In this document: positions 1-64,000 of the stretch, in pieces | Layout: each line of letters begins with the position of its first letter | How positions within the stretch are numbered: the stretch's first letter is position 1 | Origin: a virus | IMG/VR virus record: IMGVR_UViG_3300004806_000019 | Location: 1 to 64,000 of that record | Length of the DNA: 64,000 nt | Strand: one strand, 5' to 3' | The notes under the pieces: generated by a model | Database searches by the model: none | Seen by the model: only the letters and a program-made list of their open reading frames with translations | What the model was told of the DNA's origin: nothing | Program-made: the position numbers and the translations under genes

Positions 1-29
1 ATATCTCATAAGCCAGCGCGGCGGCGGGG

Positions 30-209
30 TTAGTCATCTTGTGAACTCCGTAAATATATTGGCGGGGCTATCGTCATGTTGGCCGCGTCAACTGCCACTT
101 TGTAAGCCTCGGTAGCCCCAGCTTTGTAAAGGTCATGGGCAATACGCAAAAAGCAAACAGTGGCTTCAACGGCTTCTTTGTTGATGGCGGCGGGGGTTTG
201 TTGGGTCAT
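30..209 (-). CDS. hypothetical protein, 59 aa
   Basis: Small protein of unknown function, last complete gene of the reverse-strand recombination operon on this side of the window. The chosen ATG at 209 has AAGGAG seven bases upstream, which beats an in-frame ATG eleven codons earlier. Its ATG overlaps the TGA of the 48-aa gene upstream (ATGA), so translation is probably coupled. The sequence is alanine-rich with a predicted helical middle (EAVEATVCFLRIAHDLYKAG) and no recognisable motif. The first 29 bases of the window, downstream, hold no supportable gene start. Confidence 0.6.
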   Translation of the reverse strand: MTQQTPAAINKEAVEATVCFLRIAHDLYKAGATEAYKVAVDAANMTIAPPIYLRSSQDD

Positions 210-352
210 TTCAATCTCCTTTTCCAATGTTCCTGCCGACACATCAGACCGTCGTAGCAGGGCCGAAATATCAGCTTCCGGGGGCGGGTTCCGTGCCTGG
301 ACCAGTAGCCATAGGTACGGAAATCCATCTGTCGCCAGTAGGGGCGGGTCAT
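206..352 (-). CDS. small basic protein, 48 aa
   Basis: Short frame that exactly fills the gap between two neighbours: its ATG overlaps the TGA of the gene upstream and its TGA overlaps the ATG of the gene downstream, both as ATGA. The product is strongly basic and aromatic (begins MTRPYWRQMDF, ends EHWKRRLK), with two Cys. Double coupling and the perfect fit make it likely to be translated. No family recognised; a small nucleic-acid-binding role is possible but is a guess. Confidence 0.55.
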   Translation of the reverse strand: MTRPYWRQMDFRTYGYWSRHGTRPRKLIFRPCYDGLMCRQEHWKRRLK

Positions 353-549
353 AGCGTCATCCCCAACAGCAAGTCAACTTCTGCAAAACAATCGGCAAGC
401 GATACCTTTGTCACTTGTTGGCGTGGCCCGTTTGGGCCAACTGCATAGACGACTACTACACACCCGTCTGGGTCAATGTCGATATCATCGGCAATCATCC
501 CAACAACCGTTCTGAATCGTTTCAAAACCGCGCGTTCTGCTTCTGTCAT
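349..549 (-). CDS. hypothetical protein, 66 aa
   Basis: Begins two bases after the TAG of the gene upstream and overlaps the next gene by ATGA, so it belongs to the same polycistronic message. It lacks a clear Shine-Dalgarno sequence and probably depends on re-initiation. Composition is acidic in the middle (IADDIDIDPDG) with a hydrophobic C-terminal end. No known family recognised. Confidence 0.6.
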   Translation of the reverse strand: MTEAERAVLKRFRTVVGMIADDIDIDPDGCVVVVYAVGPNGPRQQVTKVSLADCFAEVDLLLGMTL

Positions 550-551
550 GG

Positions 552-767
552 CTAAAAGCTTACATTAGAGAGTTGCTGCAACGTCATAGCTAAGATACTG
601 GCAGGGTCAGCCAGGATAGCGTCGATGAGATCCAACTCTTTTTGCAGTTTTGCGCGGCGCTTCTCAAGGTTTTCCTTCAGAGTTATTGATAACTCTTGAG
701 GATAGGTGCCGAATTGCCCATAAGAATTAGCTTGTTGAGCAAAAGAAGAAGCTTGTTCACTCGTCAT
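552..767 (-). CDS. hypothetical coiled-coil protein, 71 aa
   Basis: Acidic/basic helical protein; residues about 28-55 (ITLKENLEKRRAKLQKELDL) are typical of a short coiled coil. ATG overlaps the stop of the methyltransferase gene upstream (ATGA) with GAGGG seven bases before it. No catalytic motif. It could be a small structural or adaptor partner of a recombination enzyme from the same operon, but nothing in the sequence proves that. Confidence 0.65.
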   Translation of the reverse strand: MTSEQASSFAQQANSYGQFGTYPQELSITLKENLEKRRAKLQKELDLIDAILADPASILAMTLQQLSNVSF

Positions 768-1348
768 TTTACAGCCCTCATCTTAATAATCGTGTTCAAA
801 GCCACATTGTTCCCCTCTCTCATGAGACGTTGGAACGTAAAGGCGTCGTCATCTTTGAGAGTTCCAGCCTTACGAAGAGCCTCAATCCTGTCGATCAATG
901 GCTTGTAAAAAGGATCAGGCTCAAACTCGTAATGCTCAAGGTCAAAATCTATGCCGAACTTCAAGGCCAACCCGTTAGAAGAATTGTTATCAGCAATGTG
1001 CTTGATGTTCGATTTCTTTGAAAACAAGTCCATACCAGAGACGGTGATTGGACGTTTATGAGTTGGATCTCCATAGAAGTTGTCATGGAAATGATGCGGC
1101 ACCAGGATATCCAGAAGACACCCATGCTCACTCACCCGCCATAACTCAATCATCAAAGGAATAAAGCCAGAGCCGATATGCTCTAAAATATGGTGGGCCT
1201 TGATCTCAGACACCGACGAGTCGTCAAACGGCAGCTTAACCTTCGGATCATCCAGGTTAATGACATAGTCGGGGCTTACCCCAGGATCAGAGTCTATATT
1301 CAGAAACCCCTCTATCCGTTTGAACCCAGACCCGATGTTAATTTTCAT
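764..1348 (-). CDS. class I SAM-dependent methyltransferase
   Basis: 194 aa. The N-terminus KINIGSGFKRIEGFLNID matches motif I of short Rossmann-fold methyltransferases (G-S-G binding S-adenosylmethionine), followed by LPFDDSSVSEIKAHHILEHI, the motif IV/post-I pattern with an H-x-L-E-H loop seen in predicted SAM methyltransferases of the COG4627 type. The substrate is unknown; the location in a recombination operon hints at DNA or a protein of the replication machinery, but related enzymes also act on sugars. 29 bases separate it from the NinB-like gene upstream, and only a weak ribosome site is seen. Confidence 0.75.
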   Translation of the reverse strand: MKINIGSGFKRIEGFLNIDSDPGVSPDYVINLDDPKVKLPFDDSSVSEIKAHHILEHIGSGFIPLMIELWRVSEHGCLLDILVPHHFHDNFYGDPTHKRPITVSGMDLFSKKSNIKHIADNNSSNGLALKFGIDFDLEHYEFEPDPFYKPLIDRIEALRKAGTLKDDDAFTFQRLMREGNNVALNTIIKMRAVK

Positions 1349-1377
1349 GTCTATAAACTTTCAAATAAGGAATCCGT

Positions 1378-1770
1378 TTATCTCTTATGTGCATCTTCAG
1401 GATGAGGCAGGAATATCCCAAGGGTTGTCCCCGCAAAGGCAGATACTTTGGTCATAAACTCAGACATCTGAATGGTGTTCATCTCATGTGTACCCATCGG
1501 CTCAAAAGTTTCTTCGCCATTAATCTTGGATACGCGCTCTACCTTTGGGGAAAACATTCTCTTGAAGTCAGACTTCACACTCTCCGGATCGTCTCCAAGC
1601 TCATTGGCAATAATCTCAAACCAAGAATGCAGAAGGTTATTTTGGTTGAGAGAGCGTTTCTTGACATACTTCTGAAGAGTAATCTTCCAAGGCTTGGTAA
1701 GGTCTAGGGCGCTTATGGCACGAATTGCCATTCTGCGTTGGTCTTCCCCTCTTATAATGACCTCGATCAT
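1378..1770 (-). CDS. ninB: NinB/Orf-like recombination mediator
   Basis: 130 aa, close to the usual length of lambda NinB (Orf). The diagnostic block KKRSLNQNNLLHSWFEIIA (about residues 37-55) corresponds to the RS-x-x-QN-x-x-x-H segment of the family. Lambda Orf binds single-stranded DNA and SSB and supports annealing by the Red system, which fits the annealing protein and exonuclease encoded just upstream. The ATG overlaps the preceding TGA (ATGA) with AAGGA before it. The gene symbol rests on family resemblance, not on orthology testing. Confidence 0.75.
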   Translation of the reverse strand: MIEVIIRGEDQRRMAIRAISALDLTKPWKITLQKYVKKRSLNQNNLLHSWFEIIANELGDDPESVKSDFKRMFSPKVERVSKINGEETFEPMGTHEMNTIQMSEFMTKVSAFAGTTLGIFLPHPEDAHKR

Positions 1771-2102
1771 TTCTTAATCCTTGGACGATGTGGGCTGACC
1801 CTTCCAAGAGTCTCAGCTTCTTTCTTTAGGGAAATTCCAGCTTCCTTTTCCATTTCCTCCCACCCCTTAGTGTGTCCACGATCATGGTGTTTTGCACATA
1901 TGGGGGCCGTTAGGAAGTCTGAGCATTTTTTCCCCATGCCACCATTCTCTACATGATGGGCATGATTTGGGCCTTCACAGTCTCCAAGAGAGTAAAAGGC
2001 ACAGACGAAAGACCTCCGCACCCAACCCATATGGGCGGGAGATCTTTCCGGATCTGCGGCAATCTTGGCCCGTTTCCGAAGCTCAGACTTCCTAGGGATC
2101 AT
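1767..2102 (-). CDS. HNH-like / DUF968-type recombination-associated nuclease
   Basis: 111 aa. It carries a His/Cys cluster: a Cys in CEGPNHAHHVENGGMG followed by a second half ICAKHHDRGHTKGW, the spacing of a compact HNH (beta-beta-alpha metal) fold of the sort found beside NinB in lambdoid phages. A Cys-x4-Cys-like zinc grip is not complete, so activity is uncertain. It lies between the annealing protein and NinB with ATGA overlaps on both sides. Expected role is structure-specific or nicking nuclease in phage recombination. Confidence 0.6.
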   Translation of the reverse strand: MIPRKSELRKRAKIAADPERSPAHMGWVRRSFVCAFYSLGDCEGPNHAHHVENGGMGKKCSDFLTAPICAKHHDRGHTKGWEEMEKEAGISLKKEAETLGRVSPHRPRIKK

Positions 2103-2950
2103 TGGCTGAACTTACCAAGGACAGCTTTGCACTTCCCTCTGAGTTCTGCCGCTATGGCCTTATCGAGAGAAGCAACTTCTTGGAGCTTAGGTGTCATCGC
2201 AGCGATGTAATCGTTGACATCCTTCTTGGTTTTGCATTTGTCCAAAATGAATTTGAACCCTTCTGCAAACTCTTTTGGGTTAAACGGTCCATCGACATTA
2301 AGGGGATGCTCGTCAAAATCTGGTTCAAAGATTTCCCCTGTATCATTATCAAAGTTTACAGGCTCCTCAACAGGCGTTGGTTCTTCTGCCTTTGTCTTTT
2401 TAGCAGGAGGCTGAATAATATTGGTTTCAGGGAGCGGAATGACGACAGCCTGCCGTACAGGTTCATCACGCCTTACATGCTCTCGTGGAATTGTCTCAAT
2501 CTCAAGTTCATCAAGGATCCCAAGGCCGCAGATTGATAACGTCGCCCTACGCTTGGATTTTGTCTCAGCCTTCATTATGGCATTTCCAAGGGCCTCTCCC
2601 TTTAACCCGGAAATGTTAACCGCACCCTTGGAGACATCTGTTCTCCCAGCAGCATTCCGGACCTTGCAGGTAACGATGAATACGCCATCCCGCTCACTCT
2701 CAGAGAGTTCTTCAACAGAGATATTGTGGATGGTCCGAAGCTGATCTGTGCAGTCTTTACGGGCATACAGCGTAAGCTTTCCATTCAGAGTGATGTATTC
2801 AAGCGGCTTTGTTAGAGGATTAAGGCCAACACTCTGACAAACTGCGGTGTAGTAATGAGATTTTTCATCTGGGGAAAGTTTGGACAGATCACCTTTAATG
2901 ATAACCTGTTCCATTAACTCTCCAGGGGAGAGCCGTACAACTTCATTCAT
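2099..2950 (-). CDS. single-strand annealing recombinase-like protein (RecT/Bet type)
   Basis: 283 aa. The N-terminal part has the pattern CQSVGLNPLTKPLEYITLNG then KLTLYARKDCTDQLR, similar to the core of phage annealing proteins, where G-x-(D/N)-P precedes a basic strand. The middle (KAETKSKRRATLSICGLGIL) is also typical. Residues about 165-215 are a Pro/Glu-rich linker, leading to a separate acidic and helical C-terminal domain that may bind SSB or NinB. GAGGAG lies upstream of the ATG. It directly follows the exonuclease, the classical two-gene Red arrangement. Confidence 0.7.
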   Translation of the reverse strand: MNEVVRLSPGELMEQVIIKGDLSKLSPDEKSHYYTAVCQSVGLNPLTKPLEYITLNGKLTLYARKDCTDQLRTIHNISVEELSESERDGVFIVTCKVRNAAGRTDVSKGAVNISGLKGEALGNAIMKAETKSKRRATLSICGLGILDELEIETIPREHVRRDEPVRQAVVIPLPETNIIQPPAKKTKAEEPTPVEEPVNFDNDTGEIFEPDFDEHPLNVDGPFNPKEFAEGFKFILDKCKTKKDVNDYIAAMTPKLQEVASLDKAIAAELRGKCKAVLGKFSQ

Positions 2951-2953
2951 GTT

Positions 2954-3784
2954 CTATTTCTCCTCTTTAATGGTGATAGATAGGCTTTTTGAGCGAGTTG
3001 CAATAATGCCATAGCCTGTGGCTTTTCTGGCATTGTCAGGAACAAGCTCTTTAATGGCTTTAACGGCAGCATCAAAAGCCTTAGCTGCATTTTTGTTGGC
3101 TTTCCAATCTTCAGCAGCATTAGCAAATTGATTGTTGCCGGTCATATCCACTTCGATCAGATCGTCAAACTTAATTTCGACCTTTGGCTCTGCCGCGACA
3201 AGAGATGGTGGAGCAACGTTGGATTCAACGTGGCTCCAAAACTCTTCTTCTTTATCAATGAGACGGTCGATAAAGTCATTGTCCCTAGGGACTTCAAACT
3301 TCTGCCATGAAGACCCGCCGAAAATAACAGACAGGTAGGCCATGTCTCCTCCAGCTACAGCCATATTGTGCTGTAATTGGGTATAAGCCTTCGACACAGC
3401 CTCTTCTGGCTTGGTGAAACCATTATAGCTTTTGGCTTCCCACACATTTCCACAGCATCTGCCGTCGAGATTGCAACGCATGAAATCATGCACAGGGTGA
3501 ATGAGTGGTTCATTGACGAGATCAACGACAAGGCCCGTCTGTTTCCAAAAGAACCAGCGATTGAGCGGCTCATTCCATGTCCCATTTTGCACAGGAAGAT
3601 TTAGAGAAAGGTCATCTCCTGGGTCAATCCCCACCTTAACTTTCCACAGCGCAAGCCAATCACCGGACATAATCTTTTCAGCATCACTGCCGCCGATCCC
3701 AAGGAGTCGGTTGCTGCTAAAGGTCGCAGGCTTCTTTAGAAGTTCTTCAATGTCGTAAATGGTAAGTTCTGAAATCTGCTTCAT
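2954..3784 (-). CDS. YqaJ-type viral exonuclease (PD-(D/E)XK)
   Basis: 276 aa from the chosen ATG at 3784, which has GAGG eight bases upstream; an ATG 34 codons earlier would add a non-typical leader. Signature elements in order: LLGIGGSDAEKIMSG (GGSDA start of the YqaJ fold), a G-T-W-N-E-P-L-N helix, the catalytic D and E-A-K of the split NLDGRCCGNVWEAKSYNG, and QLQHNMAVAGGDMAYLSVIF (QxQ-like helix). The enzyme would resect double-stranded ends to give 3' tails for the annealing protein encoded next. Confidence 0.85.
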   Translation of the reverse strand: MKQISELTIYDIEELLKKPATFSSNRLLGIGGSDAEKIMSGDWLALWKVKVGIDPGDDLSLNLPVQNGTWNEPLNRWFFWKQTGLVVDLVNEPLIHPVHDFMRCNLDGRCCGNVWEAKSYNGFTKPEEAVSKAYTQLQHNMAVAGGDMAYLSVIFGGSSWQKFEVPRDNDFIDRLIDKEEEFWSHVESNVAPPSLVAAEPKVEIKFDDLIEVDMTGNNQFANAAEDWKANKNAAKAFDAAVKAIKELVPDNARKATGYGIIATRSKSLSITIKEEK

Positions 3785-3893
3785 GGCAGCAACCTCACTA
3801 CGTAGCTTGTAGCAATGCTGATCAAGACGTAAATAGCAGGAAGCGTAATCATGCAAATGATATGCACCAAACTTCCATGAAGACATTTCTCTT

Positions 3894-4049
3894 TCACAGC
3901 AACACTCCTATCAAAACACCACTCAGGAAAACACAGGCATATTTCAAAGCTAAAACCTTCTTTGTCTTTAAGCGAATTGTATTCCTATCGATGTTGTGAA
4001 GGATAACCCGCGCTGTAAAGGAATCTGCTATATCGTAATAGCTTTCCAT
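3894..4049 (-). CDS. small membrane protein, 51 aa
   Basis: Frame starting at an ATG that shares its A with the TAA of the gene upstream (TAATG), with GGGGAG eight bases before it. The N-terminal 35 residues are soluble and charged; the last 15 or so (YACVFLSGVLIGVLL) form a C-terminal hydrophobic anchor, so the protein is probably tail-anchored with the N-terminus inside. It is the second gene of the early reverse-strand operon. Function unknown; small early anchors often act on host envelope or defence, which is only a suggestion. Confidence 0.6.
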   Translation of the reverse strand: MESYYDIADSFTARVILHNIDRNTIRLKTKKVLALKYACVFLSGVLIGVLL

Positions 4050-4429
4050 TAGGAATACTCCCCTTGAGCTTTTCTCAGATCTTCGATTAATTTCTCAGGC
4101 TCATCGTTCATATATGCTTCTATATAAGGAACAAGCCCATCATCACCACCTGAGCAGCCTAAGCGCGAATCACGCCATTTAAGGACATATCTTCCATCTT
4201 CACTTTTGATATATTCACCGACTTCAAAGCTTGTAAGCATGTAATCTGCTTCAGGATCGTCTCCTGGTTGCCAGCATCCCAACGAGGTAGAAAAATAATC
4301 CCGACTACCTTCTGAATAGCTGCCAACAAGATTTAAACGGACATCAATACATATCCATTCTACCTCATCCGTTCCACTAATTGGGACCGGAACCTCAAGC
4401 TCAATATCATGGCTGAAACTAACCCCCAT
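4049..4429 (-). CDS. hypothetical acidic protein, 126 aa, first gene of the reverse operon
   Basis: The ATG at 4429 has GGAGG six bases upstream and is preferred over an ATG 20 codons earlier with no ribosome site. The product is acidic and predicted mostly beta in its first half (SFSHDIELEVPVPISG), with a Gly/Asp loop (DSRLGCSGGDDGLVP) later. It is the promoter-proximal gene of the recombination operon and is about 25 bases from the predicted transcription start. No family recognised. Confidence 0.65.
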   Translation of the reverse strand: MGVSFSHDIELEVPVPISGTDEVEWICIDVRLNLVGSYSEGSRDYFSTSLGCWQPGDDPEADYMLTSFEVGEYIKSEDGRYVLKWRDSRLGCSGGDDGLVPYIEAYMNDEPEKLIEDLRKAQGEYS

Positions 4430-4460
4430 AATCCGCCTCCCAGCGAAAAATTGAAAGCAT

Positions 4461-4489
4461 ATGTTAGGCTGCCTAATAGGTTCGGTCAA
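4461..4489 (-). promoter_or_regulatory. sigma70-like promoter of the reverse recombination operon, with spacer palindrome
   Basis: Reading the reverse strand, TTGACC (4489-4484) and TAACAT (4466-4461) are 17 bases apart; transcription should start near 4454, some 25 bases before the first ATG. The spacer contains the 13-base odd palindrome TTAGGCTGCCTAA (4464-4476), a natural operator position where a bound repressor would block polymerase. Confidence 0.6.
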
Positions 4490-4517
4490 TGAAAAGTTTT
4501 AAGTCTAGCTAATAGAT

Positions 4518-4533
4518 AATTGGTTGACCAATT
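4518..4533. promoter_or_regulatory. candidate operator palindrome
   Basis: AATTGGTTGACCAATT has perfect seven-base inverted arms around a TG centre. It overlaps the -35 of the forward promoter for the Cro-like gene and lies about 30 bases upstream of the -35 of the divergent reverse promoter, so one dimeric regulator could govern both directions. The Cro-like product encoded next to it is the obvious candidate ligand. Confidence 0.6.
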
Positions 4534-4553
4534 TTGTCATGTCAGGCTAGAAT
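4524..4553 (+). promoter_or_regulatory. forward promoter giving a leaderless message
   Basis: TTGACC (4524-4529), 18-base spacer, TAGAAT (4548-4553). The expected start is at about 4560-4561, which is the ATG of the Cro-like gene. No Shine-Dalgarno sequence precedes that ATG, so the message is probably leaderless, as for lambda cI from PRM. Confidence 0.55.
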
Positions 4554-4560
4554 GCTGCCC

Positions 4561-4770
4561 ATGAAAGATACGGGACTTAGAAAAGCGATTAAAGCTGCCG
4601 GAAGTCAGAGTGAATTAGCCAGATGGCTAGGCTGCACTCCTTCCGCTGTTTGTCAGTGGACAAAAGTTCCACCGGAACACGTTGGTCCGATTGAAACAAG
4701 GACGGGTATTCCATCGTATGAACTGCGTCCTGATTTGTTTTCCAAGCCTATAAAGAAGACGGGATCTTGA
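4561..4770 (+). CDS. Cro/YdaS-like helix-turn-helix regulator
   Basis: 69 aa. The core DTGLRKAIKAAGSQSELARW then LGCTPSAVCQWTKVPPEHV is the compact Cro/YdaS fold: helix 2 (QSELARWLG), turn, recognition helix (TPSAVCQWTK), and the P-P-x-x-x-x-x-I-E segment common in this group. ATG 4561 is chosen over ATG 4552 because it matches the family start and the predicted transcription start. The gene stands divergent to the recombination operon with a palindrome between them, the usual immunity-region layout, although no separate large repressor is visible. Confidence 0.8.
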   Translation: MKDTGLRKAIKAAGSQSELARWLGCTPSAVCQWTKVPPEHVGPIETRTGIPSYELRPDLFSKPIKKTGS

Positions 4771-4898
4771 TGAGGACATTGATACTTCTTCTAGGAATGG
4801 GGGTTGGAGGCGTTTTCCTTCTTCTCGCGGTTTGGAAAGTGTGGGAGTGTTTTGAGCTATTTATGGAGGGGATCCATGATGACGAGGGATTTGATTAG
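4770..4898 (+). CDS. small membrane protein, 42 aa
   Basis: The ATG shares its A with the TGA of the Cro-like gene (TGATG). The N-terminus is almost entirely a single membrane helix (LILLLGMGVGGVFLLLAVW, residues 4-22) with GxxxG-like small-residue spacing that favours helix packing, followed by a short acidic tail. It overlaps the start of the next small membrane gene in another frame. No family recognised. Confidence 0.5.
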   Translation: MRTLILLLGMGVGGVFLLLAVWKVWECFELFMEGIHDDEGFD

Positions 4899-5058
4899 CC
4901 AAATATCGCTTTACACTGCTGGTTTTGTGCTATTTTCTATGGCCCTGTCTTTAATTCCCAGACGACGGAAATGCGCTCCAGATGCCCCCTCGTCTGTTGA
5001 GCGCAAAGCGGGGGGGAGGTTGTCCTCCCCTGTCCTTCCCCCCGCGCCCTTTTTCTAA
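4876..5058 (+). CDS. small membrane protein, 60 aa
   Basis: Starts at an ATGATG pair four bases after GGAGGGG, inside the 3' end of the previous frame. Residues about 7-27 (ISQISLYTAGFVLFSMALSL) are a membrane helix followed by RRRK, giving a cytoplasmic C-terminus by the positive-inside rule, then a Pro/Ser-rich tail. The overlapping pair of tiny membrane proteins resembles toxin-like or superinfection-exclusion gene pairs in layout only. Confidence 0.45.
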   Translation: MMTRDLISQISLYTAGFVLFSMALSLIPRRRKCAPDAPSSVERKAGGRLSSPVLPPAPFF

Positions 5059-5059
5059 A

Positions 5060-5431
5060 ATGAAACGCCCTGAACAAGCCCTTCATAAGGCTTGCGCCGA
5101 TTTTGCACGTCTAACCGTCAGCAATGATGTTCTGTGGTTTCATGTTCCAAATGGCGGGGGAAGGTCAGCCATTGAAGGCGCCATTTTAAAAGGACTCGGA
5201 ACCTTGGCTGGCGTTCCAGACTTGACATTCATATGGCGTGGTAATAACGAGGAAGGGGTAAAGGTTGGCTTTATAGAGTTTAAAGCTCTTAAAGGTAAAC
5301 TAACAGAGTCCCAGAGTGTCTTTAGGTGTCGTTGTACATCCGTTGGCGTCCAATGGGAAGAGTGCCGATCAGTAGATCGATTTAAAGAGATCCTCAAGGA
5401 GTGGGGTGTACCGATGAAACGGGGGAAGTAA
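5060..5431 (+). CDS. VRR-NUC domain nuclease
   Basis: 123 aa. PD-(D/E)XK nuclease of the VRR-NUC type: HVPNGGGRSAIEGAILKG, then GVPDLTFIW (metal-binding D) and GFIEFKALKGKLTESQ (E-x-K plus the conserved Gln), then a C-terminal helix. Members are small phage nucleases that act on Holliday-junction-like or damaged DNA. ATG 5060 begins two codons before the conserved EQALHKACADFAR and sits one base after the previous TAA, so coupling is assumed; an upstream start at 4982 would add an unlikely Pro-rich leader. Confidence 0.85.
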   Translation: MKRPEQALHKACADFARLTVSNDVLWFHVPNGGGRSAIEGAILKGLGTLAGVPDLTFIWRGNNEEGVKVGFIEFKALKGKLTESQSVFRCRCTSVGVQWEECRSVDRFKEILKEWGVPMKRGK

Positions 5432-5899
5432 ATGCTTGAAGGACAGCACGATAGATTTCTTGAAAGAGTGAGGTCTTCATCTGAGGCTGTCCTTGCTGTA
5501 GCTGCTTGGCTTAATCGTGGAGGTTATGACCTTGAGATTCCTGGGTTAAACTTTGCTCCAACAGCAGCAGAGAGCAAAAACTATGTAGATAATGGTGACA
5601 TTGTTATTGTTGAAAGGAGGATAGTTGAGGTTAAGCAGCTTGGGGTGGAATTTACAGGGCCGCATGATTGGCCTTTTAAAGAAGTCTTTGTTTCAAACAA
5701 AGCCACAGTAGACAGAAAAATTAATAAAAATGTGACTTATATTTCATTAAATAGTTCAATGACCGTCGCTGCAATAATAACTAATGAGACAAAAACGAAA
5801 TGGTATGTAGTTGAATCGGTTGCTAAAAATACAGGAAATAAAGAATTATTTATGGCGTGTCCAAAAGGGTTGGTTAAATTTAAGAGAATAGTTAAATGA
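5432..5899 (+). CDS. hypothetical protein with possible nuclease-like D-E-x-K core
   Basis: 155 aa, adjacent to the VRR-NUC stop with GGGGGAAG as ribosome site. The segment NGDIVIVERRIVEVKQLG has a D then E-V-K spacing reminiscent of a PD-(D/E)XK core, and the C-terminal half is a beta-rich domain with two Lys clusters (KATVDRKINKN, PKGLVKFKRIVK). This resemblance is weak. Its neighbourhood (nuclease upstream, methylase overlapping downstream) would suit a nucleic-acid enzyme. Confidence 0.55.
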   Translation: MLEGQHDRFLERVRSSSEAVLAVAAWLNRGGYDLEIPGLNFAPTAAESKNYVDNGDIVIVERRIVEVKQLGVEFTGPHDWPFKEVFVSNKATVDRKINKNVTYISLNSSMTVAAIITNETKTKWYVVESVAKNTGNKELFMACPKGLVKFKRIVK

Positions 5900-6465
5900 A
5901 ATACAGGGTCATCCTTGCAGATCCTCCTTGGAGCTTTGCGACGTACTCTGACAAGGGTAAGGGAAAGTCTGCCGAACAACACTACTCAACCATGTCATTG
6001 GACGACATATGCAGCCTTCCTGTCAAAGAGTGGGTTGAAGATGATGCCGCATTATTCATCTGGGCGACTTGGCCCACGATCTTTCAGACAGAACGGGTGA
6101 TCAATGCTTGGGGGTTCAAATACAGTGGTTTGGCTTGGGAATGGATTAAGAAAAACCCTGTGACGGGGAAATTTGCTTTCGGATGCGGTTATGGCACTCG
6201 CAAAAATTGTGAACCTCTTTTATTGGCTCGTCGGGGAAAGCCATTTTTAAAGAGCCGTTCAGAGAGGGATTTTATGTTTTCTCCAAGGAGAGAGCATTCT
6301 AGGAAACCGGATGAAACGTATAGCCGGATTGAGAGAATGTTTGATGGGCCGTTTCTTGAATTATTTGCAAGACAGGAGAGGGAAGGATGGACAGCATGGG
6401 GCAATCAGACCAACAGGTTTACAATTCAGAACACAATTCCCTCGCTTGCTGGGAGCTTTGTATAG
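5896..6465 (+). CDS. MT-A70-type adenine N6 methyltransferase
   Basis: 189 aa. The N-terminus reads KYRVILADPPWSFATYS: the DPPW catalytic motif (residues 9-12) defines the MT-A70/Dam-like beta-class enzymes that methylate adenine N6 in DNA or RNA. Later elements AALFIWATWP, YSGLAWEWIKKNP and the SAM-binding GYGTRKNCEPLLLARRGKP follow the usual order. It overlaps the previous gene by ATGA. In phages these orphan methylases protect DNA from restriction or tag it for timing; here it is followed by a radical SAM and a PP-loop gene, which suggests a wider modification module. Confidence 0.88.
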   Translation: MKYRVILADPPWSFATYSDKGKGKSAEQHYSTMSLDDICSLPVKEWVEDDAALFIWATWPTIFQTERVINAWGFKYSGLAWEWIKKNPVTGKFAFGCGYGTRKNCEPLLLARRGKPFLKSRSERDFMFSPRREHSRKPDETYSRIERMFDGPFLELFARQEREGWTAWGNQTNRFTIQNTIPSLAGSFV

Positions 6466-6548
6466 CTGCTTTGAGGGCGCAAGCTGTCGCCGGAAAGAAG
6501 CTGTCTCCCCAGGAAATGCTTGAGAGGGTTGATAATGAAGAGAGTTAA
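6387..6548 (+). CDS. small hypothetical protein, 53 aa, overlapping its neighbours
   Basis: Frame beginning at an ATG preceded by GGAGAGGGAAGG, inside the last 79 bases of the methylase gene and running 14 bases into the radical SAM gene. The product (begins MDSMGQSDQQ, ends PQEMLERVDNEES) is hydrophilic with a helical C-terminus. It fills the apparent gap between the two enzymes, and the good ribosome site supports it; no family recognised. Confidence 0.5.
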   Translation: MDSMGQSDQQVYNSEHNSLACWELCIAALRAQAVAGKKLSPQEMLERVDNEES

Positions 6549-7422
6549 GCCTTGGCTCAATAAAGGCTTGGCTATTTGGACTGAGGGTGACACCGCTTAT
6601 TTCTCTGTGGCGTTCACTTGGCGTCTCGATGATGCCTACCAACAAGCCGTTTTCTATAAACAAATGGGTTACAAGATCCGGGCTGGTGGGCCGGGAATCT
6701 TTACAAGGAAGCATTACCTTGCCGATGTCGCTGAGATCGGAGGAGATATTCCTGATGCGGTAACACACCACCATCCCGATGCTACATTTGCCAGCAGAGG
6801 GTGTGATGTTGGTTGTTGGTTTTGTGTTGTGCCAAAGATGGAAGGCAAGACATATACGCTTTTGCCTGATTTCACGCCTAGGCCAATCCTTTGCGACAAT
6901 AATCTCTCAGCACTTCCTGAAGAGTATCAGCGGCATATCATCGAGAAATACAAAGGTGCAGGGGTTCCTCTGCTTGATGCTAACTCAGGATTTGAACCAA
7001 GGACATTTTCAGAGGACGTGTTTCTTAGGTGGAAAGAGATCAACAAGGGCGCTTGGCGGTTTGCCTATGACGACATGAATGATCGAGAGCATGTCGAACG
7101 GGTAATGGCAATGCTGAGAAAGTATGAAGTCTCTCCTGCAAGGATCCAGGTCTATACCTTAATCGGAAATGAGCCAATTGGTGTCTGCATGGGGCGGATT
7201 AAAGAGGTTATCCAATGGGGAGGCCAGCCTTACGCCCAGCCAGTAATGAAGCTTAATGCCTTGAAGAAAGAGCCAATGGTTCGTCACGATTGGAGCCGTC
7301 GAATGCTGATCGATGTCCAGAGATGGGCCAATGGTCGATATTGGAAATATGCTCCAGACTTTGCGGATTACCGTAGGTCAACATACACATCAAAACAGAT
7401 AGAACCGGGGATGTTAATATGA
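6535..7422 (+). CDS. radical SAM enzyme
   Basis: 295 aa. Cys90, Cys94 and Cys97 in ASRGCDVGCWFCVVPKMEG form the C-x3-C-x2-C motif that binds the [4Fe-4S] cluster and cleaves S-adenosylmethionine. Following blocks (ILCDNNLSAL, DANSGFEPRTFSEDV, RFAYDD, IQVYTLIGNEP) fit the partial TIM barrel of the superfamily. ATG 6535 with GAGAGG seven bases upstream is preferred to a TTG at 6520. The stop overlaps the ATG of the PP-loop gene, a pairing seen in other phages. Substrate unknown; nucleic-acid or cofactor modification is the leading idea. Confidence 0.85.
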   Translation: MKRVKPWLNKGLAIWTEGDTAYFSVAFTWRLDDAYQQAVFYKQMGYKIRAGGPGIFTRKHYLADVAEIGGDIPDAVTHHHPDATFASRGCDVGCWFCVVPKMEGKTYTLLPDFTPRPILCDNNLSALPEEYQRHIIEKYKGAGVPLLDANSGFEPRTFSEDVFLRWKEINKGAWRFAYDDMNDREHVERVMAMLRKYEVSPARIQVYTLIGNEPIGVCMGRIKEVIQWGGQPYAQPVMKLNALKKEPMVRHDWSRRMLIDVQRWANGRYWKYAPDFADYRRSTYTSKQIEPGMLI

Positions 7423-8351
7423 TTGAACCAACAGCAGTTGTGTCTTTTTCCGGAGGGAAAGACAGTACCGCAACAGCCATTCTGGCCATAGATCGATATG
7501 GATTAGGGAGAGTAAGACTTGTTTATGCAGACACAGGCAATGAACATGAACTTACCGAAGATTATGTCCGTAATTACATTCCAGAAAGACTTGGGGTCCA
7601 GGTCGAGGTTGTTAGAGCGGATTTGACGCAGGATATCGAGCGTAAGCGTAAATATGTGGCTGAAAAATGGCCAGCCAAAGGGGTTCCTTCTGAAGTTGTT
7701 TCAAGAGCAATGCAGGTTTTGGTTCCAACGGGCGTTCCATTTTTGGATTTGTGTCTGTTGAAAGGCCGGTTTCCTTCCAGGTTAGCGCAATTTTGCACCC
7801 AGTTCCTGAAGAGATATCCATTGGAGAAATATATGTTCTCCATGATTGACGATGGATTCAAGCCTGAGTCCTGGCAAGGGATCCGCAGGGATGAGTCACG
7901 AAACAGAGCCGATGCCAAAGATGAGGAATGGGTTGCAGAGGGATGGAAGGTTGTCAGACCTATTGCAGCCTGGACAGCAGAACAGGTCTTTGATCTTCTA
8001 AAGGAGCGTGGCGTCGATCCTAACCCGCTTTATAAGCTTGGCTGTGGCAGAGTAGGCTGTATGCCTTGTATCAATGCCACGAAAGGGGAAATCAGCGTTA
8101 TAGCGTCTCGCTGGCCTCATCACGTCGATAGAATCAGGGAATGGGAGCATCTGGTTGGGGAAGCCTCTAAAAGAGGGTTCTCTACCTTTTTCACGTTCAA
8201 GGATACTGAGATGTCTCCTGAAGAGGTCTGGAATGTAGGAAACATTGATGAAAGGGTTGCATGGTCTTTAACGGGCCATGGCGGAAAGCAGTTTGATCTG
8301 TTTTCTGTCGATGTTTCTGAATGCTCCTCAATCTATGGGTTATGTGAATGA
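7419..8351 (+). CDS. PP-loop ATPase of the PAPS-reductase/DndC-like family
   Basis: 310 aa. SFSGGKDSTATA (residues 9-20) is the PP-loop that adenylates a substrate. The family-specific track LCLLKGRFPSRLAQFCT and the cluster GCGRVGCMPC put Cys residues where PAPS reductases and the phosphorothioation protein DndC bind an Fe-S cluster. ATGA overlap with the radical SAM gene implies stoichiometric co-expression. Likely chemistry is sulfur or activated-intermediate transfer; true sulfate assimilation is unlikely because no other cysteine-pathway gene is present. Confidence 0.82.
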   Translation: MIEPTAVVSFSGGKDSTATAILAIDRYGLGRVRLVYADTGNEHELTEDYVRNYIPERLGVQVEVVRADLTQDIERKRKYVAEKWPAKGVPSEVVSRAMQVLVPTGVPFLDLCLLKGRFPSRLAQFCTQFLKRYPLEKYMFSMIDDGFKPESWQGIRRDESRNRADAKDEEWVAEGWKVVRPIAAWTAEQVFDLLKERGVDPNPLYKLGCGRVGCMPCINATKGEISVIASRWPHHVDRIREWEHLVGEASKRGFSTFFTFKDTEMSPEEVWNVGNIDERVAWSLTGHGGKQFDLFSVDVSECSSIYGLCE

Positions 8352-8527
8352 GCGTAAGAAGAAGGCGTATGCCGAAAGGTGAGGAGATTGAATCAGCGCC
8401 ATTTCTACCCTTGGTTCATGTCGGGTGGGACGGTCGGGGAGATGAGGTCTACCTATGGCTCTTTTGCCTCTGGGTAACTCCGGAGAATTTGGAGAGAGCT
8501 ATAGCTTATTGGGGAAAAGATTTCTGA
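8348..8527 (+). CDS. small hypothetical protein, 59 aa
   Basis: The ATG overlaps the stop of the PP-loop gene (ATGA) and the frame fills the gap to the next gene. It begins with a basic run (MSVRRRRMPKG) and continues with an aromatic-rich, probably membrane-leaning stretch (DEVYLWLFCLWVTPENLERA). Coupling to the PP-loop gene suggests it may be an accessory subunit of that enzyme pair; there is no motif to confirm it. Confidence 0.55.
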   Translation: MSVRRRRMPKGEEIESAPFLPLVHVGWDGRGDEVYLWLFCLWVTPENLERAIAYWGKDF

Positions 8528-8537
8528 GGGGATAAGT

Positions 8538-9011
8538 ATGATTTCTGACAGAAGAATGGTTGAGTTGGCTCTACCGGCAGCAATGCTCTACAGGGTTTTC
8601 AATTCCTGTGTTGCCAGGATTGAAGAGAAGCCAACAGATGAGGAACTTAGTGCCGATCTTCAGGTTTTGGAGTGGCTAAGGGAGGCTGCTGTTGAACCTT
8701 TTACGGGTACAGACCGGGGGAAAATGAAGAAGCTGGCTTCCAGAACTTCCAGGGTTCAGAGGGAAATTCTTTTCCCATTGGAGGACCGACCGGCCATGAC
8801 AGCGTTCGTCGCGGTTCTTCATTGGCTCAAAAATAAGCTCGATTCTGATGAACTTGTCCTGGTTGAAGGGTCTAACTTCGATAAAGCCGTCTCGATGATT
8901 TTAGAAAATTTAGCAGCACATGAGGACATTTATAGTGCTGTTGAAAAGAGTGCAATAAAGGCTGCTAAACGTATTGATGAGCAGTTGAAAGCAAGGGGTT
9001 ATTTTGTGTGA
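8538..9011 (+). CDS. hypothetical all-helical protein, 157 aa
   Basis: ATG with GAGGGG six bases upstream. The whole sequence is predicted helical, with repeated Leu/Ala/Glu heptads, no Cys cluster and no nucleotide-binding motif. It lies between the modification genes and the replication set, and could serve either. No family recognised. Confidence 0.65.
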   Translation: MISDRRMVELALPAAMLYRVFNSCVARIEEKPTDEELSADLQVLEWLREAAVEPFTGTDRGKMKKLASRTSRVQREILFPLEDRPAMTAFVAVLHWLKNKLDSDELVLVEGSNFDKAVSMILENLAAHEDIYSAVEKSAIKAAKRIDEQLKARGYFV

Positions 9012-9047
9012 GATACATCTAGCAAGCTGCCAATATCGGAGGCAAAG

Positions 9048-9563
9048 ATGAACTCTGATTTAAGAATAACAATAGGTTTTTGTGACCATCCAAAGACAAA
9101 AAGGTTAATCCGAAAGTGTGGGGATAAAGCATTTAGGTGCTTAATCCGGCTTTTTGAGCATACTGCTAGGTATAAACATGACGGTGTGCTCAGTAACATG
9201 GATTGCGTTGACATTGCTATTGCCAGCGATTGGCAAGGCGATGAAAACGAATGGGTAAACGCACTGTGCGAAATTGGGTTTTTGGACATCGTTGACGATT
9301 ACTTTTGCGTTCACGATTGGTCTGCACATAATCCTTATGCGTGTGGTGCGGATAAAAGATCCGAGAAAGCCAGGAATGCTGCTAAAGCACGGTACAATAA
9401 GAAGAAATTAACTCCTGCTCGTAGCAGTGCTTCAAGCACGTTTAAGCAATGCTCTGAGCAAGAATTAGCAGTGCTAAACTCTGCTTGGAGTTATGCCCCA
9501 TCTCCAGATCCAAAGAGATCTTCAGAGGATAGTAAGATTGTTAGTAACAGTAAGACTCTCTGA
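9048..9563 (+). CDS. replisome-organiser-like replication initiation protein
   Basis: 171 aa with GGAGG upstream. The N-terminal half follows the winged-helix pattern of phage replisome organisers: DHPKTKRLIRKCGDKAFRCLIRL, then a small domain ending DWSAHNPYACGADKRSEKAR. The C-terminal third is a short Ser/Thr/Lys-rich tail, so the primase/helicase-loader part found in larger relatives is absent. It heads the replication set and may mark the origin region; no iteron array is obvious inside it. Confidence 0.6.
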   Translation: MNSDLRITIGFCDHPKTKRLIRKCGDKAFRCLIRLFEHTARYKHDGVLSNMDCVDIAIASDWQGDENEWVNALCEIGFLDIVDDYFCVHDWSAHNPYACGADKRSEKARNAAKARYNKKKLTPARSSASSTFKQCSEQELAVLNSAWSYAPSPDPKRSSEDSKIVSNSKTL

Positions 9564-9615
9564 GAGAGGTAAGTAGTGTTCCCGGTTGAGTGGAAAATCT
9601 TCAAGGAGTGCAACT

Positions 9616-11163
9616 ATGAGTGAGCGTAAGCTTAGAGACTACCAGATCAAGGCCATCCATGATCTTCGGGTATCTCTGCGGTCAGGAAAGAAGCGTCCAG
9701 TGCTGCAACTGGCGACGGGTGGAGGCAAGACCGTTATTGCAGGAGAAATCATTTCCTTGGCGAGATCGAAGGGTCACAAGGTTCTGTTTGTGGTTCCGGC
9801 TATCAGCCTGATTGATCAGACCATCAAAAGTTTTTGGGATCATGGGATCCGAGATGTTGGGGTTATTCAGGCTGATCATCCCCTGACAGATCCTAGCAAG
9901 CCAGTGCAAGTGGCAAGCATCCAGACGCTGATTCGTCGGAAAAAGCCAGAGTTCAACCTCGCCATTGTAGACGAGTGCCATCGCCAATTTGAAAAAATGA
10001 ACGATTGGCTGAAATCGGAAGAGATGCAGAAAATCCCTGTGATTGGGGTTAGTGCTACGCCTTGGGCCAAGGGGATGGCGAAGACGTGGGATGATTTGAT
10101 TGTTTGCGCGACGACGCAACAGATGATCGATGACGAATGGCTGTGCAAGTTCAGGGTTTTTGCTCCTACCCATCCTGATTTGTCTGGGGTGAAGGTCGTT
10201 GCGGGGGATTACCATGAGGGGCAATTAGGGGAAAGGATGAACAAGCCAAAACTCGTTGCCGATATCGTTGAAACCTGGATTCGGATGGGAGAGGGGCGCC
10301 CTACACTGTGCTTTGCCGTCAATTGCGCCCATGCCAAAGCCTTGCAGGACAAGTTTGAATCTTCTGGAATCCCGGCTGGTTACATTGATGCTTACACTGA
10401 TTCTGATGATCGTGAGATCATCCGTAAGAAGTTTCATTCAGGTGAATATAAAGTTGTCGTTAATGTTGGAACCCTTACTACTGGAGTGGATTGGAACATA
10501 TGGTGTATAATTTTGGCAAGACCTACAAAAAGTGAAATGCTTTTTTGCCAAATTATTGGAAGAGGGTTGAGGCTTGCTGAAGGTAAGGAAAGTTGCTTGA
10601 TTTTAGACCATAGCAATACTCATACGAATTTGGGGTTCGTTACGGATATAATCCATGAAGAGTTAGACGATGGTAAGCCCAAAGGTCCAGCTAAGAAATC
10701 TGAACGGTTGCCGAAGGAATGCCCAAAGTGTCAAAACCTGCGTCCTGTCGGGGTTGTGGTTTGTCCTGCCTGTGGTTTCAAGCCAGAGGTCAAAGACATG
10801 GTTCAGCAGGAGGAAGGAGAGCTTATTGAGATTTCTCGGAAGGGCAGAGAAAAGGGCGGTCCTGCGAATTGCATTCGGATGGGAGGCATTTGGGTTCCCT
10901 TTGGAGAATTTTACGGGATGCTCAAATTCTACGCTAGGGAGAAGGGCTACAAGGAAGGTTGGGCGTCCAACAAATATCGCTCTGTGCTTGGTGTTTGGCC
11001 AAATGCTTACAAGTTCAGTCCTGCAATACCGCCATCTTGGGAGGTCGAGGCGTGGATAAAAGCGGATCAGAGGAAATGGGCGAAACAGCAACCCAAGAGC
11101 GCATTGCCATCATCACCGTGGAAGCCAAGATCCCCGTCAAGTGGGCTGAATGGTTGGCGATGA
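9616..11163 (+). CDS. SF2 DEAD/DEAH-type helicase with zinc ribbon
   Basis: 515 aa from ATG 9616 (GGAG seven bases upstream). Motif I QLATGGGKTVIA, motif II VDECHRQF, motif III GVSATPW, motif V/VI region NVGTLTTGVDWN and QIIGRGLRLAEG are all present, so the ATPase core looks intact. A zinc ribbon follows (CPKCQNLRPVGVVVCPACG), then a basic C-terminal extension. Type I/III restriction-helicase-like phage proteins of this build are placed with primases and probably unwind the phage origin or recombination intermediates. Confidence 0.88.
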   Translation: MSERKLRDYQIKAIHDLRVSLRSGKKRPVLQLATGGGKTVIAGEIISLARSKGHKVLFVVPAISLIDQTIKSFWDHGIRDVGVIQADHPLTDPSKPVQVASIQTLIRRKKPEFNLAIVDECHRQFEKMNDWLKSEEMQKIPVIGVSATPWAKGMAKTWDDLIVCATTQQMIDDEWLCKFRVFAPTHPDLSGVKVVAGDYHEGQLGERMNKPKLVADIVETWIRMGEGRPTLCFAVNCAHAKALQDKFESSGIPAGYIDAYTDSDDREIIRKKFHSGEYKVVVNVGTLTTGVDWNIWCIILARPTKSEMLFCQIIGRGLRLAEGKESCLILDHSNTHTNLGFVTDIIHEELDDGKPKGPAKKSERLPKECPKCQNLRPVGVVVCPACGFKPEVKDMVQQEEGELIEISRKGREKGGPANCIRMGGIWVPFGEFYGMLKFYAREKGYKEGWASNKYRSVLGVWPNAYKFSPAIPPSWEVEAWIKADQRKWAKQQPKSALPSSPWKPRSPSSGLNGWR

Positions 11164-11450
11164 TTACGACCATGCCAAAGCCGGTTGATTACATGGATGC
11201 TAGATGGCAAAGGATCAAGAATGATGCTTGCCTGTTGATCGACAAGTGGCACAATCAGATCACCAAAAATGGCTGGGGAGTGAACGATATTAAGGGTTTG
11301 ATTGTCGTTATTGACGGAAATCCGGTGATAAACGTTGGCAGGGGTGATGTGACCGTCAAGGTTCTAGCGACGGGAACTGAGGAAAAGATTTTCTGGCGTC
11401 CAAATCCGGGGAAGGTTGCCCGGTGGGATTTTGGAAGGAGGAAGGCGTGA
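11076..11450 (+). CDS. hypothetical protein, 124 aa, between helicase and primase
   Basis: The frame begins within the last 88 bases of the helicase gene and ends in TGATG overlap with the primase, so it is translated between them. The product has a helical first half (VKWAEWLAMITTM, DARWQRIKNDACLLIDKWHN) and a beta second half. The exact start is uncertain: an in-frame upstream extension exists and the ribosome site is weak. No known motif. Confidence 0.55.
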   Translation: MGETATQERIAIITVEAKIPVKWAEWLAMITTMPKPVDYMDARWQRIKNDACLLIDKWHNQITKNGWGVNDIKGLIVVIDGNPVINVGRGDVTVKVLATGTEEKIFWRPNPGKVARWDFGRRKA

Positions 11451-12373
11451 TGGGTGTGTCAATCATCGAACGGGCAGCAGGCCGATGGGATGAAATTCTT
11501 CCCAAGCTTGGGTTTGGTTCTGATTGGATGAGAAAAAAGCACGGTCCCTGTCCCATGTGCGGCGGGAAAGATCGGTACAGATGGGGAAACAAAAAGGGAT
11601 TGGGGGAATATTACTGCTCTGGGTGCGGAAATGGTTCGGGGTTTGACCTTCTGATGAAAAGTTTCAATCAGGATTTCAAGACGGTTGTGAAGAAAGTTGA
11701 GGAAATCATCGGGGAGGCCCCGCCCCCGAAGATCAAGCCGAAAAAGGAAAATCCCTATTTGCAGCGGAAGCTGATGGTCAGCCTTTGGGAATCCGGTCGG
11801 ACAGTGCAGTGGGACTGTCCGGTTGGAATGTATCTTTCAGGACGGGGGATCTGGCGGGATCATTTCCATCACCTGCGTTCGGCAATGGACGTAAGGTTCT
11901 CAGGCTCTCCTCCTATGACTTTCCCGGCCATGCTTGCCAAGGTAATCTCGCCAGAGGGGAAAGCCGTAAACATTCATCGGACCTTCCTGACGACTGACGG
12001 TGAGAAGGCTCCTGTGGGGAATGAATGCAAAAAGCTCATGTCGGGGATGGTTCCCGCCGGATCTGCGGTCAGGCTTTCCCCGGTGAAGGATGAAATGGGA
12101 ATTGCTGAAGGGATTGAGACGGCGCTTTCTGCGTCGATCTTGTTCAACATTCCGGTCTGGAGCGTTCTAAACGCCAACAATCTGATGAAGTTTGTTGTCC
12201 CAGACGGTGTGAAGCGTCTGGTGATCTTCAGCGACAACGATGCAAGTTTCACAGGACAGTCTGCGTCCTTTGCCTTGGCGAGGGAATTAGCCCTGAAGGG
12301 TAAGCTTCAAATCGAGGTAATGGTTCCGGCCAGAAGCGGGGAAGATTGGAACGATGTTTTGGTGAGGAAGTAA
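11450..12373 (+). CDS. DNA primase (zinc ribbon plus Toprim)
   Basis: 307 aa. Residues about 34-62 contain a CHC2/P4-like zinc ribbon (CPMCGGKDRYRW then YYCSGCGNGSG). The C-terminal half has the Toprim signature: the catalytic Glu in GIAEGIETALSA and the D-x-D of LVIFSDNDASFTG. It resembles the Toprim primases of phages and plasmids that lack a fused helicase; the SF2 helicase gene upstream may supply unwinding. ATG 11450 is preceded by GGAGGAAGG. No polymerase gene is present in the window. Confidence 0.88.
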   Translation: MGVSIIERAAGRWDEILPKLGFGSDWMRKKHGPCPMCGGKDRYRWGNKKGLGEYYCSGCGNGSGFDLLMKSFNQDFKTVVKKVEEIIGEAPPPKIKPKKENPYLQRKLMVSLWESGRTVQWDCPVGMYLSGRGIWRDHFHHLRSAMDVRFSGSPPMTFPAMLAKVISPEGKAVNIHRTFLTTDGEKAPVGNECKKLMSGMVPAGSAVRLSPVKDEMGIAEGIETALSASILFNIPVWSVLNANNLMKFVVPDGVKRLVIFSDNDASFTGQSASFALARELALKGKLQIEVMVPARSGEDWNDVLVRK

Positions 12374-12376
12374 GCC

Positions 12377-12493
12377 ATGGGATATGGGTGTGGTTTTAAA
12401 ATCGACGCTATGGCCGAAAATTTGACCGGAGAGGCTCGTTTGTGGTGTCTCCGCTACCCCTATAGCAGAGAGGTAAAAATAGGGGCTTCCTAG
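12377..12493 (+). CDS. possible tiny protein, 38 aa
   Basis: Short frame with GAGGAAG before its ATG, three bases after the primase stop. The product begins MGYGCGFKIDAMAENLTG and is basic at its C-terminus. Ribosome site and position support it, size does not; it could equally be untranslated leader of the small RNA region that follows. Confidence 0.35.
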   Translation: MGYGCGFKIDAMAENLTGEARLWCLRYPYSREVKIGAS

Positions 12494-12553
12494 GTCAAAA
12501 AATCTCATTTGATAAAAAACCACCTAAACCCTTCTCTCAGGTGGGACTGATTG

Positions 12554-12581
12554 TTGATTATCGTGGTGGGTTTGGTAGAAT
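12554..12581 (+). promoter_or_regulatory. candidate promoter of a small RNA
   Basis: TTGATT (12554-12559), 16-base spacer, TAGAAT (12576-12581). The predicted start at about 12588 is one base before the first base of a strong stem-loop (12589-12619), an arrangement typical of structured small RNAs. Confidence 0.45.
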
Positions 12582-12587
12582 GCTGTT

Positions 12588-12684
12588 GCTCAACCGAGTT
12601 GGATGGTTCTCGGTCTGAGTGCTTGCTGGAGAGTGCAAACTTAATCCCCCGGCGCGGGTTGAATCGCTGCCGGGGGATTTTTTT
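12588..12684 (+). ncRNA. candidate small RNA ending in an intrinsic terminator
   Basis: About 97 nucleotides without a coding frame of note. From the predicted start there is a ten-pair stem with a one-base bulge (arms 12589-12598 and 12609-12619), a smaller TTGC/GCAA hairpin, and finally the CCCCCGGC/GCCGGGGG terminator with seven U. Promoter, compact folds and terminator together look like an independent sRNA unit placed at the end of the replication genes. It could instead just be the 3' end of the replication transcript. Confidence 0.4.
12644..12684 (+). terminator. rho-independent terminator after the replication genes
   Basis: Inverted arms ATCCCCCGGC and GCCGGGGGAT around a 15-base loop, followed by a run of seven T on the forward strand. 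It ends the forward early region. The T-run contains the complement of the TAA of the convergent HTH gene, so the two transcripts meet here. Confidence 0.85.
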
Positions 12685-12859
12685 ATTCCTTAACGTAGCG
12701 TGTTATCAGGAAACACAGGATTTCTATGGTCCTGGGAATTTTCCGCTGTCCTGATTCCCATCGATAAACAGCGGAAGGTGTAACTCCCAAGTTAAAAGCG
12801 GCTTGACTCTGTGTGTAACTCATGGAATCCCGCCATGTCTTAAAATCATCGGCTGTCAT
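12683..12859 (-). CDS. small XRE-family helix-turn-helix protein, 58 aa
   Basis: Frame whose ATG overlaps the stop of the gene upstream (ATATGA). The sequence is a minimal Cro/XRE fold: DFKTWRDSMSYTQSQAAFNL then GVTPSAVYRWESGQRKIP, with the classic S-A-V-x-x-W-E-x-G recognition helix. As the last gene of the 12683-16507 operon it may regulate that operon or the early region; the palindromes at 4464 and 16550 are possible targets. Its stop codon lies inside the convergent terminator. Confidence 0.75.
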   Translation of the reverse strand: MTADDFKTWRDSMSYTQSQAAFNLGVTPSAVYRWESGQRKIPRTIEILCFLITRYVKE

Positions 12860-13266
12860 ATTTCAGGCGATGTGTTGAAGGCTTTGACATAATTGCGATA
12901 GGTTTTAAATCCTCCCATTTTGTACCAGAGGTCTACAAGCTGTTGGTCATGGAAGTGTCCTTGACCGGGATCGCTGTTAGATTTCCCCTTGATTTCTGAG
13001 TAGGTTTCTCCCTCCCAGAACTTTTTTAATACGAGTTTTGCCTTTTGCAAATCGCAAGTGAATTGCCCTTTGGCGTTAACGCACAGATCTCTTAAATCAA
13101 TGTCCCCGTCATCAGTGAGAAGGCGCCCATAGCCATCATAAGTTCCGATAACTGGTGGGTTATCAGGCCGAAGAAGAACGACTTCAAACTGATCTTTGTC
13201 GTTTCCAGAGCAGGAGTTCATAATCGGTAGGTTGGTTTTAGCGCAAGTCCAAGAGAAGAAACCCAT
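12856..13266 (-). CDS. hypothetical protein, 136 aa (MGFFSW family)
   Basis: Begins MGFFSWTCAKTNLPIMN, a start that recurs in uncharacterised phage proteins, where the Cys-x-x-T segment may form a small metal or disulfide site. The remainder is mixed, with YDGYGRLLTDDGDIDLRDL suggesting a beta-hairpin. It is the penultimate gene in the reverse accessory operon. Function unknown. Confidence 0.7.
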   Translation of the reverse strand: MGFFSWTCAKTNLPIMNSCSGNDKDQFEVVLLRPDNPPVIGTYDGYGRLLTDDGDIDLRDLCVNAKGQFTCDLQKAKLVLKKFWEGETYSEIKGKSNSDPGQGHFHDQQLVDLWYKMGGFKTYRNYVKAFNTSPEI

Positions 13267-13275
13267 TTTTGCCTC

Positions 13276-13668
13276 CTAGGAATAGACGCATTCGCCAAAG
13301 AGAGCGAGTTGAAGCCAGATGTCGGCGTGGTCGGCGTCGAAATCCTCATTGCGGATATCTGCCCAGAGGTGAGGACGATATTTCAGCATAAGCTTCCAGC
13401 CTTGTTCTAGGGATGCTGGAGTAAGCTTGAATGTCCCATCGTCCTCCCCGGCGACAATGTCGATTTCAAAATCCTTGGTGTAGAGAGAAGGCTCTGCATA
13501 CCAAGGCCCCTCATACTTCTCCCCAAGCTCTGCCTCAAATTCTTTTCTGGTTGGTTTCATCAGATAAGCACCGTCAATCCAATAGTTTGAGCCTCCCTCA
13601 AAGCATGTGATCATCAGGTGCCGGATGGTGTCCGTATCAAAAGCCAGATCTTCCGTGACGATTGTCAT
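13276..13668 (-). CDS. hypothetical acidic protein, 130 aa
   Basis: Strongly acidic (for example DFEIDIVAGEDDGTFKLTP, NEDFDADHADIWLQL) with several Trp, ATGA overlap with the gene upstream. Compact acidic phage proteins of this kind sometimes imitate DNA or bind host complexes, but no known inhibitor is recognised. Similar hypothetical proteins are common in small-gene operons of tailed phages. Confidence 0.65.
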   Translation of the reverse strand: MTIVTEDLAFDTDTIRHLMITCFEGGSNYWIDGAYLMKPTRKEFEAELGEKYEGPWYAEPSLYTKDFEIDIVAGEDDGTFKLTPASLEQGWKLMLKYRPHLWADIRNEDFDADHADIWLQLALFGECVYS

Positions 13669-13949
13669 TGTGTGATCCCCTTTGCGAATTTTTCATTGAT
13701 GCGAATAACATCCTTAAAGGTCTTGATTGAGACTAAGGCGAGATTTTCACCACCAAACTCTAGTGATTTTTCTGTTACGCCTTCGATTATCCCAATTGCA
13801 ACGCCCATAAGCAGTGTTAATTGCGCCCTAGCTATTTCATTTTCCCCTTTTTCACTTATCGCTAACTCTATCAGGTCGAATCCTTGACCTAATTTAAGGT
13901 TCACATCGTCTACGGTTTTAGCGATAATATCAGCGACAATTTTGTCCAT
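13665..13949 (-). CDS. hypothetical protein, 94 aa
   Basis: Start chosen at the ATG eight bases after GGGAG. The product is helical with a hydrophobic Leu/Ile/Gly stretch (LTLLMGVAIGIIEGVTEKS) that could be a buried helix or a membrane-associating one. The upstream stop (TGA 13954-13952) ends two bases before this ATG. Unknown function. Confidence 0.6.
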   Translation of the reverse strand: MDKIVADIIAKTVDDVNLKLGQGFDLIELAISEKGENEIARAQLTLLMGVAIGIIEGVTEKSLEFGGENLALVSIKTFKDVIRINEKFAKGITQ

Positions 13950-13951
13950 TA

Positions 13952-14299
13952 TCATGGCTCCCACCTGTCATGGATTGGAATAGCTTGGTTAATACAGTTT
14001 CCGGTGAGCCTTCTAACGAGTTCACTAATGCGGCTATCGGATGAATAGGCGAAGTTTCCCCCGAACATCGGTCCAGATCCCTTCTTCCTTTGAAGAGGAA
14101 CTAGGAAGCAATATTCCGGGTGATGAGCGTGGTTTTTAAGTTCAACGGCTGGGGCATCTTCAGATGCGGTGAAGAGTTGCGGAACACCATCGCCAATAAG
14201 AGTTAGCTTTATGGCTTTCCCGCTGATTCCGTCATATGTGCAATCTCCGAAGTTCGGATCGGCATTGCGATAGACGTACAAGGTCATTCCTTTGTTCAT
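13952..14299 (-). CDS. hypothetical protein, 115 aa
   Basis: Start taken at ATG 14299; no strong ribosome site is visible and a TTG eight codons earlier is possible. The sequence begins MNKGMTLYVYRNADPNFGDC and has a His pair (NHAHHPEYCFLVPL) in the middle. It overlaps no neighbour. Not recognised. Confidence 0.55.
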   Translation of the reverse strand: MNKGMTLYVYRNADPNFGDCTYDGISGKAIKLTLIGDGVPQLFTASEDAPAVELKNHAHHPEYCFLVPLQRKKGSGPMFGGNFAYSSDSRISELVRRLTGNCINQAIPIHDRWEP

Positions 14300-14300
14300 T

Positions 14301-14372
14301 TTATCGATCCAACATGAGGCCAAGAACGAAAAGGGCGATGGCTGGTATTAAAACGACGATATATGCATTCAT
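14301..14372 (-). CDS. candidate 23-aa transmembrane peptide
   Basis: The ATG overlaps the TGA of the gene upstream (ATGA) and the frame ends just before the next start. Nearly all of it is one membrane helix (YIVVLIPAIALFVLGLML) flanked by Asn and Asp-Arg. The perfect fit between neighbours and the coupling argue for translation, the tiny size argues for caution. Confidence 0.4.
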   Translation of the reverse strand: MNAYIVVLIPAIALFVLGLMLDR

Positions 14373-14749
14373 TCTTCAGTCCTTTCTGGCATTCTTTCAT
14401 TTTTGATTGCGGTGATAACGCAGGCGACATCGAGCGGAAATCTTCTGGCTTGGCGACTGCTAACCCCGTAATGGTCTAGGTCGCATTCCAAAATTCTCTT
14501 CATTTTTCCCTTTTCATGTTGCCAAAGCACAAAGCCATGCTCCCCGGTTTGGACATGAAACTCGTCTGGTTTGAAATTGCTGCTTTCAATCATAATCATG
14601 TCGTCCACCTGATCATCGCAGGTAGGAACGGGAACAAGCTTAACGTCTGGAATATTCATTATTGCGCGTTCCAGGCGTTGATAAATCCACCTGGATTCTC
14701 CGAAGAAGAGATTCTCAGGCTTTTGCTCCATTGGTGTCCATTCGGTCAT
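14369..14749 (-). CDS. hypothetical protein, 126 aa
   Basis: ATG 14749 with GGAGG five bases upstream. Begins MTEWTPMEQKPENLFFGESR; the C-terminal third (ARRFPLDVACVITAIKNER) is helical. Downstream of the hairpin at 14781-14814, so its message may be separately stabilised or processed. Function unknown. Confidence 0.65.
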   Translation of the reverse strand: MTEWTPMEQKPENLFFGESRWIYQRLERAIMNIPDVKLVPVPTCDDQVDDMIMIESSNFKPDEFHVQTGEHGFVLWQHEKGKMKRILECDLDHYGVSSRQARRFPLDVACVITAIKNERMPERTEE

Positions 14750-14770
14750 TTTGTCCTCCAAAGTCTTCCT

Positions 14771-14814
14771 GTGACTCCTAAACCCCAGCTTGGGCTTTCA
14801 CCAAGTCTGGGGTT
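14771..14814 (-). promoter_or_regulatory. intercistronic hairpin with downstream conserved motif
   Basis: Thirteen-pair stem (arms 14781-14793 and 14801-14814, one bulge). Reading the reverse strand, the stem ends in GGGGTT and runs straight into TAGGAGTCA. The same order, stem then GGGGTTAAGGAGTCA, recurs at 15619-15589. There is no U-run, so processing site, stabiliser or protein-binding site is more likely than a terminator. Confidence 0.45.
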
Positions 14815-14839
14815 GAAGTTTTGATGGTTGAAAAAAATA

Positions 14840-15079
14840 TCAAATGATCCTTTCGTATTGATAATCCGCCCATTCATTCAGTTGCTTCATAAAGCGGTCG
14901 TAGTCCTCCTGAGAGAGGTTTACGGATGACATGAAGGCTTTGTCGGCGGCATTGACGTACTGCTCGACGTAGCTTTCTATGGCATCTTCAGAGATTGGCG
15001 CTTGAGGATCCGGAAATTCCCATGGCAGGGTGTCCAGGTCTTCCAGGTAGCATTGATGCTCGATCTCTTCAAAGGTCAT
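14840..15079 (-). CDS. hypothetical acidic protein, 79 aa
   Basis: Very acidic helical protein (MTFEEIEHQCYLEDLDTLPW; repeated Glu/Asp to the end). It has a good ribosome site (GGAGG) in front of the ATG. Charge and size fit DNA-mimic or anti-defence proteins, though nothing specific is recognisable. Part of the reverse accessory operon. Confidence 0.65.
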   Translation of the reverse strand: MTFEEIEHQCYLEDLDTLPWEFPDPQAPISEDAIESYVEQYVNAADKAFMSSVNLSQEDYDRFMKQLNEWADYQYERII

Positions 15080-15088
15080 TTATGCCTC

Positions 15089-15403
15089 CTAATAGCCTGC
15101 GGCTTCAGCTTCATAGTCTCGTTGGCTTGTGCTGATTTCCTTCCAATCCGGAAATCCATATTCATTAAGGGTTTTTCCGTCCCAGGAAGATTCTCCAGAT
15201 CGATCAAGGCGGCCATCACAATCGTTTGCCCGGTCTATCCATTCCCGGTGTATTTTTCCGCCATCGTTATAAATGGTTGTGGATTCTGACACCCATCCCT
15301 CTTCTGTATCCTCGTAATCGTACCAAGAGAAACGCTCTCCAGGGGCAAGCCGCACTGTCCTGCGACGGCCATTCCGATAGAACGGAACTAGGATTGTTCT
15401 CAT
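15089..15403 (-). CDS. hypothetical protein, 104 aa
   Basis: Starts immediately after the TAA of the 54-aa gene (TAAATG), with GGGGGAA upstream. N-terminus is basic (FYRNGRRRTVRLAPGERFSW), the rest acidic and Trp/Tyr-rich, giving a two-faced small domain. Unknown function; same operon. Confidence 0.62.
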   Translation of the reverse strand: MRTILVPFYRNGRRRTVRLAPGERFSWYDYEDTEEGWVSESTTIYNDGGKIHREWIDRANDCDGRLDRSGESSWDGKTLNEYGFPDWKEISTSQRDYEAEAAGY

Positions 15404-15568
15404 TTATTCCCCCTTCTTGCAGATTTTGATGGCCTTGGCGCGATGTTTGCCTTTGAGGTATTCCAGCGACTGTTCAAAGTCTGCCGATGGAACCATGACC
15501 TGGATTATCATAATTCCATTGGTGCTTTTGAGTGCGACATCGAGTGCCGCTTGGGTATCTTTCGTCAT
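15404..15568 (-). CDS. hypothetical protein, 54 aa
   Basis: Small frame with GGAGG five bases before the ATG and direct abutment to the next gene. A short beta-alpha-beta fold is likely (GIMIIQVMVPSADFEQSLEYL) with a basic C-terminal tail (KHRAKAIKICKKGE). It lies just downstream of the second intercistronic hairpin. Confidence 0.6.
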   Translation of the reverse strand: MTKDTQAALDVALKSTNGIMIIQVMVPSADFEQSLEYLKGKHRAKAIKICKKGE

Positions 15569-15588
15569 CGAAACCTCCTCTGTTTCTG

Positions 15589-15619
15589 ACTCCTTAACCC
15601 CGCCAGGGTTTCCCCTGGC
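15589..15619 (-). promoter_or_regulatory. second intercistronic hairpin with the same downstream motif
   Basis: GCCAGGG (15602-15608), four-base loop, CCCTGGC (15613-15619). On the reverse strand it is followed by GGGGTTAAGGAGTCA, almost identical to the sequence after the 14781-14814 hairpin. On the forward strand a T-run follows about 15 bases later, but no forward transcript is expected here. Confidence 0.4.
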
Positions 15620-15646
15620 AGGGCTTTGAATTGCCTGGTTTTTTTG

Positions 15647-15823
15647 TTATGAATGTGTGTATCCATCCTCCTCTATGCCTAACCACATGCCACCCCAATG
15701 CACCATTAAGCAGTCTCCGAAAGCTCGTTGTACGGTCTTGCGAAAGGCTTTGTAGGAAATGCCTAATGGAGTGCGGTCATAGACCCGCTTTAAGGCTTTG
15801 CGCTGTTCTTTGGTGATGGGCAT
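15647..15823 (-). CDS. hypothetical phage protein, 58 aa
   Basis: ATG 15823 follows AGGAG by seven bases; an in-frame start seven codons earlier is less likely. Begins MPITKEQRKALKRVYDR and ends with a hydrophobic/Trp segment (MVHWGGMWLGIEEDG); such proteins are widespread in tailed phages without known function. The basic N-terminal helix and the acidic tail suggest a binding domain. Confidence 0.65.
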   Translation of the reverse strand: MPITKEQRKALKRVYDRTPLGISYKAFRKTVQRAFGDCLMVHWGGMWLGIEEDGYTHS

Positions 15824-15825
15824 GG

Positions 15826-16056
15826 CTATTCTCCTAGTGACCAATCGATGTTTTCCAGGTCATCAGCGGCTTGCTCGACAAGGTTAATCTTCTCTTGTAG
15901 GTCTTCGCCCTTCTGGCTTTCCTGCCAAGTTTCTGTCTTGCCATAATAATAGTCCTGAAGGCGTTCTTGTTCTTCTCTGAGCATTTCAAGAGCTTCTGTC
16001 ACAAGGTCTTGCGCCCTTGAGTAGATATCTTTGTCGATCTCTGTTGCCTTTGCCAT
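15826..16056 (-). CDS. hypothetical coiled-coil protein, 76 aa
   Basis: Highly charged helix throughout, rich in Glu/Gln (EALEMLREEQERLQDYYYGK), overlapping the stop of the next upstream gene by one base. A dimeric coiled coil is likely. Unknown role in the reverse operon. Confidence 0.62.
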   Translation of the reverse strand: MAKATEIDKDIYSRAQDLVTEALEMLREEQERLQDYYYGKTETWQESQKGEDLQEKINLVEQAADDLENIDWSLGE

Positions 16057-16247
16057 TATTCATCGTCCTCTGCGTTGTGTTCCCAATGGCCTATAGTGTT
16101 GCCATTGGAGTCTTTGATTTTGCCCATTGTGTCGCCACGATGGACGAGTCTGATAATGTCACTCAGGATAAATTCAATTTCGTCACGGTCTTGGTCATCC
16201 GTGAAAGCGTCATTATCGGTTTGAAACTCGATAAGGAAGTGCATCAT
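16056..16247 (-). CDS. hypothetical acidic protein, 63 aa
   Basis: Acidic N-terminal half (IEFQTDNDAFTDDQDRDEIE) and a C-terminal motif GKIKDSNGNTIGHWE that resembles a recurring beta-hairpin in uncharacterised phage proteins. ATGA overlap with the gene upstream. Not recognised beyond that. Confidence 0.6.
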   Translation of the reverse strand: MMHFLIEFQTDNDAFTDDQDRDEIEFILSDIIRLVHRGDTMGKIKDSNGNTIGHWEHNAEDDE

Positions 16248-16507
16248 GCGGCCCCGACAAGTTCGGCATTATCTGCGTTGACGTTTTCACAAATTTTCCG
16301 GCAATGGTCCCATCGACCCCAATTGATAGCTTCCTGGCCAGATAGAAAGGCAAGCTGATGAATGATTAGATAGACGGCTTCATCCTGGCTGGGTTGAATG
16401 CCGTCTTCCTGGGCATCGTCTTCCGCTTTGACTAAAGCTCTGGCGATAGCACGGACGTTACAGGCGCCATCGTTGATAAAAATTGCATCTCTGTGTCTTG
16501 AATACAT
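16244..16507 (-). CDS. hypothetical protein, 87 aa, first gene of the reverse accessory operon
   Basis: ATG 16507 has GGGAAGG seven bases upstream and lies about 31 bases after the predicted transcription start; the longer frame that opens at 16576 begins before the promoter's -10 and is rejected. The product is helical with conserved-looking Ala/Glu helices (ACNVRAIARALVKAEDD). Promoter-proximal genes of such operons are made earliest, but the function is unknown. Confidence 0.6.
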   Translation of the reverse strand: MYSRHRDAIFINDGACNVRAIARALVKAEDDAQEDGIQPSQDEAVYLIIHQLAFLSGQEAINWGRWDHCRKICENVNADNAELVGAA

Positions 16508-16544
16508 GGCCAAACCTTCCCTGTTTTGCCTTGGTGATAAAGAA

Positions 16545-16573
16545 ATTGTATGCCATTGGCATAGCTGTTTCAA
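16545..16573 (-). promoter_or_regulatory. promoter of the reverse accessory operon with spacer palindrome
   Basis: On the reverse strand TTGAAA (16573-16568), exactly 17 bases, TACAAT (16550-16545), a strong sigma70-like match. The spacer holds the odd palindrome ATGCCATTGGCAT (16550-16562), extendable to 15 bases, whose CCATTGG core is shared with the motif at 16604, 29987 and 30006. Confidence 0.65.
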
Positions 16574-16603
16574 CAAAAAAGTTCTCAGGTAATCCCTGAT
16601 AGT

Positions 16604-16613
16604 CCCATTGGAT
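16604..16613. promoter_or_regulatory. CCCATTGGAT operator-like motif
   Basis: Exact ten-base copy of the motif found twice at 29987-30015. It lies midway between the divergent promoters at 16545-16573 (reverse) and 16642-16669 (forward), about 30 bases from each -35, where an activator or looping repressor could act on both. Confidence 0.5.
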
Positions 16614-16641
16614 CAATTTAATCCCCGCCAATGTCTTTCGC

Positions 16642-16669
16642 TTGTCAAGGTATGGGTTTTTGGTACAAT
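16642..16669 (+). promoter_or_regulatory. forward promoter giving a leaderless message
   Basis: TTGTCA (16642-16647), 16-base spacer, TACAAT (16664-16669). The ATG of the next gene is six bases after the -10, at the expected start point, and has no Shine-Dalgarno sequence. Confidence 0.55.
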
Positions 16670-16675
16670 AAGCCT

Positions 16676-17056
16676 ATGGAATCCCTAGATATTCAGATTT
16701 TAGACCAAGAGGCTTTGGTCACTGTGCTTGGCGAGGCGCTTCATAGTGCCTTGTCGGCGCTATCTGGCACGGATTTATCCCGTCACGATGTAGCACAAGA
16801 GGTAATTTATGCACTGGAGGACGCAGTGGAGGACGACGAGGCGCAGATCCATAGGGTTAGCGAGGATTTGGCGCAGACATTGGTTGTATTGGATCGATTG
16901 TCTGGGGGAGGCTCTGGCATCCTGCAAGACATGCTTGAAAAGCGTGTTGAAGCGATTAATCGGAAGCTGGACGATCTAAGGCGGTACATTGCAGCGAGGA
17001 AGGAAGGCTTGCGTGTAATGGAAGGCGTGAGCTACCGGGTTGACTATGAGCAGTAG
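16676..17056 (+). CDS. hypothetical helical protein upstream of the terminase
   Basis: 126 aa. Start at ATG 16676 fits the promoter; an ATG 15 codons earlier lies upstream of the -10 and is rejected. The product is acidic and helical with a central coiled coil (ILQDMLEKRVEAINRKLDDL). Late-operon proteins before the terminase small subunit are often packaging accessories, but this is inference. Possibly translated from a leaderless message. Confidence 0.62.
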   Translation: MESLDIQILDQEALVTVLGEALHSALSALSGTDLSRHDVAQEVIYALEDAVEDDEAQIHRVSEDLAQTLVVLDRLSGGGSGILQDMLEKRVEAINRKLDDLRRYIAARKEGLRVMEGVSYRVDYEQ

Positions 17057-17264
17057 CGAGGAAGCTGTTCTGATCGTATCTGAGTGTGAAAAAACGATGC
17101 GTTGCAGCCTGCGGTATCCTCCTTGTGAAAGTGATATGGCTCTTGATTGGTATGCTGGTTTGGTCCGTTTGGTAATGATTTGCATGGCAGATAGTTTGAA
17201 GGTGCCACCGGAGAGAATGTTTAGGGCGGTAATGATGCACGATATTGAGGGAGGGATTAATTGA
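17046..17264 (+). CDS. hypothetical protein, 72 aa
   Basis: Overlaps the preceding gene by 11 bases and the terminase small subunit by four. Contains three Cys and a hydrophobic centre (ALDWYAGLVRLVMICMADSL) that may be an amphipathic or buried helix. Not recognised; translation probably depends on coupling. Confidence 0.55.
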   Translation: MSSSEEAVLIVSECEKTMRCSLRYPPCESDMALDWYAGLVRLVMICMADSLKVPPERMFRAVMMHDIEGGIN

Positions 17265-17884
17265 GCAGAGCGCAGCCTAACTTGCTTCCTGGCGGTCTGA
17301 CGATGCGGCAGGCTAATTTCGTTACGGAGTATCTACGGACAGGCGTTGCAATCGACGCTTTCAAGAGGGCCGGGTATTCTTGGAAAAATTCGTCACCTAA
17401 CACCTTGAAGACTGATGTTTACAAGCTCCTGCGTCATCCGAAGATTGTTGACGCCATTGGAAAGGCTCACCACAGGGCGGCAGAAAAGAGTGATCTCACT
17501 GTAGACAAGCTTCAAAGGGAATTGATGCGGATTGCTTTCTCGGATGTCTCTGAAATCTGCGATTGGACACAGAACAGGGTTATTTTGCGATCTTCGGTAA
17601 AGATGGGGAGGGACCAAACCGCAGCGATCGCTGAAGTTAAGAAGACCAAGGATGGGGTTGTGGTCCGTATGCACGACAAGCTTTCAGCGATTGACAAGCT
17701 CTGCAAGATGCTGGGTTTGGCGGAAGGTGCCAAGAAGGCGGGGGACGATGCGAAGGATGTCACGCCAGAGACGGATGAATTGAGGAAGAAGCTGTTTAAG
17801 CTTCTATCAGACAGGAACCGCTCGGATCCGATAGACGAGCCTGCGATTCCTGCTCTGATCGACCAGCCTAATGACAATGGCTAG
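17261..17884 (+). CDS. terS: terminase small subunit
   Basis: 207 aa. The N-terminal DNA-binding part (LTMRQANFVTEYLRTGVAID, KRAGYSWKNSSPNTLKTDVY) follows the Terminase_2 pattern Q-x-x-F-V-x-E-Y-L with a helix-turn-helix that recognises the packaging site. The middle helices and the LSAIDKLCKMLGLAEGAKK region match the oligomerisation domain. It starts at a TTG after GGAGGG. Unusually, the large subunit is not next: reverse-strand genes and a long non-coding region intervene. The stop shares CTAG with the stop of the convergent HTH gene. Confidence 0.82.
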   Translation: MSRAQPNLLPGGLTMRQANFVTEYLRTGVAIDAFKRAGYSWKNSSPNTLKTDVYKLLRHPKIVDAIGKAHHRAAEKSDLTVDKLQRELMRIAFSDVSEICDWTQNRVILRSSVKMGRDQTAAIAEVKKTKDGVVVRMHDKLSAIDKLCKMLGLAEGAKKAGDDAKDVTPETDELRKKLFKLLSDRNRSDPIDEPAIPALIDQPNDNG

Positions 17885-18108
17885 ATTGGACGTTTTGGTT
17901 TCTGAAAGGGTTCAAGGCCAAATGCTATCGCGGCACACGCCAAAGCAATTTGATTTGATATTGGGGTTAGTTCCCCTTTGGCGTTTGTGTACCCGGCTTC
18001 CAGTTGCCAATACCAGTTTTGGGATAGTTCAAGGAGACGAGCGGCTTTCGCTTTGGAGAGGCCCAGGCTTTCCCTCCAGGCTAAAAGTTCGGAATGGTGG
18101 AACGCCAT
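17881..18108 (-). CDS. XRE-like helix-turn-helix protein
   Basis: 75 aa from ATG 18108, six bases after GGGAGGG. The core HHSELLAWRESLGLSKAKAA then RLLELSQNWYWQLEAG is a Cro/XRE-type DNA-binding fold, with A-K-A-A-x-L-L as helix 2 and SQNWYWQLEAG as recognition helix. It is the last gene of the reverse cassette 17881-19300 and converges on terS with a four-base overlap. A regulator of the cassette or of late genes is likely. Confidence 0.75.
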   Translation of the reverse strand: MAFHHSELLAWRESLGLSKAKAARLLELSQNWYWQLEAGYTNAKGELTPISNQIALACAAIAFGLEPFQKPKRPI

Positions 18109-18110
18109 TT

Positions 18111-18347
18111 TCAGCCCTCCCAATCGGAAATGTTGATTTTGATGGTATCTGGGGCGCTGTGAGAGGCGAATCTTTCCGTCTTGACGCTACCGGCATACAC
18201 GAGCAGGCCATTAGCGATCTTCTCAGCCTCTTCGGCGCTGATGTAAACCGTTCCTCTGACGTTAAGGACGGACAAGGCGATTTGGTCGCAATAGCGATGC
18301 AGGCTTATCGCGGCATCCTTGTAGGAAACGGATTTTTCATTTTGCAT
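18111..18347 (-). CDS. hypothetical protein, 78 aa
   Basis: AAGGGG upstream of the ATG, immediately after the stop of the previous gene. Mixed alpha/beta sequence (GTVYISAEEAEKIANGLLVY) of unknown function, in the reverse cassette between terS and terL. Confidence 0.62.
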   Translation of the reverse strand: MQNEKSVSYKDAAISLHRYCDQIALSVLNVRGTVYISAEEAEKIANGLLVYAGSVKTERFASHSAPDTIKINISDWEG

Positions 18348-18353
18348 GATGGA

Positions 18354-18761
18354 TTACCCCTTGATTCGTTTGCAGTGAATGATCTGGGTGTTGTCGCCGT
18401 AGGAGACGCCATGCCACGTCGCTTTGATGTCTCCATTGGAGTCTGGCCCAGCAAACCACACATCATAACGTTTGCCGGCGATGTTATGCCGACCGAGGCG
18501 CCGTTGTCCGACAGTGAATCGGAGTGTACCGGGCCAATTAGAGATTTCGACCTTGCCCCAAGAGTAGTCTTCCTCTCTCGGGCCATGGATGAGGTAGAGC
18601 ATAATTTTCCCTTCCTCGGCCATTTCCTGTCGATCTTGCAAGGCGCAGCAGGCGTAGCAGAACTTGTGGCCATCGGAATTGGTGGCGTAACCCGTTCCGC
18701 ATGTCCCTTCGGGCGTTTCGAGGTCTTGGTCGCATTGAAAGCAATGGAAAGTGTCGGTCAT
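18354..18761 (-). CDS. hypothetical zinc-binding protein, 135 aa
   Basis: N-terminal Cys-rich module FHCFQCDQDLETPEG, CGTGYA, then FCYACCALQDRQ: Cys-x2-Cys and Cys-x2-Cys pairs spaced about 25-30 residues form a treble-clef or ribbon type zinc site. The C-terminal half is beta-rich (GKRYDVWFAGPDSNGD). It resembles small phage proteins seen in accessory operons of many tailed phages; role unknown. Confidence 0.68.
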   Translation of the reverse strand: MTDTFHCFQCDQDLETPEGTCGTGYATNSDGHKFCYACCALQDRQEMAEEGKIMLYLIHGPREEDYSWGKVEISNWPGTLRFTVGQRRLGRHNIAGKRYDVWFAGPDSNGDIKATWHGVSYGDNTQIIHCKRIKG

Positions 18762-18764
18762 GGT

Positions 18765-18980
18765 TCAGGCCCTCATATTCAGGTAAACGAGACGGGCGCC
18801 CGGTGTGGCGTTGGAAAAGGTTTCTTTCTCGGTCGCCATCGTGAAGCCTTGAGCAATCTTTCCCTCAACCCAGAGAGATGCAGCTTTAGAGTCTTCCCCA
18901 AAGTGCATGGTCGTAGAGCGGGTAACGCCTTCCCCATTCTCCCGGCAACCCGCCTCGAAAGTGTAAAGTTTGTCAGTCAT
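18765..18980 (-). CDS. hypothetical protein, 71 aa
   Basis: AGGAG eight bases before the ATG. The product begins MTDKLYTFEAGCRENGEG and looks like a small beta/alpha domain without catalytic residues. Third gene of the terS-terL cassette. Confidence 0.62.
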   Translation of the reverse strand: MTDKLYTFEAGCRENGEGVTRSTTMHFGEDSKAASLWVEGKIAQGFTMATEKETFSNATPGARLVYLNMRA

Positions 18981-19037
18981 AGCTCACTCTCCTGTTGTAG
19001 ATACATTGTAGATACCCCGAAGCTTGGCGCTTCACTC

Positions 19038-19059
19038 AGGACCGACCAAAGCCGGTCCT
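19038..19059 (-). promoter_or_regulatory. intercistronic hairpin
   Basis: AGGACCG (19038-19044) and CGGTCCT (19053-19059) with an eight-base loop, in the 101-base gap between two cassette genes. No U-run follows on the reverse strand, so message stabilisation or partial attenuation is more likely than termination. Confidence 0.4.
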
Positions 19060-19081
19060 GGCTGAAAAACCAAACGGCGGA

Positions 19082-19300
19082 TCAGTCCTCAATCCAGAAC
19101 TGTACCCCTAGGTGATCCGATAGCTTCCTCCCATAAGCCTCAACAGCATCCATATCATCCCCCTCCGCTAACAAAACAGGATCACACCGGTCGTCATTGT
19201 ACAAACCGTACAACTCTAAAACCTCCCCACCACAACGCAGCTCAATCGCCTCAAAAACCCCACGAACCTCAGATACATCGATGTATTTAACTGTAGACAT
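19082..19300 (-). CDS. hypothetical acidic protein, 72 aa, first gene of the cassette
   Basis: ATG 19300 follows AGGAG by eight bases; an open frame extends upstream to 19489 but without a ribosome site and past the promoter. The product (begins MSTVKYIDVSEVRGVFEAIE) is acidic, mixed alpha/beta. It would be the first gene transcribed from the reverse promoter at 19446-19474, downstream of the FNR-like boxes. Confidence 0.6.
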   Translation of the reverse strand: MSTVKYIDVSEVRGVFEAIELRCGGEVLELYGLYNDDRCDPVLLAEGDDMDAVEAYGRKLSDHLGVQFWIED

Positions 19301-19445
19301 GGCGCTTACTCCTCTGTGAAACCTCAAACCAGCAACCCCGCAGCTTCCCTCAATACATAGACCAATCAAAAAACCCCGAAAACTCGCTGTGGACCTAGGT
19401 TTATCCTCTAATCTTTTCCGCCGCAGCATCGTTGCTGTTGCCCCT

Positions 19446-19474
19446 CTTATATCAGTCACTGAGAGGTTTGTCAC
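19446..19474 (-). promoter_or_regulatory. reverse promoter of the terS-terL cassette
   Basis: Reverse strand: GTGACA (19474-19469), 17 bases, TATAAG (19451-19446). It would start transcription near 19439, leaving a leader of about 139 bases. The nearest FNR-like box is centred about 88 bases upstream of that start. Confidence 0.5.
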
Positions 19475-19520
19475 GCGCCAATACCGCAATGACCAAGTTT
19501 TTTACCAATGACCGGTAGAT

Positions 19521-19605
19521 TTGACCTAAATCAAATAGGTATGGCGCCCTGACCTATTGATCTAAATCAATACGTCAGCCTTCCTGACCTATTGATCTAA
19601 ATCAA
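19521..19605. promoter_or_regulatory. three FNR/FixK-type binding sites in tandem
   Basis: TTGACCTAAATCAA at 19521-19534 and two exact copies of TTGATCTAAATCAA at 19557-19570 and 19592-19605. The two latter match the FNR/Anr consensus TTGAT-N4-ATCAA at every defined base. The second and third sites are embedded in a 24-base direct repeat (19548-19571 and 19583-19606); the flank of the first site is in inverted order. Centre spacing is 35-36 bases. They could recruit a host oxygen or redox regulator, or be iterons. Confidence 0.6.
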
Positions 19606-19609
19606 TTGA

Positions 19610-20050
19610 AGCGGCCCTTCGGGGAACATCTAGACGGACCTGGGAGCGTTTCCCCTGGTTAGATGTCCTCCCGAAAAATCGCCCTGGTTGACTCACGTAT
19701 ATGAAACGAGTCCGGGCAAGCCTCCCCCGACGCGCATACATATATGAACGGACAGGACCATGACCTTTCTTCTGCCGATCCGCCCACCGACCTTCCCTTC
19801 TCCTCCTTCCCTACCCTGCACCACAGGACGGCCCCTGGCCGCAACAGTCCCCCCCGCCACCCGCCGCCCCCGGCCCCACACCCCCGAAAACGGGCGAAGG
19901 GGTGGGACTCCCCCCTAGTGTGCCCACACGGTGATTGTCGGGGTTTTTTTTTATAATTTGGAATCTGGTAGGAAAGTCCCCCCCCCGGTGGGGGTGGGGT
20001 TGGCACTGGTGGGATTAAGTTGATTGGAATGAATAGGGTGGTATCGTGTA
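19610..20050. other. structured, pyrimidine-rich non-coding region before terL
   Basis: No credible gene in about 440 bases. It contains an inverted repeat with arms ACATCTA (19626-19632) and TAGATGT (19660-19666) plus an inner stem, a second (GCCC/GACTC at 19681-19694 against GAGTC/GGGC at 19708-19717), a C-rich forward strand (19720-19920), a G4 stretch then nine T (19938-19952), and nine C followed by G-rich sequence (19978-20000) that can fold on itself. Candidates are a packaging site read by the terminase, a structured RNA, or a termination region. Confidence 0.5.
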
Positions 20051-20057
20051 GATTGTC

Positions 20058-20066
20058 TGGTATAAT
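20058..20066 (+). promoter_or_regulatory. extended -10 promoter for terL
   Basis: TGGTATAAT (20058-20066) is a full extended -10 element (TGn plus perfect TATAAT) without a convincing -35. Expected start is near 20073, 21 bases before the terL ATG. Confidence 0.5.
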
Positions 20067-20093
20067 ATAGCCTTGTTGGGATTGGTTGAGACG

Positions 20094-21662
20094 ATGAAAC
20101 TGCTTAAAAGACTAGAGAAGGAGGAATTGGATGCTCTTCAGGAGGAGGAGCGTATTGCGTTGGCGGCGAGGGCTGATTGGTTGGGAAGGGCAGATTCGCC
20201 GGATCGGAAGGGCAAGCAGCGTCTTCCTGGTGGTGATTGGACGATACTTTTGGTTAGGGCGGGAAGAGGGTTTGGCAAGACGGAGATGTTAGTACAGGCG
20301 GGGTGGTGGGACTGTTACGAGTTTCCGGGTTTGATTGTACATGCTTTGGCACCGACGCAGAGTGACGTTCGTGGGACATTGTTTGAGGGTCCGGTTGGTT
20401 TCTGCAATGTTGTACCGAAGGAGTTATTGCTTGGGTGTAGTTTAGACAAGGCATACAACAAGAGCACCCATGAGTTGAGGTTTAAGAACGGGAGTTTGAT
20501 TAGGGGGTTTAGCACGACGGAGCAGGCCAATCGGTTGCGTGGTCCTCAGTGTAATTTGATGTTGGGTGATGAGTTAGCGGCTTGGGATGTACCTGCGGGA
20601 AATTTGGAGACGGCATTTAACGTTAGTATGTTTGGTGTTCGGTTGCCTTATCCGAAGGGTTTGAACGGTGAGTTTTTGCCTGCGAGGGCTGTTTTGGGTA
20701 CGACGCCTAGACCTATTGGCTTCCTGAAGAGGTTAGAGAGGCGTGACGATGTTAAGGTTATTACGGGGAGTAGTTTTGAGAACATCAATAATTTGAGTGG
20801 TGCGTATCGCGCTCAGATTATGAATTTGGCTGGGACGAAAATTGGGAAGCAGGAGATTGAGGGGTTATACGTTGATGAGGAGAATGACCAGAGTATTTTC
20901 AAGCGGGGTTGGTTTCGGTTATGGCCGTGTGAGAAGAAGTTGCCTGAGTTTAGTTTTGTGATGGAGGTTTATGACACGGCTTTTACGGAGGAGACGTTTG
21001 ACAGGAAGCGTCAGGAGAGTGACCCGACTGCTTGTTTGATATTGGGGGTATTTAACATTAATGCGGCGTTTACGGAGAGTGAGCGTCGTCAGATGAATGT
21101 TCGTGCGAAGTACGGTGTTGTTATTTGCGATGCTTGGGCGGAGCGGTTGGGTTTTCCTGAGTTGATGGACAGGGCGAGGAAGCAGCATCGTCTGAAGTGG
21201 GGGGCGCAGGGAAAGCGGAGTGACATAGTCCTCATTGAAGAGAAGGGTTCGGGGATTTCGTTACGTCAGAGCTTGGGGAAGCACGGTGTACCGACATGGC
21301 CTTATAATCCGGGGCGGCAGAGTAAGTTAATACGGGCTAACGCGATTAGTCCGATTGTGGCGCAGGGAATGGTGTTTGTTCCTGAATCGATGCGCCCGGA
21401 GAGGAAGGGTTTGCCTAGAGATTGGGTTGAGCCTTTTTTGGAACAGGTCTGTGCATATTACGGTCCTGGCACTACCGAGCATGATGACTATGTGGACGTT
21501 CTGAGTTCTGGTCTTTTATACCTTCGGAACAGAAGTATGCTCGAGTCTACCACTGAGAATAAGTATTTAGATATGGATGAAAAAAGGGAACAAGATGAAC
21601 GCAAAGCTCAACAAATCTATTACAACCAAAAGTCCTCTAGCAGAGGTAATCCCTACGGCTGA
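20094..21662 (+). CDS. terL: terminase large subunit
   Basis: 522 aa. ATPase half: Walker A VRAGRGFGKTE (about residues 54-64), Walker B-like NLMLGDELAAW, coupling motif VLGTTPRP. Nuclease half: RNase H-like acidic triad candidates in MEVYDTAF, GVVICDAWAE and TEHDDYVDVLS. This is the Terminase_6/phage-type packaging motor that threads DNA through the portal and cuts it. ATG 20094 is preferred to a TTG at 20073. Third codon positions are strikingly G/T-rich, unlike the C/A-rich genes directly after it. Confidence 0.92.
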   Translation: MKLLKRLEKEELDALQEEERIALAARADWLGRADSPDRKGKQRLPGGDWTILLVRAGRGFGKTEMLVQAGWWDCYEFPGLIVHALAPTQSDVRGTLFEGPVGFCNVVPKELLLGCSLDKAYNKSTHELRFKNGSLIRGFSTTEQANRLRGPQCNLMLGDELAAWDVPAGNLETAFNVSMFGVRLPYPKGLNGEFLPARAVLGTTPRPIGFLKRLERRDDVKVITGSSFENINNLSGAYRAQIMNLAGTKIGKQEIEGLYVDEENDQSIFKRGWFRLWPCEKKLPEFSFVMEVYDTAFTEETFDRKRQESDPTACLILGVFNINAAFTESERRQMNVRAKYGVVICDAWAERLGFPELMDRARKQHRLKWGAQGKRSDIVLIEEKGSGISLRQSLGKHGVPTWPYNPGRQSKLIRANAISPIVAQGMVFVPESMRPERKGLPRDWVEPFLEQVCAYYGPGTTEHDDYVDVLSSGLLYLRNRSMLESTTENKYLDMDEKREQDERKAQQIYYNQKSSSRGNPYG

Positions 21663-22197
21663 CCAAAACCAGATTGAGTTTGCCCAAGAGATTTTTGATA
21701 ACATCGATGGTCGGTATGACAGCAAGATTATCACCAAGGTAGAGCCGGGTGATGACATCGAGTGGACATCGATATCATCTGCATGGACAGATGACCCACG
21801 AGAGGCGGCAAATGAAGTCATGGAGAAGTTCAACGCTTATGCCTCGGGGAAAGGAGGCGTATTGCTGTGGAGACTTCTCCCCGCCATGTATGCACGGGAA
21901 GGTAAGATCCAGATTAGAACGGTGCTTTCGATTTCTAATTTAGGGAAGGCAATCGAGGTCAAGGAAGAGGCCGATGAGAAGCTGGCTTCCTTGAAGGATA
22001 TGTCCGTTGGACCTCTTACGCGCCGAAGCAAGGAAAGGAAATGCCCGACCTGCACTTTTTGGGATCGCAAAAGCGCAGAGCATAATGTCGGACTATGCCG
22101 CAAGAACCCCCCCGCATTCTGGCCAGAGACACCCTTGCAGAGGTGGGCCTATACAGCAGAAACCGATTGGTGCGGTGCCTATGAGGTGAAACCATGA
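21595..22197 (+). CDS. hypothetical protein with C-terminal Cys module, 200 aa
   Basis: Overlaps the last 68 bases of terL; AGGGA precedes ATG 21595. The N-terminal 130 residues are mixed and acidic. The C-terminal module ERKCPTCTFWDRK, GLCRKNPP, DWCGAYEV gives four to five Cys in a C-x2-C, C-R-K-N-P-P, C-G order, probably a zinc fold. The next gene repeats this module almost alone, so the two are related by duplication. Placement suggests a packaging or head-assembly accessory. Confidence 0.65.
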   Translation: MNAKLNKSITTKSPLAEVIPTADQNQIEFAQEIFDNIDGRYDSKIITKVEPGDDIEWTSISSAWTDDPREAANEVMEKFNAYASGKGGVLLWRLLPAMYAREGKIQIRTVLSISNLGKAIEVKEEADEKLASLKDMSVGPLTRRSKERKCPTCTFWDRKSAEHNVGLCRKNPPAFWPETPLQRWAYTAETDWCGAYEVKP

Positions 22198-22412
22198 ACT
22201 TCGGAAAGATCATTAGCTGCACAGATTGCGCCTATGCCGTCCCGGTTAAACTCCAAAGCGGAGCTAACCAGTGCAGAAAGAACCCGCCAATAGCCGTTCC
22301 CGTGCAAGGCCACGGAGGGTTGGGGTCCGTGTCAATGTACCCTATAGTCGGAAAAGGAGACGGGTGCGGCGAAGGGTGGAGCATTCCCGATGTCGGCGGT
22401 CTGGGAAAATGA
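22194..22412 (+). CDS. Cys-rich small protein, 72 aa
   Basis: ATGA overlap with the gene before. Its sequence IISCTDCAYAVPV, NQCRKNPPIAV, GDGCGEGW repeats the C-x2-C, C-R-K-N-P-P and C-G blocks of that gene's C-terminus, so it is a truncated paralogue or free-standing copy of the same predicted zinc module. Comparable small Cys proteins sit beside terminase and portal genes in other phages. Function unknown. Confidence 0.65.
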   Translation: MNFGKIISCTDCAYAVPVKLQSGANQCRKNPPIAVPVQGHGGLGSVSMYPIVGKGDGCGEGWSIPDVGGLGK

Positions 22413-22470
22413 TTCCAACAATAAAGAGTTTGAGGTAAAAGTATAAATTCTCTTGCGAAGGACACCCGTC

Positions 22471-25053
22471 TTGGCTGATGACAAGAACCCCATTCCACCT
22501 GATCGCCGCGCTCCTACCGGAAGTCCAGATGACCCCGTCTACCAAAAGACAGGAATGGATTCCGGCGTAGATGTCGGAGAGTATATGTCCGTCGATACAA
22601 GCGAAGACGGGCCGGAAATCATCGATAGCCCTGACGGGGGCGCCTTCGTCGTAATCGGAGAGGCAAAGGAATCAAACCCACCAGACCTGGAGTTCTACGC
22701 AAACCTCGCGGAAACACTCCCTGAAGACATCATGTCTAAACTCGCTTCCGACCTCCTGAAGAAGATTGAGAATGACAAAGAGTCCAGAAAGAAACGCGAC
22801 GAACTCTATGAAGAGGGACTGCGGAGAACAGGTCTAGGAAAAGACGCCCCCGGAGGCGCCGAGTTCGACGGAGCCTCTAAAGTCGTCCACCCAATGATGA
22901 CTGAAGCCTGCATAGACTATTGCGCCCGTATTATGAAGGAAATCTACCCCGTCGCAGGGCCTGTAAGAGAACGCCTCATTGGCGCCCCTACACAGGAAAA
23001 AGCCGATAGAGCCAAGCGCAAAGTCGAGCATATGAACTATCAGTTCACAACACAGATCAAAGAAGCTCGGGGTGTGCTGGAACAAACCTTTACTCAAACC
23101 CCGCTCTCAGGATCCGAATATATCCTCCTCTATCAGGATCACAGACTGAAACGCCCAAGAATGGAATGTATGCCCTCCGATAAGGTCTACATCCCAATCG
23201 CAGCAGCAGACTTCTATTCAGCAAATAGAAAGACGTGGGAAGAAAACCTGACCGACGTGGACTTCAAACAACGCGTCAACTCAGGTATGTACCGTGATCT
23301 GGAGTTGGGGAAATCAGACACAACACCAGAACCAAGTAAGGCCGAAGCCGCCAATATGAAAATCGAAGGTATGGAGGATACCGGAGAGAATATCGATGGA
23401 GAAAGAACCCTCTATACCTCTATGACCTATGTCGATGTCACAGAGGATATGGCTGACGAACTCGACGTGGAAGAAGCAGGGGAACTCTACCCGTACCTGA
23501 TCACAATTGATAAGACGACAAAGAAAGTCTTGGCCATCTATCGTGATTGGGAGAAAAACGATGAGGCAAGAGAACCAATCGAACACCTATTCGAGTTCGG
23601 ATTCATCCCATGGAGAGGAGCATACTCAATCGGGTTTGCACAAATTATTGGAGGACTTTCTGCTGCGGCTACTGGTGCTCTTCGTGCTCTACTCGATTCT
23701 GCTCATGCTAATAACGCTGTCACAGCCTTCGTCCTCAAAGGGTCTGGAATTTCGGGACAGTCTTCTCGTCCTCAAATCGGTGAACTCATCGAGATCGACG
23801 CAGGACTAGAAACAGACGATATCCGTAAACGGGTAATGCCCCCACCATTCAATCAGCCGTCACCCGTTCTGTTCCAGCTTCTAGGACTCCTCGTCTCCGC
23901 CGCTCAAGGCGTCGTCCGTACAACCATGGACGAAAACGCAACCAATATGAACTCACAGGTTCCCGTTGGAACCCAACTGTCCAGAGTGGAAGAAGGGCTG
24001 GTCGTCTTCTCACATATCCACGGACGCGCTCATGCCGCCTTCAATAGACTGATAAACGGACTCCATAGACTGAACCGACTCTACCTCCCCGAAACTCTCA
24101 GGGTGGACAGAGAAGGAAAGGAACTCATGGTCCGTAGATCTGACTATGATGGCCCCATCGACGCACAGCCCGTATCAGACCCGACACTCTATTCCGATCA
24201 GCAACGCTTCATGCAGATCACGGCTATCGAACAAGCCGCCGCTATGTTCCCGCAACTCTATAATATTCGGGAGATACAAAAGCGAAAGCTGAAGCTGTGG
24301 AAAGTTCCTGACCCCGATGCTCTCTTGAAGGATGAGCCTAAAGCAACCGAGATGAATGCCATTGCAGAAAACCTCGCAATGTCACTTGGAAAACCCGTGG
24401 TCGCCTTTCCAGAACAGGATCACCTCGCTCATCTGAAGTGCATCCTAGACTTCATTCAAAACCCCGTGCTGGGCGCAAACCCACTCATTGCACCCAAATA
24501 TCTCCCAATGGCATTGCAACATGCAGTCGAGCATATCGTGTTCTTCTATGTTAAACATGCCGTCGATACCGTGGAAAGCGCAGCAGGGGTTAAATCAATA
24601 ACCGAACTGATGAGCAATGATACCGGAGTAAAAGCGGAGTTCGATAAACTCCTGGCTAACGCCTCAACTGATGTCATGGGCGATATCACGCAAATCCTCC
24701 AACAGTACATGCCCGTCCTGCAACAGGCGCAGCAGATGATGCAGTCCTTTATGCCCAAACCCCCCATGGATCCGGCAGAGGCTGCACTCCAGGCACAACA
24801 GATGGAGACACAAAGACGTTCCGCCGCCGATCAGGCAGAGAACCAGATCGAACAACAACGCGTGGCTATCGAACAGCAAAACGCGCAAATCAATGCTCTC
24901 AAAGTGCAAAATGCAGAAAAATCAGCTACAATTACCGCTTTGACAAAGCTAAAAACTACGCAGATGGATAACGCTACCGCCAGACAATCTATTGTAGATA
25001 AAGCGATGGCAGGACAACAAAACCATATGGTCAATGGTGAAGGCTTGAAATAG
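22471..25053 (+). CDS. portal protein
   Basis: 860 aa from a TTG at 22471 with GAAGGA eight bases upstream; a TTG six codons earlier is possible. The portal ring forms the DNA entry pore at one capsid vertex. Recognisable blocks: GGAEFDGASKVVHPMM then EACIDYCARIMKEIYPV near residues 130-165, IPWRGAYSIGFAQIIGG and AATGALRALLDSAH in the core, and DENATNMNSQVPVGTQLSR. The C-terminal 150 residues are a Gln-rich coiled coil (AALQAQQMETQRRSAADQAE), longer than in P22 (725 aa). Codon use is A/C-rich, the reverse of terL. Confidence 0.88.
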   Translation: MADDKNPIPPDRRAPTGSPDDPVYQKTGMDSGVDVGEYMSVDTSEDGPEIIDSPDGGAFVVIGEAKESNPPDLEFYANLAETLPEDIMSKLASDLLKKIENDKESRKKRDELYEEGLRRTGLGKDAPGGAEFDGASKVVHPMMTEACIDYCARIMKEIYPVAGPVRERLIGAPTQEKADRAKRKVEHMNYQFTTQIKEARGVLEQTFTQTPLSGSEYILLYQDHRLKRPRMECMPSDKVYIPIAAADFYSANRKTWEENLTDVDFKQRVNSGMYRDLELGKSDTTPEPSKAEAANMKIEGMEDTGENIDGERTLYTSMTYVDVTEDMADELDVEEAGELYPYLITIDKTTKKVLAIYRDWEKNDEAREPIEHLFEFGFIPWRGAYSIGFAQIIGGLSAAATGALRALLDSAHANNAVTAFVLKGSGISGQSSRPQIGELIEIDAGLETDDIRKRVMPPPFNQPSPVLFQLLGLLVSAAQGVVRTTMDENATNMNSQVPVGTQLSRVEEGLVVFSHIHGRAHAAFNRLINGLHRLNRLYLPETLRVDREGKELMVRRSDYDGPIDAQPVSDPTLYSDQQRFMQITAIEQAAAMFPQLYNIREIQKRKLKLWKVPDPDALLKDEPKATEMNAIAENLAMSLGKPVVAFPEQDHLAHLKCILDFIQNPVLGANPLIAPKYLPMALQHAVEHIVFFYVKHAVDTVESAAGVKSITELMSNDTGVKAEFDKLLANASTDVMGDITQILQQYMPVLQQAQQMMQSFMPKPPMDPAEAALQAQQMETQRRSAADQAENQIEQQRVAIEQQNAQINALKVQNAEKSATITALTKLKTTQMDNATARQSIVDKAMAGQQNHMVNGEGLK

Positions 25054-25062
25054 GAGTGTGTG

Positions 25063-25284
25063 ATGGTAAAGAAAGCCAAAATGGAAAATGGTGGTCACTT
25101 GGACGTTGGCGCTTCTAAGCGTTTTGAAACTATGCGTGACTACAGTAAAGACGCTCCCATCCCCCAACATCGCCGTTTGGCAATGGGAGAGAAGGTAGAT
25201 GGGACAACCTACCCTGCTGAAGATAATATCTCCCTTAAACCGACGACAGGGGGAAATGGTCGTCATATTAAGGGAGCTTGGTAG
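25063..25284 (+). CDS. hypothetical basic protein, 73 aa
   Basis: ATG 25063 after AGGAG. Hydrophilic, basic and probably unfolded alone (begins MVKKAKMENGGHLDVGASKR). It directly follows the portal and precedes two hairpins, so it is the last gene of the packaging operon. A small internal or decoration protein is possible; not recognised. Confidence 0.6.
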   Translation: MVKKAKMENGGHLDVGASKRFETMRDYSKDAPIPQHRRLAMGEKVDGTTYPAEDNISLKPTTGGNGRHIKGAW

Positions 25285-25287
25285 AAC

Positions 25288-25393
25288 TTCTGGTGGCTGT
25301 CGCACTTTCAGTTTCTGGAACAGCCCACCAGAACGAAGCCGGGGATGTCACTCAACCTTAACCACCGTCTTTAGTCATTTGTGGTTGAAGTGA
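25288..25393 (+). terminator. two consecutive hairpins between convergent operons
   Basis: The first has long arms TTCTGGTGGCTGT (25288-25300) and ACAGCCCACCAGAA (25320-25333), complementary except for one extra base. The second has AACCAC/GTGGTT (25360-25365, 25381-25386) with a partly paired outer extension. Neither is followed by a clear U-run. They separate the portal operon from the convergent glycosyltransferase cassette and probably limit read-through. The remaining bases to 25462 show nothing else. Confidence 0.45.
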
Positions 25394-25462
25394 TCAAGTG
25401 TCGCGGCAGCAGGGGTTTGGTCATTGGCCCCCTGGATTTGGACATCAATCCCCGGAACGGGC

Positions 25463-26704
25463 TTATCCTTTACGGATTGAGTCAACCCATAGATATGCCT
25501 TAGCGATACAATCACCCCATTCGTAAAGCCTCTCCTGACGAATAATCTTCATACGAGGATACCAAGGTGACTTATCGCCAGTAGTAACAAGCCAACGCCA
25601 ATCAGGAACGGCAGGAATAAGAAGGCAAACTGGAATATCCAATGCACCGGCAAGATGAGCAACTCCCGTATCACAAGTGACAAGAGCATCCATGGATTTT
25701 AAAAATGTCGCAGCAGCACTCCACTTGGCTTCAATCAACCCAGATAAATCTGTCACCAAAGCTTGCGCTCCAGCATTCGCTATAGCAGCGGAATGCTTGC
25801 CAACCTGAAAGCTGAACAAATCCCAATCAGGGGAATTAGCTAAAGGAAGAAACTCCTCAAAGAGGATGGACCTCCAGCTATCACGCAAATGACCCGTGCT
25901 TCCCGCCCAACAGATTCCAACATTGAACCCTGTGCGACTCTGAGGCTTGTCCATTTCAGCATAGGTAAGAAGACCAGGATCCGAAGGAAGCGTATCCGGC
26001 ATAATGTCAAAAAGCTTCGGAACACTATGAAGAAGGATCTCTTCATCAACTCCATCAACCGCATATCCCTTTAAGGAAATGTCTCCATATTCTTTATATC
26101 CCTGGAATAAGGAGTACATCGAAGCTGGGACGGAAAATGTAACCTTGCTTGCATGTTCAGCAATCAAAGGAACAAACCGGGCAAACTGAATAGCGTCACC
26201 CGCACCCTGTTCACTGGAAATAAGAATATGCTTTCCCTTCAGATCGTCCGGATATCCGCCAAAAGGTTGAGCAACAAACCTATGATCAATTATATTGATC
26301 CTATGTTCGTACTCATTCCACCCCTCATCCCACTCCCCTAGAAGCATCAGAGAGGCCGAATAATCAATATGAAAGGCCGTATTCTCAGGATTATATAAAA
26401 CAGAGGTTGCAAAAGAATCCCTCGATTCCTCAAACAACCCGATTGCACTCTGCGCTAAACCAAGGATGCTCCAAGCACCCCCAATATTCTGGTTCTTATC
26501 GAGAACCTCAGAAACCATAGAAATGGATTCTTCTGGCTTTCCAACGCGCAAAAGAGTGCTGGCCAAATTTAATTGATAGCTAATCTGACTAGGGTCAATC
26601 GATACAGCACGACGCAGACAAGCCTCTGCCGCATGATGATTGCCTGCATTAATCCGGATAATACCTAGGCTTGCAAGCTCACGGGCATAAATCAAAGGGT
26701 CCAT
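25463..26704 (-). CDS. TPR protein with GT9-like glycosyltransferase domain
   Basis: 413 aa. Residues 1-125 are tetratricopeptide repeats (AEACLRRAVSIDPSQISYQL, EESRDSFATSVLYNPENTA). The rest has the pattern of heptosyltransferase-like enzymes coupled to TPRs: GEWDEGWNEYEHR, GKHILISSEQGAGDAIQFAR (donor-site loop), GICWAGSTGHLRDSWRS, and CDTGVAHLAGALDIPVCLLI. It would transfer a sugar to a protein or lipid acceptor, with the TPRs choosing the acceptor. AAGGAA precedes the ATG and the gene follows the SPINDLY-type gene with only one base between. Cargo-type gene, on the reverse strand. Confidence 0.82.
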   Translation of the reverse strand: MDPLIYARELASLGIIRINAGNHHAAEACLRRAVSIDPSQISYQLNLASTLLRVGKPEESISMVSEVLDKNQNIGGAWSILGLAQSAIGLFEESRDSFATSVLYNPENTAFHIDYSASLMLLGEWDEGWNEYEHRINIIDHRFVAQPFGGYPDDLKGKHILISSEQGAGDAIQFARFVPLIAEHASKVTFSVPASMYSLFQGYKEYGDISLKGYAVDGVDEEILLHSVPKLFDIMPDTLPSDPGLLTYAEMDKPQSRTGFNVGICWAGSTGHLRDSWRSILFEEFLPLANSPDWDLFSFQVGKHSAAIANAGAQALVTDLSGLIEAKWSAAATFLKSMDALVTCDTGVAHLAGALDIPVCLLIPAVPDWRWLVTTGDKSPWYPRMKIIRQERLYEWGDCIAKAYLWVDSIRKG

Positions 26705-26705
26705 G

Positions 26706-28469
26706 TTATTCCTTCACAGTAAAAGAGATGGGAGATTTCCCACTGATGTAGGAGAACCATGCAGAGGAAAAAACATTCTCCATGAGTTCTCCAAACTTTT
26801 TGATGTTGCAAAGCGGTGAGCTAAGAAGACGATCTCTCATTCCAAACCTTATCGCTCGTAAATAATTTGGATTCTCCGCAAGGGATATAGCCTTTTTGCG
26901 ATATTCAGCAGGAGAGGAAGCAATGAACTCATCAAGCCATATAGACTTTAAATAGGCTGATGAATGGCGGGAGGGGTAAGTGAACTTAGGAAGAGTGATA
27001 ACCGGCAACCCCATCCATAAGCATTCAGTCGTTGTAACCCCTCCTGCATAGGGAAAGCTATCAAGCGCAATGTCAACCTGACCCATTGCCTCTTGATGCT
27101 CCTCTGAAGAGGAATAGCCAAGAAAGGAAATCCTCTCAGGATTAATCCCCCGATCACTGAACATCTGGCGATAACGAGATACAGTGTCAGGACAGTCCAA
27201 AGCAGGAGACTTCATTAGAAGCTTAGACTTCGGAACAGAGGAAAGAATGTCAGACCACAACGTTATGACGTTAGAGCCAATCTTTTTCAGAACATTGAAG
27301 GATCCAAAGGTGATGTACCCATTCCTGTCAAAGGGTAAGGAAGGAAGAGGATCATAATAAGAAGGCTCAAAACATACCGTTGTATGAGGAAGCTTGATCA
27401 GCTTCTCAGTAAAATACTCGTCCAGGCCATCAAGCTCAGTCTTACTGGCAATCAGGTAATCCATTTGAGGGGAACCCGTAGTGCCAGGATACCCAAACCA
27501 AGTCATTTGAATCGGGGCAGGCTTTCTTGCAAAGACCTCGAGTCTATTCCCAGCCGTATACCCGGCGAGATCAACCAGAATATCAATTTCATCCAACATG
27601 ATACGTTTGTGAAGCTCATCGTCATCTAATCCATAAGCAGGAACAAAGGCCCCAACGTTCCTGAATCTCCTTGAGATATGATCCTCAAGTGGTGTTGTTG
27701 AATAGAAAAACAGGCTATAATTCATGTCAGAAAGGTACTCAGCAACCGGAGCAACCGCTAATCCAACAGGGTGCTTTCTAAGGTCGCCAGAGACAAATCC
27801 GATTGTTGGTCTTGTATGCTCCCGTTTCTGATGGAGCGTAATCGGGTAATTCAGATGACGACGGGCGACAAACTCAGACTGAGCAAGGACAAGAACAGGA
27901 TCATCCTGCCGATAAAGTTCTGAGAAGGCGATATTGAAAGAAGGGTTCTTAGCCATAGGGTCATGGCGCCCCGCTTCCGTAAAACACTGAATCGCTTCAT
28001 CAACCCGTCCCTGATCGAGATAAATATTGCCAAGATTGTTCCAGGCACTCGTAAAAAATGGGTTGAGTTCAAGTGCCTTCTTTAGGGAAACTTCCGCATC
28101 TCCAAGCTTGCGAAGGCTCTGAAGCGTAAGCCCAAGGTTGCTGTAAGACTCACTGCTGTTGGCATTCAAATGTATAGCCTCTCTGAAATGACGTTCAGCC
28201 TCCTCATACCTCATAAGAAGATGACAAAGCAGACCGCAATTAATGTTGGAAGGAAGGTTATCTTTGTTGATAAGGATAGAGCGGCGATAGTCCTCAATCG
28301 CCTTCTTGATGATACCCGTCTGATGCTCAATCATGGCAACATGGGCGTAAAGGTCAGACCGTTCAGGAGAGAGGCAGACGGCAGATCTGAATGTATCTGC
28401 CGCTGCTAAATATTCTCTCTTCATAAAATGACGGGTTGCCTTGGCGAAAAGAGTTACAGCATTCACCAT
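26706..28469 (-). CDS. SPINDLY/OGT-type TPR glycosyltransferase (GT41)
   Basis: 587 aa. About five TPRs (for example AERHFREAIHLNANSSESYS, AEVSLKKALELNPFFTSAWN) precede a GT41 domain with PTIGFVSGDLRKHPVGLAV, DILVDLAGYTAGNRLEVFA, APIQMTWFGYPGTTG, and the nucleotide-sugar segment YAGGVTTTECLWMGLPVITL followed by RHSSAYL. The family puts O-GlcNAc or O-fucose on Ser/Thr of proteins. Inside a phage it might decorate virion proteins or alter host surface proteins. It overlaps the upstream exported-protein gene by seven bases. Confidence 0.88.
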   Translation of the reverse strand: MVNAVTLFAKATRHFMKREYLAAADTFRSAVCLSPERSDLYAHVAMIEHQTGIIKKAIEDYRRSILINKDNLPSNINCGLLCHLLMRYEEAERHFREAIHLNANSSESYSNLGLTLQSLRKLGDAEVSLKKALELNPFFTSAWNNLGNIYLDQGRVDEAIQCFTEAGRHDPMAKNPSFNIAFSELYRQDDPVLVLAQSEFVARRHLNYPITLHQKREHTRPTIGFVSGDLRKHPVGLAVAPVAEYLSDMNYSLFFYSTTPLEDHISRRFRNVGAFVPAYGLDDDELHKRIMLDEIDILVDLAGYTAGNRLEVFARKPAPIQMTWFGYPGTTGSPQMDYLIASKTELDGLDEYFTEKLIKLPHTTVCFEPSYYDPLPSLPFDRNGYITFGSFNVLKKIGSNVITLWSDILSSVPKSKLLMKSPALDCPDTVSRYRQMFSDRGINPERISFLGYSSSEEHQEAMGQVDIALDSFPYAGGVTTTECLWMGLPVITLPKFTYPSRHSSAYLKSIWLDEFIASSPAEYRKKAISLAENPNYLRAIRFGMRDRLLSSPLCNIKKFGELMENVFSSAWFSYISGKSPISFTVKE

Positions 28470-29083
28470 AGGAGGTACGAGCCTCCGCTAATGAGGAACT
28501 GAACTTCGTGATTGCCGTATAAGAGATCTGTCTCCAGGCTCATCTTCCTTATGCCCGTTGGTGGTCCCATATAAGCAATCACTTCGTCATAAGTCATGCC
28601 GTTCCGAAGGTGCTTGAATTTCTCATCAATCGTTTCAAGCCGCGAGAATGAAGCTTGTTGGACAACTGGCTTCCTGTCCTCCTCTGCCATTTTGTAGATG
28701 AGATCCCTGATCTGGCCAGGATCAAAGGAAACCTGTGCAATGCAGGAAACCCGAAGATGATCCTCCTCCATAGAGGGAACTACAGAAATCGGGGTTATCT
28801 TAACCACAGAGCCAACCCACGACTTCACTCTCTGAAGAAGCTTCTCATCAACCTTGCCGCTGGATTCATTCGTGGTAATCGTCGTAGAAGCCGTAACGAT
28901 TGTCCCTGACGCCTCAAGTGCTTTTCTCGCTGCTTTGGCGAAGCAAGCCGATCTTGCAGCGGAATTGGTGTCAGAATCAGAGGCAATATAGGATGCACTT
29001 TGCATGACTGTTGCCGCCTCAACTGGGACAAATGAGGCAATAAGAGGGGTAATTATCGTAAGAAGTGGAATTAATTTCCTCAT
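28463..29083 (-). CDS. exported protein with SmpA/BamE-like C-terminal part
   Basis: 206 aa. Start ATG 29083 after AAGGAG. Residues 1-24 (MRKLIPLLTIITPLIASFVP) are a signal peptide with likely cleavage after VEA. The middle is a beta/alpha domain similar in style to flagellar or lipoprotein assembly domains, and the C-terminus FKHLRNGMTYDEVIAYMGPP resembles the first helix-turn of SmpA/BamE. It sits directly upstream of the SPINDLY-type gene and next to a lipoprotein gene, so it probably acts in the periplasm. Confidence 0.6.
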   Translation of the reverse strand: MRKLIPLLTIITPLIASFVPVEAATVMQSASYIASDSDTNSAARSACFAKAARKALEASGTIVTASTTITTNESSGKVDEKLLQRVKSWVGSVVKITPISVVPSMEEDHLRVSCIAQVSFDPGQIRDLIYKMAEEDRKPVVQQASFSRLETIDEKFKHLRNGMTYDEVIAYMGPPTGIRKMSLETDLLYGNHEVQFLISGGSYLLW

Positions 29084-29088
29084 AATGG

Positions 29089-29670
29089 TCACTCCTTAAT
29101 GACTTCTGGACGAGGCGCAGAAGCCGGTTGAGGAGGCTCAGAAGCCTTCTTTATGTCGTTATCAAGCTCCTGATAGGCTTTTGAGGCGCGAAAATCATCC
29201 CGTGCAGTGTGATCAGACTGAGCAATTGCTTGCACCAGAGGGGCATTAAGTAAAACCCAAACCCGATAACCACCATTCTCAATGACGATCTTCTGATCCT
29301 TAACGATGTATCCGGAAATCGGCGCATTGATGGCCGTCTCTTTAACTGTCCTCTCAAAGTGAGAAGCAATGACTCTGGCGTCCTCAAGATGATCGGTTGT
29401 TTTTAGAGAGAGCTTTCCGGAAATCTTTTCGGCAATCTGTCGTCTGGCCTGAAGGGAAGCCTTATCGATGGCCAACTGAAGATCCGAACTGGTAGCCGTT
29501 GCCACACCGATCAGCTTCCCGTCATCATCAGGTGGGCTTGTGTACCAGCCAGGACTTTCGTCAGCAACCCGGCTGACTTGTTGCTCTATATAAGCAGGAG
29601 TCCCCGGCTTCGGGGATGAACAGGCCGTTAAAGCTATCGCAGAGACTGCGACATAAAGAACGTGTTTCAT
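29089..29670 (-). CDS. LPP20-like outer-membrane lipoprotein
   Basis: 193 aa. ATG 29670 has GGAGGG four bases upstream. The N-terminus KHVLYVAVSAIALTACSSPK is a lipoprotein signal with lipobox LTAC. The mature part WYTSPPDDDGKLIGVATATS, QLAIDKASLQARRQIAEKI, and GGYRVWVLLNAPL follows the LPP20 family order. Asp-free +2 position (Ser) predicts outer-membrane sorting. A phage-encoded lipoprotein made from its own promoter may alter the host envelope or block superinfection; this is inference. Confidence 0.78.
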   Translation of the reverse strand: MKHVLYVAVSAIALTACSSPKPGTPAYIEQQVSRVADESPGWYTSPPDDDGKLIGVATATSSDLQLAIDKASLQARRQIAEKISGKLSLKTTDHLEDARVIASHFERTVKETAINAPISGYIVKDQKIVIENGGYRVWVLLNAPLVQAIAQSDHTARDDFRASKAYQELDNDIKKASEPPQPASAPRPEVIKE

Positions 29671-29681
29671 AAAACCCTCCG

Positions 29682-29966
29682 TCATTTAATCCATTCAGTT
29701 TGCTGTCTTGCCCACTCAAGAAGATCACTTTTGCGGTAACTCACATAGTTCCATCTGAACCGGATGTAAGGTGGGCCTCCCCCCGCATTGTTATTGATGG
29801 CCATGTTTGCCAAACGCTTTGTGGAAATTGGACACCCAATTGATTTCAGAAAGACGGTTGCCGCTTTCCGATTGAGCCATTCATCCCCATCCTCAAGAAG
29901 GAGTTTTGACTTCTTCATGTTCTCCCTAAACTCTTCCTTGAGCTTATCGGTTAAAACGCCAGCCAT
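29682..29966 (-). CDS. excisionase/AlpA-like helix-turn-helix protein, first gene of the cassette
   Basis: 94 aa, GAGG seven bases before the ATG. Residues about 30-94 (EWLNRKAATVFLKSIGCPIS, then PYIRFRWNYVSYRKSDLLEW) have the HTH_17/MerR-like layout with the final Y-R-K-S-D-L-L-E-W helix. It is the first gene behind a promoter that carries two copies of the CCCATTGGAT motif, so it may be an autoregulator of the cassette. Confidence 0.7.
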   Translation of the reverse strand: MAGVLTDKLKEEFRENMKKSKLLLEDGDEWLNRKAATVFLKSIGCPISTKRLANMAINNNAGGGPPYIRFRWNYVSYRKSDLLEWARQQTEWIK

Positions 29967-29986
29967 CTTGTAACCTCACTAAGAAA

Positions 29987-30015
29987 CCCATTGGATCAAT
30001 CTTATCCCATTGGAT
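29987..30015. promoter_or_regulatory. duplicated CCCATTGGAT operator
   Basis: Two exact ten-base copies, 29987-29996 and 30006-30015, 19 bases apart. One overlaps the predicted transcription start and the other lies inside the -35/-10 spacer of the reverse promoter, positions where a bound protein would repress. A third exact copy is at 16604 and a nine-base variant at 40061. Confidence 0.6.
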
Positions 30016-30027
30016 TTAGATTATCAA
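29999..30027 (-). promoter_or_regulatory. promoter of the glycosyltransferase/lipoprotein cassette
   Basis: Reverse strand TTGATA (30027-30022), 17-base spacer, TAAGAT (30004-29999). Predicted start near 29992, about 26 bases before the first ATG. Confidence 0.6.
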
Positions 30028-30034
30028 AAGGTTC

Positions 30035-30062
30035 TTGAACGTTCCCAACAAATCAAGACAAT
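30035..30062 (+). promoter_or_regulatory. forward promoter giving a leaderless message
   Basis: TTGAAC (30035-30040), 16-base spacer, GACAAT (30057-30062), with the ATG of the next gene eight bases after the -10 and no Shine-Dalgarno sequence. It would drive the head-gene operon. Confidence 0.45.
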
Positions 30063-30070
30063 CTCTCCTA

Positions 30071-30244
30071 ATGACGCACTTTGAAAAACTGATACAGCAG
30101 GCACAGGCAGACTGTGTCGCGGCGATGATGAAGGCGGAATTAGGAAATTCCCACCTTCATGCGTTTCTCAAGGGGCAGCATGGAGGTTTAACCGTCGCCT
30201 TGCAGATTTTTAAAAAAGCAATGCGGCTTGATGCGGAGGAATGA
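30071..30244 (+). CDS. hypothetical protein, 57 aa
   Basis: ATG at the predicted transcription start. Helical throughout (HFEKLIQQAQADCVAAMMKA), ending in an acidic tail that overlaps the start of the GroES-like gene. A similar short helical gene often precedes phage co-chaperonin or scaffold genes. Unknown function. Confidence 0.58.
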   Translation: MTHFEKLIQQAQADCVAAMMKAELGNSHLHAFLKGQHGGLTVALQIFKKAMRLDAEE

Positions 30245-30702
30245 TGAGCTTACCGAAGAAAGAAGAAACAGTAGAGGATGTCTTTCCAGAGATCCCTTGT
30301 GGACATATACCCTTCGGAATGTTTGTCATTGTCCAGATTAAGTTATCCAAGCGCGTAACGTCTGGGGGCATCATCATCATTGATGATACCAAGCAGACAG
30401 AACAGGACAATACGCAGGTTGCCAAGGTCGTCGCTATCGGGCCAGCAGCATTTAAAGATCGTCGTACCTTTGAGCCATGGCCGGAAGGGGCTTGGTACAA
30501 GGTCGGTGATTATGTTCGTTGCCCGAAATATGGCGGTGATCGCTGGCGGGTAGATTATGAATATCAAGAGGAAGAGCGTAAGGTGGGGAACCTCGTTCTT
30601 GCTCCATCAGTTGTGCAGGGGAAAGTGGAGTTTGCCATGTTCAAGGACATGGACATCCGGTCCTCTGTAGAAGACCCCCTTAAAATCAAGGCGTATATCT
30701 AA
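30244..30702 (+). CDS. GroES-like co-chaperonin
   Basis: 152 aa. The barrel pattern of Cpn10 is visible: GMFVIVQIKLSKRVTSGGII then IDDTKQTEQDNTQVAKVVAI, GPAAF, EGAWYKVGDYVRCPKYGG. The mobile loop (residues about 35-45) would contact host GroEL, as T4 gp31 does, to fold the capsid protein. ATG 30244 is four bases after GGAGG; ATG 30241 is alternative. The scaffold gene follows with one-base overlap. No GroEL-like gene is in the window, so the host chaperonin must be used. Confidence 0.8.
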   Translation: MSLPKKEETVEDVFPEIPCGHIPFGMFVIVQIKLSKRVTSGGIIIIDDTKQTEQDNTQVAKVVAIGPAAFKDRRTFEPWPEGAWYKVGDYVRCPKYGGDRWRVDYEYQEEERKVGNLVLAPSVVQGKVEFAMFKDMDIRSSVEDPLKIKAYI

Positions 30703-31889
30703 TGGCTGGTAGAGAAGCACAGATCCTGACTGACGACGATGACGATAGTGGCGTAGGCATCGCTGAAGCGGTATCCAGCAATGCACCGGCAGGGCTTGCC
30801 AACAATAATGTTGGATTAGGCTCCCGTATCGATAATCGTCCCCCGGAAGCCCCTCAGACTGAATTTGAGATCATCGAGACGGATGATAACTTCAATCCTC
30901 TCGATCAAGTCCATGTAGAGCCTGAGAATCGCAATGAAGGACAAGAGGAAACTCTTGTTCAGGAAACGCAGCAGGAACGTGAGGAACGCGCTCATCGTGG
31001 TAAGCGTCCTCCGAAAGCTGTTCGGCAGAGGGAAGCAAAGGACCGGACGGTAAGTGAGCTTAATTTCCTTCGTAGCCGGGTTCAGGAACTTGAGACAAAG
31101 GTAACGCAAAGCGTTGAGCCTCGTCTTTCTGAGTTCGATGAAAACCGTCGCCGGATGGAATTGACAGCGGTTGAAAATGCTCTTGCGGAAGCAGAGAGCC
31201 GCTCAATCCATGCTTATAAGAAAATGTCAGAGGCAATGGTCAATGCTGATGGAGATGCTTTTGCAAAAGCTCTCCAAGAGCGGGATGAAGCCATTCTTCA
31301 TGGGCAGCGGTTGCAACTCCGTAAGAACCAGATGACGACTGAAGCGCAGAGCATTCAGCAACGTCAGCAGCAACCCGCTCAACAAACGCAACCGACACAG
31401 CGTCAGTCTCCGCCGATCCCTTCGATGGTGCAAGAATACATCGATGACTTCACTGAAGAGTTCCCATGGTACAATCCAAAGTCTGGCGATGTAGATTCAC
31501 AGATTGTCCTTATGCTCGACAATGAAGTCGCCTCTGAAGGTTTTGATTCAAAGACTCCAGAGTATTGGGAAGAATTGCGCTATCGCATGGAGCGCAGGCT
31601 TCCTGATCGTTTTGAAAGCCAGAAAGCTCCAAAACAGGCACAAAGAGCAAGACCTCAGACCCAGCAGATTGCGCCTCAAAAACGTGGGCCGCAAATTGGA
31701 GGAGGGTCTGAGAGAAGTGCAGGAACACCTTCTAATCAAGTCTATATTAATCCCGACAGAAAGAGGGCGCTTATAGCTGCCGGGGCGCTAGACAGTGATG
31801 GAAGAACTGTGGTAAACAGAGATAAGTTTAATGGGTACTTGAAACAGTACCGTGACTTTGATCGCGCAAACGGCGTGGTTCGGCAATGA
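30702..31889 (+). CDS. scaffolding protein
   Basis: 395 aa. No fold motif, but the build is that of a head scaffold: acidic disordered N-terminus (LTDDDDDSGVGIAEA), long charged coiled coils around residues 105-220, a Gln/Pro linker (QSIQQRQQQPAQQTQPTQRQ), and a basic C-terminal helix (DKFNGYLKQYRDFDRANG) that usually binds the coat protein. It lies between the co-chaperonin and the capsid genes, where scaffolds are found. Confidence 0.7.
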   Translation: MAGREAQILTDDDDDSGVGIAEAVSSNAPAGLANNNVGLGSRIDNRPPEAPQTEFEIIETDDNFNPLDQVHVEPENRNEGQEETLVQETQQEREERAHRGKRPPKAVRQREAKDRTVSELNFLRSRVQELETKVTQSVEPRLSEFDENRRRMELTAVENALAEAESRSIHAYKKMSEAMVNADGDAFAKALQERDEAILHGQRLQLRKNQMTTEAQSIQQRQQQPAQQTQPTQRQSPPIPSMVQEYIDDFTEEFPWYNPKSGDVDSQIVLMLDNEVASEGFDSKTPEYWEELRYRMERRLPDRFESQKAPKQAQRARPQTQQIAPQKRGPQIGGGSERSAGTPSNQVYINPDRKRALIAAGALDSDGRTVVNRDKFNGYLKQYRDFDRANGVVRQ

Positions 31890-32497
31890 GCGGAGATCTA
31901 TACATGGAATCGTATGAAGAGCAGGATATGTCGGAGTCGCCCTCGGTTCGGCGTCAGGGACGTAAGCCTCGTTCAACGATTGCCCATGCAGTGGATGAGC
32001 GCCTGGAGACTGAACGGGGCTTTGATGAGCGTGATGTGCAGGAACGTGAGATCACTGAAGACGACCGTCTTGAGATGTTCCGCGACTCCTTGCAACAGTC
32101 GGTCTTACCGGACCTTCCTCCAATGCCCGGTTTCCACGTCTGTTGGCTTAGTACATCAAACCCGCGAGATTCTATTCAGTGGCGCATCCGTATCGGATAT
32201 GAATTGATCCGAACCGATGATCTCCCTGGATGGGATGGTGTGTCTCTTAAAACAGGGGATTACGCTGGTGTGATTGGCGTCAACGAAATGGTGGCGGCGA
32301 AAATCCCATTGGGCCTCTACAATAAGTATATGCGAGAGGTTCATCACAACATGCCTTTGCATGAAGAAGAGAAGCTTCGGACTCGTACCGAACTCCTCAA
32401 AGATCAGGCAAAGGCAATGGGTAGCATTATTGAAGAAGGTGACGGTATGGCCGAGATCGTACAACGAGCTAGGCCAATGGCGGAGTTTGACGCCTAA
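31886..32497 (+). CDS. hypothetical head-region protein, 203 aa
   Basis: ATGA overlap with the scaffold gene. Acidic N-terminal half; then LPPMPGFHVCWLSTSNPRDS and a small domain ending KTGDYAGVIGVNEMVAAKIP, a pattern I associate with uncharacterised proteins placed between scaffold and coat genes in short-tailed phages. Helical C-terminus (EEEKLRTRTELLKDQAKAMG). Probably an assembly or minor head protein. Confidence 0.62.
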   Translation: MSGDLYMESYEEQDMSESPSVRRQGRKPRSTIAHAVDERLETERGFDERDVQEREITEDDRLEMFRDSLQQSVLPDLPPMPGFHVCWLSTSNPRDSIQWRIRIGYELIRTDDLPGWDGVSLKTGDYAGVIGVNEMVAAKIPLGLYNKYMREVHHNMPLHEEEKLRTRTELLKDQAKAMGSIIEEGDGMAEIVQRARPMAEFDA

Positions 32498-32521
32498 AAC
32501 GTCGTTACTTGCGTTCATGGA

Positions 32522-32556
32522 CTAGCTCTTTTGGGTTAAAAACCTTTTGGAGCTAG
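32522..32556 (+). promoter_or_regulatory. hairpin covering the ribosome site of the next gene
   Basis: CTAGCTC (32522-32528) pairs with GAGCTAG (32550-32556) with an inner GGTT/AACC stem. The GGAG that should serve ATG 32563 (32549-32552) lies in the 3' arm, so the folded RNA would hide it. Either a translational switch, a protein-binding site or a processed 5' end. Confidence 0.5.
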
Positions 32557-32562
32557 ACAAAG

Positions 32563-33186
32563 ATGGCATCAATTTCCTCGCCTTATGGCTTGGACCCCAT
32601 CTCCAATCAGGAGGGGTTCAGCAACCGTTCTCTGCGTATTCAGAACGGTATTGCAAACGGATACGCTACCAGCATCTTCAAAAATTCGCCTGTGACGATT
32701 AACCCGGTAACGGGTACAATCCAGGCTGTCACCACTGCTGGCACGACGGCAACGGCAACTGGCCCGACTCAGATCTTCGGTGTCTTCCAGGGTTGTGAAT
32801 ACACTCCGCTTGGTGGTCGCCCGGTTGTGTCGAACTTCTGGCCTGCTGGTACATCAATCGATCCGAACTATGACTTCATGGTGTATGTAACACCGCAGTT
32901 CGATTCGACCCTTCGTTTCAAAGTTCAGGCCAACGGCCCGATCACACAGGCGATGCTTGGCGCTCAATTCCAGCTTACAAACTTTGTGGGCAATACCGTA
33001 ACTGGCCTGTCTCAGGTTCAGTTGGCGGCTTCCCCAATTGCGGCTGGTCAGTATGGCCAAGTCACTCTTGTAGAGTTCTTTGACAATACAGGCGTGTACG
33101 GGTCCATCGGTGATGCTTTCACGGATTGCATCGTCATTGTTAATGCCACCCAGCTTGGTGGTGCATCAGCGGCTTCCATCGGCTAA
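32563..33186 (+). CDS. capsid-associated structural protein, 207 aa
   Basis: Begins MASISSPYGLDPISNQEGFS and continues with FGVFQGCEYTPLGGRPVVSN and TLRFKVQANGPITQAMLGAQ, a beta-rich protein of a type found just before the coat gene in podovirus-like genomes, probably a head decoration or minor capsid protein. High Thr/Gly/Ala content and no Cys pairs. Translation may be regulated by the upstream hairpin. Confidence 0.68.
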   Translation: MASISSPYGLDPISNQEGFSNRSLRIQNGIANGYATSIFKNSPVTINPVTGTIQAVTTAGTTATATGPTQIFGVFQGCEYTPLGGRPVVSNFWPAGTSIDPNYDFMVYVTPQFDSTLRFKVQANGPITQAMLGAQFQLTNFVGNTVTGLSQVQLAASPIAAGQYGQVTLVEFFDNTGVYGSIGDAFTDCIVIVNATQLGGASAASIG

Positions 33187-33216
33187 TGGCCGTATAGCTA
33201 GAGAAGGAGATTAGTT

Positions 33217-34131
33217 ATGGCCACTCCGATGAGGTCAACAGACTTTCGGGCCATCGTTGAGCCTATTCTTAATGAAGAGTTTGACGGTGTATATGAACAG
33301 CGCGTCGATGAATGGCGCGGCCCTTTCCGTGAACAGACCGGCATTCCGCGTAACTACCATGAAGAGCCTGTGCTGTACGGATTCGGCGCAGCCCCTGAAC
33401 TTCCGGACGGTTCTCCGGTAACGTATCAGGCTGGTGGCGTTCTGTTTATGAAGCGTTACCAGTATCGTGTATGGGGTCTGGCTTTCGCCTTGACGCAAGT
33501 CCTGGTGGAAGACGGCGATCATATCCGTATCGGTCAGATCTATGCGCGTCATCTTGGTCAGTCTTTGATTGAAACCAAGGAAACCCTTTGCGCCAACATT
33601 CTGAACCGCGCTTTCAATTCATCCTATCCGGGTGGTGATGGCGTGTCGTTAGTGAACTCGGCCCATCCTATTCAGGCTGGTACGTTCTCCAATCAGTTGT
33701 CTACAGCGGCTGCTTTGTCGCAGACTTCTCTGGAGCAGATTCTGGTTCAGGTTCGTCAGGCAGTTGACAACAACGGCAAGCGCATTCGCTTGCAGCCTCG
33801 CGCTATCGTTGCTGCACCGTCTAACGTGTTCCAGGCTGAAACCATCCTGAAGTCGGCTCTCCGCACTGGTACTGCCAATAATGACGTGAACCCGATCAAG
33901 ACGATGGGTTTGCTGAATGAAGGCCAGTACAACATGAGCCGTCTGACCAGCAACACCGCTTGGTGGGTTGTCACTGACGCCCCCGAAGGTCTGAAGCTGA
34001 TGATGCGCCGTGGTCTGAAGCGCAGCATGGAAGGTGACTTTGAGACTGACACCATGCGGTTCAAAGCTACGGAACGATATATTCCGGGTTGGACTGATCC
34101 CCGTGCCGCTTTTGGCACCCCCGGCCTGTAA
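33217..34131 (+). CDS. major capsid protein
   Basis: 304 aa, AAGGAG seven bases upstream. The sequence follows the HK97-like Mu-type coat pattern: N-terminal DFRAIVEPILNEEFDGVYEQ, E-loop like EPVLYGFGAAPELPDGSPVT, a spine helix DGDHIRIGQIYARHLGQSLI, NSAHP segment, and a C-terminal FKATERYIPGWTDPRAAFG where the final strand ends in a proline/glycine turn. No separate protease gene is visible, so it may not be cleaved. It is expected to be the most abundant virion protein. Confidence 0.85.
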   Translation: MATPMRSTDFRAIVEPILNEEFDGVYEQRVDEWRGPFREQTGIPRNYHEEPVLYGFGAAPELPDGSPVTYQAGGVLFMKRYQYRVWGLAFALTQVLVEDGDHIRIGQIYARHLGQSLIETKETLCANILNRAFNSSYPGGDGVSLVNSAHPIQAGTFSNQLSTAAALSQTSLEQILVQVRQAVDNNGKRIRLQPRAIVAAPSNVFQAETILKSALRTGTANNDVNPIKTMGLLNEGQYNMSRLTSNTAWWVVTDAPEGLKLMMRRGLKRSMEGDFETDTMRFKATERYIPGWTDPRAAFGTPGL

Positions 34132-34142
34132 GGAGTATTGAG

Positions 34143-34517
34143 ATGTCGGCACAAAGACTTTCTCTTGCTGCTGGTTCAACTGCGTCGAACGTCGTTCGTT
34201 TACCGACTTCGTTCCAAACGTGGAATGGCACTGGCATCGCTTGCCTGTTGAACTTTTCCGGTCAGGGCGCCGCTGGCGGTACTGCTGCTGCCGGTAACGT
34301 AACGCTTCAGGTTTCTCTCGATCCGAACGCTAACCCGTCAAACACCCCGGCTGTCCTGGCGACGGCGCGTTGGAACAACCATGATACGCTTGCCAGCATC
34401 ACTGCTGATAAGAACTCATCGATTGTTTACCAATGTGCTTATGTCCGGTTGGTTGGGACTGTTACTGCCGGTGTAGTCACTTGTGATCTTGGGTATCCTG
34501 ATAGTGGCAACCCGTAA
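34143..34517 (+). CDS. virion protein, 124 aa
   Basis: AAGGAG before the ATG. Beta-rich, Thr/Ala/Gly-rich sequence (AAGNVTLQVSLDPNANPS), in the size range of head decoration or stabilising proteins, directly after the coat gene. Function inferred from position only. Confidence 0.62.
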   Translation: MSAQRLSLAAGSTASNVVRLPTSFQTWNGTGIACLLNFSGQGAAGGTAAAGNVTLQVSLDPNANPSNTPAVLATARWNNHDTLASITADKNSSIVYQCAYVRLVGTVTAGVVTCDLGYPDSGNP

Positions 34518-34528
34518 GGAGATGTGAC

Positions 34529-34729
34529 ATGGCAAACGGTATTGCTGGTGATACCGCCGTCGTAGCTGCAAGCGGCTATCCCGCTGAAGATCTGATGGCG
34601 ATTGAGCTTCGTGTTATTTCCAACATTTTGCAGTTGCAGCAAGGCAACTTCTCGTTGGACGAACTGAAGCAGCTTCGTAATGATCAAGCTCTTGAATTGA
34701 GCTTGGCTGTACCCGTACCGGGTAACTAA
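34529..34729 (+). CDS. hypothetical head-operon protein, 66 aa
   Basis: AAGGAG upstream. Mostly helical (PAEDLMAIELRVISNILQLQ), rich in Leu and Ala. Possibly a small connector or chaperone of a neighbouring virion protein; not recognised. Confidence 0.6.
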   Translation: MANGIAGDTAVVAASGYPAEDLMAIELRVISNILQLQQGNFSLDELKQLRNDQALELSLAVPVPGN

Positions 34730-34773
34730 CCGATCCGGCGCTTCTCGGATCTTGACTAGGAAGGAAGAGTATT

Positions 34774-35427
34774 ATGCCTGTTATTTATGGTCAGGTGGCG
34801 GCTCCGTCCACCAGTTCTTTGGGTGACTCCACCAACGCTCCCCTGCTGCAAGGCAAGGCTGGCGAAGCCGTCGTCACTGAGTTGCATGGCAAGTGGTATA
34901 CTGAAGCCTATCGTGGCCACGTTTTCACTGCCGCGACTGCGATTGCCGGTACTGCCGTTGGTACGGCCACCAGCACCAACCTCACCAGCTTGACGCTGTG
35001 GAACCCGCTGGGTTCGGGCGTTAACTTTGAGTTGATCTCTGTTGACGTTAACATCCTGGCGACCATCGGTGTCGGCGGTCTGGGCCTGTCCTATGCGACC
35101 GGTTTGGGCGCCAACATTGGTACTGGCGCTCCGGTGATTTCCGGTACGTTCATTACCCCGATCAACACCTTCATTGGTGCTTCGGCCACGGTTGCTGGTA
35201 CTTCGGCTGCTAAAGCCGGAACCACCGTGTCGTTGACGACTGCTCCGGTGTTGTTCACCAACTTGGGCATCAGCACTCAGTCTTCGACGGCTGGTACTGG
35301 CGCGTATATGACCCGTGTTGACGTTGATGGCAAGATCATCGTTGCTCCTGGCTCGTTGATCACTCTGGTCGCGGCTGCTGCTACGACTGCTTCTGCCAGC
35401 TTCTTCTGGGCGGAAATACCCGCCTGA
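34774..35427 (+). CDS. virion protein, 217 aa, Thr/Gly/Ala-rich
   Basis: Good ribosome site (AGGAAGGAAGAG). The sequence is beta-rich with little charge (ATAIAGTAVGTATSTNLTSL) and ends in FFWAEIPA, a C-terminus common in phage structural proteins. A decoration protein or head fibre is the likely class. A stable UUCG hairpin follows the gene. Confidence 0.65.
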   Translation: MPVIYGQVAAPSTSSLGDSTNAPLLQGKAGEAVVTELHGKWYTEAYRGHVFTAATAIAGTAVGTATSTNLTSLTLWNPLGSGVNFELISVDVNILATIGVGGLGLSYATGLGANIGTGAPVISGTFITPINTFIGASATVAGTSAAKAGTTVSLTTAPVLFTNLGISTQSSTAGTGAYMTRVDVDGKIIVAPGSLITLVAAAATTASASFFWAEIPA

Positions 35428-35443
35428 GGAATCGGAATGGTTG

Positions 35444-35467
35444 GGAGGCACTCTTCGGGGTGCCTCC
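35444..35467 (+). terminator. UUCG-capped hairpin after the capsid genes
   Basis: Ten-pair stem (35444-35453 with 35458-35467) closed by a TTCG tetraloop, so the RNA form is very stable. It lacks a U-run, so it may reduce rather than stop transcription, or protect the 3' end of the abundant capsid message. Confidence 0.5.
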
Positions 35468-35517
35468 TACTCCATATGATGATATATTTATTTGTTTCTA
35501 AATTTATCAGGTGAGCC

Positions 35518-35967
35518 ATGCGTCCGATTATTTATGCAGCAACGGCAACAGACGTAGCCAATGGCTTCACCGTAGCATTTCCGCTTGATTTTAACCGTGT
35601 GGCTGGAAGTTATTCCATTCAGTATCTTACCTATGCTGGACAAGGAACGGTCTTGTTAAGCACAGGTTTATACTCTGGCCCTCCATTGGCGGCAGGGGCT
35701 ACCTCAACGGCTCCTACTTCATCGATCACGGCAGGGACAGGTGCAGCAGGGGCTGGCACTGTTCAGCAAACCTATGATGATGTTTTTGCTGCTAATGCTT
35801 TAGCTCAAGCAATTGGGAGTGGAACTCCTAACATTATTTGGACTAGCGTGACGCTTACATCTGGACGAGCGATTGTCTCTCCTCCAGTGAAAGCATTCAG
35901 AATTTTGTCTCCTACGCTTGGTGATGTTATTACTATCATCGCGCAGGGCAGCAGTGTCGGCGGGTAA
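35518..35967 (+). CDS. virion protein, 149 aa
   Basis: Beta-rich, small residues dominate (SITAGTGAAGAGTVQQTYDD), ending in GDVITIIAQGSSVGG. It begins after an AT-rich gap of about 50 bases following the hairpin. Head decoration or small fibre protein by position and composition. Confidence 0.62.
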   Translation: MRPIIYAATATDVANGFTVAFPLDFNRVAGSYSIQYLTYAGQGTVLLSTGLYSGPPLAAGATSTAPTSSITAGTGAAGAGTVQQTYDDVFAANALAQAIGSGTPNIIWTSVTLTSGRAIVSPPVKAFRILSPTLGDVITIIAQGSSVGG

Positions 35968-35978
35968 GGAGCCATAGT

Positions 35979-37136
35979 ATGACCGCTAAATATTTGAAAG
36001 ATGGCGAAGGCTTCAAGTTTCCAACTGAGTTCGGATTTCGCGGCTCGGCGGAAGGTCGGCATGACGCCAAGCGTCAGCCTGTTATTGATGACCAGGAATA
36101 TGGAGATGGGTCTTATATTTCTCGTCAGAAGAGGGCTAAGGGTGGCGACGTTGGTGCGGAGATTCATCCGAAAGAAGATATGAAGGTTCATGGTAGAAAC
36201 GCTAAGAGTGAGCGATATGCCAAACCTGAAGATCGTGATGAGAATGTGTTAGGGACTGAGAAAGAGAACTTCAAATCAGATCCTGATTCTTATAATGAGT
36301 ATCGTGCTGCTGCTGAAGGTGGTCGTGCTCATTATGATGTTGGTGGGAATGTTGTTCCGCCTCCTGGTGCTCCTGGTGCTGGATGGCAGGGGCGTTTCCA
36401 GGGAGCGCCAATGCAGCGGCCACCAATGCCAATGCCGCAACAAGGTGCAATGCCACAGGGCGCAATGCCGCAACGGCCTATGCCTCCCATGGGGCGTCCT
36501 ATGCCGCAAGGAATGTCACCGCAGGCTATGCCACAAGGAATGTCACAGCAGGGAATGATGCAGCGTCCAGGCGGAATGCCTCCTGGTATGCCACAGCGTC
36601 CTGGTATGCCTCCAATGGGGGCGCCACAAGGTGGAATGCCGCAAGGTATGCCTTTAGCTAGGGCAAAAGGTGGCCGGATGTGTCGTGCCGATGGTGGGGC
36701 CTCTGAGCCTGAAAAGAAAGATGATCCAATTTACGATGAGATGATGAGGCAGGATCAGGGTAGCCGGGATCATCAGATTCCTAATCCTGAGAAAAGTTCT
36801 CCTGCTGATGGACGGTTGCATCGTGCAGATGGTGGTCCTGCGGGACAAGAGCCAACTATTTCCATGCCATTATCTACGGCTCAGACAATGGCGCAGAATT
36901 TAGTTCAGGCAGGTAAGGCGGCTGGGCAACGTGCTCAATATGGTATGACAGGTGGTTTGGCTAATACCGCTAGGTTTGGCGCTCAAGGGAATCAAATCCC
37001 TCCATCTCACATTGCATTACCTCCGCAACCGAATGATATTAGCCGCCTAGGCCAGCAAAACACTGGATTAGGCTCCGGAGCACCGGGTAAGCCGGTTGCT
37101 ATGGCCAAGGGTGGTCACGCAAAGAAGCGGTATTAA
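35979..37136 (+). CDS. Met/Pro/Gln-rich low-complexity virion protein
   Basis: 385 aa, AAGGAG upstream. The N-terminus KYLKDGEGFKFPTEFGFRGS and the C-terminus AKGGHAKKRY have counterparts in the next gene. Between them, residues about 130-225 are repeats built from P-M-P-Q-G-M type units, including runs such as GMPPGMPQRPGMPPMG, followed by A-x-x-G-G-R motifs (ARAKGGRMCRADGG, HRADGGPAG). The chain is probably largely disordered and sticky; an internal head protein, glue or ejection-related role is possible. Confidence 0.68.
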   Translation: MTAKYLKDGEGFKFPTEFGFRGSAEGRHDAKRQPVIDDQEYGDGSYISRQKRAKGGDVGAEIHPKEDMKVHGRNAKSERYAKPEDRDENVLGTEKENFKSDPDSYNEYRAAAEGGRAHYDVGGNVVPPPGAPGAGWQGRFQGAPMQRPPMPMPQQGAMPQGAMPQRPMPPMGRPMPQGMSPQAMPQGMSQQGMMQRPGGMPPGMPQRPGMPPMGAPQGGMPQGMPLARAKGGRMCRADGGASEPEKKDDPIYDEMMRQDQGSRDHQIPNPEKSSPADGRLHRADGGPAGQEPTISMPLSTAQTMAQNLVQAGKAAGQRAQYGMTGGLANTARFGAQGNQIPPSHIALPPQPNDISRLGQQNTGLGSGAPGKPVAMAKGGHAKKRY

Positions 37137-37155
37137 GAGAAGAAAGGTTAAGGAT

Positions 37156-38259
37156 ATGGTTCATCATCTTAAAGACGGCGAGGACTTTGGCCCTAGCCAT
37201 TTTTCCAAAGACTTCGGTTTCCACGGAAGCTCATCTGGTGTCGGTCCTGGCAAGCATCATTCCAAGGCGACACATCTGCCAGAGCGTCAGAGTCCTTCGG
37301 ATCTGAGCGCAAAGCATGTTTCCCCTGGAGACAATACCTACCGCAAAGGTGGTGAAGTCGGTCACGCTCATCCCCATGGCCATCATGTGGTTGAAGTCGA
37401 ACACCATGAAGATGGTAGTGTTACACATCACCATGCTCATGGTGGCATGACCCATCACCATGCAGATGGACACATCTCTCATCACCATGCTCATGGTGGG
37501 GAGATCAGCGCCCATGAAGGTCATCAAGGACATCATGGCGGTCATTCATCCGTTCATGCTCATCCTCATGGTCATCATGTGACCCATGTAGAGTCTCTGC
37601 ATGATGGCAGTGAAGTCCATCATCATTCTCATGGTGGTTATACGATCCATCATGCTCATGGTGGCGTGTCTCATCACGGCGCTCATGGTGAGACTGCTGG
37701 CAATGGTCAGGCTGGCCATGCTCGTCATACAGAAGCTGAGTATATGCCGAAGGGTAAAAACGGCGGATTTGAGGATGAAGACCAGTATACTGAGTATGAA
37801 GCCCATGAGGCCAAGCTCCGTAAAGGGGGTCAACCGAAGCACGGTAAACACCCTTTTCAGACTGAGGAAGCATACGATGATGGAGAAGAGCATGAAGCGA
37901 TGAGCGGGAAAGGTTCTTATGCTCGTGGCGGTCATGCTGGTCATCCTGACTATGCTGAAGATAAGGCGATGATTGAGAAGGGTTTCCGTCAGCATGACGA
38001 GCATATGCACGGCGGAAAGCATGAGCAAATTCATCTGGCTCGTGGTGGTCTTCCTCCTGCGTTACGCGCTGGTAAGCCTCCGATTGGTCAGGCTCCTCGC
38101 CCGTCTCGTCAGGTAACTCCTCGTCAGGCGGTTCCATTAGGTGGGGCGCCGATGGGTGTTGAGCCGAGTGCTGAACCGAATGCTGCCGGGTCCGAACAGG
38201 GTATTCCGCAGCTTCGCAAAGGTGGTCAGGCTCATCATAAGAAGCATCATCGGTATTAA
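37156..38259 (+). CDS. histidine-rich virion protein
   Basis: 367 aa with about 66 His by my count, concentrated in residues 70-200 as repeats of the type HAHGG and HHHAHGG (examples HAHPHGHH, THHHAHGGMTHHHADGH). Such density should bind Zn, Ni or Cu and respond to pH. N- and C-termini are related to those of the Met/Pro-rich protein before it, so the pair arose by duplication with replaced cores. Further K/R-G-G motifs (YRKGGEV, YARGGHA, LARGGLP) are shared with other virion proteins here. ATG 37156 follows AAGGAT; a longer upstream frame is rejected. Confidence 0.7.
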   Translation: MVHHLKDGEDFGPSHFSKDFGFHGSSSGVGPGKHHSKATHLPERQSPSDLSAKHVSPGDNTYRKGGEVGHAHPHGHHVVEVEHHEDGSVTHHHAHGGMTHHHADGHISHHHAHGGEISAHEGHQGHHGGHSSVHAHPHGHHVTHVESLHDGSEVHHHSHGGYTIHHAHGGVSHHGAHGETAGNGQAGHARHTEAEYMPKGKNGGFEDEDQYTEYEAHEAKLRKGGQPKHGKHPFQTEEAYDDGEEHEAMSGKGSYARGGHAGHPDYAEDKAMIEKGFRQHDEHMHGGKHEQIHLARGGLPPALRAGKPPIGQAPRPSRQVTPRQAVPLGGAPMGVEPSAEPNAAGSEQGIPQLRKGGQAHHKKHHRY

Positions 38260-38260
38260 T

Positions 38261-38527
38261 ATGAATGGTCCTGTCTCTCAAGCTCAGATCCAGACACTTC
38301 TTGAATGGGCTGACTTCTGGGACAGGGCCGTTGATATTGAAGGGAAAGATGAAATTTCCTTTCTTCTTCGCCGGGTAGCAATGAAGATTGCTGGAATTAT
38401 GGGAGTTGAAAATGCCATACCGGAGCGAGTCTCAGAAGAGGTTGATGCTTGCATCAGCACACAACAAGAGTTTTGCTCAGAAGGTGGGGATCCCCCAGAA
38501 GACAGCAAAGAAGTTCGTGAAAGATAG
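38261..38527 (+). CDS. hypothetical protein, 88 aa
   Basis: Begins one base after the TAA of the His-rich gene, probably by re-initiation. Acidic helical protein (QIQTLLEWADFWDRAVDIEG) whose last 116 bases overlap a second gene in another frame. No family recognised. Confidence 0.52.
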   Translation: MNGPVSQAQIQTLLEWADFWDRAVDIEGKDEISFLLRRVAMKIAGIMGVENAIPERVSEEVDACISTQQEFCSEGGDPPEDSKEVRER

Positions 38528-38609
38528 TTCGGGACAAGACACTTCAAATCTTCCTGAACGTGTGGAAAAATGCTCTGGCGGGACTGCTTCCCGTCCTTTC
38601 AGGTGGTGA
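38412..38609 (+). CDS. small basic phage protein, 65 aa
   Basis: ATG 38412 with GGGAG six bases upstream, inside the previous frame. MPYRSESQKRLMLASAHNKS then FAQKVGIPQKTAKKFVKDSS is a recurring phage pattern, a short helical protein that often lies among head and tail genes. Its role is not established; the family match is better than for the frame it overlaps. Confidence 0.65.
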   Translation: MPYRSESQKRLMLASAHNKSFAQKVGIPQKTAKKFVKDSSGQDTSNLPERVEKCSGGTASRPFRW

Positions 38610-38612
38610 GAT

Positions 38613-38915
38613 ATGGCGACTCTTTATATTACTGAGGTATCTGCCCTTGGATATGACATGACTCTTGGAACAGTCCCGGCTCCGAGAGTTCCTGCACTTG
38701 CTGAACAAGCTGTTCCCATTACAGGGGCATCTGTTCAAAGTAATCCATTTAATGTCTCCACCAGTATAATTCTTGTGAATACAGACTCTGCCTGTTCGTT
38801 GGCGTTTGGCCCAAATCCATTGGCTCAAATAACAGCGCATCGTTTGGGGGCAAACGAGACTCGGTTTTATTCGGTCATTCCTGGCCAATGCCTTGCTGTT
38901 ATTGCAAATATGTAA
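38613..38915 (+). CDS. virion protein, 100 aa
   Basis: Beta-rich small protein (SVQSNPFNVSTSIILVNTDS, NETRFYSVIPGQCLAVIAN), of the type used for head-tail or tail decoration. GGTGAGAT lies before the ATG. Identification is by composition and place only. Confidence 0.6.
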   Translation: MATLYITEVSALGYDMTLGTVPAPRVPALAEQAVPITGASVQSNPFNVSTSIILVNTDSACSLAFGPNPLAQITAHRLGANETRFYSVIPGQCLAVIANM

Positions 38916-38929
38916 TCGGAGTAAAAGAT

Positions 38930-39595
38930 ATGATGGGTGGTTCCTCTCCTCCGAATGCACAAGCGATTGACGGGTTTATCTCTCTCGTAAATGTTCTTAG
39001 CGATCCTGACGGTGTTAAGAAGACAGTGGCCCAATTAGCTGAAGCTAAGAAGGCGCATGATACTTCTGCAAAGGTTGCTAAAGACGCTCATGCAAAGGCG
39101 ATTGCAAAGGCGCGTGAGGTTGATGCAAAGGTTTCCGATCTTGAAAAGCGGGAGAAGGCTCTTCAGGAATCATTGGCACGACACCTTGAAGATAAAGCTT
39201 CTTTGGAAGCTGCCCGTAAGACGCATGATGCGTTGATGGCTGCACATAACCAGCATGTTCAGAATCTTCATTCTCAGATCTCAGGGCAGAATCAGAATAT
39301 GGTTCTGGCTCTGGAGGAAGAGAAGCGGAAGGTTGCTGAACTTACGGCGGCTTTAGAGCAAGAGCGTATGGAAGTTGCGCGTCAGGCTTCTGAGCTTGCT
39401 CGTCGCAGTAACGATATGCTGGCTCAACATACTCTTATGCAGAGTTCGGTAGATCAGCAGCTTAAAGAAGCTGCTAATAAAATGGATGAAGTAAATTCAA
39501 GATTGTCTGCATTGGAAAAGCGGGAGTCTCTGGTTTCTGCAAAGGAAGCAGATCTTCAGCTTAAACATAGCAAATTGCGCGACATTCTTAGTTAG
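38930..39595 (+). CDS. coiled-coil structural protein, 221 aa
   Basis: ATG 38930 follows GGAG by eight bases; a longer frame overlapping the preceding gene is rejected. After a Pro/Ser-rich start the rest is almost one continuous coiled coil (KDAHAKAIAKAREVDAKVSD, EEEKRKVAELTAALEQERME). It could be a tail-needle, scaffold-like or fibre-stalk component, or a chaperone for a fibre. Confidence 0.65.
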   Translation: MMGGSSPPNAQAIDGFISLVNVLSDPDGVKKTVAQLAEAKKAHDTSAKVAKDAHAKAIAKAREVDAKVSDLEKREKALQESLARHLEDKASLEAARKTHDALMAAHNQHVQNLHSQISGQNQNMVLALEEEKRKVAELTAALEQERMEVARQASELARRSNDMLAQHTLMQSSVDQQLKEAANKMDEVNSRLSALEKRESLVSAKEADLQLKHSKLRDILS

Positions 39596-39605
39596 GAGAT
39601 GGTTA

Positions 39606-40046
39606 ATGCCAAAATCTACAAACACTTGTAACGCTATTTTGGCGTTGATCTTTAATGCGACGACATGGACATCGATGGCACAAAATGCTACGGCATCGCC
39701 ATATACAAGTCTGTATCTATCTCTGCATAACTCCACAGGGCCGGGACTCACGGACTCTCAGACTGTGAACGAAACAGCTTATACAAACTATGCTCGGGTT
39801 GGCGTAACCCGTGCCTCTGGTGCTGGTGGCTGGACAGTTAGCACGAATACCTCAACCAATGCTTCTTTGACGCAGTTTGCTCAGTGCGGTGCTTCTGGCG
39901 ACACATTGACATATGTGGCGATTGGAACGGCATCGAGTGGTACAGGGCATGTGCTGTATGAGGGGGCTTTGAATAGTAATCTTGTTGTGTCCAACGGGAT
40001 TCAGCCTCAATTCGCCGCTACAAGCTTGACGATCACAGAGTCATAG
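39606..40046 (+). CDS. conserved virion protein, 146 aa
   Basis: TSLYLSLHNSTGPGLTDSQT then ANYTNYARVGVTR-like ETAYTNYARVGVTRASGAGG and GTGHVLYEGALNSNLVVSNG follow a beta-rich pattern that is frequent in phages near tail genes, often called a tail fibre or baseplate-type protein. AGGAG lies before the ATG. Exact role unknown. A promoter inside its 3' end serves the HNH cassette. Confidence 0.68.
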   Translation: MPKSTNTCNAILALIFNATTWTSMAQNATASPYTSLYLSLHNSTGPGLTDSQTVNETAYTNYARVGVTRASGAGGWTVSTNTSTNASLTQFAQCGASGDTLTYVAIGTASSGTGHVLYEGALNSNLVVSNGIQPQFAATSLTITES

Positions 40047-40069
40047 TGATATGATATTCCTCATTGGAT
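40026..40069 (+). promoter_or_regulatory. promoter of the HNH cassette with operator-like motif
   Basis: TTGACG (40026-40031), 18-base spacer, extended -10 TGATATGAT (40047-40055). TCATTGGAT (40061-40069) lies at the predicted start point (about 40062), the same place as one operator copy at the 29999-30027 promoter. Confidence 0.55.
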
Positions 40070-40090
40070 TAAATTACCTGTGAGGAAAAA

Positions 40091-40891
40091 GTGATCAAGA
40101 AACGCAGTCAAGCTGAAATAGATTTTGCACTTGAGCTTTATAATGAGCTTGGTAGCGCATACAAAGTTGCCACTCGTATGGGCCTATCAAACAAAGCGGT
40201 CTATCGTATGCTTCACGATGCTGGTGCAGATATTCCTGGTTGGACAGATCCTAAACCGCGAAAACTAAAGTTTGATGGGGATAGCGCGAAAGCAGTAATA
40301 GAAGACTATTTATCTGGCATGTCTTGGGCTGATATGCGGGTAAAATACGGGGCCGCTGACTATGCCATGCGTGAGTGTGTTCGGAGAGCAGGGATAAAAC
40401 TTCGGGATCATGGCGGTCAGCGCCGCAGAATTACAGATCAGGAAGAACAAGAAATTGTTGGCTTGCTGAAATCTGGATTAAAGCAGGTTGCGGTATCTGC
40501 AAAGTTTGGTTGTCACCAAGGTATCGTAAGCAAAATCGCCATTAAGCATGGAGTATCTGACGGTCGAAAAGCGTCTGGTGAAAGACATGGAAGCTGGAAG
40601 GGTGGGGTTGTCAAAAATGGCGAGGGATATGTTTTGGAGAGGATTTATCCAGACGATCCTAATTTCGGCATGGCGGGGCGCAGCGGGTACGTCCCACAGC
40701 ATCGTTTGGTTATGGCTAGAAGTTTGAGGCGCAATATTTCGCCATATGAATCTGTCCACCATATCAATGGTGATAGAACAGATAATCGCCTTGAAAACCT
40801 TCAGCTTAGATATGGCAAGCATGGCAAAGGTGTTGTTCTTACCTGTCGCTGTTGCGGCTCTCATGACATAGAGGCATCTAATCTTGACTGA
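40091..40891 (+). CDS. HNH endonuclease with helix-turn-helix domains
   Basis: 266 aa, GTG start after GAGGAAAAA. Residues 1-60 and 95-155 contain helix-turn-helix repeats (AYKVATRMGLSNKAVYRMLH; SGLKQVAVSAKFGCHQGIVS). The C-terminal HNH_3 domain shows GYVPQHRLVMARSLRRNISP, SVHHINGDRTDNRLENLQL: the H-H, N and H of the metal site. This is a homing-endonuclease-like mobile gene with its own promoter, inserted among virion genes. No intron is apparent around it. Confidence 0.85.
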   Translation: MIKKRSQAEIDFALELYNELGSAYKVATRMGLSNKAVYRMLHDAGADIPGWTDPKPRKLKFDGDSAKAVIEDYLSGMSWADMRVKYGAADYAMRECVRRAGIKLRDHGGQRRRITDQEEQEIVGLLKSGLKQVAVSAKFGCHQGIVSKIAIKHGVSDGRKASGERHGSWKGGVVKNGEGYVLERIYPDDPNFGMAGRSGYVPQHRLVMARSLRRNISPYESVHHINGDRTDNRLENLQLRYGKHGKGVVLTCRCCGSHDIEASNLD

Positions 40892-41138
40892 TTGTCGCAC
40901 TAAATTAGAGCGGTGGCTTGATAATCATATCGGGCTACCGCTTTATTATTGTTCTGGTTGCCAACGGCCTGTGAAGGTCGTTAAGACAAAAATTCATCGC
41001 AAGTGTGATTGCACTGATATCGTAAATGCTCCTCGTAAGGTGTTTCTGCATGGAGCGCATGACAAGCCTAGCCTGGAATATCGCTTGATGGTAAAATTTC
41101 ATCAAATTGCATCGTCTATTACAGGGAGGAATGTATGA
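40884..41138 (+). CDS. hypothetical Cys-containing protein, 84 aa
   Basis: TTG start overlapping the end of the HNH gene. It contains YYCSGCQRPVKVVKTK and HRKCDCTDIV, two C-x2-C-like or C-x-C pairs suggesting a small zinc ribbon. Probably travels with the HNH gene. Function unknown. Confidence 0.55.
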   Translation: MTDCRTKLERWLDNHIGLPLYYCSGCQRPVKVVKTKIHRKCDCTDIVNAPRKVFLHGAHDKPSLEYRLMVKFHQIASSITGRNV

Positions 41139-41338
41139 GTGTTTTTTATTGTGGTGAGTGTGATGCTCCTGCTGAGTGCAAAGACAATCCAGAGGGTGGA
41201 GTTGTTTTTGTTCGATCTTGTGATCATGGCGAGGATAAGCCTGTTTTCTCTAGGGATAAGCCTCCAAATGTTCTTAAAGTGATTACTACTGACCCGAATA
41301 TGGAAGCAAACCTGACGGGAACGAGTTCTCTGACGTGA
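41135..41338 (+). CDS. hypothetical Cys-containing protein, 67 aa
   Basis: ATGA overlap with the gene before and GGGAGGA as ribosome site. SVFYCGECDAPAECKDN and FVRSCDHGE hold four Cys, again a likely small zinc site. Part of the HNH cassette. Confidence 0.58.
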   Translation: MSVFYCGECDAPAECKDNPEGGVVFVRSCDHGEDKPVFSRDKPPNVLKVITTDPNMEANLTGTSSLT

Positions 41339-41484
41339 CACACGCGGAAGAATTTGCTTTGATGAAGTCTGATCCGCAGGCTTTGTTCAATTATTATCTT
41401 GATCTCTTGCAGAGTGGAACTGTGCTGGACGATGCTCAAGTGGTAAAGCTTGAGTATTGCAAGTCTATGCTGGGGCTATTATGA
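41335..41484 (+). CDS. small hypothetical protein, 49 aa
   Basis: GTG start overlapping the previous stop (GTGA) and a stop overlapping the next start (ATGA), so it fills the gap exactly. Helical sequence (FALMKSDPQALFNYYLDLLQ, VVKLEYCKSMLGLL). Double coupling makes translation likely. Confidence 0.55.
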   Translation: MTHAEEFALMKSDPQALFNYYLDLLQSGTVLDDAQVVKLEYCKSMLGLL

Positions 41485-42815
41485 GCCTTTATAGCGTCAG
41501 TCAGTTAGCCTCGGCTGAGAACAATGGGCAATCGTACTTTGCCTGTTGGAAGAAGGCTCCAACGCAAACGACGGGGGCGAATTACTGGTTTGATCTGAAC
41601 ATGTCACCAGGAAGCCCCCCTCCTAATTATTATATTGGCACACCCAGCAATTACGTCCCCAATGGGTATGTTGAGAATCTGGGGATTCCTCATGGACAGA
41701 ACGTTAATGCTGTCGGTTATCAGAAGTATCTGAAGACGTTTATGCTGCTGAATGGAACGGCCTCGGCGGTTCCGTTGCCTTGCATTTTATATGATAACGT
41801 TGGGTTCTACCCGTTTCTTGACGAGTCAACTCCTGGTGTCCAGCCGACAGTACAAGGGAGCTTGCCTCAAAGATGGATACCCACACAGACGGCTTATCTT
41901 GGATCTGAAGTGGCGACACAGGTTCCTGTGAGTGGGACAACTGGGTTCACAGCATCAGCAAACTGCACTTTGTCTAATCCTGGGTCTGTGATCCAGATGA
42001 ATGTGACTGCCGCATCTCCGTATGCACAGACGACGATGACGGTTGTTCCTGAGCAGACATATCGATGTGAGTTTCAGTTTAGTGGATTTAGCTCTTCTGC
42101 TGGGGCTGTTACGGTGTATGGGGGAACGACATCGACCAATGGTGTTGGTGATAACTTCTCATTTGCGTTTGGGGCGAATGGAACGATTAACACCAACTTT
42201 TTTAACGTAACGAGGTCATTTACGTTTGTTGCGAAGGGGACGACGTTTAACTTTAACTGGGGCATGGGGGCTTCAGCGCTTAATGGTGACACGTCAACAT
42301 TAAACTATCTTTCTGTGAAGCCCGTTATGAACATGCTTCCTGCTTCTCAGAATCAATGTCTGCAAATGATGCCCACGGTTGTGGCCGGTCATTCGGGTAT
42401 CCCTGTTTATTTTGTGCAGTATACAAATCAGGATGGTTTGCCTAATCGCTGGGCTGGCCCGATTTATGGGACAACGCAAGCAGTTAATGGAACCATTCTT
42501 TCTGCGTCACCGAACTCTAGCGCCATGGCGAATACCCCATTTCTGACGCTTCAATATGGAGATATTGGCGTTAGGACGGTTGATTCGATTATGTTTACAA
42601 CGCTTGATGTCGGGTTGATTTCGATGGGTTTGGTTCGTCCGATAGTCAATTTTGCGTTACGAACTATTGATGCTCCGGTAGAAATGGATTTTTTTAAAGA
42701 TTGGTCTAAACTGCCAACGATACCGGATGATGCTGGTCTTGCTATAGTTTGCAATCCTCAAGGAACGTTAGCAGCAACGATATTTTGGGGATCGATCCAA
42801 ACAATTTGGGGTTAA
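41481..42815 (+). CDS. tail/virion structural protein, 444 aa
   Basis: ATG 41481 overlaps the preceding stop. Beta-rich and low in charge, with an N-terminal helix (SLYSVSQLASAENNGQSYFA). The block HGQNVNAVGYQKYLKTFML and the end IFWGSIQTIWG have clear counterparts in the next gene, so the two are paralogues. A central domain (ANCTLSNPGSVIQMNVTAAS) may be a carbohydrate-binding-like insertion. Likely a tail or appendage component. Confidence 0.66.
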   Translation: MSLYSVSQLASAENNGQSYFACWKKAPTQTTGANYWFDLNMSPGSPPPNYYIGTPSNYVPNGYVENLGIPHGQNVNAVGYQKYLKTFMLLNGTASAVPLPCILYDNVGFYPFLDESTPGVQPTVQGSLPQRWIPTQTAYLGSEVATQVPVSGTTGFTASANCTLSNPGSVIQMNVTAASPYAQTTMTVVPEQTYRCEFQFSGFSSSAGAVTVYGGTTSTNGVGDNFSFAFGANGTINTNFFNVTRSFTFVAKGTTFNFNWGMGASALNGDTSTLNYLSVKPVMNMLPASQNQCLQMMPTVVAGHSGIPVYFVQYTNQDGLPNRWAGPIYGTTQAVNGTILSASPNSSAMANTPFLTLQYGDIGVRTVDSIMFTTLDVGLISMGLVRPIVNFALRTIDAPVEMDFFKDWSKLPTIPDDAGLAIVCNPQGTLAATIFWGSIQTIWG

Positions 42816-42818
42816 AAA

Positions 42819-44030
42819 ATGACTATTCTCAGTATGGATCAGCTAGTTGCCGCGATGTCGAATGGGCAGAGGTGGAGGGCTGACTGGAACAAGAACTGGT
42901 TGGGAACTTCTGCTCAGACGGCTGGTCTTTGGTATGACCTGTATCAGGGAGGCGGGAACCCAGCGGCTGGATCTCTGAACCCCGGTGGTCCTGCTTTGGC
43001 ATTTCAGCCGATGTGGGATACACAGCCGACAAACGCCTCTGGCATTCTGCACGGTGGTAATGTGGGGTTGGGTTATTCTGGATATACCAAAAGCATCCTT
43101 AACGCCTCAGTGTTCAGTGCGGCGGCAACGACGGCCCCTACTGTTCTGATGCTGGTTGATATCCAGGGCTTGTTTACGCTCGGTGGAACGACAACGGGTG
43201 CTCAGACGGTTGTGACCTCGGCAACGGTCACAGCGACTAACTCTACAAACTTGTTGCTGACTTACTCCTCAACGTTTGATCCATATACCTCGATCTTCTG
43301 TTTTAGCATTTCCAACTCTGGTGGATCGCTACCGGGCAACCTTAATGCCAGTCAGGTTTACTATGGGGTGCGGCAGTCATCGACGACTTGCTGGGTATCG
43401 ACCAGCTACTATAATGCGTTGAATGCTGTTTATGTTGCTTACAGTTCGGCTGGTTCCGGCACGAACACAATTGTCCAGCAGATGCCGCGCTATAGTCAGA
43501 ACTGGTCAACTGCCACGACCTCGACAATCGGCCTGTCCTCGACGGCTGGCGCTGGTGTCCAGTGCTTTGCAGTTGCCGCTGGTGGCGCGATGGGTACAAC
43601 TACTGGCACATTGACACTGACTTATACGAACTCGGCTGGCACGGCTTCTCGTGCGACTCCGTCTTCCCCGGCTTTGCCGACATGTACGGCAACGGCTATT
43701 CAAGGTAACGTGGTTTATAGTGGTACGGCCTCTGGTAAGTACGGGCCATTCATGCCATTGCAGGCTGGTGACGCGGGTATTCGTGTTCCGACTGCTATTA
43801 ACCTGTCGTCAACATATACGTCTGGAACTTTGGCGTTTGTTTTGGCGCGACCATTGTTGACCGTCCCCGTCACAACCGTTGGGGTCGCGGGTGAGAGAGA
43901 TCTGGTTAATCAGCTTCCCAGCATGCCAGTAGTACAGGATGGGGCCTGTTTAGCATGGATACAGTATGCAGGATCAGCAACGCCGACAAATAGTAGTTAC
44001 TTTGGAAATCTGGACTTTGTTTGGGGATGA
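42819..44030 (+). CDS. tail/virion structural protein, 403 aa, paralogue of the preceding one
   Basis: Shares the order helix (SMDQLVAAMSNGQRWRADWN), HGGNVGLGYSGYTKSILN, a beta core and a terminal NLDFVWG with the gene before it. The inserted centre differs, being Thr/Ser/Ala-rich beta sequence. Start has no strong ribosome site and is three bases after the previous stop, suggesting coupling. Probable role as for its paralogue: subunits of a tail-associated ring or appendage. Confidence 0.66.
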   Translation: MTILSMDQLVAAMSNGQRWRADWNKNWLGTSAQTAGLWYDLYQGGGNPAAGSLNPGGPALAFQPMWDTQPTNASGILHGGNVGLGYSGYTKSILNASVFSAAATTAPTVLMLVDIQGLFTLGGTTTGAQTVVTSATVTATNSTNLLLTYSSTFDPYTSIFCFSISNSGGSLPGNLNASQVYYGVRQSSTTCWVSTSYYNALNAVYVAYSSAGSGTNTIVQQMPRYSQNWSTATTSTIGLSSTAGAGVQCFAVAAGGAMGTTTGTLTLTYTNSAGTASRATPSSPALPTCTATAIQGNVVYSGTASGKYGPFMPLQAGDAGIRVPTAINLSSTYTSGTLAFVLARPLLTVPVTTVGVAGERDLVNQLPSMPVVQDGACLAWIQYAGSATPTNSSYFGNLDFVWG

Positions 44031-44036
44031 TTTATT

Positions 44037-45104
44037 ATGGCGTTGTTAGGTAATTTCAGCGTCTATAATAAAGGCCCAGGTTTGTTTCTTGCTGGTGTTG
44101 GCAGTGGCGCAACCAATCCCGTAACTGTTGAGGCTCAAGTAAGATCAACTTTCAACAAGGCTGGGGCTATTAGGAACTTTATCCTGATGGATGGAGCTTC
44201 TGGTGCGGCGGATACGTTAGCAATTCCTACGGGGAACTATCCTCCTAATACCTGGATGATTCCAAAGACTGCTGGTGAGATGTCAACAGGGCCTAACGTT
44301 TCAGGGTCTGGCTCTACAGGCACACCTAATCTAGCTGGTGGCGTTAACATATCGGCAGGATTGACCGGGACAGGGTCAACGAATGTTGGCCTGAACGCTA
44401 TTGCTATCTGCGCGGCAAGTTTGAGTGGCGCAGGAGACATTACGTCTTCAGTTATGAATGCGCTTGGTGTGATGCAGGCGGCACTGACGGGATCTGGGAA
44501 TGTTGCCTCAACATTAAATGCGCTTGGAGCTTTAATCGCATCCGTCTCTGGATCTGGTGACGTTACCAATGCAGCATTAATTGGTGTGCAGTCTGCGTTT
44601 ATGGTGGCTGCGTTGTCTGGGTCAGGAAGTGTATCGGCGCTTGTGAATGCGCTTGGGACGCTTCAGGCTTCAGTGAGCGGCAGTGGGAATATCACGAATG
44701 CAGCCGGGGTTGCTGCTCTACCTTTGGGCGCGTCTCTTTCTGGGTCTGGTGATATCACGGGCAATGCCAATTTGAATGCGCTCGGGAATTTGCTTGCTGG
44801 TCTTGCTGGCTCATCGTCTTTGTCTTCGACTTTAAATGCCATTGGTATTATGGGCGCGACGATCAGGTCTTACTCTGATCTTACGGCGCAGGGTGCTGCT
44901 GATGCTGTCTGGGCGCAGCTTCTTGAGGGCGGATATTCGGCAGAGCAATTGATGAGGCTTCTGTCTGCCGCACTTGCTGGGAAGGTATCAGGAGCAAGCG
45001 GAACAACGGTTACAATCCGTGATATTAACGACCTTGTAGACAGGATCGTTGCTACTGTTGACACATCAGGGGATCGCACCTCGATAACTTACGATGTGAA
45101 CTGA
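44037..45104 (+). CDS. repeat-rich tail protein, 355 aa
   Basis: After a 90-residue N-terminal domain (NKAGAIRNFILMDGASGAAD) the middle consists of repeats of about 24 residues with the core (A/L)-S-G-S-G-(D/N)-(I/V)-T and N-A-L-G (SLSGAGDITSS, ALTGSGNVAST, SVSGSGDVTNA, ALSGSGSVSAL). This periodicity suits a beta-solenoid or fibre shaft. The C-terminal 80 residues are a separate helical domain (GAADAVWAQLLEGGYSAEQL), common in phage proteins. Tail fibre-like. Confidence 0.68.
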   Translation: MALLGNFSVYNKGPGLFLAGVGSGATNPVTVEAQVRSTFNKAGAIRNFILMDGASGAADTLAIPTGNYPPNTWMIPKTAGEMSTGPNVSGSGSTGTPNLAGGVNISAGLTGTGSTNVGLNAIAICAASLSGAGDITSSVMNALGVMQAALTGSGNVASTLNALGALIASVSGSGDVTNAALIGVQSAFMVAALSGSGSVSALVNALGTLQASVSGSGNITNAAGVAALPLGASLSGSGDITGNANLNALGNLLAGLAGSSSLSSTLNAIGIMGATIRSYSDLTAQGAADAVWAQLLEGGYSAEQLMRLLSAALAGKVSGASGTTVTIRDINDLVDRIVATVDTSGDRTSITYDVN

Positions 45105-45105
45105 T

Positions 45106-45510
45106 ATGGCTTATAACGCCGGTTCATATTTCTCCCCGAAATACTTTGCTAATAATTATTTTGCGACAGGAGTGGGGGTTGCTCCTTCAGGATATATGAT
45201 TGCCTTTTTGTCAGGTTCTGGGGGTATATCAACATCAATAACTGGTATTGCAAACTTAGTATCTAATCTAACAGGGTCATCTTCATTAAATGGAGATATT
45301 ACCGGCACTCTTAATTTATCTGCATATCTTAGCGGAGAAGGTGATGTAAGCGGAGTTGTTATTGGTATTGGTTCAATGTCAGCAGCAATTAACGGTACGT
45401 CTAATGTAAAAGCTATCTTAACGTCTGGGGGTGGTGAAACTTCTCCTTCTTATCATGGTGGGTTCATAAAAAACACAGGTACGATGATGGGCCATGCCAG
45501 AATGAGTTAG
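45106..45510 (+). CDS. short repeat protein related to the preceding gene, 134 aa
   Basis: Begins just after the previous stop. N-terminus AGSYFSPKYFANNYFATG is typical of small phage head-tail or fibre-attachment proteins; the rest continues the S-G-(S/E)-G-(D/G) repeat style (FLSGSGGISTSI, LSGEGDVSGVV). Likely an accessory to the repeat-rich protein. Confidence 0.62.
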   Translation: MAYNAGSYFSPKYFANNYFATGVGVAPSGYMIAFLSGSGGISTSITGIANLVSNLTGSSSLNGDITGTLNLSAYLSGEGDVSGVVIGIGSMSAAINGTSNVKAILTSGGGETSPSYHGGFIKNTGTMMGHARMS

Positions 45511-45570
45511 TGAAGTTTCCATCATTTAATTCTTTGTGGTAATGTTCATTGTTTTGACAGAGGCGACAGC

Positions 45571-46698
45571 ATGACCCTTCCAACAACATCTGGGACTGTA
45601 TCCCAATATGGATTCACTCAAGGTCAGATAATCGATCATGCTTTTCGACGTGCAGGACTCCAACCTGAACAAGCGTCATCCGAGAATATCCAAATTGCCC
45701 AAGACTTGCTGTTCTCCATCCTTAGTGAGTGGAGCAATGCAGGCTTTCCTCTTTGGACAAAGCAATATCTGACCCTTGGTCCTGTTTTAGGATCTCCTGA
45801 CGTTGCCTGCCCTCTTGGGACGGTTGATGTCATTCATGCCTATTGGCGAAACCTTAATCCATATAGGGGGCCTGCCGTTACAAGTGATGGTCAGGATGCA
45901 ACGGTTTTATTCGGTGGGACAGTAAACTCTGACATTACAATAACCGGAACAACACCGCATGTTCAGGTAAGCTTTGGAAGCTCGACGGGTTTATACACGG
46001 TTGGAGTTTTGTTAGGTGGGACTTCTTCGATAACCACTTCCTTGCAGATCCTTGGATCTAATAACAACGTGACCTATACGGTTGTTCAAACGCTTCCGAG
46101 CACGACATTCACTCCGGGGGTTTGGCAATATTTTGACCTTAACCCTGTTCCCTCATATCCATATTTCCAGGTTCAATATGCTTCGGGAACGCCATGGGTT
46201 TTGAACCAATTGAATTTTGGGTTGGCCAATGCCTCTGACATTATGATTGGTCCCTTAAACATTGATGACTACTACAATCTTCCTAGCAAATTCCAGCAAG
46301 GGGATCGTGCTGTATCGGCTTGGGTTGATCGTCAGTTAAATTACCCGGTCATCAAGCTTTGGAATGTTCCGAACCAATTAGCTTTCTACAATGGATTAGT
46401 GTCTGTTCTGACGCGACGGTATATCCAAGATCCCGGTCAGATGAGCAATGCGGTTGAGATTCCACAGCGATGCAATGAAGCTCTTATGTGGCGTCTTGCT
46501 TGTTCTTTGATCTATGAGATTAAAGATCGTGAGGATGCAAGTGCCGCCCAAGCGGGGTATATGGCTTTGATGCAAAGGCAGCAACGTATTCAGCAGATTG
46601 AAACAAAAGCAACAAAGGCTGAATCTTTAATGTGGGCGGAAGAGAGATCAAAAGGGCCGATTAAGATTATGCCAAGAACCAGATGCTACACCAGATGA
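45571..46698 (+). CDS. P22 gp4-like head completion / tail accessory factor with inserted domain
   Basis: 375 aa. The N-terminal GQIIDHAFRRAGLQPEQASS and AQDLLFSILSEWSNAGFPLW match the gp4 packaged-DNA stabilisation family that seals the portal. P22 gp4 is about 166 aa, and here residues about 105-215 form an additional beta domain (ITITGTTPHVQVSFGSSTGL, LQILGSNNNVTYTVVQTLPS) resembling discoidin-type folds. The helical part then resumes (RRYIQDPGQMSNAVEIPQRC). The insertion may give the connector an exposed binding domain. Confidence 0.78.
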   Translation: MTLPTTSGTVSQYGFTQGQIIDHAFRRAGLQPEQASSENIQIAQDLLFSILSEWSNAGFPLWTKQYLTLGPVLGSPDVACPLGTVDVIHAYWRNLNPYRGPAVTSDGQDATVLFGGTVNSDITITGTTPHVQVSFGSSTGLYTVGVLLGGTSSITTSLQILGSNNNVTYTVVQTLPSTTFTPGVWQYFDLNPVPSYPYFQVQYASGTPWVLNQLNFGLANASDIMIGPLNIDDYYNLPSKFQQGDRAVSAWVDRQLNYPVIKLWNVPNQLAFYNGLVSVLTRRYIQDPGQMSNAVEIPQRCNEALMWRLACSLIYEIKDREDASAAQAGYMALMQRQQRIQQIETKATKAESLMWAEERSKGPIKIMPRTRCYTR

Positions 46699-46716
46699 CC
46701 GGATAGAGACTGAGTA

Positions 46717-47289
46717 ATGCCAAGGTACATCTCCACACAAGGTCTTTCCCCTATAGCCATTGGCATATGTGGGAGGTGTTCGAGAAAATTCCCGCTTGCG
46801 GATCTGACGGAAGATGGAAACATTCCTGGGTTGTTAGTATGTCTTGAAGATTGGGATCGTATAGATCCGTGGAGATTGCCAGCTAGAGAGACAGAGGATA
46901 TCTCTCTTCAGAATCCCAGACCTGACGTATCACTTAGTGTCGGACCTATGAATGTCGCTATTAACCCAATGCAGCTTGTGTTAGAGGCTGACAATATGGG
47001 TAATACGGTTGAGACGAATGATACTCTTCAAGAGATCGGTTTTGGCAATTCAGTTTCTACAATTTATCCATCAACTCCATGGTTGGCAAACACGGTATAT
47101 TCAGAAGGTCAGCAAGTTACGCCAACCATAGCTACGGGGCTAACTGCTGCTGGTCAAAACATCTATATTTATGTATGTTTGTATGCCGGAACATCGGGGG
47201 TATCTGCGCCTAATTGGCCACCGAATGATGGCGCGTTGATCATTGATAATACCGTTCTTTGGAAAAATGCGGGGCTATATTTGCCATGA
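46717..47289 (+). CDS. tail-region protein with N-terminal zinc ribbon
   Basis: 190 aa. IGICGRCSRKFPLADLTEDG then GLLVCLEDWDRIDPWRLPAR follows the short zinc ribbon plus D-P-x-R-L-P pattern of a conserved protein near gp4 genes in P22-related phages; here the second Cys pair is reduced to one Cys plus Glu-Asp. The C-terminal half is a carbohydrate-binding-like beta domain (PWLANTVYSEGQQVTPTIAT). Structural component of the head-tail junction by context. Confidence 0.66.
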   Translation: MPRYISTQGLSPIAIGICGRCSRKFPLADLTEDGNIPGLLVCLEDWDRIDPWRLPARETEDISLQNPRPDVSLSVGPMNVAINPMQLVLEADNMGNTVETNDTLQEIGFGNSVSTIYPSTPWLANTVYSEGQQVTPTIATGLTAAGQNIYIYVCLYAGTSGVSAPNWPPNDGALIIDNTVLWKNAGLYLP

Positions 47290-49025
47290 CATCGCCTGTT
47301 TTTATAAGCGCATTGCCAGCAGCGACTTCATGGGGGAGCGGTGATTATACGTTAGTTTCACAACAGGGCGGGATAACTAAGAAGATTGGCATAAGTGCCA
47401 TATTCACCGTTGGTACACCTGGATATACGCCAAGCGGATCTAATGCCGCACAATTCACCGGAAACTCTAATAGCTATTATCAGATATCAATTCAGAACAC
47501 GAACACAGGAACTTCTGCATCCTCAGACTTCGTGGCCACTTCTGACACTGGTAACGATGTAACTCATTATGCTGATTTTGGGATTAACAATAGTATCGGT
47601 GGCACGACGCCATTTCCCAATCCATATTCCGGATATCTCTATGTCACAGACTCTGAATTGGATTTCGGTGTTTTAGGTAATGCCGGGGTTATTAATTTCT
47701 ACGCAACCGGGGGAATGACTGCTCCTTATTATGTCGGGTCGATTAATTCTACCGGGCTTAATAATATGGCGATTGGTAATGCAACGCCATCCACAGGGAA
47801 ATTCACGACTCTTTCTGCATCTGGGAATGTTACGGGTAGCCAGCTTGTTTCAACGATCTCTGGTCAGCCGCCGCTGGTTGTTGGTTCTACCTCACAAGTT
47901 GCAAACTTAAATGCTCAATATCTTGGCGGATATCTTCCGTCGTCATTTGCCAACGTCACGCTTCCAAACACATGGATGCAAACGCAGACCTTTGCAGATG
48001 GCGGGGCTTGGAGTTCGACGGGGATACTTACGACCTATGCAGATATAGGTAACATGGGGACAGAAGGATCAAGCATCCTTCTAAATGGCGCGACTTATAC
48101 TGCCGTCCTTAAAGCCTCTGATATTGGGGCGATGAATCCTGTTCAAGAGATTCTGCATCGTCATTCGACTTCGTTAGAACCTATTTTCATGGGTGCTCGG
48201 AGTAACTCAGATACATCGGCTCATGCGAATGTAACGAATGGACAGAATGTTCTGACGTTTATGGGATCTGGGTATGCTGGAACTAACGGATATGAGCAAT
48301 TTGCCAGCATAAACTTTGCTGTATCCAGTACGGGATCTATCAGCAATTCGTCATCTCCTGGCGCGATTAAGTTCAATACGACGCCAAATGGCAATAACTT
48401 CCCTGTGACGGCGGTAACGATAGACCAAGATCAAAGCGTGACATTATCAGGGGCATTCAAACTTCCTGGTGGCACATTTTCTATTGGCGGCAACACGACC
48501 TTCTCTGGGGCATATACCTTTACTGGGACGGTGACGAATAATACGACGGTGACGTTCCCAACAACGGGGACATTGTTAACGACCACAGGCTCTGGTTCGT
48601 CTCTGACCTTCGGGACAGGTTCTCTGTCGCTTGCTGGAAACCTGACAACCTCTGGCGCTTACAACATCGGCTTTACGATGCCGGGGGCTTATACCTACAC
48701 GTTCCCATCATCGACAAGCACTCTTGCTATTCTTGGTGCTAACACGTTTACAGGGAAGCAAACGACGGTTGCCAGCGCCAGTGGTGCTGCTGGCCTTAAT
48801 CTTCCTCCTGGTGCGGCCCCATCGGCGCCAGTTAATGGCGACATTTGGACAACGACAGCGGGTATTTACGTACAGATAAATGGTGGTACAGTTGGCCCAC
48901 TTTCTGCGGGTGGAAGTGCTATCACTGCCCTTACCGGCGATGTGACAGCTTCTGGAAGTGGTAGTGTTGCGGCTGCATTGGCATTGACGCCACAGACAGA
49001 GTTAATATCGTTATGGTTGAGGTGA
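47286..49025 (+). CDS. tail fibre protein, 579 aa
   Basis: ATGA overlap with the gene before. N-terminus SPVFISALPAATSWGSGDYT, then QQGGITKKIG, is a tail-fibre attachment pattern. A central domain carries YYQISIQNTNTGTSASSDFV, followed by ATSDTGNDVTHYADFGINNS, a widespread module of phage fibres. The C-terminal part is Thr/Ser/Gly-rich shaft sequence (FSIGGNTTFSGAYTFTGTVT). Probably recognises the host surface together with the RCC1 protein further on. Confidence 0.75.
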   Translation: MTSPVFISALPAATSWGSGDYTLVSQQGGITKKIGISAIFTVGTPGYTPSGSNAAQFTGNSNSYYQISIQNTNTGTSASSDFVATSDTGNDVTHYADFGINNSIGGTTPFPNPYSGYLYVTDSELDFGVLGNAGVINFYATGGMTAPYYVGSINSTGLNNMAIGNATPSTGKFTTLSASGNVTGSQLVSTISGQPPLVVGSTSQVANLNAQYLGGYLPSSFANVTLPNTWMQTQTFADGGAWSSTGILTTYADIGNMGTEGSSILLNGATYTAVLKASDIGAMNPVQEILHRHSTSLEPIFMGARSNSDTSAHANVTNGQNVLTFMGSGYAGTNGYEQFASINFAVSSTGSISNSSSPGAIKFNTTPNGNNFPVTAVTIDQDQSVTLSGAFKLPGGTFSIGGNTTFSGAYTFTGTVTNNTTVTFPTTGTLLTTTGSGSSLTFGTGSLSLAGNLTTSGAYNIGFTMPGAYTYTFPSSTSTLAILGANTFTGKQTTVASASGAAGLNLPPGAAPSAPVNGDIWTTTAGIYVQINGGTVGPLSAGGSAITALTGDVTASGSGSVAAALALTPQTELISLWLR

Positions 49026-49029
49026 TAGC

Positions 49030-49383
49030 ATGGCTTCTTTAACTAAGATTGTTTTAAGTGGCGCGACTTACGGGGCGCCGATTCCTGTTGCGGGAACAAC
49101 GATAACATCGCCTACGACGATCCACACTTCGATTAATACGACAACTGCGGGGTTGGGTGATGAGGTCGTTCTCTACTGTGCAAACGTCGATACCGTTTCG
49201 CATACGTTGACGCTTGGAATCGGTGGGACGGTGACGGCTAACTTGGCTTATTTCATCGTTGCAGCGAATACAACGGCCCAAGTTCTTCCGGGGCATCTGC
49301 TTCTAAATGCACAGATTTTATATGCCGTGTGTGACGTGACAAATAAAATGAATGTGTTTGGCTACTGCATTAGGTCTTCGTGA
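49030..49383 (+). CDS. small fibre-associated protein, 117 aa
   Basis: GAGG before the ATG, four bases after the fibre stop. Beta-rich, few charges (GATYGAPIPVAGTTITSPTT; ends NVFGYCIRSS). Likely a tip or chaperone piece of the fibre. The next 71 bases contain only a hairpin and a very short frame of low merit. Confidence 0.58.
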   Translation: MASLTKIVLSGATYGAPIPVAGTTITSPTTIHTSINTTTAGLGDEVVLYCANVDTVSHTLTLGIGGTVTANLAYFIVAANTTAQVLPGHLLLNAQILYAVCDVTNKMNVFGYCIRSS

Positions 49384-49431
49384 GTCATTATGGACGAACT
49401 CTCTCTACAATATGCGGCATCACGCCTTTAT

Positions 49432-49454
49432 AGCAAACAATATGGGGGTTTGCT
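49432..49454 (+). promoter_or_regulatory. hairpin directly before the adaptor gene
   Basis: AGCAAAC (49432-49438) pairs with GTTTGCT (49448-49454), leaving the G-rich ribosome site in a nine-base loop, and the ATG follows at once. A second example in this window of structure around a virion gene start. Confidence 0.42.
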
Positions 49455-50114
49455 ATGGCTACTAGCGTAACCTACAATACTCTGGTTCAGGACGTTCAGG
49501 CATATCTGGAGCGTGGCGCATCCTCTACGACTGATGCAACGGTTACGGCGCAGATCCCAAGGCTTATCAACGCAGCAGAGCGCAAGCTGGCTCAAATCCT
49601 CAAGCTTCTAGGTCAGATTGAGGTTTTATCTGACGTAACAGGACTCACTCCGGGGAATCCCGTTATTCCAAAGCCTGACAGGTGGCGCCAGACTGTATCT
49701 ATGAATTATGGGGCAAGCTCGGATTCTAACTTTAGAACGCCCTTGTTTCCTAGAAGCTATGAATATTGCAGAACATATTGGCCGGATGACTCCCTGACTT
49801 CTCCGCCAAAGTTTTACGCTGACTATGGGTATACATCGTGGCTTATCGTCCCGACGCCTGATGTCACCTACCCCTTGGAGATCACTTGCTATATGCAGCC
49901 TCCTTTGTTGGATGCGAATAACCAATCTAACTTTTGGACGATATATTGCCCGAATGCTCTCCTTTATGGGACACTGGTTGAGGCAATGCCCTTCCTGAAG
50001 AATGATGAACGTATTCCTGTTTGGGAAAATATGTATAAGGCGGAGATCGCCACATTAAGCGGTCAGGATCTGCAACGGCAAATGGACCGGGCATCAGAGC
50101 GGAGGACCGTCTAA
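49455..50114 (+). CDS. head-tail adaptor protein (SU10-adaptor type)
   Basis: 219 aa. TYNTLVQDVQAYLERGASST, then QIPRLINAAERKLAQILKLL, PDRWRQTVSMNYG, LFPRSYEYCRTYWPD and WTIYCPNALLYGTLVEAMPF follow the order of phage adaptor proteins such as that of SU10, which join the portal to the tail tube. Helical ends with a central beta domain fit a dodecameric ring subunit. Confidence 0.8.
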   Translation: MATSVTYNTLVQDVQAYLERGASSTTDATVTAQIPRLINAAERKLAQILKLLGQIEVLSDVTGLTPGNPVIPKPDRWRQTVSMNYGASSDSNFRTPLFPRSYEYCRTYWPDDSLTSPPKFYADYGYTSWLIVPTPDVTYPLEITCYMQPPLLDANNQSNFWTIYCPNALLYGTLVEAMPFLKNDERIPVWENMYKAEIATLSGQDLQRQMDRASERRTV

Positions 50115-50984
50115 ATGGCTGGGGGAAATTTTACAAATGTCTTCGGCGGTCAGGTAGTCCGACCTTCTCAATTGAGTTATCAGTCTATAACGATGTCGAG
50201 CAATACGACCTTGTTATGGCCTACAGAGAGTTTGGAAGGCGCGGTTTATGTTGCCTCTGAAATCGATGTGACTGCAACGGCAACGCATTTGGCTTTGCTA
50301 ATGCCGAGTGCTTTGATTGCAGCAACGGGACCGGCGACGACGATAACGAATGTCGGAACGAATACCTTCTCTGTTGCAGATAATACGGGGAACACAATCG
50401 TTAACATCGCTAGTGGTCAGGCTTGGATTATCACTCTCACGTCTAATACGACACAAGCGGGGACGTGGAGAACTTTACAGTTAGGATCAACGACGACTTC
50501 GGCGGTGGCTTCTCAGTTGGCCGATGGGATTACGACTCAAGCCACAACACTGAACACGCTTCAGGTAGCTGAGTTTGTAAATACGTATTCCAATAGTGCC
50601 TTGCTGACGGCGGCAGTAAGGGGTGGTTGTTCGGTATTGGCTTCTGGTTCTGCTGCATCGACTTTTCAGATGGATTTGATTTTTAACCTTGGGGCTGGCT
50701 GGTATCAGGACATCGTAAATTTGAGTGGCAATACGTTGACTTTGTCGGGGTCATCGGGGCAGTTATTAAACTCGGCGCCGACCTTTGCGATGAGTGCTGG
50801 ATCTTCAGCTAGGGTAATTGCGGGGGCATCATCGTTTACGGTTATCAACAATGTGAATGTGTCTGCGTTTGGTGTGGTAAATTCTGTTTTAGGGGGCAGC
50901 GGTATTCTTGCTTCAGGATCTACCGTGATAACTGTAAGTGTGATTGATAACTACATGGAGTTGGCGCCGATATGGTGGCGCTAG
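50115..50984 (+). CDS. tail fibre or appendage protein, 289 aa
   Basis: GGAGG before the ATG, immediately after the adaptor stop. Beta-rich (NTTLLWPTESLEGAVYVASE, GNTIVNIASGQAWIITLTSN); the pattern of short Gly/Asn turns resembles fibre head domains. The C-terminus DNYMELAPIWWR is aromatic. Position after the adaptor suggests a tail appendage. Confidence 0.62.
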   Translation: MAGGNFTNVFGGQVVRPSQLSYQSITMSSNTTLLWPTESLEGAVYVASEIDVTATATHLALLMPSALIAATGPATTITNVGTNTFSVADNTGNTIVNIASGQAWIITLTSNTTQAGTWRTLQLGSTTTSAVASQLADGITTQATTLNTLQVAEFVNTYSNSALLTAAVRGGCSVLASGSAASTFQMDLIFNLGAGWYQDIVNLSGNTLTLSGSSGQLLNSAPTFAMSAGSSARVIAGASSFTVINNVNVSAFGVVNSVLGGSGILASGSTVITVSVIDNYMELAPIWWR

Positions 50985-51008
50985 GATAGATAGATAAAGG
51001 TAACGGTT

Positions 51009-51395
51009 ATGAGTGATCGTCAGATAGGTCTGAATGTAGTCTTAGGACAACCGATAGCCAGCGTTGGCGTCAACGGTGTCGGCTACCTGAGCATTCCCCA
51101 GAACTCTCAGAACGCCGGTTATACCTGTGTCCTTGGTGACGCGGGGTATCACATCTATATGGCGACGGCGGGGACATTCACGATCCCGTCAAACGCGAGT
51201 GTGGCCTATCCGATTGGAACGGTGATTGCCTTCGTTAACCTGTCAGCATCCTCCAGCATCGCCATCACATCCGATACGATGTACCTGATGGGGTCTGGGT
51301 CTACCGGTACACGTACTCTAGCCCAATACGGCTGTGCGACGGCGCTAAAGACCGGCACAACCACATGGATCATCTCTGGTACAGGGTTAACTTGA
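51009..51395 (+). CDS. small tail-fibre-type protein, 128 aa
   Basis: Contains SIPQNSQNAGYTCVLGDAGY then IYMATAGTFTIPSNASVAYP and GTVIAFVNLSASSSIAITSD, a compact beta module frequently present at the tips of phage fibres. It directly precedes the RCC1 gene and could link that protein to the tail. Confidence 0.66.
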   Translation: MSDRQIGLNVVLGQPIASVGVNGVGYLSIPQNSQNAGYTCVLGDAGYHIYMATAGTFTIPSNASVAYPIGTVIAFVNLSASSSIAITSDTMYLMGSGSTGTRTLAQYGCATALKTGTTTWIISGTGLT

Positions 51396-51396
51396 T

Positions 51397-54300
51397 ATGT
51401 CAGGGGTAACTTCCGCATTACTCTGGGGCGGCAAAGCACCGGCAGCAGTGGGTCTGTTGGCGTGGGGGAATAATTCTTATGGTCAGCTAGGTCTTGGGAA
51501 TACGACTTATTATTCAAGTCCTAAACAAGTTGGAGCGTTAACAAACTGGTCTAGCATTGTTGGTGGCGCCTATCATGGTGTTTCTATAAAGTCTGATGGC
51601 ACTCTATGGGCGTGGGGATTAAATCAATATGGTCAATTAGGTTTAGGAAATAGAACTTATTATTCCTCTCCAAAGCAAATCGGCGCTTTAACGAATTGGT
51701 CAAAAGTTGCTTGTGGCGGAAGGTTTACGACGGCCATTAAAACTGACGGAACCCTATGGACTTGGGGGTTTAATAATAATGGTCAACTTGGTTTAGGAAA
51801 TAGAACTTATTATTCTTCTCCAAAGCAAATCGGAGCTTTAACTAATTGGTTAAAAGTCGCTTGTGGGTACTATCACACAATAGCGATAAAAACAGACGGA
51901 ACACTATGGACTTGGGGACTAAATCAATATGGTCAGTTAGGTTTAGGAAATATCACGAATTATTCTTCTCCGAAACAAGTTGGATTATTAACAAACTGGT
52001 CCAGTTGCGCTGGAGGGCAATCTCATACAATTGCCATTAAAACAGATGGGACTCTATGGACTTGGGGGTGGAACATTTTTGGTCAATTAGGGCTTGGAAA
52101 CATTACGAATTATTCTTCTCCGAAACAAGTCGGCTTATTAACAAACTGGTCCAGTTGCGCTGGAGGGCATTATCATATAGTGGCAATTAAAACAGACGGC
52201 ACCTTGTGGTCCTGGGGAAGAAACAATTTTGGTCAATTAGGGCTTGGAAACATTACGAATTATTCTTCTCCGAAACAAGTCGGCTTATTAACAAACTGGT
52301 CTAGTTGCTCTGGAGGGCAATATCATACAGTTGCCATTAAAACAGATGGGACTCTATGGACTTGGGGGTGGAACATTTTTGGTCAGCTTGGTTTAGGAAA
52401 TATAACTTATTATTCCTCTCCAAAACAAGTTGGATCTCTTACTTCATGGGTAAAAGTCGCTTGTGGTTTTAACCAAACCCTCGCCATAGGCCGCCCCGTC
52501 CCCGTTGGCCTGATGTCGTGGGGGTATAATGGTTCTGGGCAGTTAGGTTTAGGAAATACGACTTATTATTCCAGTCCTAAAGCTGTGGGACAGTTGACGA
52601 ACTGGTCAAAAATAGCAACAGGTAATACTTTTGTAGCTATAAAAACTGATGGGACACTTTGGGTTGGGGGATGGAATAATAATGGTCAATTAGGGCTTGG
52701 AAACATCACTTATTATTCTTCGCCTAAACAGGTTGGGGCATTGACTAACTGGTCTAGTGTGGCTTGCGGTCAATCCTCTACGGCAGCAATTAAAACTGAC
52801 GGCACCTTGTGGTCCTGGGGAGGGAATCAATACGGTCAACTTGGTCTTGGAAATACCACAAGCTATTCAAGCCCCAAACAGGTAGGTGGTCTAACTAACT
52901 GGTTGGCTCTCGCTTGTGGTGAATACTTTGCTATTGCCACCAAGACTGATGGCACATTATGGGCGTGGGGGCAGAATAATAGCGGTCAGTTAGGTCTTGG
53001 GAACAGAACCCATTATTCTTCTCCTAAACAAATAGGCGCTTTAACAAATTGGTTAAGTGTTGCCTGTGGGAACTATTACGTTTTATCAATTAAGACTGAT
53101 GGATCTCTATGGGCTTGGGGTCAAAATAACTATGGTCAATTAGGGCTTGGAAATCAGACTTATTATTCTAGTCCCAAGCAAGTCGGTGGCCTGACGAATT
53201 GGTTAAAAGCTGTCCCTGGTGGTGGATACTTTGCTATTGCCACCAAGACTGATGGAACTTTATGGGCTTGGGGAAACAACCGATACGGCTCGTTAGGTCT
53301 TGGGAACATTACGAATTATTCTTCTCCAAAGCAAATCGGAGCTTTAACTAATTGGTTAAAAGTCGCTTGTGGGAGCTATCACGTTTTATCAATTAAGACT
53401 GATGGATCTCTATGGGCTTGGGGATTAAATAATTATGGTCAATTAGGGCTTGGAAACATTACGAATTACTCCTCCCCCAAGCAAGTCGGCTCCCTCACCA
53501 CATGGCAGAACGTCGCCTGCGGGCATTTTTCTGTCCTCGCCACGATAGTCCCCGTATCGCCGGGGCTGGCGGCTTGGGGGCAGAATAATTATGGTCAGCT
53601 AGGTCTTGGGAATCGGACTTATTACTCTTCGCCTAAACAGGTTGGAGCGTTAACTAACTGGTCTAGCATTGCTGGCGGCATCTCTCATGTTGTTTCTATA
53701 AAGTCTGATGGAACCTTGTGGGCGTGGGGGGCTAATAACAATGGTCAGCTAGGTCTTGGGAATCGGACTTATTATTCAAGTCCTAAACAAGTTGGCGTTT
53801 TAACGAATTGGTCAAAAGTCGCTTGTGGGTACCTTAGCACAATGGCGATAAAAACTGACGGAACCTTGTGGGCATGGGGTCAAAATGCCCTTGGACAATT
53901 AGGGCTTGGGACCATTACGAATTATTCTTCTCCAAAGCAAATCGGAGCTTTAACTAATTGGTTAAAAGTCGCTTGTGGGTACTATCACACAATAGCGATA
54001 AAAACAGACGGCACTTTATGGACTTGGGGGTATAACTACTATGGTCAGTTAGGTTTAGGAAATATAACTTATTATTCCTCTCCGAAACAAGTCGGCTTAT
54101 TAACAAACTGGTCCAGTTGCGCTGGATGGCAGTATTTTACAGTTGCCACCAAAACAGATGGCACTTTATGGACTTGGGGTCAAAATGCCTATGGTCAATT
54201 AGGGCTCGGAAACATTACGAATTATTCTTCTCCAAAGCAGGTTGGAGCGTTAACTAACTGGTCTAGCATTGCTGGCGGCATCTCTCATGTTGTTTCTATA

Positions 54301-54618
54301 AAGTCTGATGGAACCTTGTGGTCCTGGGGGTATAATAACTTAGGTCAGTTAGGTTTAGGGAATCGGACTTATTATTCAAGTCCTAAACAAGTTGGCGTTT
54401 TAACGAATTGGTCAAGCGTTGCTTGTGGCGGAAGGTTTACGACGACCATTAAAACTGACGGAACCTTGTGGGCATGGGGTCAAAATGCCTATGGTCAATT
54501 AGGGCTCGGAAACATTACGAATTATTCTTCTCCAAAGCAAATCGGAGCTTTAACTAATTGGTTAAAAGTCGCTTGTGGTGGATATACTACCATCGCCACC
54601 TTTGGGGTAATGACGTAA
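51397..54618 (+). CDS. giant RCC1-repeat protein (three seven-repeat propellers)
   Basis: 1073 aa. I count 21 repeats of about 50 residues with the core G-Q-L-G-L-G-N-x-T-x-Y-S-S-P-K-Q and A-I-K-T-D-G-T-L-W-x-W-G. They fall into three blocks of seven (about residues 17-364, 365-716, 717-1073), separated by linkers such as GRPVPVGLMSWG and VPVSPGLAAWG. RCC1 itself is a single seven-bladed propeller, so three propellers in series are predicted. Propellers bind proteins or glycans; here a receptor-binding or glycan-binding appendage is likely. Repeats are nearly identical in DNA, implying recent copying. It lies between fibre genes and the sulfotransferase gene. Confidence 0.85.
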   Translation: MSGVTSALLWGGKAPAAVGLLAWGNNSYGQLGLGNTTYYSSPKQVGALTNWSSIVGGAYHGVSIKSDGTLWAWGLNQYGQLGLGNRTYYSSPKQIGALTNWSKVACGGRFTTAIKTDGTLWTWGFNNNGQLGLGNRTYYSSPKQIGALTNWLKVACGYYHTIAIKTDGTLWTWGLNQYGQLGLGNITNYSSPKQVGLLTNWSSCAGGQSHTIAIKTDGTLWTWGWNIFGQLGLGNITNYSSPKQVGLLTNWSSCAGGHYHIVAIKTDGTLWSWGRNNFGQLGLGNITNYSSPKQVGLLTNWSSCSGGQYHTVAIKTDGTLWTWGWNIFGQLGLGNITYYSSPKQVGSLTSWVKVACGFNQTLAIGRPVPVGLMSWGYNGSGQLGLGNTTYYSSPKAVGQLTNWSKIATGNTFVAIKTDGTLWVGGWNNNGQLGLGNITYYSSPKQVGALTNWSSVACGQSSTAAIKTDGTLWSWGGNQYGQLGLGNTTSYSSPKQVGGLTNWLALACGEYFAIATKTDGTLWAWGQNNSGQLGLGNRTHYSSPKQIGALTNWLSVACGNYYVLSIKTDGSLWAWGQNNYGQLGLGNQTYYSSPKQVGGLTNWLKAVPGGGYFAIATKTDGTLWAWGNNRYGSLGLGNITNYSSPKQIGALTNWLKVACGSYHVLSIKTDGSLWAWGLNNYGQLGLGNITNYSSPKQVGSLTTWQNVACGHFSVLATIVPVSPGLAAWGQNNYGQLGLGNRTYYSSPKQVGALTNWSSIAGGISHVVSIKSDGTLWAWGANNNGQLGLGNRTYYSSPKQVGVLTNWSKVACGYLSTMAIKTDGTLWAWGQNALGQLGLGTITNYSSPKQIGALTNWLKVACGYYHTIAIKTDGTLWTWGYNYYGQLGLGNITYYSSPKQVGLLTNWSSCAGWQYFTVATKTDGTLWTWGQNAYGQLGLGNITNYSSPKQVGALTNWSSIAGGISHVVSIKSDGTLWSWGYNNLGQLGLGNRTYYSSPKQVGVLTNWSSVACGGRFTTTIKTDGTLWAWGQNAYGQLGLGNITNYSSPKQIGALTNWLKVACGGYTTIATFGVMT
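51450..54600 (+). repeat. tandem coding repeats of about 150 bases
   Basis: The RCC1 array at DNA level. Some units are identical over 80 bases or more, for example 53641-53721 and 54241-54321, exactly 600 bases (four units) apart. Units are AT-rich, while the seams between blocks (about 52490-52520 and 53500-53570) are distinctly GC-rich. Such an array can gain or lose units by recombination or slippage. Confidence 0.85.
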
Positions 54619-54636
54619 TTCAACGAAGGAGTTTTT

Positions 54637-56412
54637 ATGAACAAGACACTGCATTTCCTTAGTGGTATCCCCAGAAGTGGGAGCACTGTGTTAGCCGCCA
54701 TTCTTAATCAAAACCCGCTAACCCATGTCTCTACCACCTCTGGCCTAGTACACGCCTTGGATGGGCTTGCGAATACGTGGCACTCAGGTCCACTTCTTGT
54801 AGACAAAGACCCGGATCATAAGCAGCTTTGCGCGGCTATGCGGGGCGTGATTGACAATTTCTACACCGATACCGACAAGCCCGTCATTATCGACAAGTCA
54901 AGAGGGTGGCCGATACCGATTATTATGGGGGCGATGACGCAAGTGCTTGGGAGAAAGCCTCGTATCATTGCAACGGTCAGGTCGATCCCAGATTGCGCGG
55001 CGTCTTTCATTCGGGTTGCTAAACCCCAAGATCTGGACAAGTTCATCGCTGACGGTCAGTTGATGGAGCATCTGAAGGCGGCTTACATCTCTCTGCAAGA
55101 GGGCTGGCAGGCTGCACCAGAGAACTTCCTGATTGTTGAATATGAAGACCTGTTGGCTGATCCGAAAGAGGTCTTGAACAGGGTCCATGCTTTCCTTGGG
55201 CTTCCTGACTTCACCTATGACTTTGAGAATATCGACGGGGAGCCTGTTAAGGAAGACGACGAGAACCTTCACGGCTATGCTGGGATGCACGACATTAAGC
55301 CGAAGCTGGAACACCAGCATAAGCAGCATCCGAGAGATGTCCTGAAGGAGCATTATGGGAGCTTCTGCCAGCCTGAGTTCTGGTTGGATAAGCCCAGGAC
55401 GATCCCTGACATCTCTGATCTTGACCTCCAGCTTGTGGCGTCACGGACAGGGGACTTTGAAGAGGGTTGGCGTCTGGCGCAGAAGATGGAACGGGAGATC
55501 CCGAATAACCATCGTGCGGCTTTCAACCGTGGCTGGTATGCGCTTCGACAGGGCAAGATCCAAGAGGGCTATAAGCTGATGGAGCGCGGCAGATATGTAC
55601 AAGTCTTTGGAGATCCGCCACCGGATGCGCCAACGAAGCCTTGGGACGGTCTGGCGAAGGGCATTGTGCTATTGAACCTTGAGCATGGGCTAGGTGATCA
55701 GATCCACCAGATCCGCTTTGCCAAGCATATTGCCAAACGGGCTGGTCGGTGCGTTGTGTCTTGCGCGGGTCAATTGGCGTCCTTGTTTGTGGATGTTGAG
55801 GGGGTTTCTGCTGTCGTCCAGAAAGAGGCCAACTTCGGTATCTACCATGACTTCTACGTCCAGGGGATGAGTGCAATCCTGCCGCTTGGGTTTGAACTGC
55901 CTGACATTACGGGTGAGGCTTATATCAGGAAGCCGAATGTCATTCGTGGCAAGAAGTTCCGCATTGGCCTGCGCTGGCTTGGTTCCACTCGCTTTGAGCC
56001 GGATCATGTGAAGAGGTTCCCCCATGAACTGCTGTTCAATGCGGTCAAGGACATTCCTGACGTTGAGTTCGTAAGCCTCCAGAGGGATGAGGGTGCCGAG
56101 CATCGCCCCTATTGGTGCCGTGAGGTTCCGCTTCAGTCTTGGGAGGATACGCGCAATGCTGTCGCCTCCTGTGACTTGGTGATTTCGTCCTGCACCTCTA
56201 TCTCTCACTTGTCAGCAGCGATGGGCGTTGAGACTTGGGTTATCACGCCAATCATGCCATACCACTTATATGCGCTTGATGGCGAGAAGACTCCTTACTA
56301 TGACCATATGCGCCTGTTCAGGCAGGAAGTGTTTGGGGAGTGGGAGCATCCCTTCATCAACATAAACAAACGACTGATGGAACGGTTCAGTTCCAAGATG
56401 GCAGCGGAATAG
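54637..56412 (+). CDS. sulfotransferase fused to a TPR/GT9-like glycosyltransferase part
   Basis: 591 aa, AAGGAG upstream. Residues 1-250: P-loop sulfotransferase with FLSGIPRSGSTVLAAI (5'-phosphosulfate binding) and RIIATVRSIPDCAASFIR (3'-phosphate binding), plus NFLIVEYEDLLADPKEVL typical of the family. Residues about 270-591: AAFNRGWYALRQGKIQEGYK, then GIVLLNLEHGLGDQIHQIRF and DLVISSCTSISHLSAAMGVE, the same pattern as the TPR-linked glycosyltransferase at 25463. One chain could thus sulfate and glycosylate a common acceptor. It follows the RCC1 gene by 18 bases. Confidence 0.8.
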   Translation: MNKTLHFLSGIPRSGSTVLAAILNQNPLTHVSTTSGLVHALDGLANTWHSGPLLVDKDPDHKQLCAAMRGVIDNFYTDTDKPVIIDKSRGWPIPIIMGAMTQVLGRKPRIIATVRSIPDCAASFIRVAKPQDLDKFIADGQLMEHLKAAYISLQEGWQAAPENFLIVEYEDLLADPKEVLNRVHAFLGLPDFTYDFENIDGEPVKEDDENLHGYAGMHDIKPKLEHQHKQHPRDVLKEHYGSFCQPEFWLDKPRTIPDISDLDLQLVASRTGDFEEGWRLAQKMEREIPNNHRAAFNRGWYALRQGKIQEGYKLMERGRYVQVFGDPPPDAPTKPWDGLAKGIVLLNLEHGLGDQIHQIRFAKHIAKRAGRCVVSCAGQLASLFVDVEGVSAVVQKEANFGIYHDFYVQGMSAILPLGFELPDITGEAYIRKPNVIRGKKFRIGLRWLGSTRFEPDHVKRFPHELLFNAVKDIPDVEFVSLQRDEGAEHRPYWCREVPLQSWEDTRNAVASCDLVISSCTSISHLSAAMGVETWVITPIMPYHLYALDGEKTPYYDHMRLFRQEVFGEWEHPFININKRLMERFSSKMAAE

Positions 56413-56421
56413 GAGAAGAAA

Positions 56422-56991
56422 ATGGGTTTGTGGGTTCAGGTTCAAAACAACCAAGTGACGGCTTGCATCGACACGCCTCCGGTCACGACGAACGATCCGA
56501 ATTGGAAACCGGCTATTGAGATCAAGCCAGCTTTGAAGCCCTATGTTGAGTATTACGGGCAGGCTGTTTTTGATACGACGCAGAACCCGGTTACGATCAC
56601 CTATCCGGTTCTTGAGTGGGATTCAACGACGGCTGCAAGGAATGAGGCTGACGCGAAAGCACAGGAAGCGAAGCAGGCTTATGCGTCTGCTATTGCGAAT
56701 GGTCTGATTATTACGTCTGCTTCGACGCCTGCGATCAATGGGACTTACGCTCTTGAAGATAGCGATATTGCTAACCTCAATGCAGAGGCAAGCTTCATCA
56801 GCAATTTCCAAGAGTTCACGACGATGAACACGAACGCCCTGCCGTGGATCACCATGACGGGCGTTGTGACCTTCCCGTCCCTGCCGTCGTTCATGTCGGT
56901 TGCTAAGGCTGTGGCTCAGTACGTCTCTGCCTGCAAGCTGGCGGCGAATGGCATTGGGACGTTCCCGGCTAACACGGTACAAGTGCCGTGA
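56422..56991 (+). CDS. tail-fibre assembly/DUF4376-like protein, 189 aa
   Basis: AGGAG before the ATG. N-terminal domain LWVQVQNNQVTACIDTPPVT is typical of fibre-assembly proteins; from residue 90 on, ITSASTPAINGTYALEDSDI, NLNAEASFISNFQEFTTMNT and SFMSVAKAVAQYVSACKLAA resemble the DUF4376 domain of tail-fibre chaperones. Likely helps a fibre of this region to fold or trimerise. Confidence 0.65.
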   Translation: MGLWVQVQNNQVTACIDTPPVTTNDPNWKPAIEIKPALKPYVEYYGQAVFDTTQNPVTITYPVLEWDSTTAARNEADAKAQEAKQAYASAIANGLIITSASTPAINGTYALEDSDIANLNAEASFISNFQEFTTMNTNALPWITMTGVVTFPSLPSFMSVAKAVAQYVSACKLAANGIGTFPANTVQVP

Positions 56992-57140
56992 TAGAAAGGA
57001 TGCGAAAGAGGCTTGGCCTTCTGTTTGAGGAGCATAAGAAGCTGGAGGAAGAAATCCAGCTTCTCCTTGAACAGATAAAAGCTCTGGAGCATGAAGAGTA
57101 TTCCCGTCGTCATCAGCTTGATGAACTCTGCCCGGACTGA
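56988..57140 (+). CDS. small coiled-coil protein, 50 aa
   Basis: GTG start overlapping the preceding stop (GTGA). Entirely a charged coiled coil (RLGLLFEEHKKLEEEIQLLL), ending LDELCPD. It ends five bases before the peptidase gene. Fits translationally; function unknown. Confidence 0.52.
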   Translation: MIERMRKRLGLLFEEHKKLEEEIQLLLEQIKALEHEEYSRRHQLDELCPD

Positions 57141-57145
57141 AGATT

Positions 57146-58738
57146 ATGAAGCTTGGAAAACTGCCTGCCGTTGTTGATCCGAAAGTCCCGGTATTTTCCA
57201 GAGCTTGCACTCCTCCTGTCCCTCCGGTAACGGCTGATTGGTGTTCAAAGGTCGCAGACTGGCCTTTGGATAAGAATGACACGGTGGGGGACTGCACGAT
57301 TGCGGCGGCTCAACACTTGATCCAGGCATGGACGACTTATGCCGGGAACCCGGTGATAGTGTCTGAGGCTGACGTGTTAGCAGCGTATTCTGCGATCTCT
57401 GGATATAACGGGACGCCTGCGACGGACGTTGGGTGTGTTGAGTTATCGGTTCTGAAATATTGGCAGGCGACGGGGATTGGGGGCCATAAGATTAACTCGT
57501 TTGCGGCTCTTAACATTGCCAACCTGAATGAGATCAAGGCTGCGATTAATTGGTTCGGGGGAATTTATATCGGGGTGAGGTTGCCGATTTCGGCACAGAC
57601 GCAACCGGCTGTCTGGGATGTCGTTCCGGGTTCAACGGGGATACCTGGATCGTGGGGAGGACATGCTGTTTGTGTCCAGTCTTATGATGCGACAGGCATA
57701 ACCGTCATCTCGTGGGGCAAGACGATCAAGATGACGTGGGCTTTCTGGCTGGCCTATGTTGACGAGGCGTATGCGGTTGTTTCGACGGATTTCTTGAATG
57801 CACAGGGTGTTGATCCGCAAGGGTTGACGCTGGCTAACCTCATCGCTGACGAGGCTCTCCTTGCTGCTAACGTGTCAGGACCGAGTGATGCCCTGGTGAC
57901 GTTTATCAATGCGGCGACTGCGCCTTCAAGTGGCGTGGGTGCTTTATTGGCTCCTAACCTTCTTCTGACTGCCGCGCCTGAGATGGCTCTTGGCGGGATT
58001 AACTTCCCTATCTTGGCGGGTGGGACTCAGGTTGATGGCGTGACGGCGGTTCAGGCTGGGACGAGGTATGCGCTTGGGTTGCTGTCCACTCCCTATATGT
58101 GCAGCGGATATCTTGGGTACATGTCAGGATGGAGCGGCGGTCAGGCGACGATAGCTTATGGGAACAACCAGTTTGCGAGTCAGGTGTTTGCGCCTGACTT
58201 TACGACGACGGTTCTTGCTAATAGCGCGGGTGGTCTGGTGATCGTTGGTACGTCTATAGTTGGCGTGATGATCACGACAAGTTCGGCTTATATCTTTAGC
58301 TCTGCCGACATTGACCAGATAGAGAGTTTCATCACGACCCTGACGGGGGCGGCTCCTGCGATAGTCAGGTTATATGGCGGGATCTTAGGGCGTTACCCGA
58401 CGATAGCTGAGAACCAGTGGTACACGAAGAACCTGTATCTTCCTGCCTATAACGCGTCACCAGGATCTGCGTTGCATGTGCTGGGAAACAATCTTGGTAT
58501 TCTTTACTGCTTTACGCACTCGCCAGAGTTCATGGGTGGGAGTAGTGGTTATGGCAAAGACCCAGTAGCCTATGTGACATATTTGTACCAGAATGCCTTG
58601 GGGCGCTCTCCTTCTACTAGTGAGCTTACTTGGTATGTGGCACAATTAAAAAGCCGTGATCTCTGGGATGTTGTCGCACTGAACATCACTCAGAGCGATG
58701 AGGCCAGAGCTTACAACGGTGTTTGGAATCAGCAATAA
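57146..58738 (+). CDS. papain-like cysteine peptidase domain fused to DUF4214
   Basis: 530 aa. Residues about 30-212 resemble C1/C39-type peptidases: catalytic Cys50 in DTVGDCTIAAAQHLIQAW and His173 in GSWGGHAVCVQSYD, then ISWGKTIKMTWAFW where papain has N-S-W-G; the usual Asn is replaced by Ile, so the third residue must be elsewhere. A middle beta domain follows. The C-terminus has two DUF4214-type helical units (YGGILGRYPTIAENQWYTKN; YLYQNALGRSPSTSELTWYV). A tail-associated peptidase that opens a protein surface layer or processes virion proteins is plausible. Confidence 0.72.
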   Translation: MKLGKLPAVVDPKVPVFSRACTPPVPPVTADWCSKVADWPLDKNDTVGDCTIAAAQHLIQAWTTYAGNPVIVSEADVLAAYSAISGYNGTPATDVGCVELSVLKYWQATGIGGHKINSFAALNIANLNEIKAAINWFGGIYIGVRLPISAQTQPAVWDVVPGSTGIPGSWGGHAVCVQSYDATGITVISWGKTIKMTWAFWLAYVDEAYAVVSTDFLNAQGVDPQGLTLANLIADEALLAANVSGPSDALVTFINAATAPSSGVGALLAPNLLLTAAPEMALGGINFPILAGGTQVDGVTAVQAGTRYALGLLSTPYMCSGYLGYMSGWSGGQATIAYGNNQFASQVFAPDFTTTVLANSAGGLVIVGTSIVGVMITTSSAYIFSSADIDQIESFITTLTGAAPAIVRLYGGILGRYPTIAENQWYTKNLYLPAYNASPGSALHVLGNNLGILYCFTHSPEFMGGSSGYGKDPVAYVTYLYQNALGRSPSTSELTWYVAQLKSRDLWDVVALNITQSDEARAYNGVWNQQ

Positions 58739-58742
58739 TGCC

Positions 58743-59225
58743 ATGGCAGATCCCGTATCCATTGATGTTGATCTCTTAGCCAAACAGATTGGTGGTTGGG
58801 CTGGGGCGATATTGGCGATGAGTGGTGCCTTGTATGGCATCCTCCGTATGCGGAATAATGACAAGCGGTCTGATGAGAAGAACTTTGAGATTGATCTGTT
58901 TTATCGGGGGATAACAGATCGGATTAAGGAGTTAGAGCGTCGGATTGATGAGGGGAACACCAAATACGCGGAGCTATTGAAGAGTGCGGCTGAAGAGAGG
59001 ATTCTGGCTCTTCAGGATAAAGTGAACCTAAGTAACAAGCTTCAAGTTATGACGGATGAGATTGATGAGCTTCGCATGAGCAATGCGATGCTGAGAAGTG
59101 AGGTTGAAGAGCTAAAAAAACAGGAGGTCGCCTTATTAGCTGAGAACGCTACATTGAAGGGGAAGACTCCAGGACGCAGGGCTGCTGATCCTCCTGCTGA
59201 AGAATGGTATATAACAGGGGGATGA
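58743..59225 (+). CDS. membrane-anchored coiled-coil protein (possible spanin or lysis accessory)
   Basis: 160 aa from ATG 58743. One membrane helix at residues about 17-37 (GGWAGAILAMSGALYGILRM), followed by a long coiled coil (FYRGITDRIKELERRIDEGN, NAMLRSEVEELKKQEVALLA) and a basic tail. Next to a holin-like gene, an inner-membrane spanin is the first idea; the positive residues just after the helix instead predict a cytoplasmic coiled coil, so this is open. No outer-membrane spanin lipoprotein is seen beside it. Confidence 0.6.
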   Translation: MADPVSIDVDLLAKQIGGWAGAILAMSGALYGILRMRNNDKRSDEKNFEIDLFYRGITDRIKELERRIDEGNTKYAELLKSAAEERILALQDKVNLSNKLQVMTDEIDELRMSNAMLRSEVEELKKQEVALLAENATLKGKTPGRRAADPPAEEWYITGG

Positions 59226-59226
59226 C

Positions 59227-59589
59227 ATGAGCATGATCAATTTAATCCCCTGGCAGCATGGAGTTCTATGGACATTAACGTTGTTCTGCCTCTTTGTTCA
59301 TTCACAGGTTGTAATTGTTGGGGCGATTATTGCGTATAAGGCAATAGAGAATAAGGCCGCACGAGCAGCCAGAGATACAATTTATATATCTTGTCTCTCT
59401 TTGTTATTTGTTGCATTGCAAGCAGACTGGATTATCGAGGGGTATACTGTTACAAAGATAAAGGCTATTTCCGATATCGGGTGGCGTCTTTTCGATTGTG
59501 GTGTCGGTGTTGCTTTATTGAGGCATATGAATGTCAGACGATGCTTCGCATGTGCATACTGGGGGAAAGGACGCTCGAATGACTGTTAA
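59227..59589 (+). CDS. holin-like membrane protein, 120 aa
   Basis: GGGGGATG before the ATG. Three membrane segments are predicted: GVLWTLTLFCLFVHSQVVIV (about 12-36), YISCLSLLFVALQADWII (about 53-70) and FDCGVGVALLRHM (about 88-100), with a Cys/basic tail. Size and three-helix topology match class I holins. No endolysin is obvious nearby, so lysis cannot be fully assigned. Confidence 0.6.
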   Translation: MSMINLIPWQHGVLWTLTLFCLFVHSQVVIVGAIIAYKAIENKAARAARDTIYISCLSLLFVALQADWIIEGYTVTKIKAISDIGWRLFDCGVGVALLRHMNVRRCFACAYWGKGRSNDC

Positions 59590-60286
59590 AGCTGTCGTTG
59601 CTGCTGTCTTTGTCTCGATTGGTCTTGGTTCTTTTATTGTCTGGCTTGATGTCATACGACCTATGAGACTAGTTACACAGATTCACCCTCCTTATCAGAC
59701 GCTGAGTGGAAACCGTGTTGGAGGCTCTCTTACTGAGATTGTGCTTTGTGCCGCAACGAAGGTCGGCCATCCATTCACATTAGAATGGGGTCCGTGGGCT
59801 GAGATGCAGGATAGAGTTTATAACAGTAAAGCAGACGCTTTCTTTGGGGCATTCAGGACAACGTGGCGGGACAGTTTTGCGACGGCCTCAAACCCTATTC
59901 TTCCTGCGCGGATCGTGAAGATCGTTGCTAATCACCTCCCTCATTACCCTCCTATCATTGGCGTCAAGATGGGTGCGGGAGTAAGTTCTCAAGCGATAAC
60001 ATCTGGGGCTGTTGCGATACGCCACGAGTTCATGGACAATTATGAGATCGTTGATGCTTTGCTTGATGATACGATTGATTTTGCATTCTTGGATATCGTG
60101 ATCTTAAATGAGATCCTGATGGAGAAGAGGCTTCCCCTGGACACCTTTAAGACAAGCTACATATACGATGAAAGCTATTCGGTGTATTTTTCCAATAAGT
60201 TTCTGGAAACCCATCCAGGGTTTTTGAGTTCATTTAATAAATCTTTGATAGAATGTAATCCTGCGTCTCAGGAGAGAGTTAAATGA
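59579..60286 (+). CDS. membrane-anchored solute-binding-protein (SBP3-like) domain
   Basis: 235 aa. ATG 59579 is seven bases after AAAGGA and overlaps the end of the holin gene. A signal anchor (VVAAVFVSIGLGSFIVWLDV) is followed by a type 3 periplasmic binding pattern: NRVGGSLTEIVLCAATKVGH, EWGPWAEMQDRVYNSKADAF, DFAFLDIVILNEIL, SYSVYFSNKFLETHPGFLSS. Relatives bind amino acids or form the N-terminal lobe of MltF-like lytic transglycosylases; the catalytic lysozyme part is absent. In a phage it may sense or bind periplasmic peptidoglycan or scavenge a ligand. Confidence 0.68.
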   Translation: MTVKAVVAAVFVSIGLGSFIVWLDVIRPMRLVTQIHPPYQTLSGNRVGGSLTEIVLCAATKVGHPFTLEWGPWAEMQDRVYNSKADAFFGAFRTTWRDSFATASNPILPARIVKIVANHLPHYPPIIGVKMGAGVSSQAITSGAVAIRHEFMDNYEIVDALLDDTIDFAFLDIVILNEILMEKRLPLDTFKTSYIYDESYSVYFSNKFLETHPGFLSSFNKSLIECNPASQERVK

Positions 60287-60299
60287 ATGGTATTGTGAA

Positions 60300-61874
60300 G
60301 TGACAGCCATACCTATCGATATAAGCTTTGCTCCTGGTGTATCCAGAGACACCACATTATTTGATACGCAAACTGCGCTTGATGTGTTGTGGTGCAGATT
60401 CCGTAATGGTCGCCCTCGTAAGATGGGTGGATATCAACGTATTACGGATAATCTTTCAGGCGTCCCTAGGCGCATCCATATTTTCTATCAAGGTTCTCAG
60501 GCAATCATTCACATCGGAACGACAGCGGGGTTGCAGCAGGTCGTTATCGATTACAATGGTAACTTCATAAGTTCTGCGGATAGAACCCCTGTATCAGGGT
60601 TTACGCCTAGCGCGAATATCGGGTGGACCTTAGACTCGATCTTCGATACCAATACTGGCGTCGTGAACCTTATAGCTCACGCTACCGCTGATTCAAACGC
60701 TCCGTATAATCTGACCCAGACCGTTCCATTTATCGGGCAGATTACGCTGACTACTGTTCTGGTGAAGTTTTCAGATCCGGGGTCTTACGGTGGTGGGGCG
60801 TGGACTCAGCCTGATGTTGCTGGGGGTATCGTTTGTGTTCAGCCTTATGTCTTTGATTATGATGCTGCGGGATTGGTTGGGTGGAGCGCCCCAAACATCC
60901 CTCTCTATTTAGGGATAACCGGGGGAAGTTCTGGTGCTGGTCAAGCAAGGATTTCTTCTCAGAAGATTATGGCTGGCGCTCCTTTGCGAGGGGGTGGTGT
61001 TCAACAGCCATCGGTATTGTTCTGGAGTTTGTCCGAAGTTATAACCGGGACATTCGTTGGAAGTAATGCGGGTTATTTCGCTTTCTCCACGATTTCAAAC
61101 TCATCATCGATCATCTCGACAAAGGCCAATATTGAATATGACGGACTGCATTACTGGTGCGGGATCGACAGGTTTCTGGTTTACAACGGAACCGCTCAAG
61201 AAGTGGCAAATCCTCATAACCAGGATTGGTTTTTCAATAATCTCAATTGGACTTATGCGGGTAAAGTCCAGGCTTTTAAAGTTCCTCGTTATGGAGAGAT
61301 CTGGTGGTTAGCTCCGTTATTCGGGGCGACTGAATGCTCTCATGCGATTATCTACAATGTAAGAGAGGGAACTTGGTATGACACCGAGCTTCCCGATGGG
61401 GGGCGTTCCTGTGGTGCTTTTGCCCAAGGATTAAGATATCCGATTATGGGTGGCACGGCTCAGAACGCAAATGGATATAAGTTATGGCTGCATGAATCCG
61501 GTACGGATGAGGTCGATGGTAATGTGACTAATCCTGTACGGTCTTACTTTGAAACGCCATATATGGGTGGACCTAGGCAGCAACAACCAAACGATAAGGG
61601 GTTGTCTTATCAGCAGTTAGAGCCTGATTTCATCCAAACTGGAGATATGACGGTTTCTATTGTTGGTACGGCGAATGCCAGAAGCCCTGTGTCGAATGGA
61701 ACGGCTGTTCCTTTGAAGGCTGTCCCCGGAGTACCACAAGAGCAATTGGTTTCGTTTAAAGAAGGACATCGGTTAGGAAGCCTTCATATTGAATCAAATG
61801 TGTTAGGTGGGAGCTACATCTGTGGGAAAAACCTCCTTCATGTAGAGCCAGCGGAAGCAAGGATTGTATCGTGA
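60300..61874 (+). CDS. P22 gp10-like tail accessory factor
   Basis: 524 aa, GTG start. IPIDISFAPGVSRDTTLFDT, WCRFRNGRPRKMGGYQRIT and the later GLHYWCGIDRFLVYNGTAQE, EIWWLAPLFGATECSHAIIY, YDTELPDGGRSCGAF follow the order of the gp10 packaged-DNA stabilisation family, a beta-propeller ring that extends the portal-gp4 channel. Together with the gp4-like and adaptor genes it defines the short-tail machine of this phage. Confidence 0.82.
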   Translation: MTAIPIDISFAPGVSRDTTLFDTQTALDVLWCRFRNGRPRKMGGYQRITDNLSGVPRRIHIFYQGSQAIIHIGTTAGLQQVVIDYNGNFISSADRTPVSGFTPSANIGWTLDSIFDTNTGVVNLIAHATADSNAPYNLTQTVPFIGQITLTTVLVKFSDPGSYGGGAWTQPDVAGGIVCVQPYVFDYDAAGLVGWSAPNIPLYLGITGGSSGAGQARISSQKIMAGAPLRGGGVQQPSVLFWSLSEVITGTFVGSNAGYFAFSTISNSSSIISTKANIEYDGLHYWCGIDRFLVYNGTAQEVANPHNQDWFFNNLNWTYAGKVQAFKVPRYGEIWWLAPLFGATECSHAIIYNVREGTWYDTELPDGGRSCGAFAQGLRYPIMGGTAQNANGYKLWLHESGTDEVDGNVTNPVRSYFETPYMGGPRQQQPNDKGLSYQQLEPDFIQTGDMTVSIVGTANARSPVSNGTAVPLKAVPGVPQEQLVSFKEGHRLGSLHIESNVLGGSYICGKNLLHVEPAEARIVS

Positions 61875-62107
61875 TTGATCCTAGAGGAATGACGTTTCAA
61901 TCATGGGCTTGTCAGACAGTTCCTAGGTTTATGCAATATGGTTTCATCCCCACTCCACAAGGGGAAAAAAACTGGAAGCAATGGGCGAGTTACATTGTTG
62001 GGTTGTCTCAACTTTCTGCGATAAATCCTCCTCGACCAGAAAGTTATAAAGAGTGGAGAGATTGGGCTGTGAGATTTAACGGGTCAGTCGTAGCTCTTGG
62101 ACTTTAA
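61871..62107 (+). CDS. small conserved tail-region protein, 78 aa
   Basis: GTG start overlapping the gp10-like stop. DPRGMTFQSWACQTVPRFMQ then EKNWKQWASYIVGLSQLSAI and YKEWRDWAVRFN: a Trp-rich helical protein that I associate with the position after gp10-like genes in short-tailed phages. Function unknown, perhaps needle or ejection-protein assembly. Confidence 0.65.
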   Translation: MIDPRGMTFQSWACQTVPRFMQYGFIPTPQGEKNWKQWASYIVGLSQLSAINPPRPESYKEWRDWAVRFNGSVVALGL

Positions 62108-62155
62108 GAGAGTTTTTGGGTATTATCCGAAAGTTATGCTTGGAAGGCGCGGCAT

Positions 62156-64000
62156 ATGCAGTCCACCGATTTTCAGAACTTGACACAACCATCCATGGAT
62201 ATGGTGGATTTGGTTCGTCATGCTTATGAGAAAGGTGGGAAAGCAGAGAGGGAATCGCAGAAGGAAAAAGGCAAGAAGAGTGGCGTGACGATTGCGATTG
62301 TCCTTCCTCAGATGCCTCATCCTGCTGTGCTTGGTGCGTTATCCCAGCCGTTGCTAGAGCAACATATGGCGGAGCAACAAGGCCAGGAACAACCGAAGCA
62401 GATGGCCAAGGGCGGAGGGGTCCGTAAGCACTTTGCCAGCGGTGGTGCAAACGATCCGACATCTGCCACTAACCTTGCCGGGGATGCCATAACAGGTGGG
62501 ATGGCTGTATATAGTGGATCAACAGGTGCCGGTGCTGGTTTAGGTAATTGGATTGATACAAGCCAACTTGGTCAATCCGTTGGTTTAGGGACATCAACCG
62601 CTCCATCTGCTGATGCCATTGCTTCTGCCGCAGCAGCCCCAAATGCTGATATTGGTCCTTCATTAGCAGATGCAACATTGCCATCGGTTCCAACGGAAAC
62701 TGGAGCGGCTCTATCTTCAGCCATGGCTGATGCCGGTTGGGGTGGGATTGGAACTGTCATTGGAAATGTTGCCGGTCTTCCTTCTAATCAAAACCCTCTT
62801 GTAAATGCAGGAATGAATATTGCCGGGTCATTGGGTGGCGCGGCATTAGGTTCGGCTGCTGGTGGGGCTTTGGGAGGAACAATTGCGGGGATGGAGGCAG
62901 GGAGTGTTCTTGGCCCCATCGGAGCTATTGGCGGGGCTTTAATTGGAACACTTGCAGGGTCATTGTTCGGCCCTAATCCCTCTGTAGGTCCAGATGCCAA
63001 TACAACCATATCTGGTTGGGATTCAACCAATAACCAACCTACCTATGCTCAGGGCGCCGGAAATGGCGGAAGCTCTGCAATCTCAAATGCTTTGATGCAG
63101 CAAGCATATCAAAACGCAAACAATTATATCAGTAAATTAGGTGGGCAGATTACAAACACGGCTCCATTGTCTACGGGGTATTTCAAGGGGAAATACTTTG
63201 TATCAGACACAAATGCCGGTGGTAATGCTACATATACTGGAAATCAGTTTTCCGATCCAAATGCTGCTATTCAAGATCTTACTCAAAGGATCGTTGAGGC
63301 AAGCGTTATTAATGGTCTGACGCCAACTCAATTGGCTGGCATCGGAAATTATGCAACTCCGACATCGCCAAATTATTCAGGGGATTATACGTCAGGTCCA
63401 TTAAAGGGAGGCACAATAGATGCGTATAATCCAGCAACATATGCCAATGGAGTTCCGTCTATTGCGTCTTTAACGAATGGGGCAAATACCAGTGGTGGGA
63501 ACGGAAGTTCTGGTGGAACTGGGGGAACTGGGGCTGGTGCGACGGCTGCAAATCCAACGTTAGATCAGCAGATAACAAATGACTATTTAAGCACTCTAGG
63601 ACGCGCTCCATCATCGTCAGAGTTGTCTTATTATGAGTCTGATCCCAATTATGCGGCTCATATCGCTGCCTCACCGGAAGCATCTAGTTTAACGTCTAAT
63701 ATTCAAAAGACGTTTACAGCCGATACAGGGCGTCCAGCAGATGCTGCAACGTTGGCATATTACGCAGCGGATCCGAACTATGCCGCTCATATCGCCGCCG
63801 CTCCTGAATCTCAAAATTATACAGCGAATGCGACAACGATTAATAATGCAGCAAATACTGTCCTTGGACAGCCTGCCGATCCGGCAACAGTAGCGGCATT
63901 AAATACAGCCCTTAATAATGGTACATTAACGACTGCCGGTATTCCTGCTGCGTTAAAGGCAACCTCTCAATATACTAATAATGTCAATGCTGGAACGGTC
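62156..64000 (+). CDS. glycine-zipper ejection-type protein with DUF4214-like repeats (partial)
   Basis: At least 615 codons, open at the window edge. ATG 62156 follows GGAAGG by eight bases. In order: charged helical start (MQSTDFQNLTQPSMDM), a K-G-G element (KQMAKGGGVRKHFASGG) shared with the Met-rich and His-rich virion proteins, Ala/Ser-rich region, a long glycine zipper (GSAAGGALGGTIAGM, then GPIGAIGGALIGTLAGSLFG) able to insert in membranes, and two similar units (ITNDYLSTLGRAPSSSELSY; TGRPADAATLAYYAADPNYA) like DUF4214. The build suits an internal virion or pilot protein that enters the host envelope during DNA ejection. Confidence 0.7.
   Translation, partial: MQSTDFQNLTQPSMDMVDLVRHAYEKGGKAERESQKEKGKKSGVTIAIVLPQMPHPAVLGALSQPLLEQHMAEQQGQEQPKQMAKGGGVRKHFASGGANDPTSATNLAGDAITGGMAVYSGSTGAGAGLGNWIDTSQLGQSVGLGTSTAPSADAIASAAAAPNADIGPSLADATLPSVPTETGAALSSAMADAGWGGIGTVIGNVAGLPSNQNPLVNAGMNIAGSLGGAALGSAAGGALGGTIAGMEAGSVLGPIGAIGGALIGTLAGSLFGPNPSVGPDANTTISGWDSTNNQPTYAQGAGNGGSSAISNALMQQAYQNANNYISKLGGQITNTAPLSTGYFKGKYFVSDTNAGGNATYTGNQFSDPNAAIQDLTQRIVEASVINGLTPTQLAGIGNYATPTSPNYSGDYTSGPLKGGTIDAYNPATYANGVPSIASLTNGANTSGGNGSSGGTGGTGAGATAANPTLDQQITNDYLSTLGRAPSSSELSYYESDPNYAAHIAASPEASSLTSNIQKTFTADTGRPADAATLAYYAADPNYAAHIAAAPESQNYTANATTINNAANTVLGQPADPATVAALNTALNNGTLTTAGIPAALKATSQYTNNVNAGTV

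What the first reader, a model, noticed from the sequence alone, without database searches (positions are those of the whole stretch)
19521..19605. Three FNR/FixK-type boxes in a phage intergenic region
Two sites match TTGAT-N4-ATCAA perfectly and one has a single change; they recur at 35-36 bases, two of them inside a 24-base direct repeat. A phage whose cassette or late genes respond to a host oxygen/redox regulator would be unusual. The nearest mapped promoter is the reverse promoter at 19446-19474, with the first site about 88 bases upstream of its start, so activation from a distance, repression of something else, or a decoy that titrates the host regulator are all possible.
Basis: partly seen in the sequence, partly recalled or inferred. 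Interest (0 to 1): 0.7.

Follow-up and report, generated by a model that had tools for sequence, protein, structure and literature searches.

The report
Oxygen-regulator-type operator array in a phage
A phage carries, in its main regulatory gap, three DNA sites that look like the ones bacteria use to switch genes by oxygen or redox state, and similar arrays recur in a few unrelated phages, so some phages may tune infection to how the host is respiring; binding has not been shown.

Summary
Three 14-bp palindromes (TTGACCTAAATCAA, then TTGATCTAAATCAA twice) start at 19521, 19557 and 19592. None of 150 simulated genomes had three such sites within 100 bp. They lie in a 791-bp non-coding gap between terL (rightward) and a leftward operon of small genes ending in an XRE-type gene. 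That operon has one good sigma70-like promoter, with the sites at about -88, -124 and -159.

The FNR/FixK-type reading gains support. The same 14-mer is enriched in beta- and alphaproteobacterial genomes (50 copies against 2 for its letter-reversed control), including beside hemN and cytochrome c peroxidase. In IMG/VR, tandem sites outside open frames share a TA centre that coding matches lack (p = 3e-5), and five array lineages lie beside packaging genes. Two phages that share early genes but have unrelated terminases keep identical sites in DNA that otherwise aligns poorly. No phage CRP/FNR protein and no shared phage regulator was found.

Not shown: binding, host, oxygen response or its sign. 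Spacing here is not canonical for activation, and 80 portal relatives lack the array. Best reading: operator array for a host CRP/FNR-family protein (0.62), most likely modulating the leftward operon (about 0.4 overall).

The parts
19521..19534 (.). Site 1, TTGACCTAAATCAA (one change from TTGATN4ATCAA)
19557..19570 (.). Site 2, TTGATCTAAATCAA (perfect)
19592..19605 (.). Site 3, TTGATCTAAATCAA (perfect)
19548..19571 (+). 24-bp direct repeat, copy 1 (CCTGACCTATTGATCTAAATCAAT)
19583..19606 (+). 24-bp direct repeat, copy 2
19446..19474 (-). Predicted sigma70-like promoter GTGACA-17-TATAAG with extended -10, start about 19439
   Evidence: prediction only
17893..19302 (-). Leftward operon: 72-aa, 71-aa, 135-aa and 78-aa proteins of unknown function, then an XRE-type HTH protein (17893-18108); likely target of the array
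   Evidence: operon structure inferred from spacing and strand
20094..21662 (+). Terminase large subunit (terL), on the other side of the gap; extended -10 promoter at about 20061
17261..17884 (+). Terminase small subunit (Terminase_2), separated from terL by the leftward operon

Best explanation
The three palindromes are an operator array for a host transcription factor of the CRP/FNR family (FNR, FixK, Anr or DNR type), placed in the phage's main divergent regulatory gap. The host protein, active at low oxygen or in response to NO/redox, would bind the sites as dimers and modulate the leftward operon of small, probably early genes whose sigma70-like promoter lies about 50 bp beyond site 1. 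Shown by sequence: the sites, their FNR-type detail, and the recurrence of such arrays in phages. Inferred: binding by a host protein, the leftward promoter as target, and any response to oxygen. In three cousin arrays the two sites are 31 bp (three helical turns) apart and near -60/-91, -80/-111 and -63/-94 of a promoter, which suits class I activation. Here the 35-36 bp spacing and the -88 position do not, so a negative or indirect effect is as likely as activation. Probability about 0.62 for host CRP/FNR-family binding, about 0.4 that the leftward operon is also the target.
For: Cluster beyond chance. The 14-mer TTGATCTAAATCAA occurs 30 times against 1 for its letter-reversed control in 150 genomes of a betaproteobacterial order and 20 against 1 in 142 alphaproteobacterial genomes; 11 of 20 inspected copies are intergenic, next to hemN, di-haem cytochrome c peroxidase, DUF2189 and others. 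Published targets: TTGAT-N4-ATCAA and TTGACttagATCAA for FnrL (PMC2908626); TTGATnnnnATCAA for DNR (PMC1274295). IMG/VR tandem sites not covered by an open frame have a TA centre in 10 of 16 cases against 8 of 76 when covered (p = 3e-5). The stricter tandem pattern gives 14 stretches against 4 for the reversed control. Five array lineages lie beside packaging genes. L043 and L176 keep identical sites although terminases are unrelated and the surrounding DNA aligns poorly; L162 and L163 differ at one site by a symmetric change. No phage CRP/FNR protein above cut-off and no shared regulator.
Against: No binding or expression data; host unknown. Positions -88.5, -124.5, -159.5 are not canonical for class I or II activation, and the leftward promoter looks strong without help. 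ACCTA/CCTGACCTA next to the palindromes is also repeated. The array is missing from 80 portal relatives, and terL relatives of the cousin phages lack arrays too. The exact tandem of this motif was not found in 274 genomes of the class of a betaproteobacterial MAG.
Confidence: 0.62

Rival explanations
1. Phage operator: the array is bound by a phage-coded regulator, most simply the XRE-type protein 17893-18108 that is the last gene of the leftward operon, which would control its own promoter.
For: An HTH gene lies in the operon next to the array. The motif occurs as a cluster only here in the genome. Sequence outside the palindrome, CCTGACCTA, is repeated as well. Many phages use two or three operators in such a gap (general knowledge).
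Against: The same host-type motif recurs in unrelated phages that share no regulator detectable at E 1e-4, and it is enriched in bacterial genomes at non-phage genes. The sites do not overlap the promoter.
Confidence: 0.22
2. Replication or packaging element: the repeats are iterons of an origin, or terminase-binding sites beside terL.
For: Long non-coding gap next to terminase, repeats, and the sharpest keto-skew flip of the record across 19.0-20.5 kb. Several cousin arrays also lie beside terminase. L017 has five head-to-tail 28-bp units with the same core, which looks iteron-like.
Against: L043 and L176 keep the array while having unrelated terminases. Cousin terminases are of different families but the motif is the same. 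The replication genes lie about 10 kb away. Skew may simply follow divergent transcription.
Confidence: 0.1
3. Decoy: the array titrates the host regulator rather than controlling a phage promoter.
For: Uncanonical distance to every predicted promoter. FNR activates CRISPR-Cas in Citrobacter rodentium (PMC12669028), so lowering free FNR could pay.
Against: Only three sites per genome; cousin arrays sit at positions that suit direct promoter control; a place in the regulatory gap needs no decoy.
Confidence: 0.06

Closest known systems
FNR/FnrL/FixK/Anr/DNR operators of proteobacteria (TTGAT-N4-ATCAA)
   Same: Same 14-bp palindrome and variants (TTGAC/ATCAA), TA centre, intergenic place upstream of a sigma70-like promoter
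   Different: Carried by a phage, three in tandem at 35-36 bp, distance to promoter not canonical, binding untested
Predicted EtrA (Fnr) site before LambdaSo prophage genes SO2957-2962 in Shewanella oneidensis (PMC3078092)
   Same: An Fnr-type site assigned to phage genes
   Different: A single predicted site in a prophage, with phage induction judged mostly indirect by its authors; here an array in a phage without a detected integrase and in several unrelated phages
Multiple phage operators (lambda OR/OL type)
   Same: Several related palindromes in a divergent regulatory gap
   Different: Spacing 35-36 bp, no overlap with the promoter, motif shared with host genes, no demonstrated repressor
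FNR control of CRISPR-Cas (cas3) in Enterobacteriaceae (PMC12669028)
   Same: FNR links anoxia to the phage-host contest
   Different: There the host's defence is switched; here the sites lie in the phage

Membership tests
CRP/FNR-family operator (FNR/FixK/Anr/DNR type) | Dyad TTGAT/C-N4-A/GTCAA | tested here: met
   Two perfect sites and one with C at position 5, a variant found among FnrL ChIP sites
CRP/FNR-family operator (FNR/FixK/Anr/DNR type) | Same sequence over-represented in bacteria at genes of anaerobic or microaerobic metabolism | tested here: met
   50 against 2 control; hemN, cytochrome c peroxidase, DUF2189 among neighbours, though others have no obvious link
CRP/FNR-family operator (FNR/FixK/Anr/DNR type) | Canonical distance to a promoter (-41.5, or about -61.5/-71.5/-82.5/-92.5) | tested here: not met
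   -88.5, -124.5, -159.5 for the only good leftward promoter. Repressing and non-classical sites need not meet this
CRP/FNR-family operator (FNR/FixK/Anr/DNR type) | Bound by a CRP/FNR-family protein of the host | not testable with these tools
   Host unknown; no binding data
Phage repressor operator | Cognate regulator coded by the phage, common to phages with the same operator | tested here: inconclusive
   XRE gene in the operon, but no regulator shared among array phages at E 1e-4; small HTH proteins could be missed
Packaging (cosB-like) site | Array goes with its terminase between phages | tested here: not met
   L043 and L176 share the array type and early genes but have unrelated terminases
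Origin iterons | Repeats near the initiator gene in an AT-rich stretch that drives replication | not tested
   Replication-initiation-like gene lies at 9.0-9.6 kb; the array stretch is not AT-rich; function cannot be tested here

The most novel reading that the evidence does not exclude
Several unrelated phages, with no integrase found in the five longer records checked, have independently placed arrays of host FNR-type operators in the gap between small (early-type) genes and packaging genes, so that the strength or timing of infection is gated by the host's oxygen or redox state.
Probability: 0.33. Interest if true: 0.8.

Novelty: new variant of a known kind. Interest (0 to 1): 0.55.

Why it matters
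Phages are known to use host regulators such as CRP, but oxygen or redox control written into a phage's main regulatory gap appears little studied (I found one predicted Fnr site in a prophage, PMC3078092). The recurrence in unrelated phages, with sites kept while neighbouring DNA and packaging genes change, gives a concrete set of loci to test. If true, infection outcome would depend on oxygen in lakes, sediments and guts, which fits with FNR also switching on CRISPR-Cas in anoxia (PMC12669028).

Tried and rejected
Conservation in relatives: 80 portal-related IMG/VR loci (43-50% identity) and regions of Caulobacter phage RW, Roseobacter CRP-901/902 and ctpbd312 have no array; a relative of operon gene 18354-18761 (L069, 52%) has none. 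Cultured or sequenced relatives of the cousin phages' terminases (L180-L189) have none. Phage-coded CRP/FNR protein: only a 17.7-bit partial match inside a 3,921-aa protein, rejected. RNA structure in leader or right flank: no signal. Rfam: nothing. Most of the 55 tandem hits lie in open frames and were discounted, as were L037, L165-L167, L173, L175 and L177-L179. Class II promoters at -41.5 from each of our sites, both directions: no credible -10 (and by eye). My first coding/non-coding split of the IMG/VR hits was by judgement (p = 1e-8); I replaced it by an objective open-frame split with identical arrays collapsed (p = 3e-5). Sample identifiers in the paper library: none. Host not assigned: terminase and portal relatives point to Caulobacter and Roseobacter phages, MAG contigs with related portals to Betaproteobacteria and others.

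Full report
What is there. The window is the first 64 kb of an 84,223-bp IMG/VR virus record. A second record of 89,399 bp is identical over the 17.6 kb compared. Terminase and portal are nearest to Caulobacter phages RW/GB2A/RLK/KcrB (37% and 46% identity), then for the portal to Roseobacter phages. No phage integrase domain was found in the longer record, so it is probably virulent. The finding lies in a 791-bp non-coding region, 19303-20093. To its right is terL. To its left is a leftward operon of four unknown small genes and an XRE-like gene, lying between terL and terS (17261-17884, Terminase_2).

The three palindromes are where stated, 36 and 35 bp apart, two within a 24-bp repeat. In 150 simulated genomes of the same dinucleotide make-up there were never two perfect sites, or three sites with at most one mismatch, within 100 bp. 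Sites 2 and 3 are probably one duplication, so the honest count is two matches and a copy.

The promoter. GTGACA-17-TATAAG with an extended -10 is the best leftward promoter in the gap, start about 19439, site centres at -88.5, -124.5 and -159.5. Its score is close to, not above, the 95% level of shuffles, and no start has been mapped. The terL promoter (TATAAT at 20061) is about 475 bp from the nearest site.

Is the motif really FNR-type? The published target is TTGAT-N4-ATCAA, with TTGAC/ATCAA variants among FnrL ChIP sites (PMC2908626); DNR and HcpR have related sites (PMC1274295). The exact 14-mer TTGATCTAAATCAA was counted in bacterial genomes against the same letters reversed: 30 against 1 in 150 genomes of the order of a betaproteobacterial MAG, and 20 against 1 in 142 genomes of the class of a Maricaulis MAG, i.e. 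Alphaproteobacteria. Of 20 copies inspected, 11 are intergenic by a crude gene call. Their neighbours include hemN, a di-haem cytochrome c peroxidase and DUF2189, along with genes of no obvious oxygen link. The known link of hemN and cytochrome c peroxidase to FNR-type regulators is general knowledge.

Is it peculiar to this phage? A scan of 2.9 million viral contigs for two TTGATN4ATCAA sites 5-35 bp apart gave 55 stretches, most of them in open reading frames. With identical arrays collapsed, those not covered by an open frame of 60 codons have a TA centre in 10 of 16 sites against 8 of 76 for the covered ones (p = 3e-5). With TTGAYNTANRTCAA the scan gave 14 stretches against 4 for the letter-reversed control, and 9 at wider spacing. 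Of the non-coding arrays, five lineages lie beside packaging genes: this phage; L039/L043 together with L176; L058/L020; L162/L168/L163; and L164. L007, L017, L021, L032, L060 and L174 do not, or cannot be placed. The gap beside terminase is also where regulatory sites would naturally lie, so I give no p-value for this.

Two comparisons speak for selection on the palindromes. Phages L043 and L176 share many early genes at about 90% identity but have unrelated terminases; the DNA around their arrays aligns poorly, yet both 14-mers are identical. L162 and L163 differ in one site by a symmetric change, TTGATttatATCAA to TTGACatatGTCAA, as expected for a site bound by a dimer. Because the array stays when terminase differs, a packaging role is unlikely.

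Host or phage factor? None of the array phages has a CRP/FNR DNA-binding domain above cut-off, and an all-against-all comparison of their proteins shows no common regulator. Several records are fragments and small HTH proteins diverge fast, so a phage operator remains the main rival.

What it does. In L162, L163 and L164 the two sites are 31 bp apart, three helical turns, and near -60/-91, -80/-111 and -63/-94 of a promoter (the L164 value was measured by hand, because its promoter has a poor -35). These suit class I activation (positions from general knowledge of CRP/FNR). Here 35-36 bp and -88 do not, and the leftward promoter is near consensus. I therefore commit to modulation of the leftward small-gene operon by a host FNR-type protein, sign unknown, at about 0.4 overall, within 0.62 for host CRP/FNR-family binding at all.

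What does not fit. ACCTA adjoins all three palindromes, TGACC occurs five times on one strand, and CCTGACCTA is repeated with the duplicated palindrome. A second protein or an extended contact is possible. The sharpest keto-skew flip of the record crosses this gap, unexplained.

Precedents. A predicted EtrA (Fnr) site is assigned to LambdaSo prophage genes in Shewanella, with phage induction judged mostly indirect (PMC3078092). FNR activates CRISPR-Cas in Citrobacter rodentium (PMC12669028). I found no paper describing FNR-type arrays in phage regulatory gaps, in a library that lacks most subscription papers.

Noticed in passing
window 19001-21000: The lowest and highest keto skew (G+T against A+C) of the whole 84-kb record lie within 1.5 kb of each other on either side of the array's gap; terL and the 72-aa divergent gene have unusually GT-rich sense strands. 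Origin or strong divergent transcription are possible causes.
   Followed up: partly
window 19490-19600: TGACC occurs five times on the + strand and ACCTA adjoins each palindrome, suggesting a second binding element.
   Followed up: partly
window 19606-19990: Rest of the gap: a strong but not significant hairpin (19606-19720, z = -1.3) and a long C-rich stretch with G-runs at 19740-19990, perhaps a packaging or end site.
   Followed up: no
L017:2505-2630: Five head-to-tail 28-bp units, each with TTGATATAGATCAA, in a 26% GC phage fragment beside a major tail protein gene: an iteron-like array with the same core.
   Followed up: no
window 25463-28469: Leftward genes inside the head-gene region: a TPR protein and a TPR protein with a family 41 glycosyltransferase (O-GlcNAc-transferase-like) domain.
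   Followed up: no
window 51397-54618: 1,073-aa virion-region protein with about 20 RCC1 repeats.
   Followed up: no
G000:C1:81132-82211 (L005:17632-18711): TnpB-like protein (Cas12f1-like TNB and OrfB_IS605 domains) in the phage.
   Followed up: no
window 6535-8351: Neighbouring radical SAM and PAPS-reductase-like genes, possibly a DNA or nucleotide modification pair.
   Followed up: no
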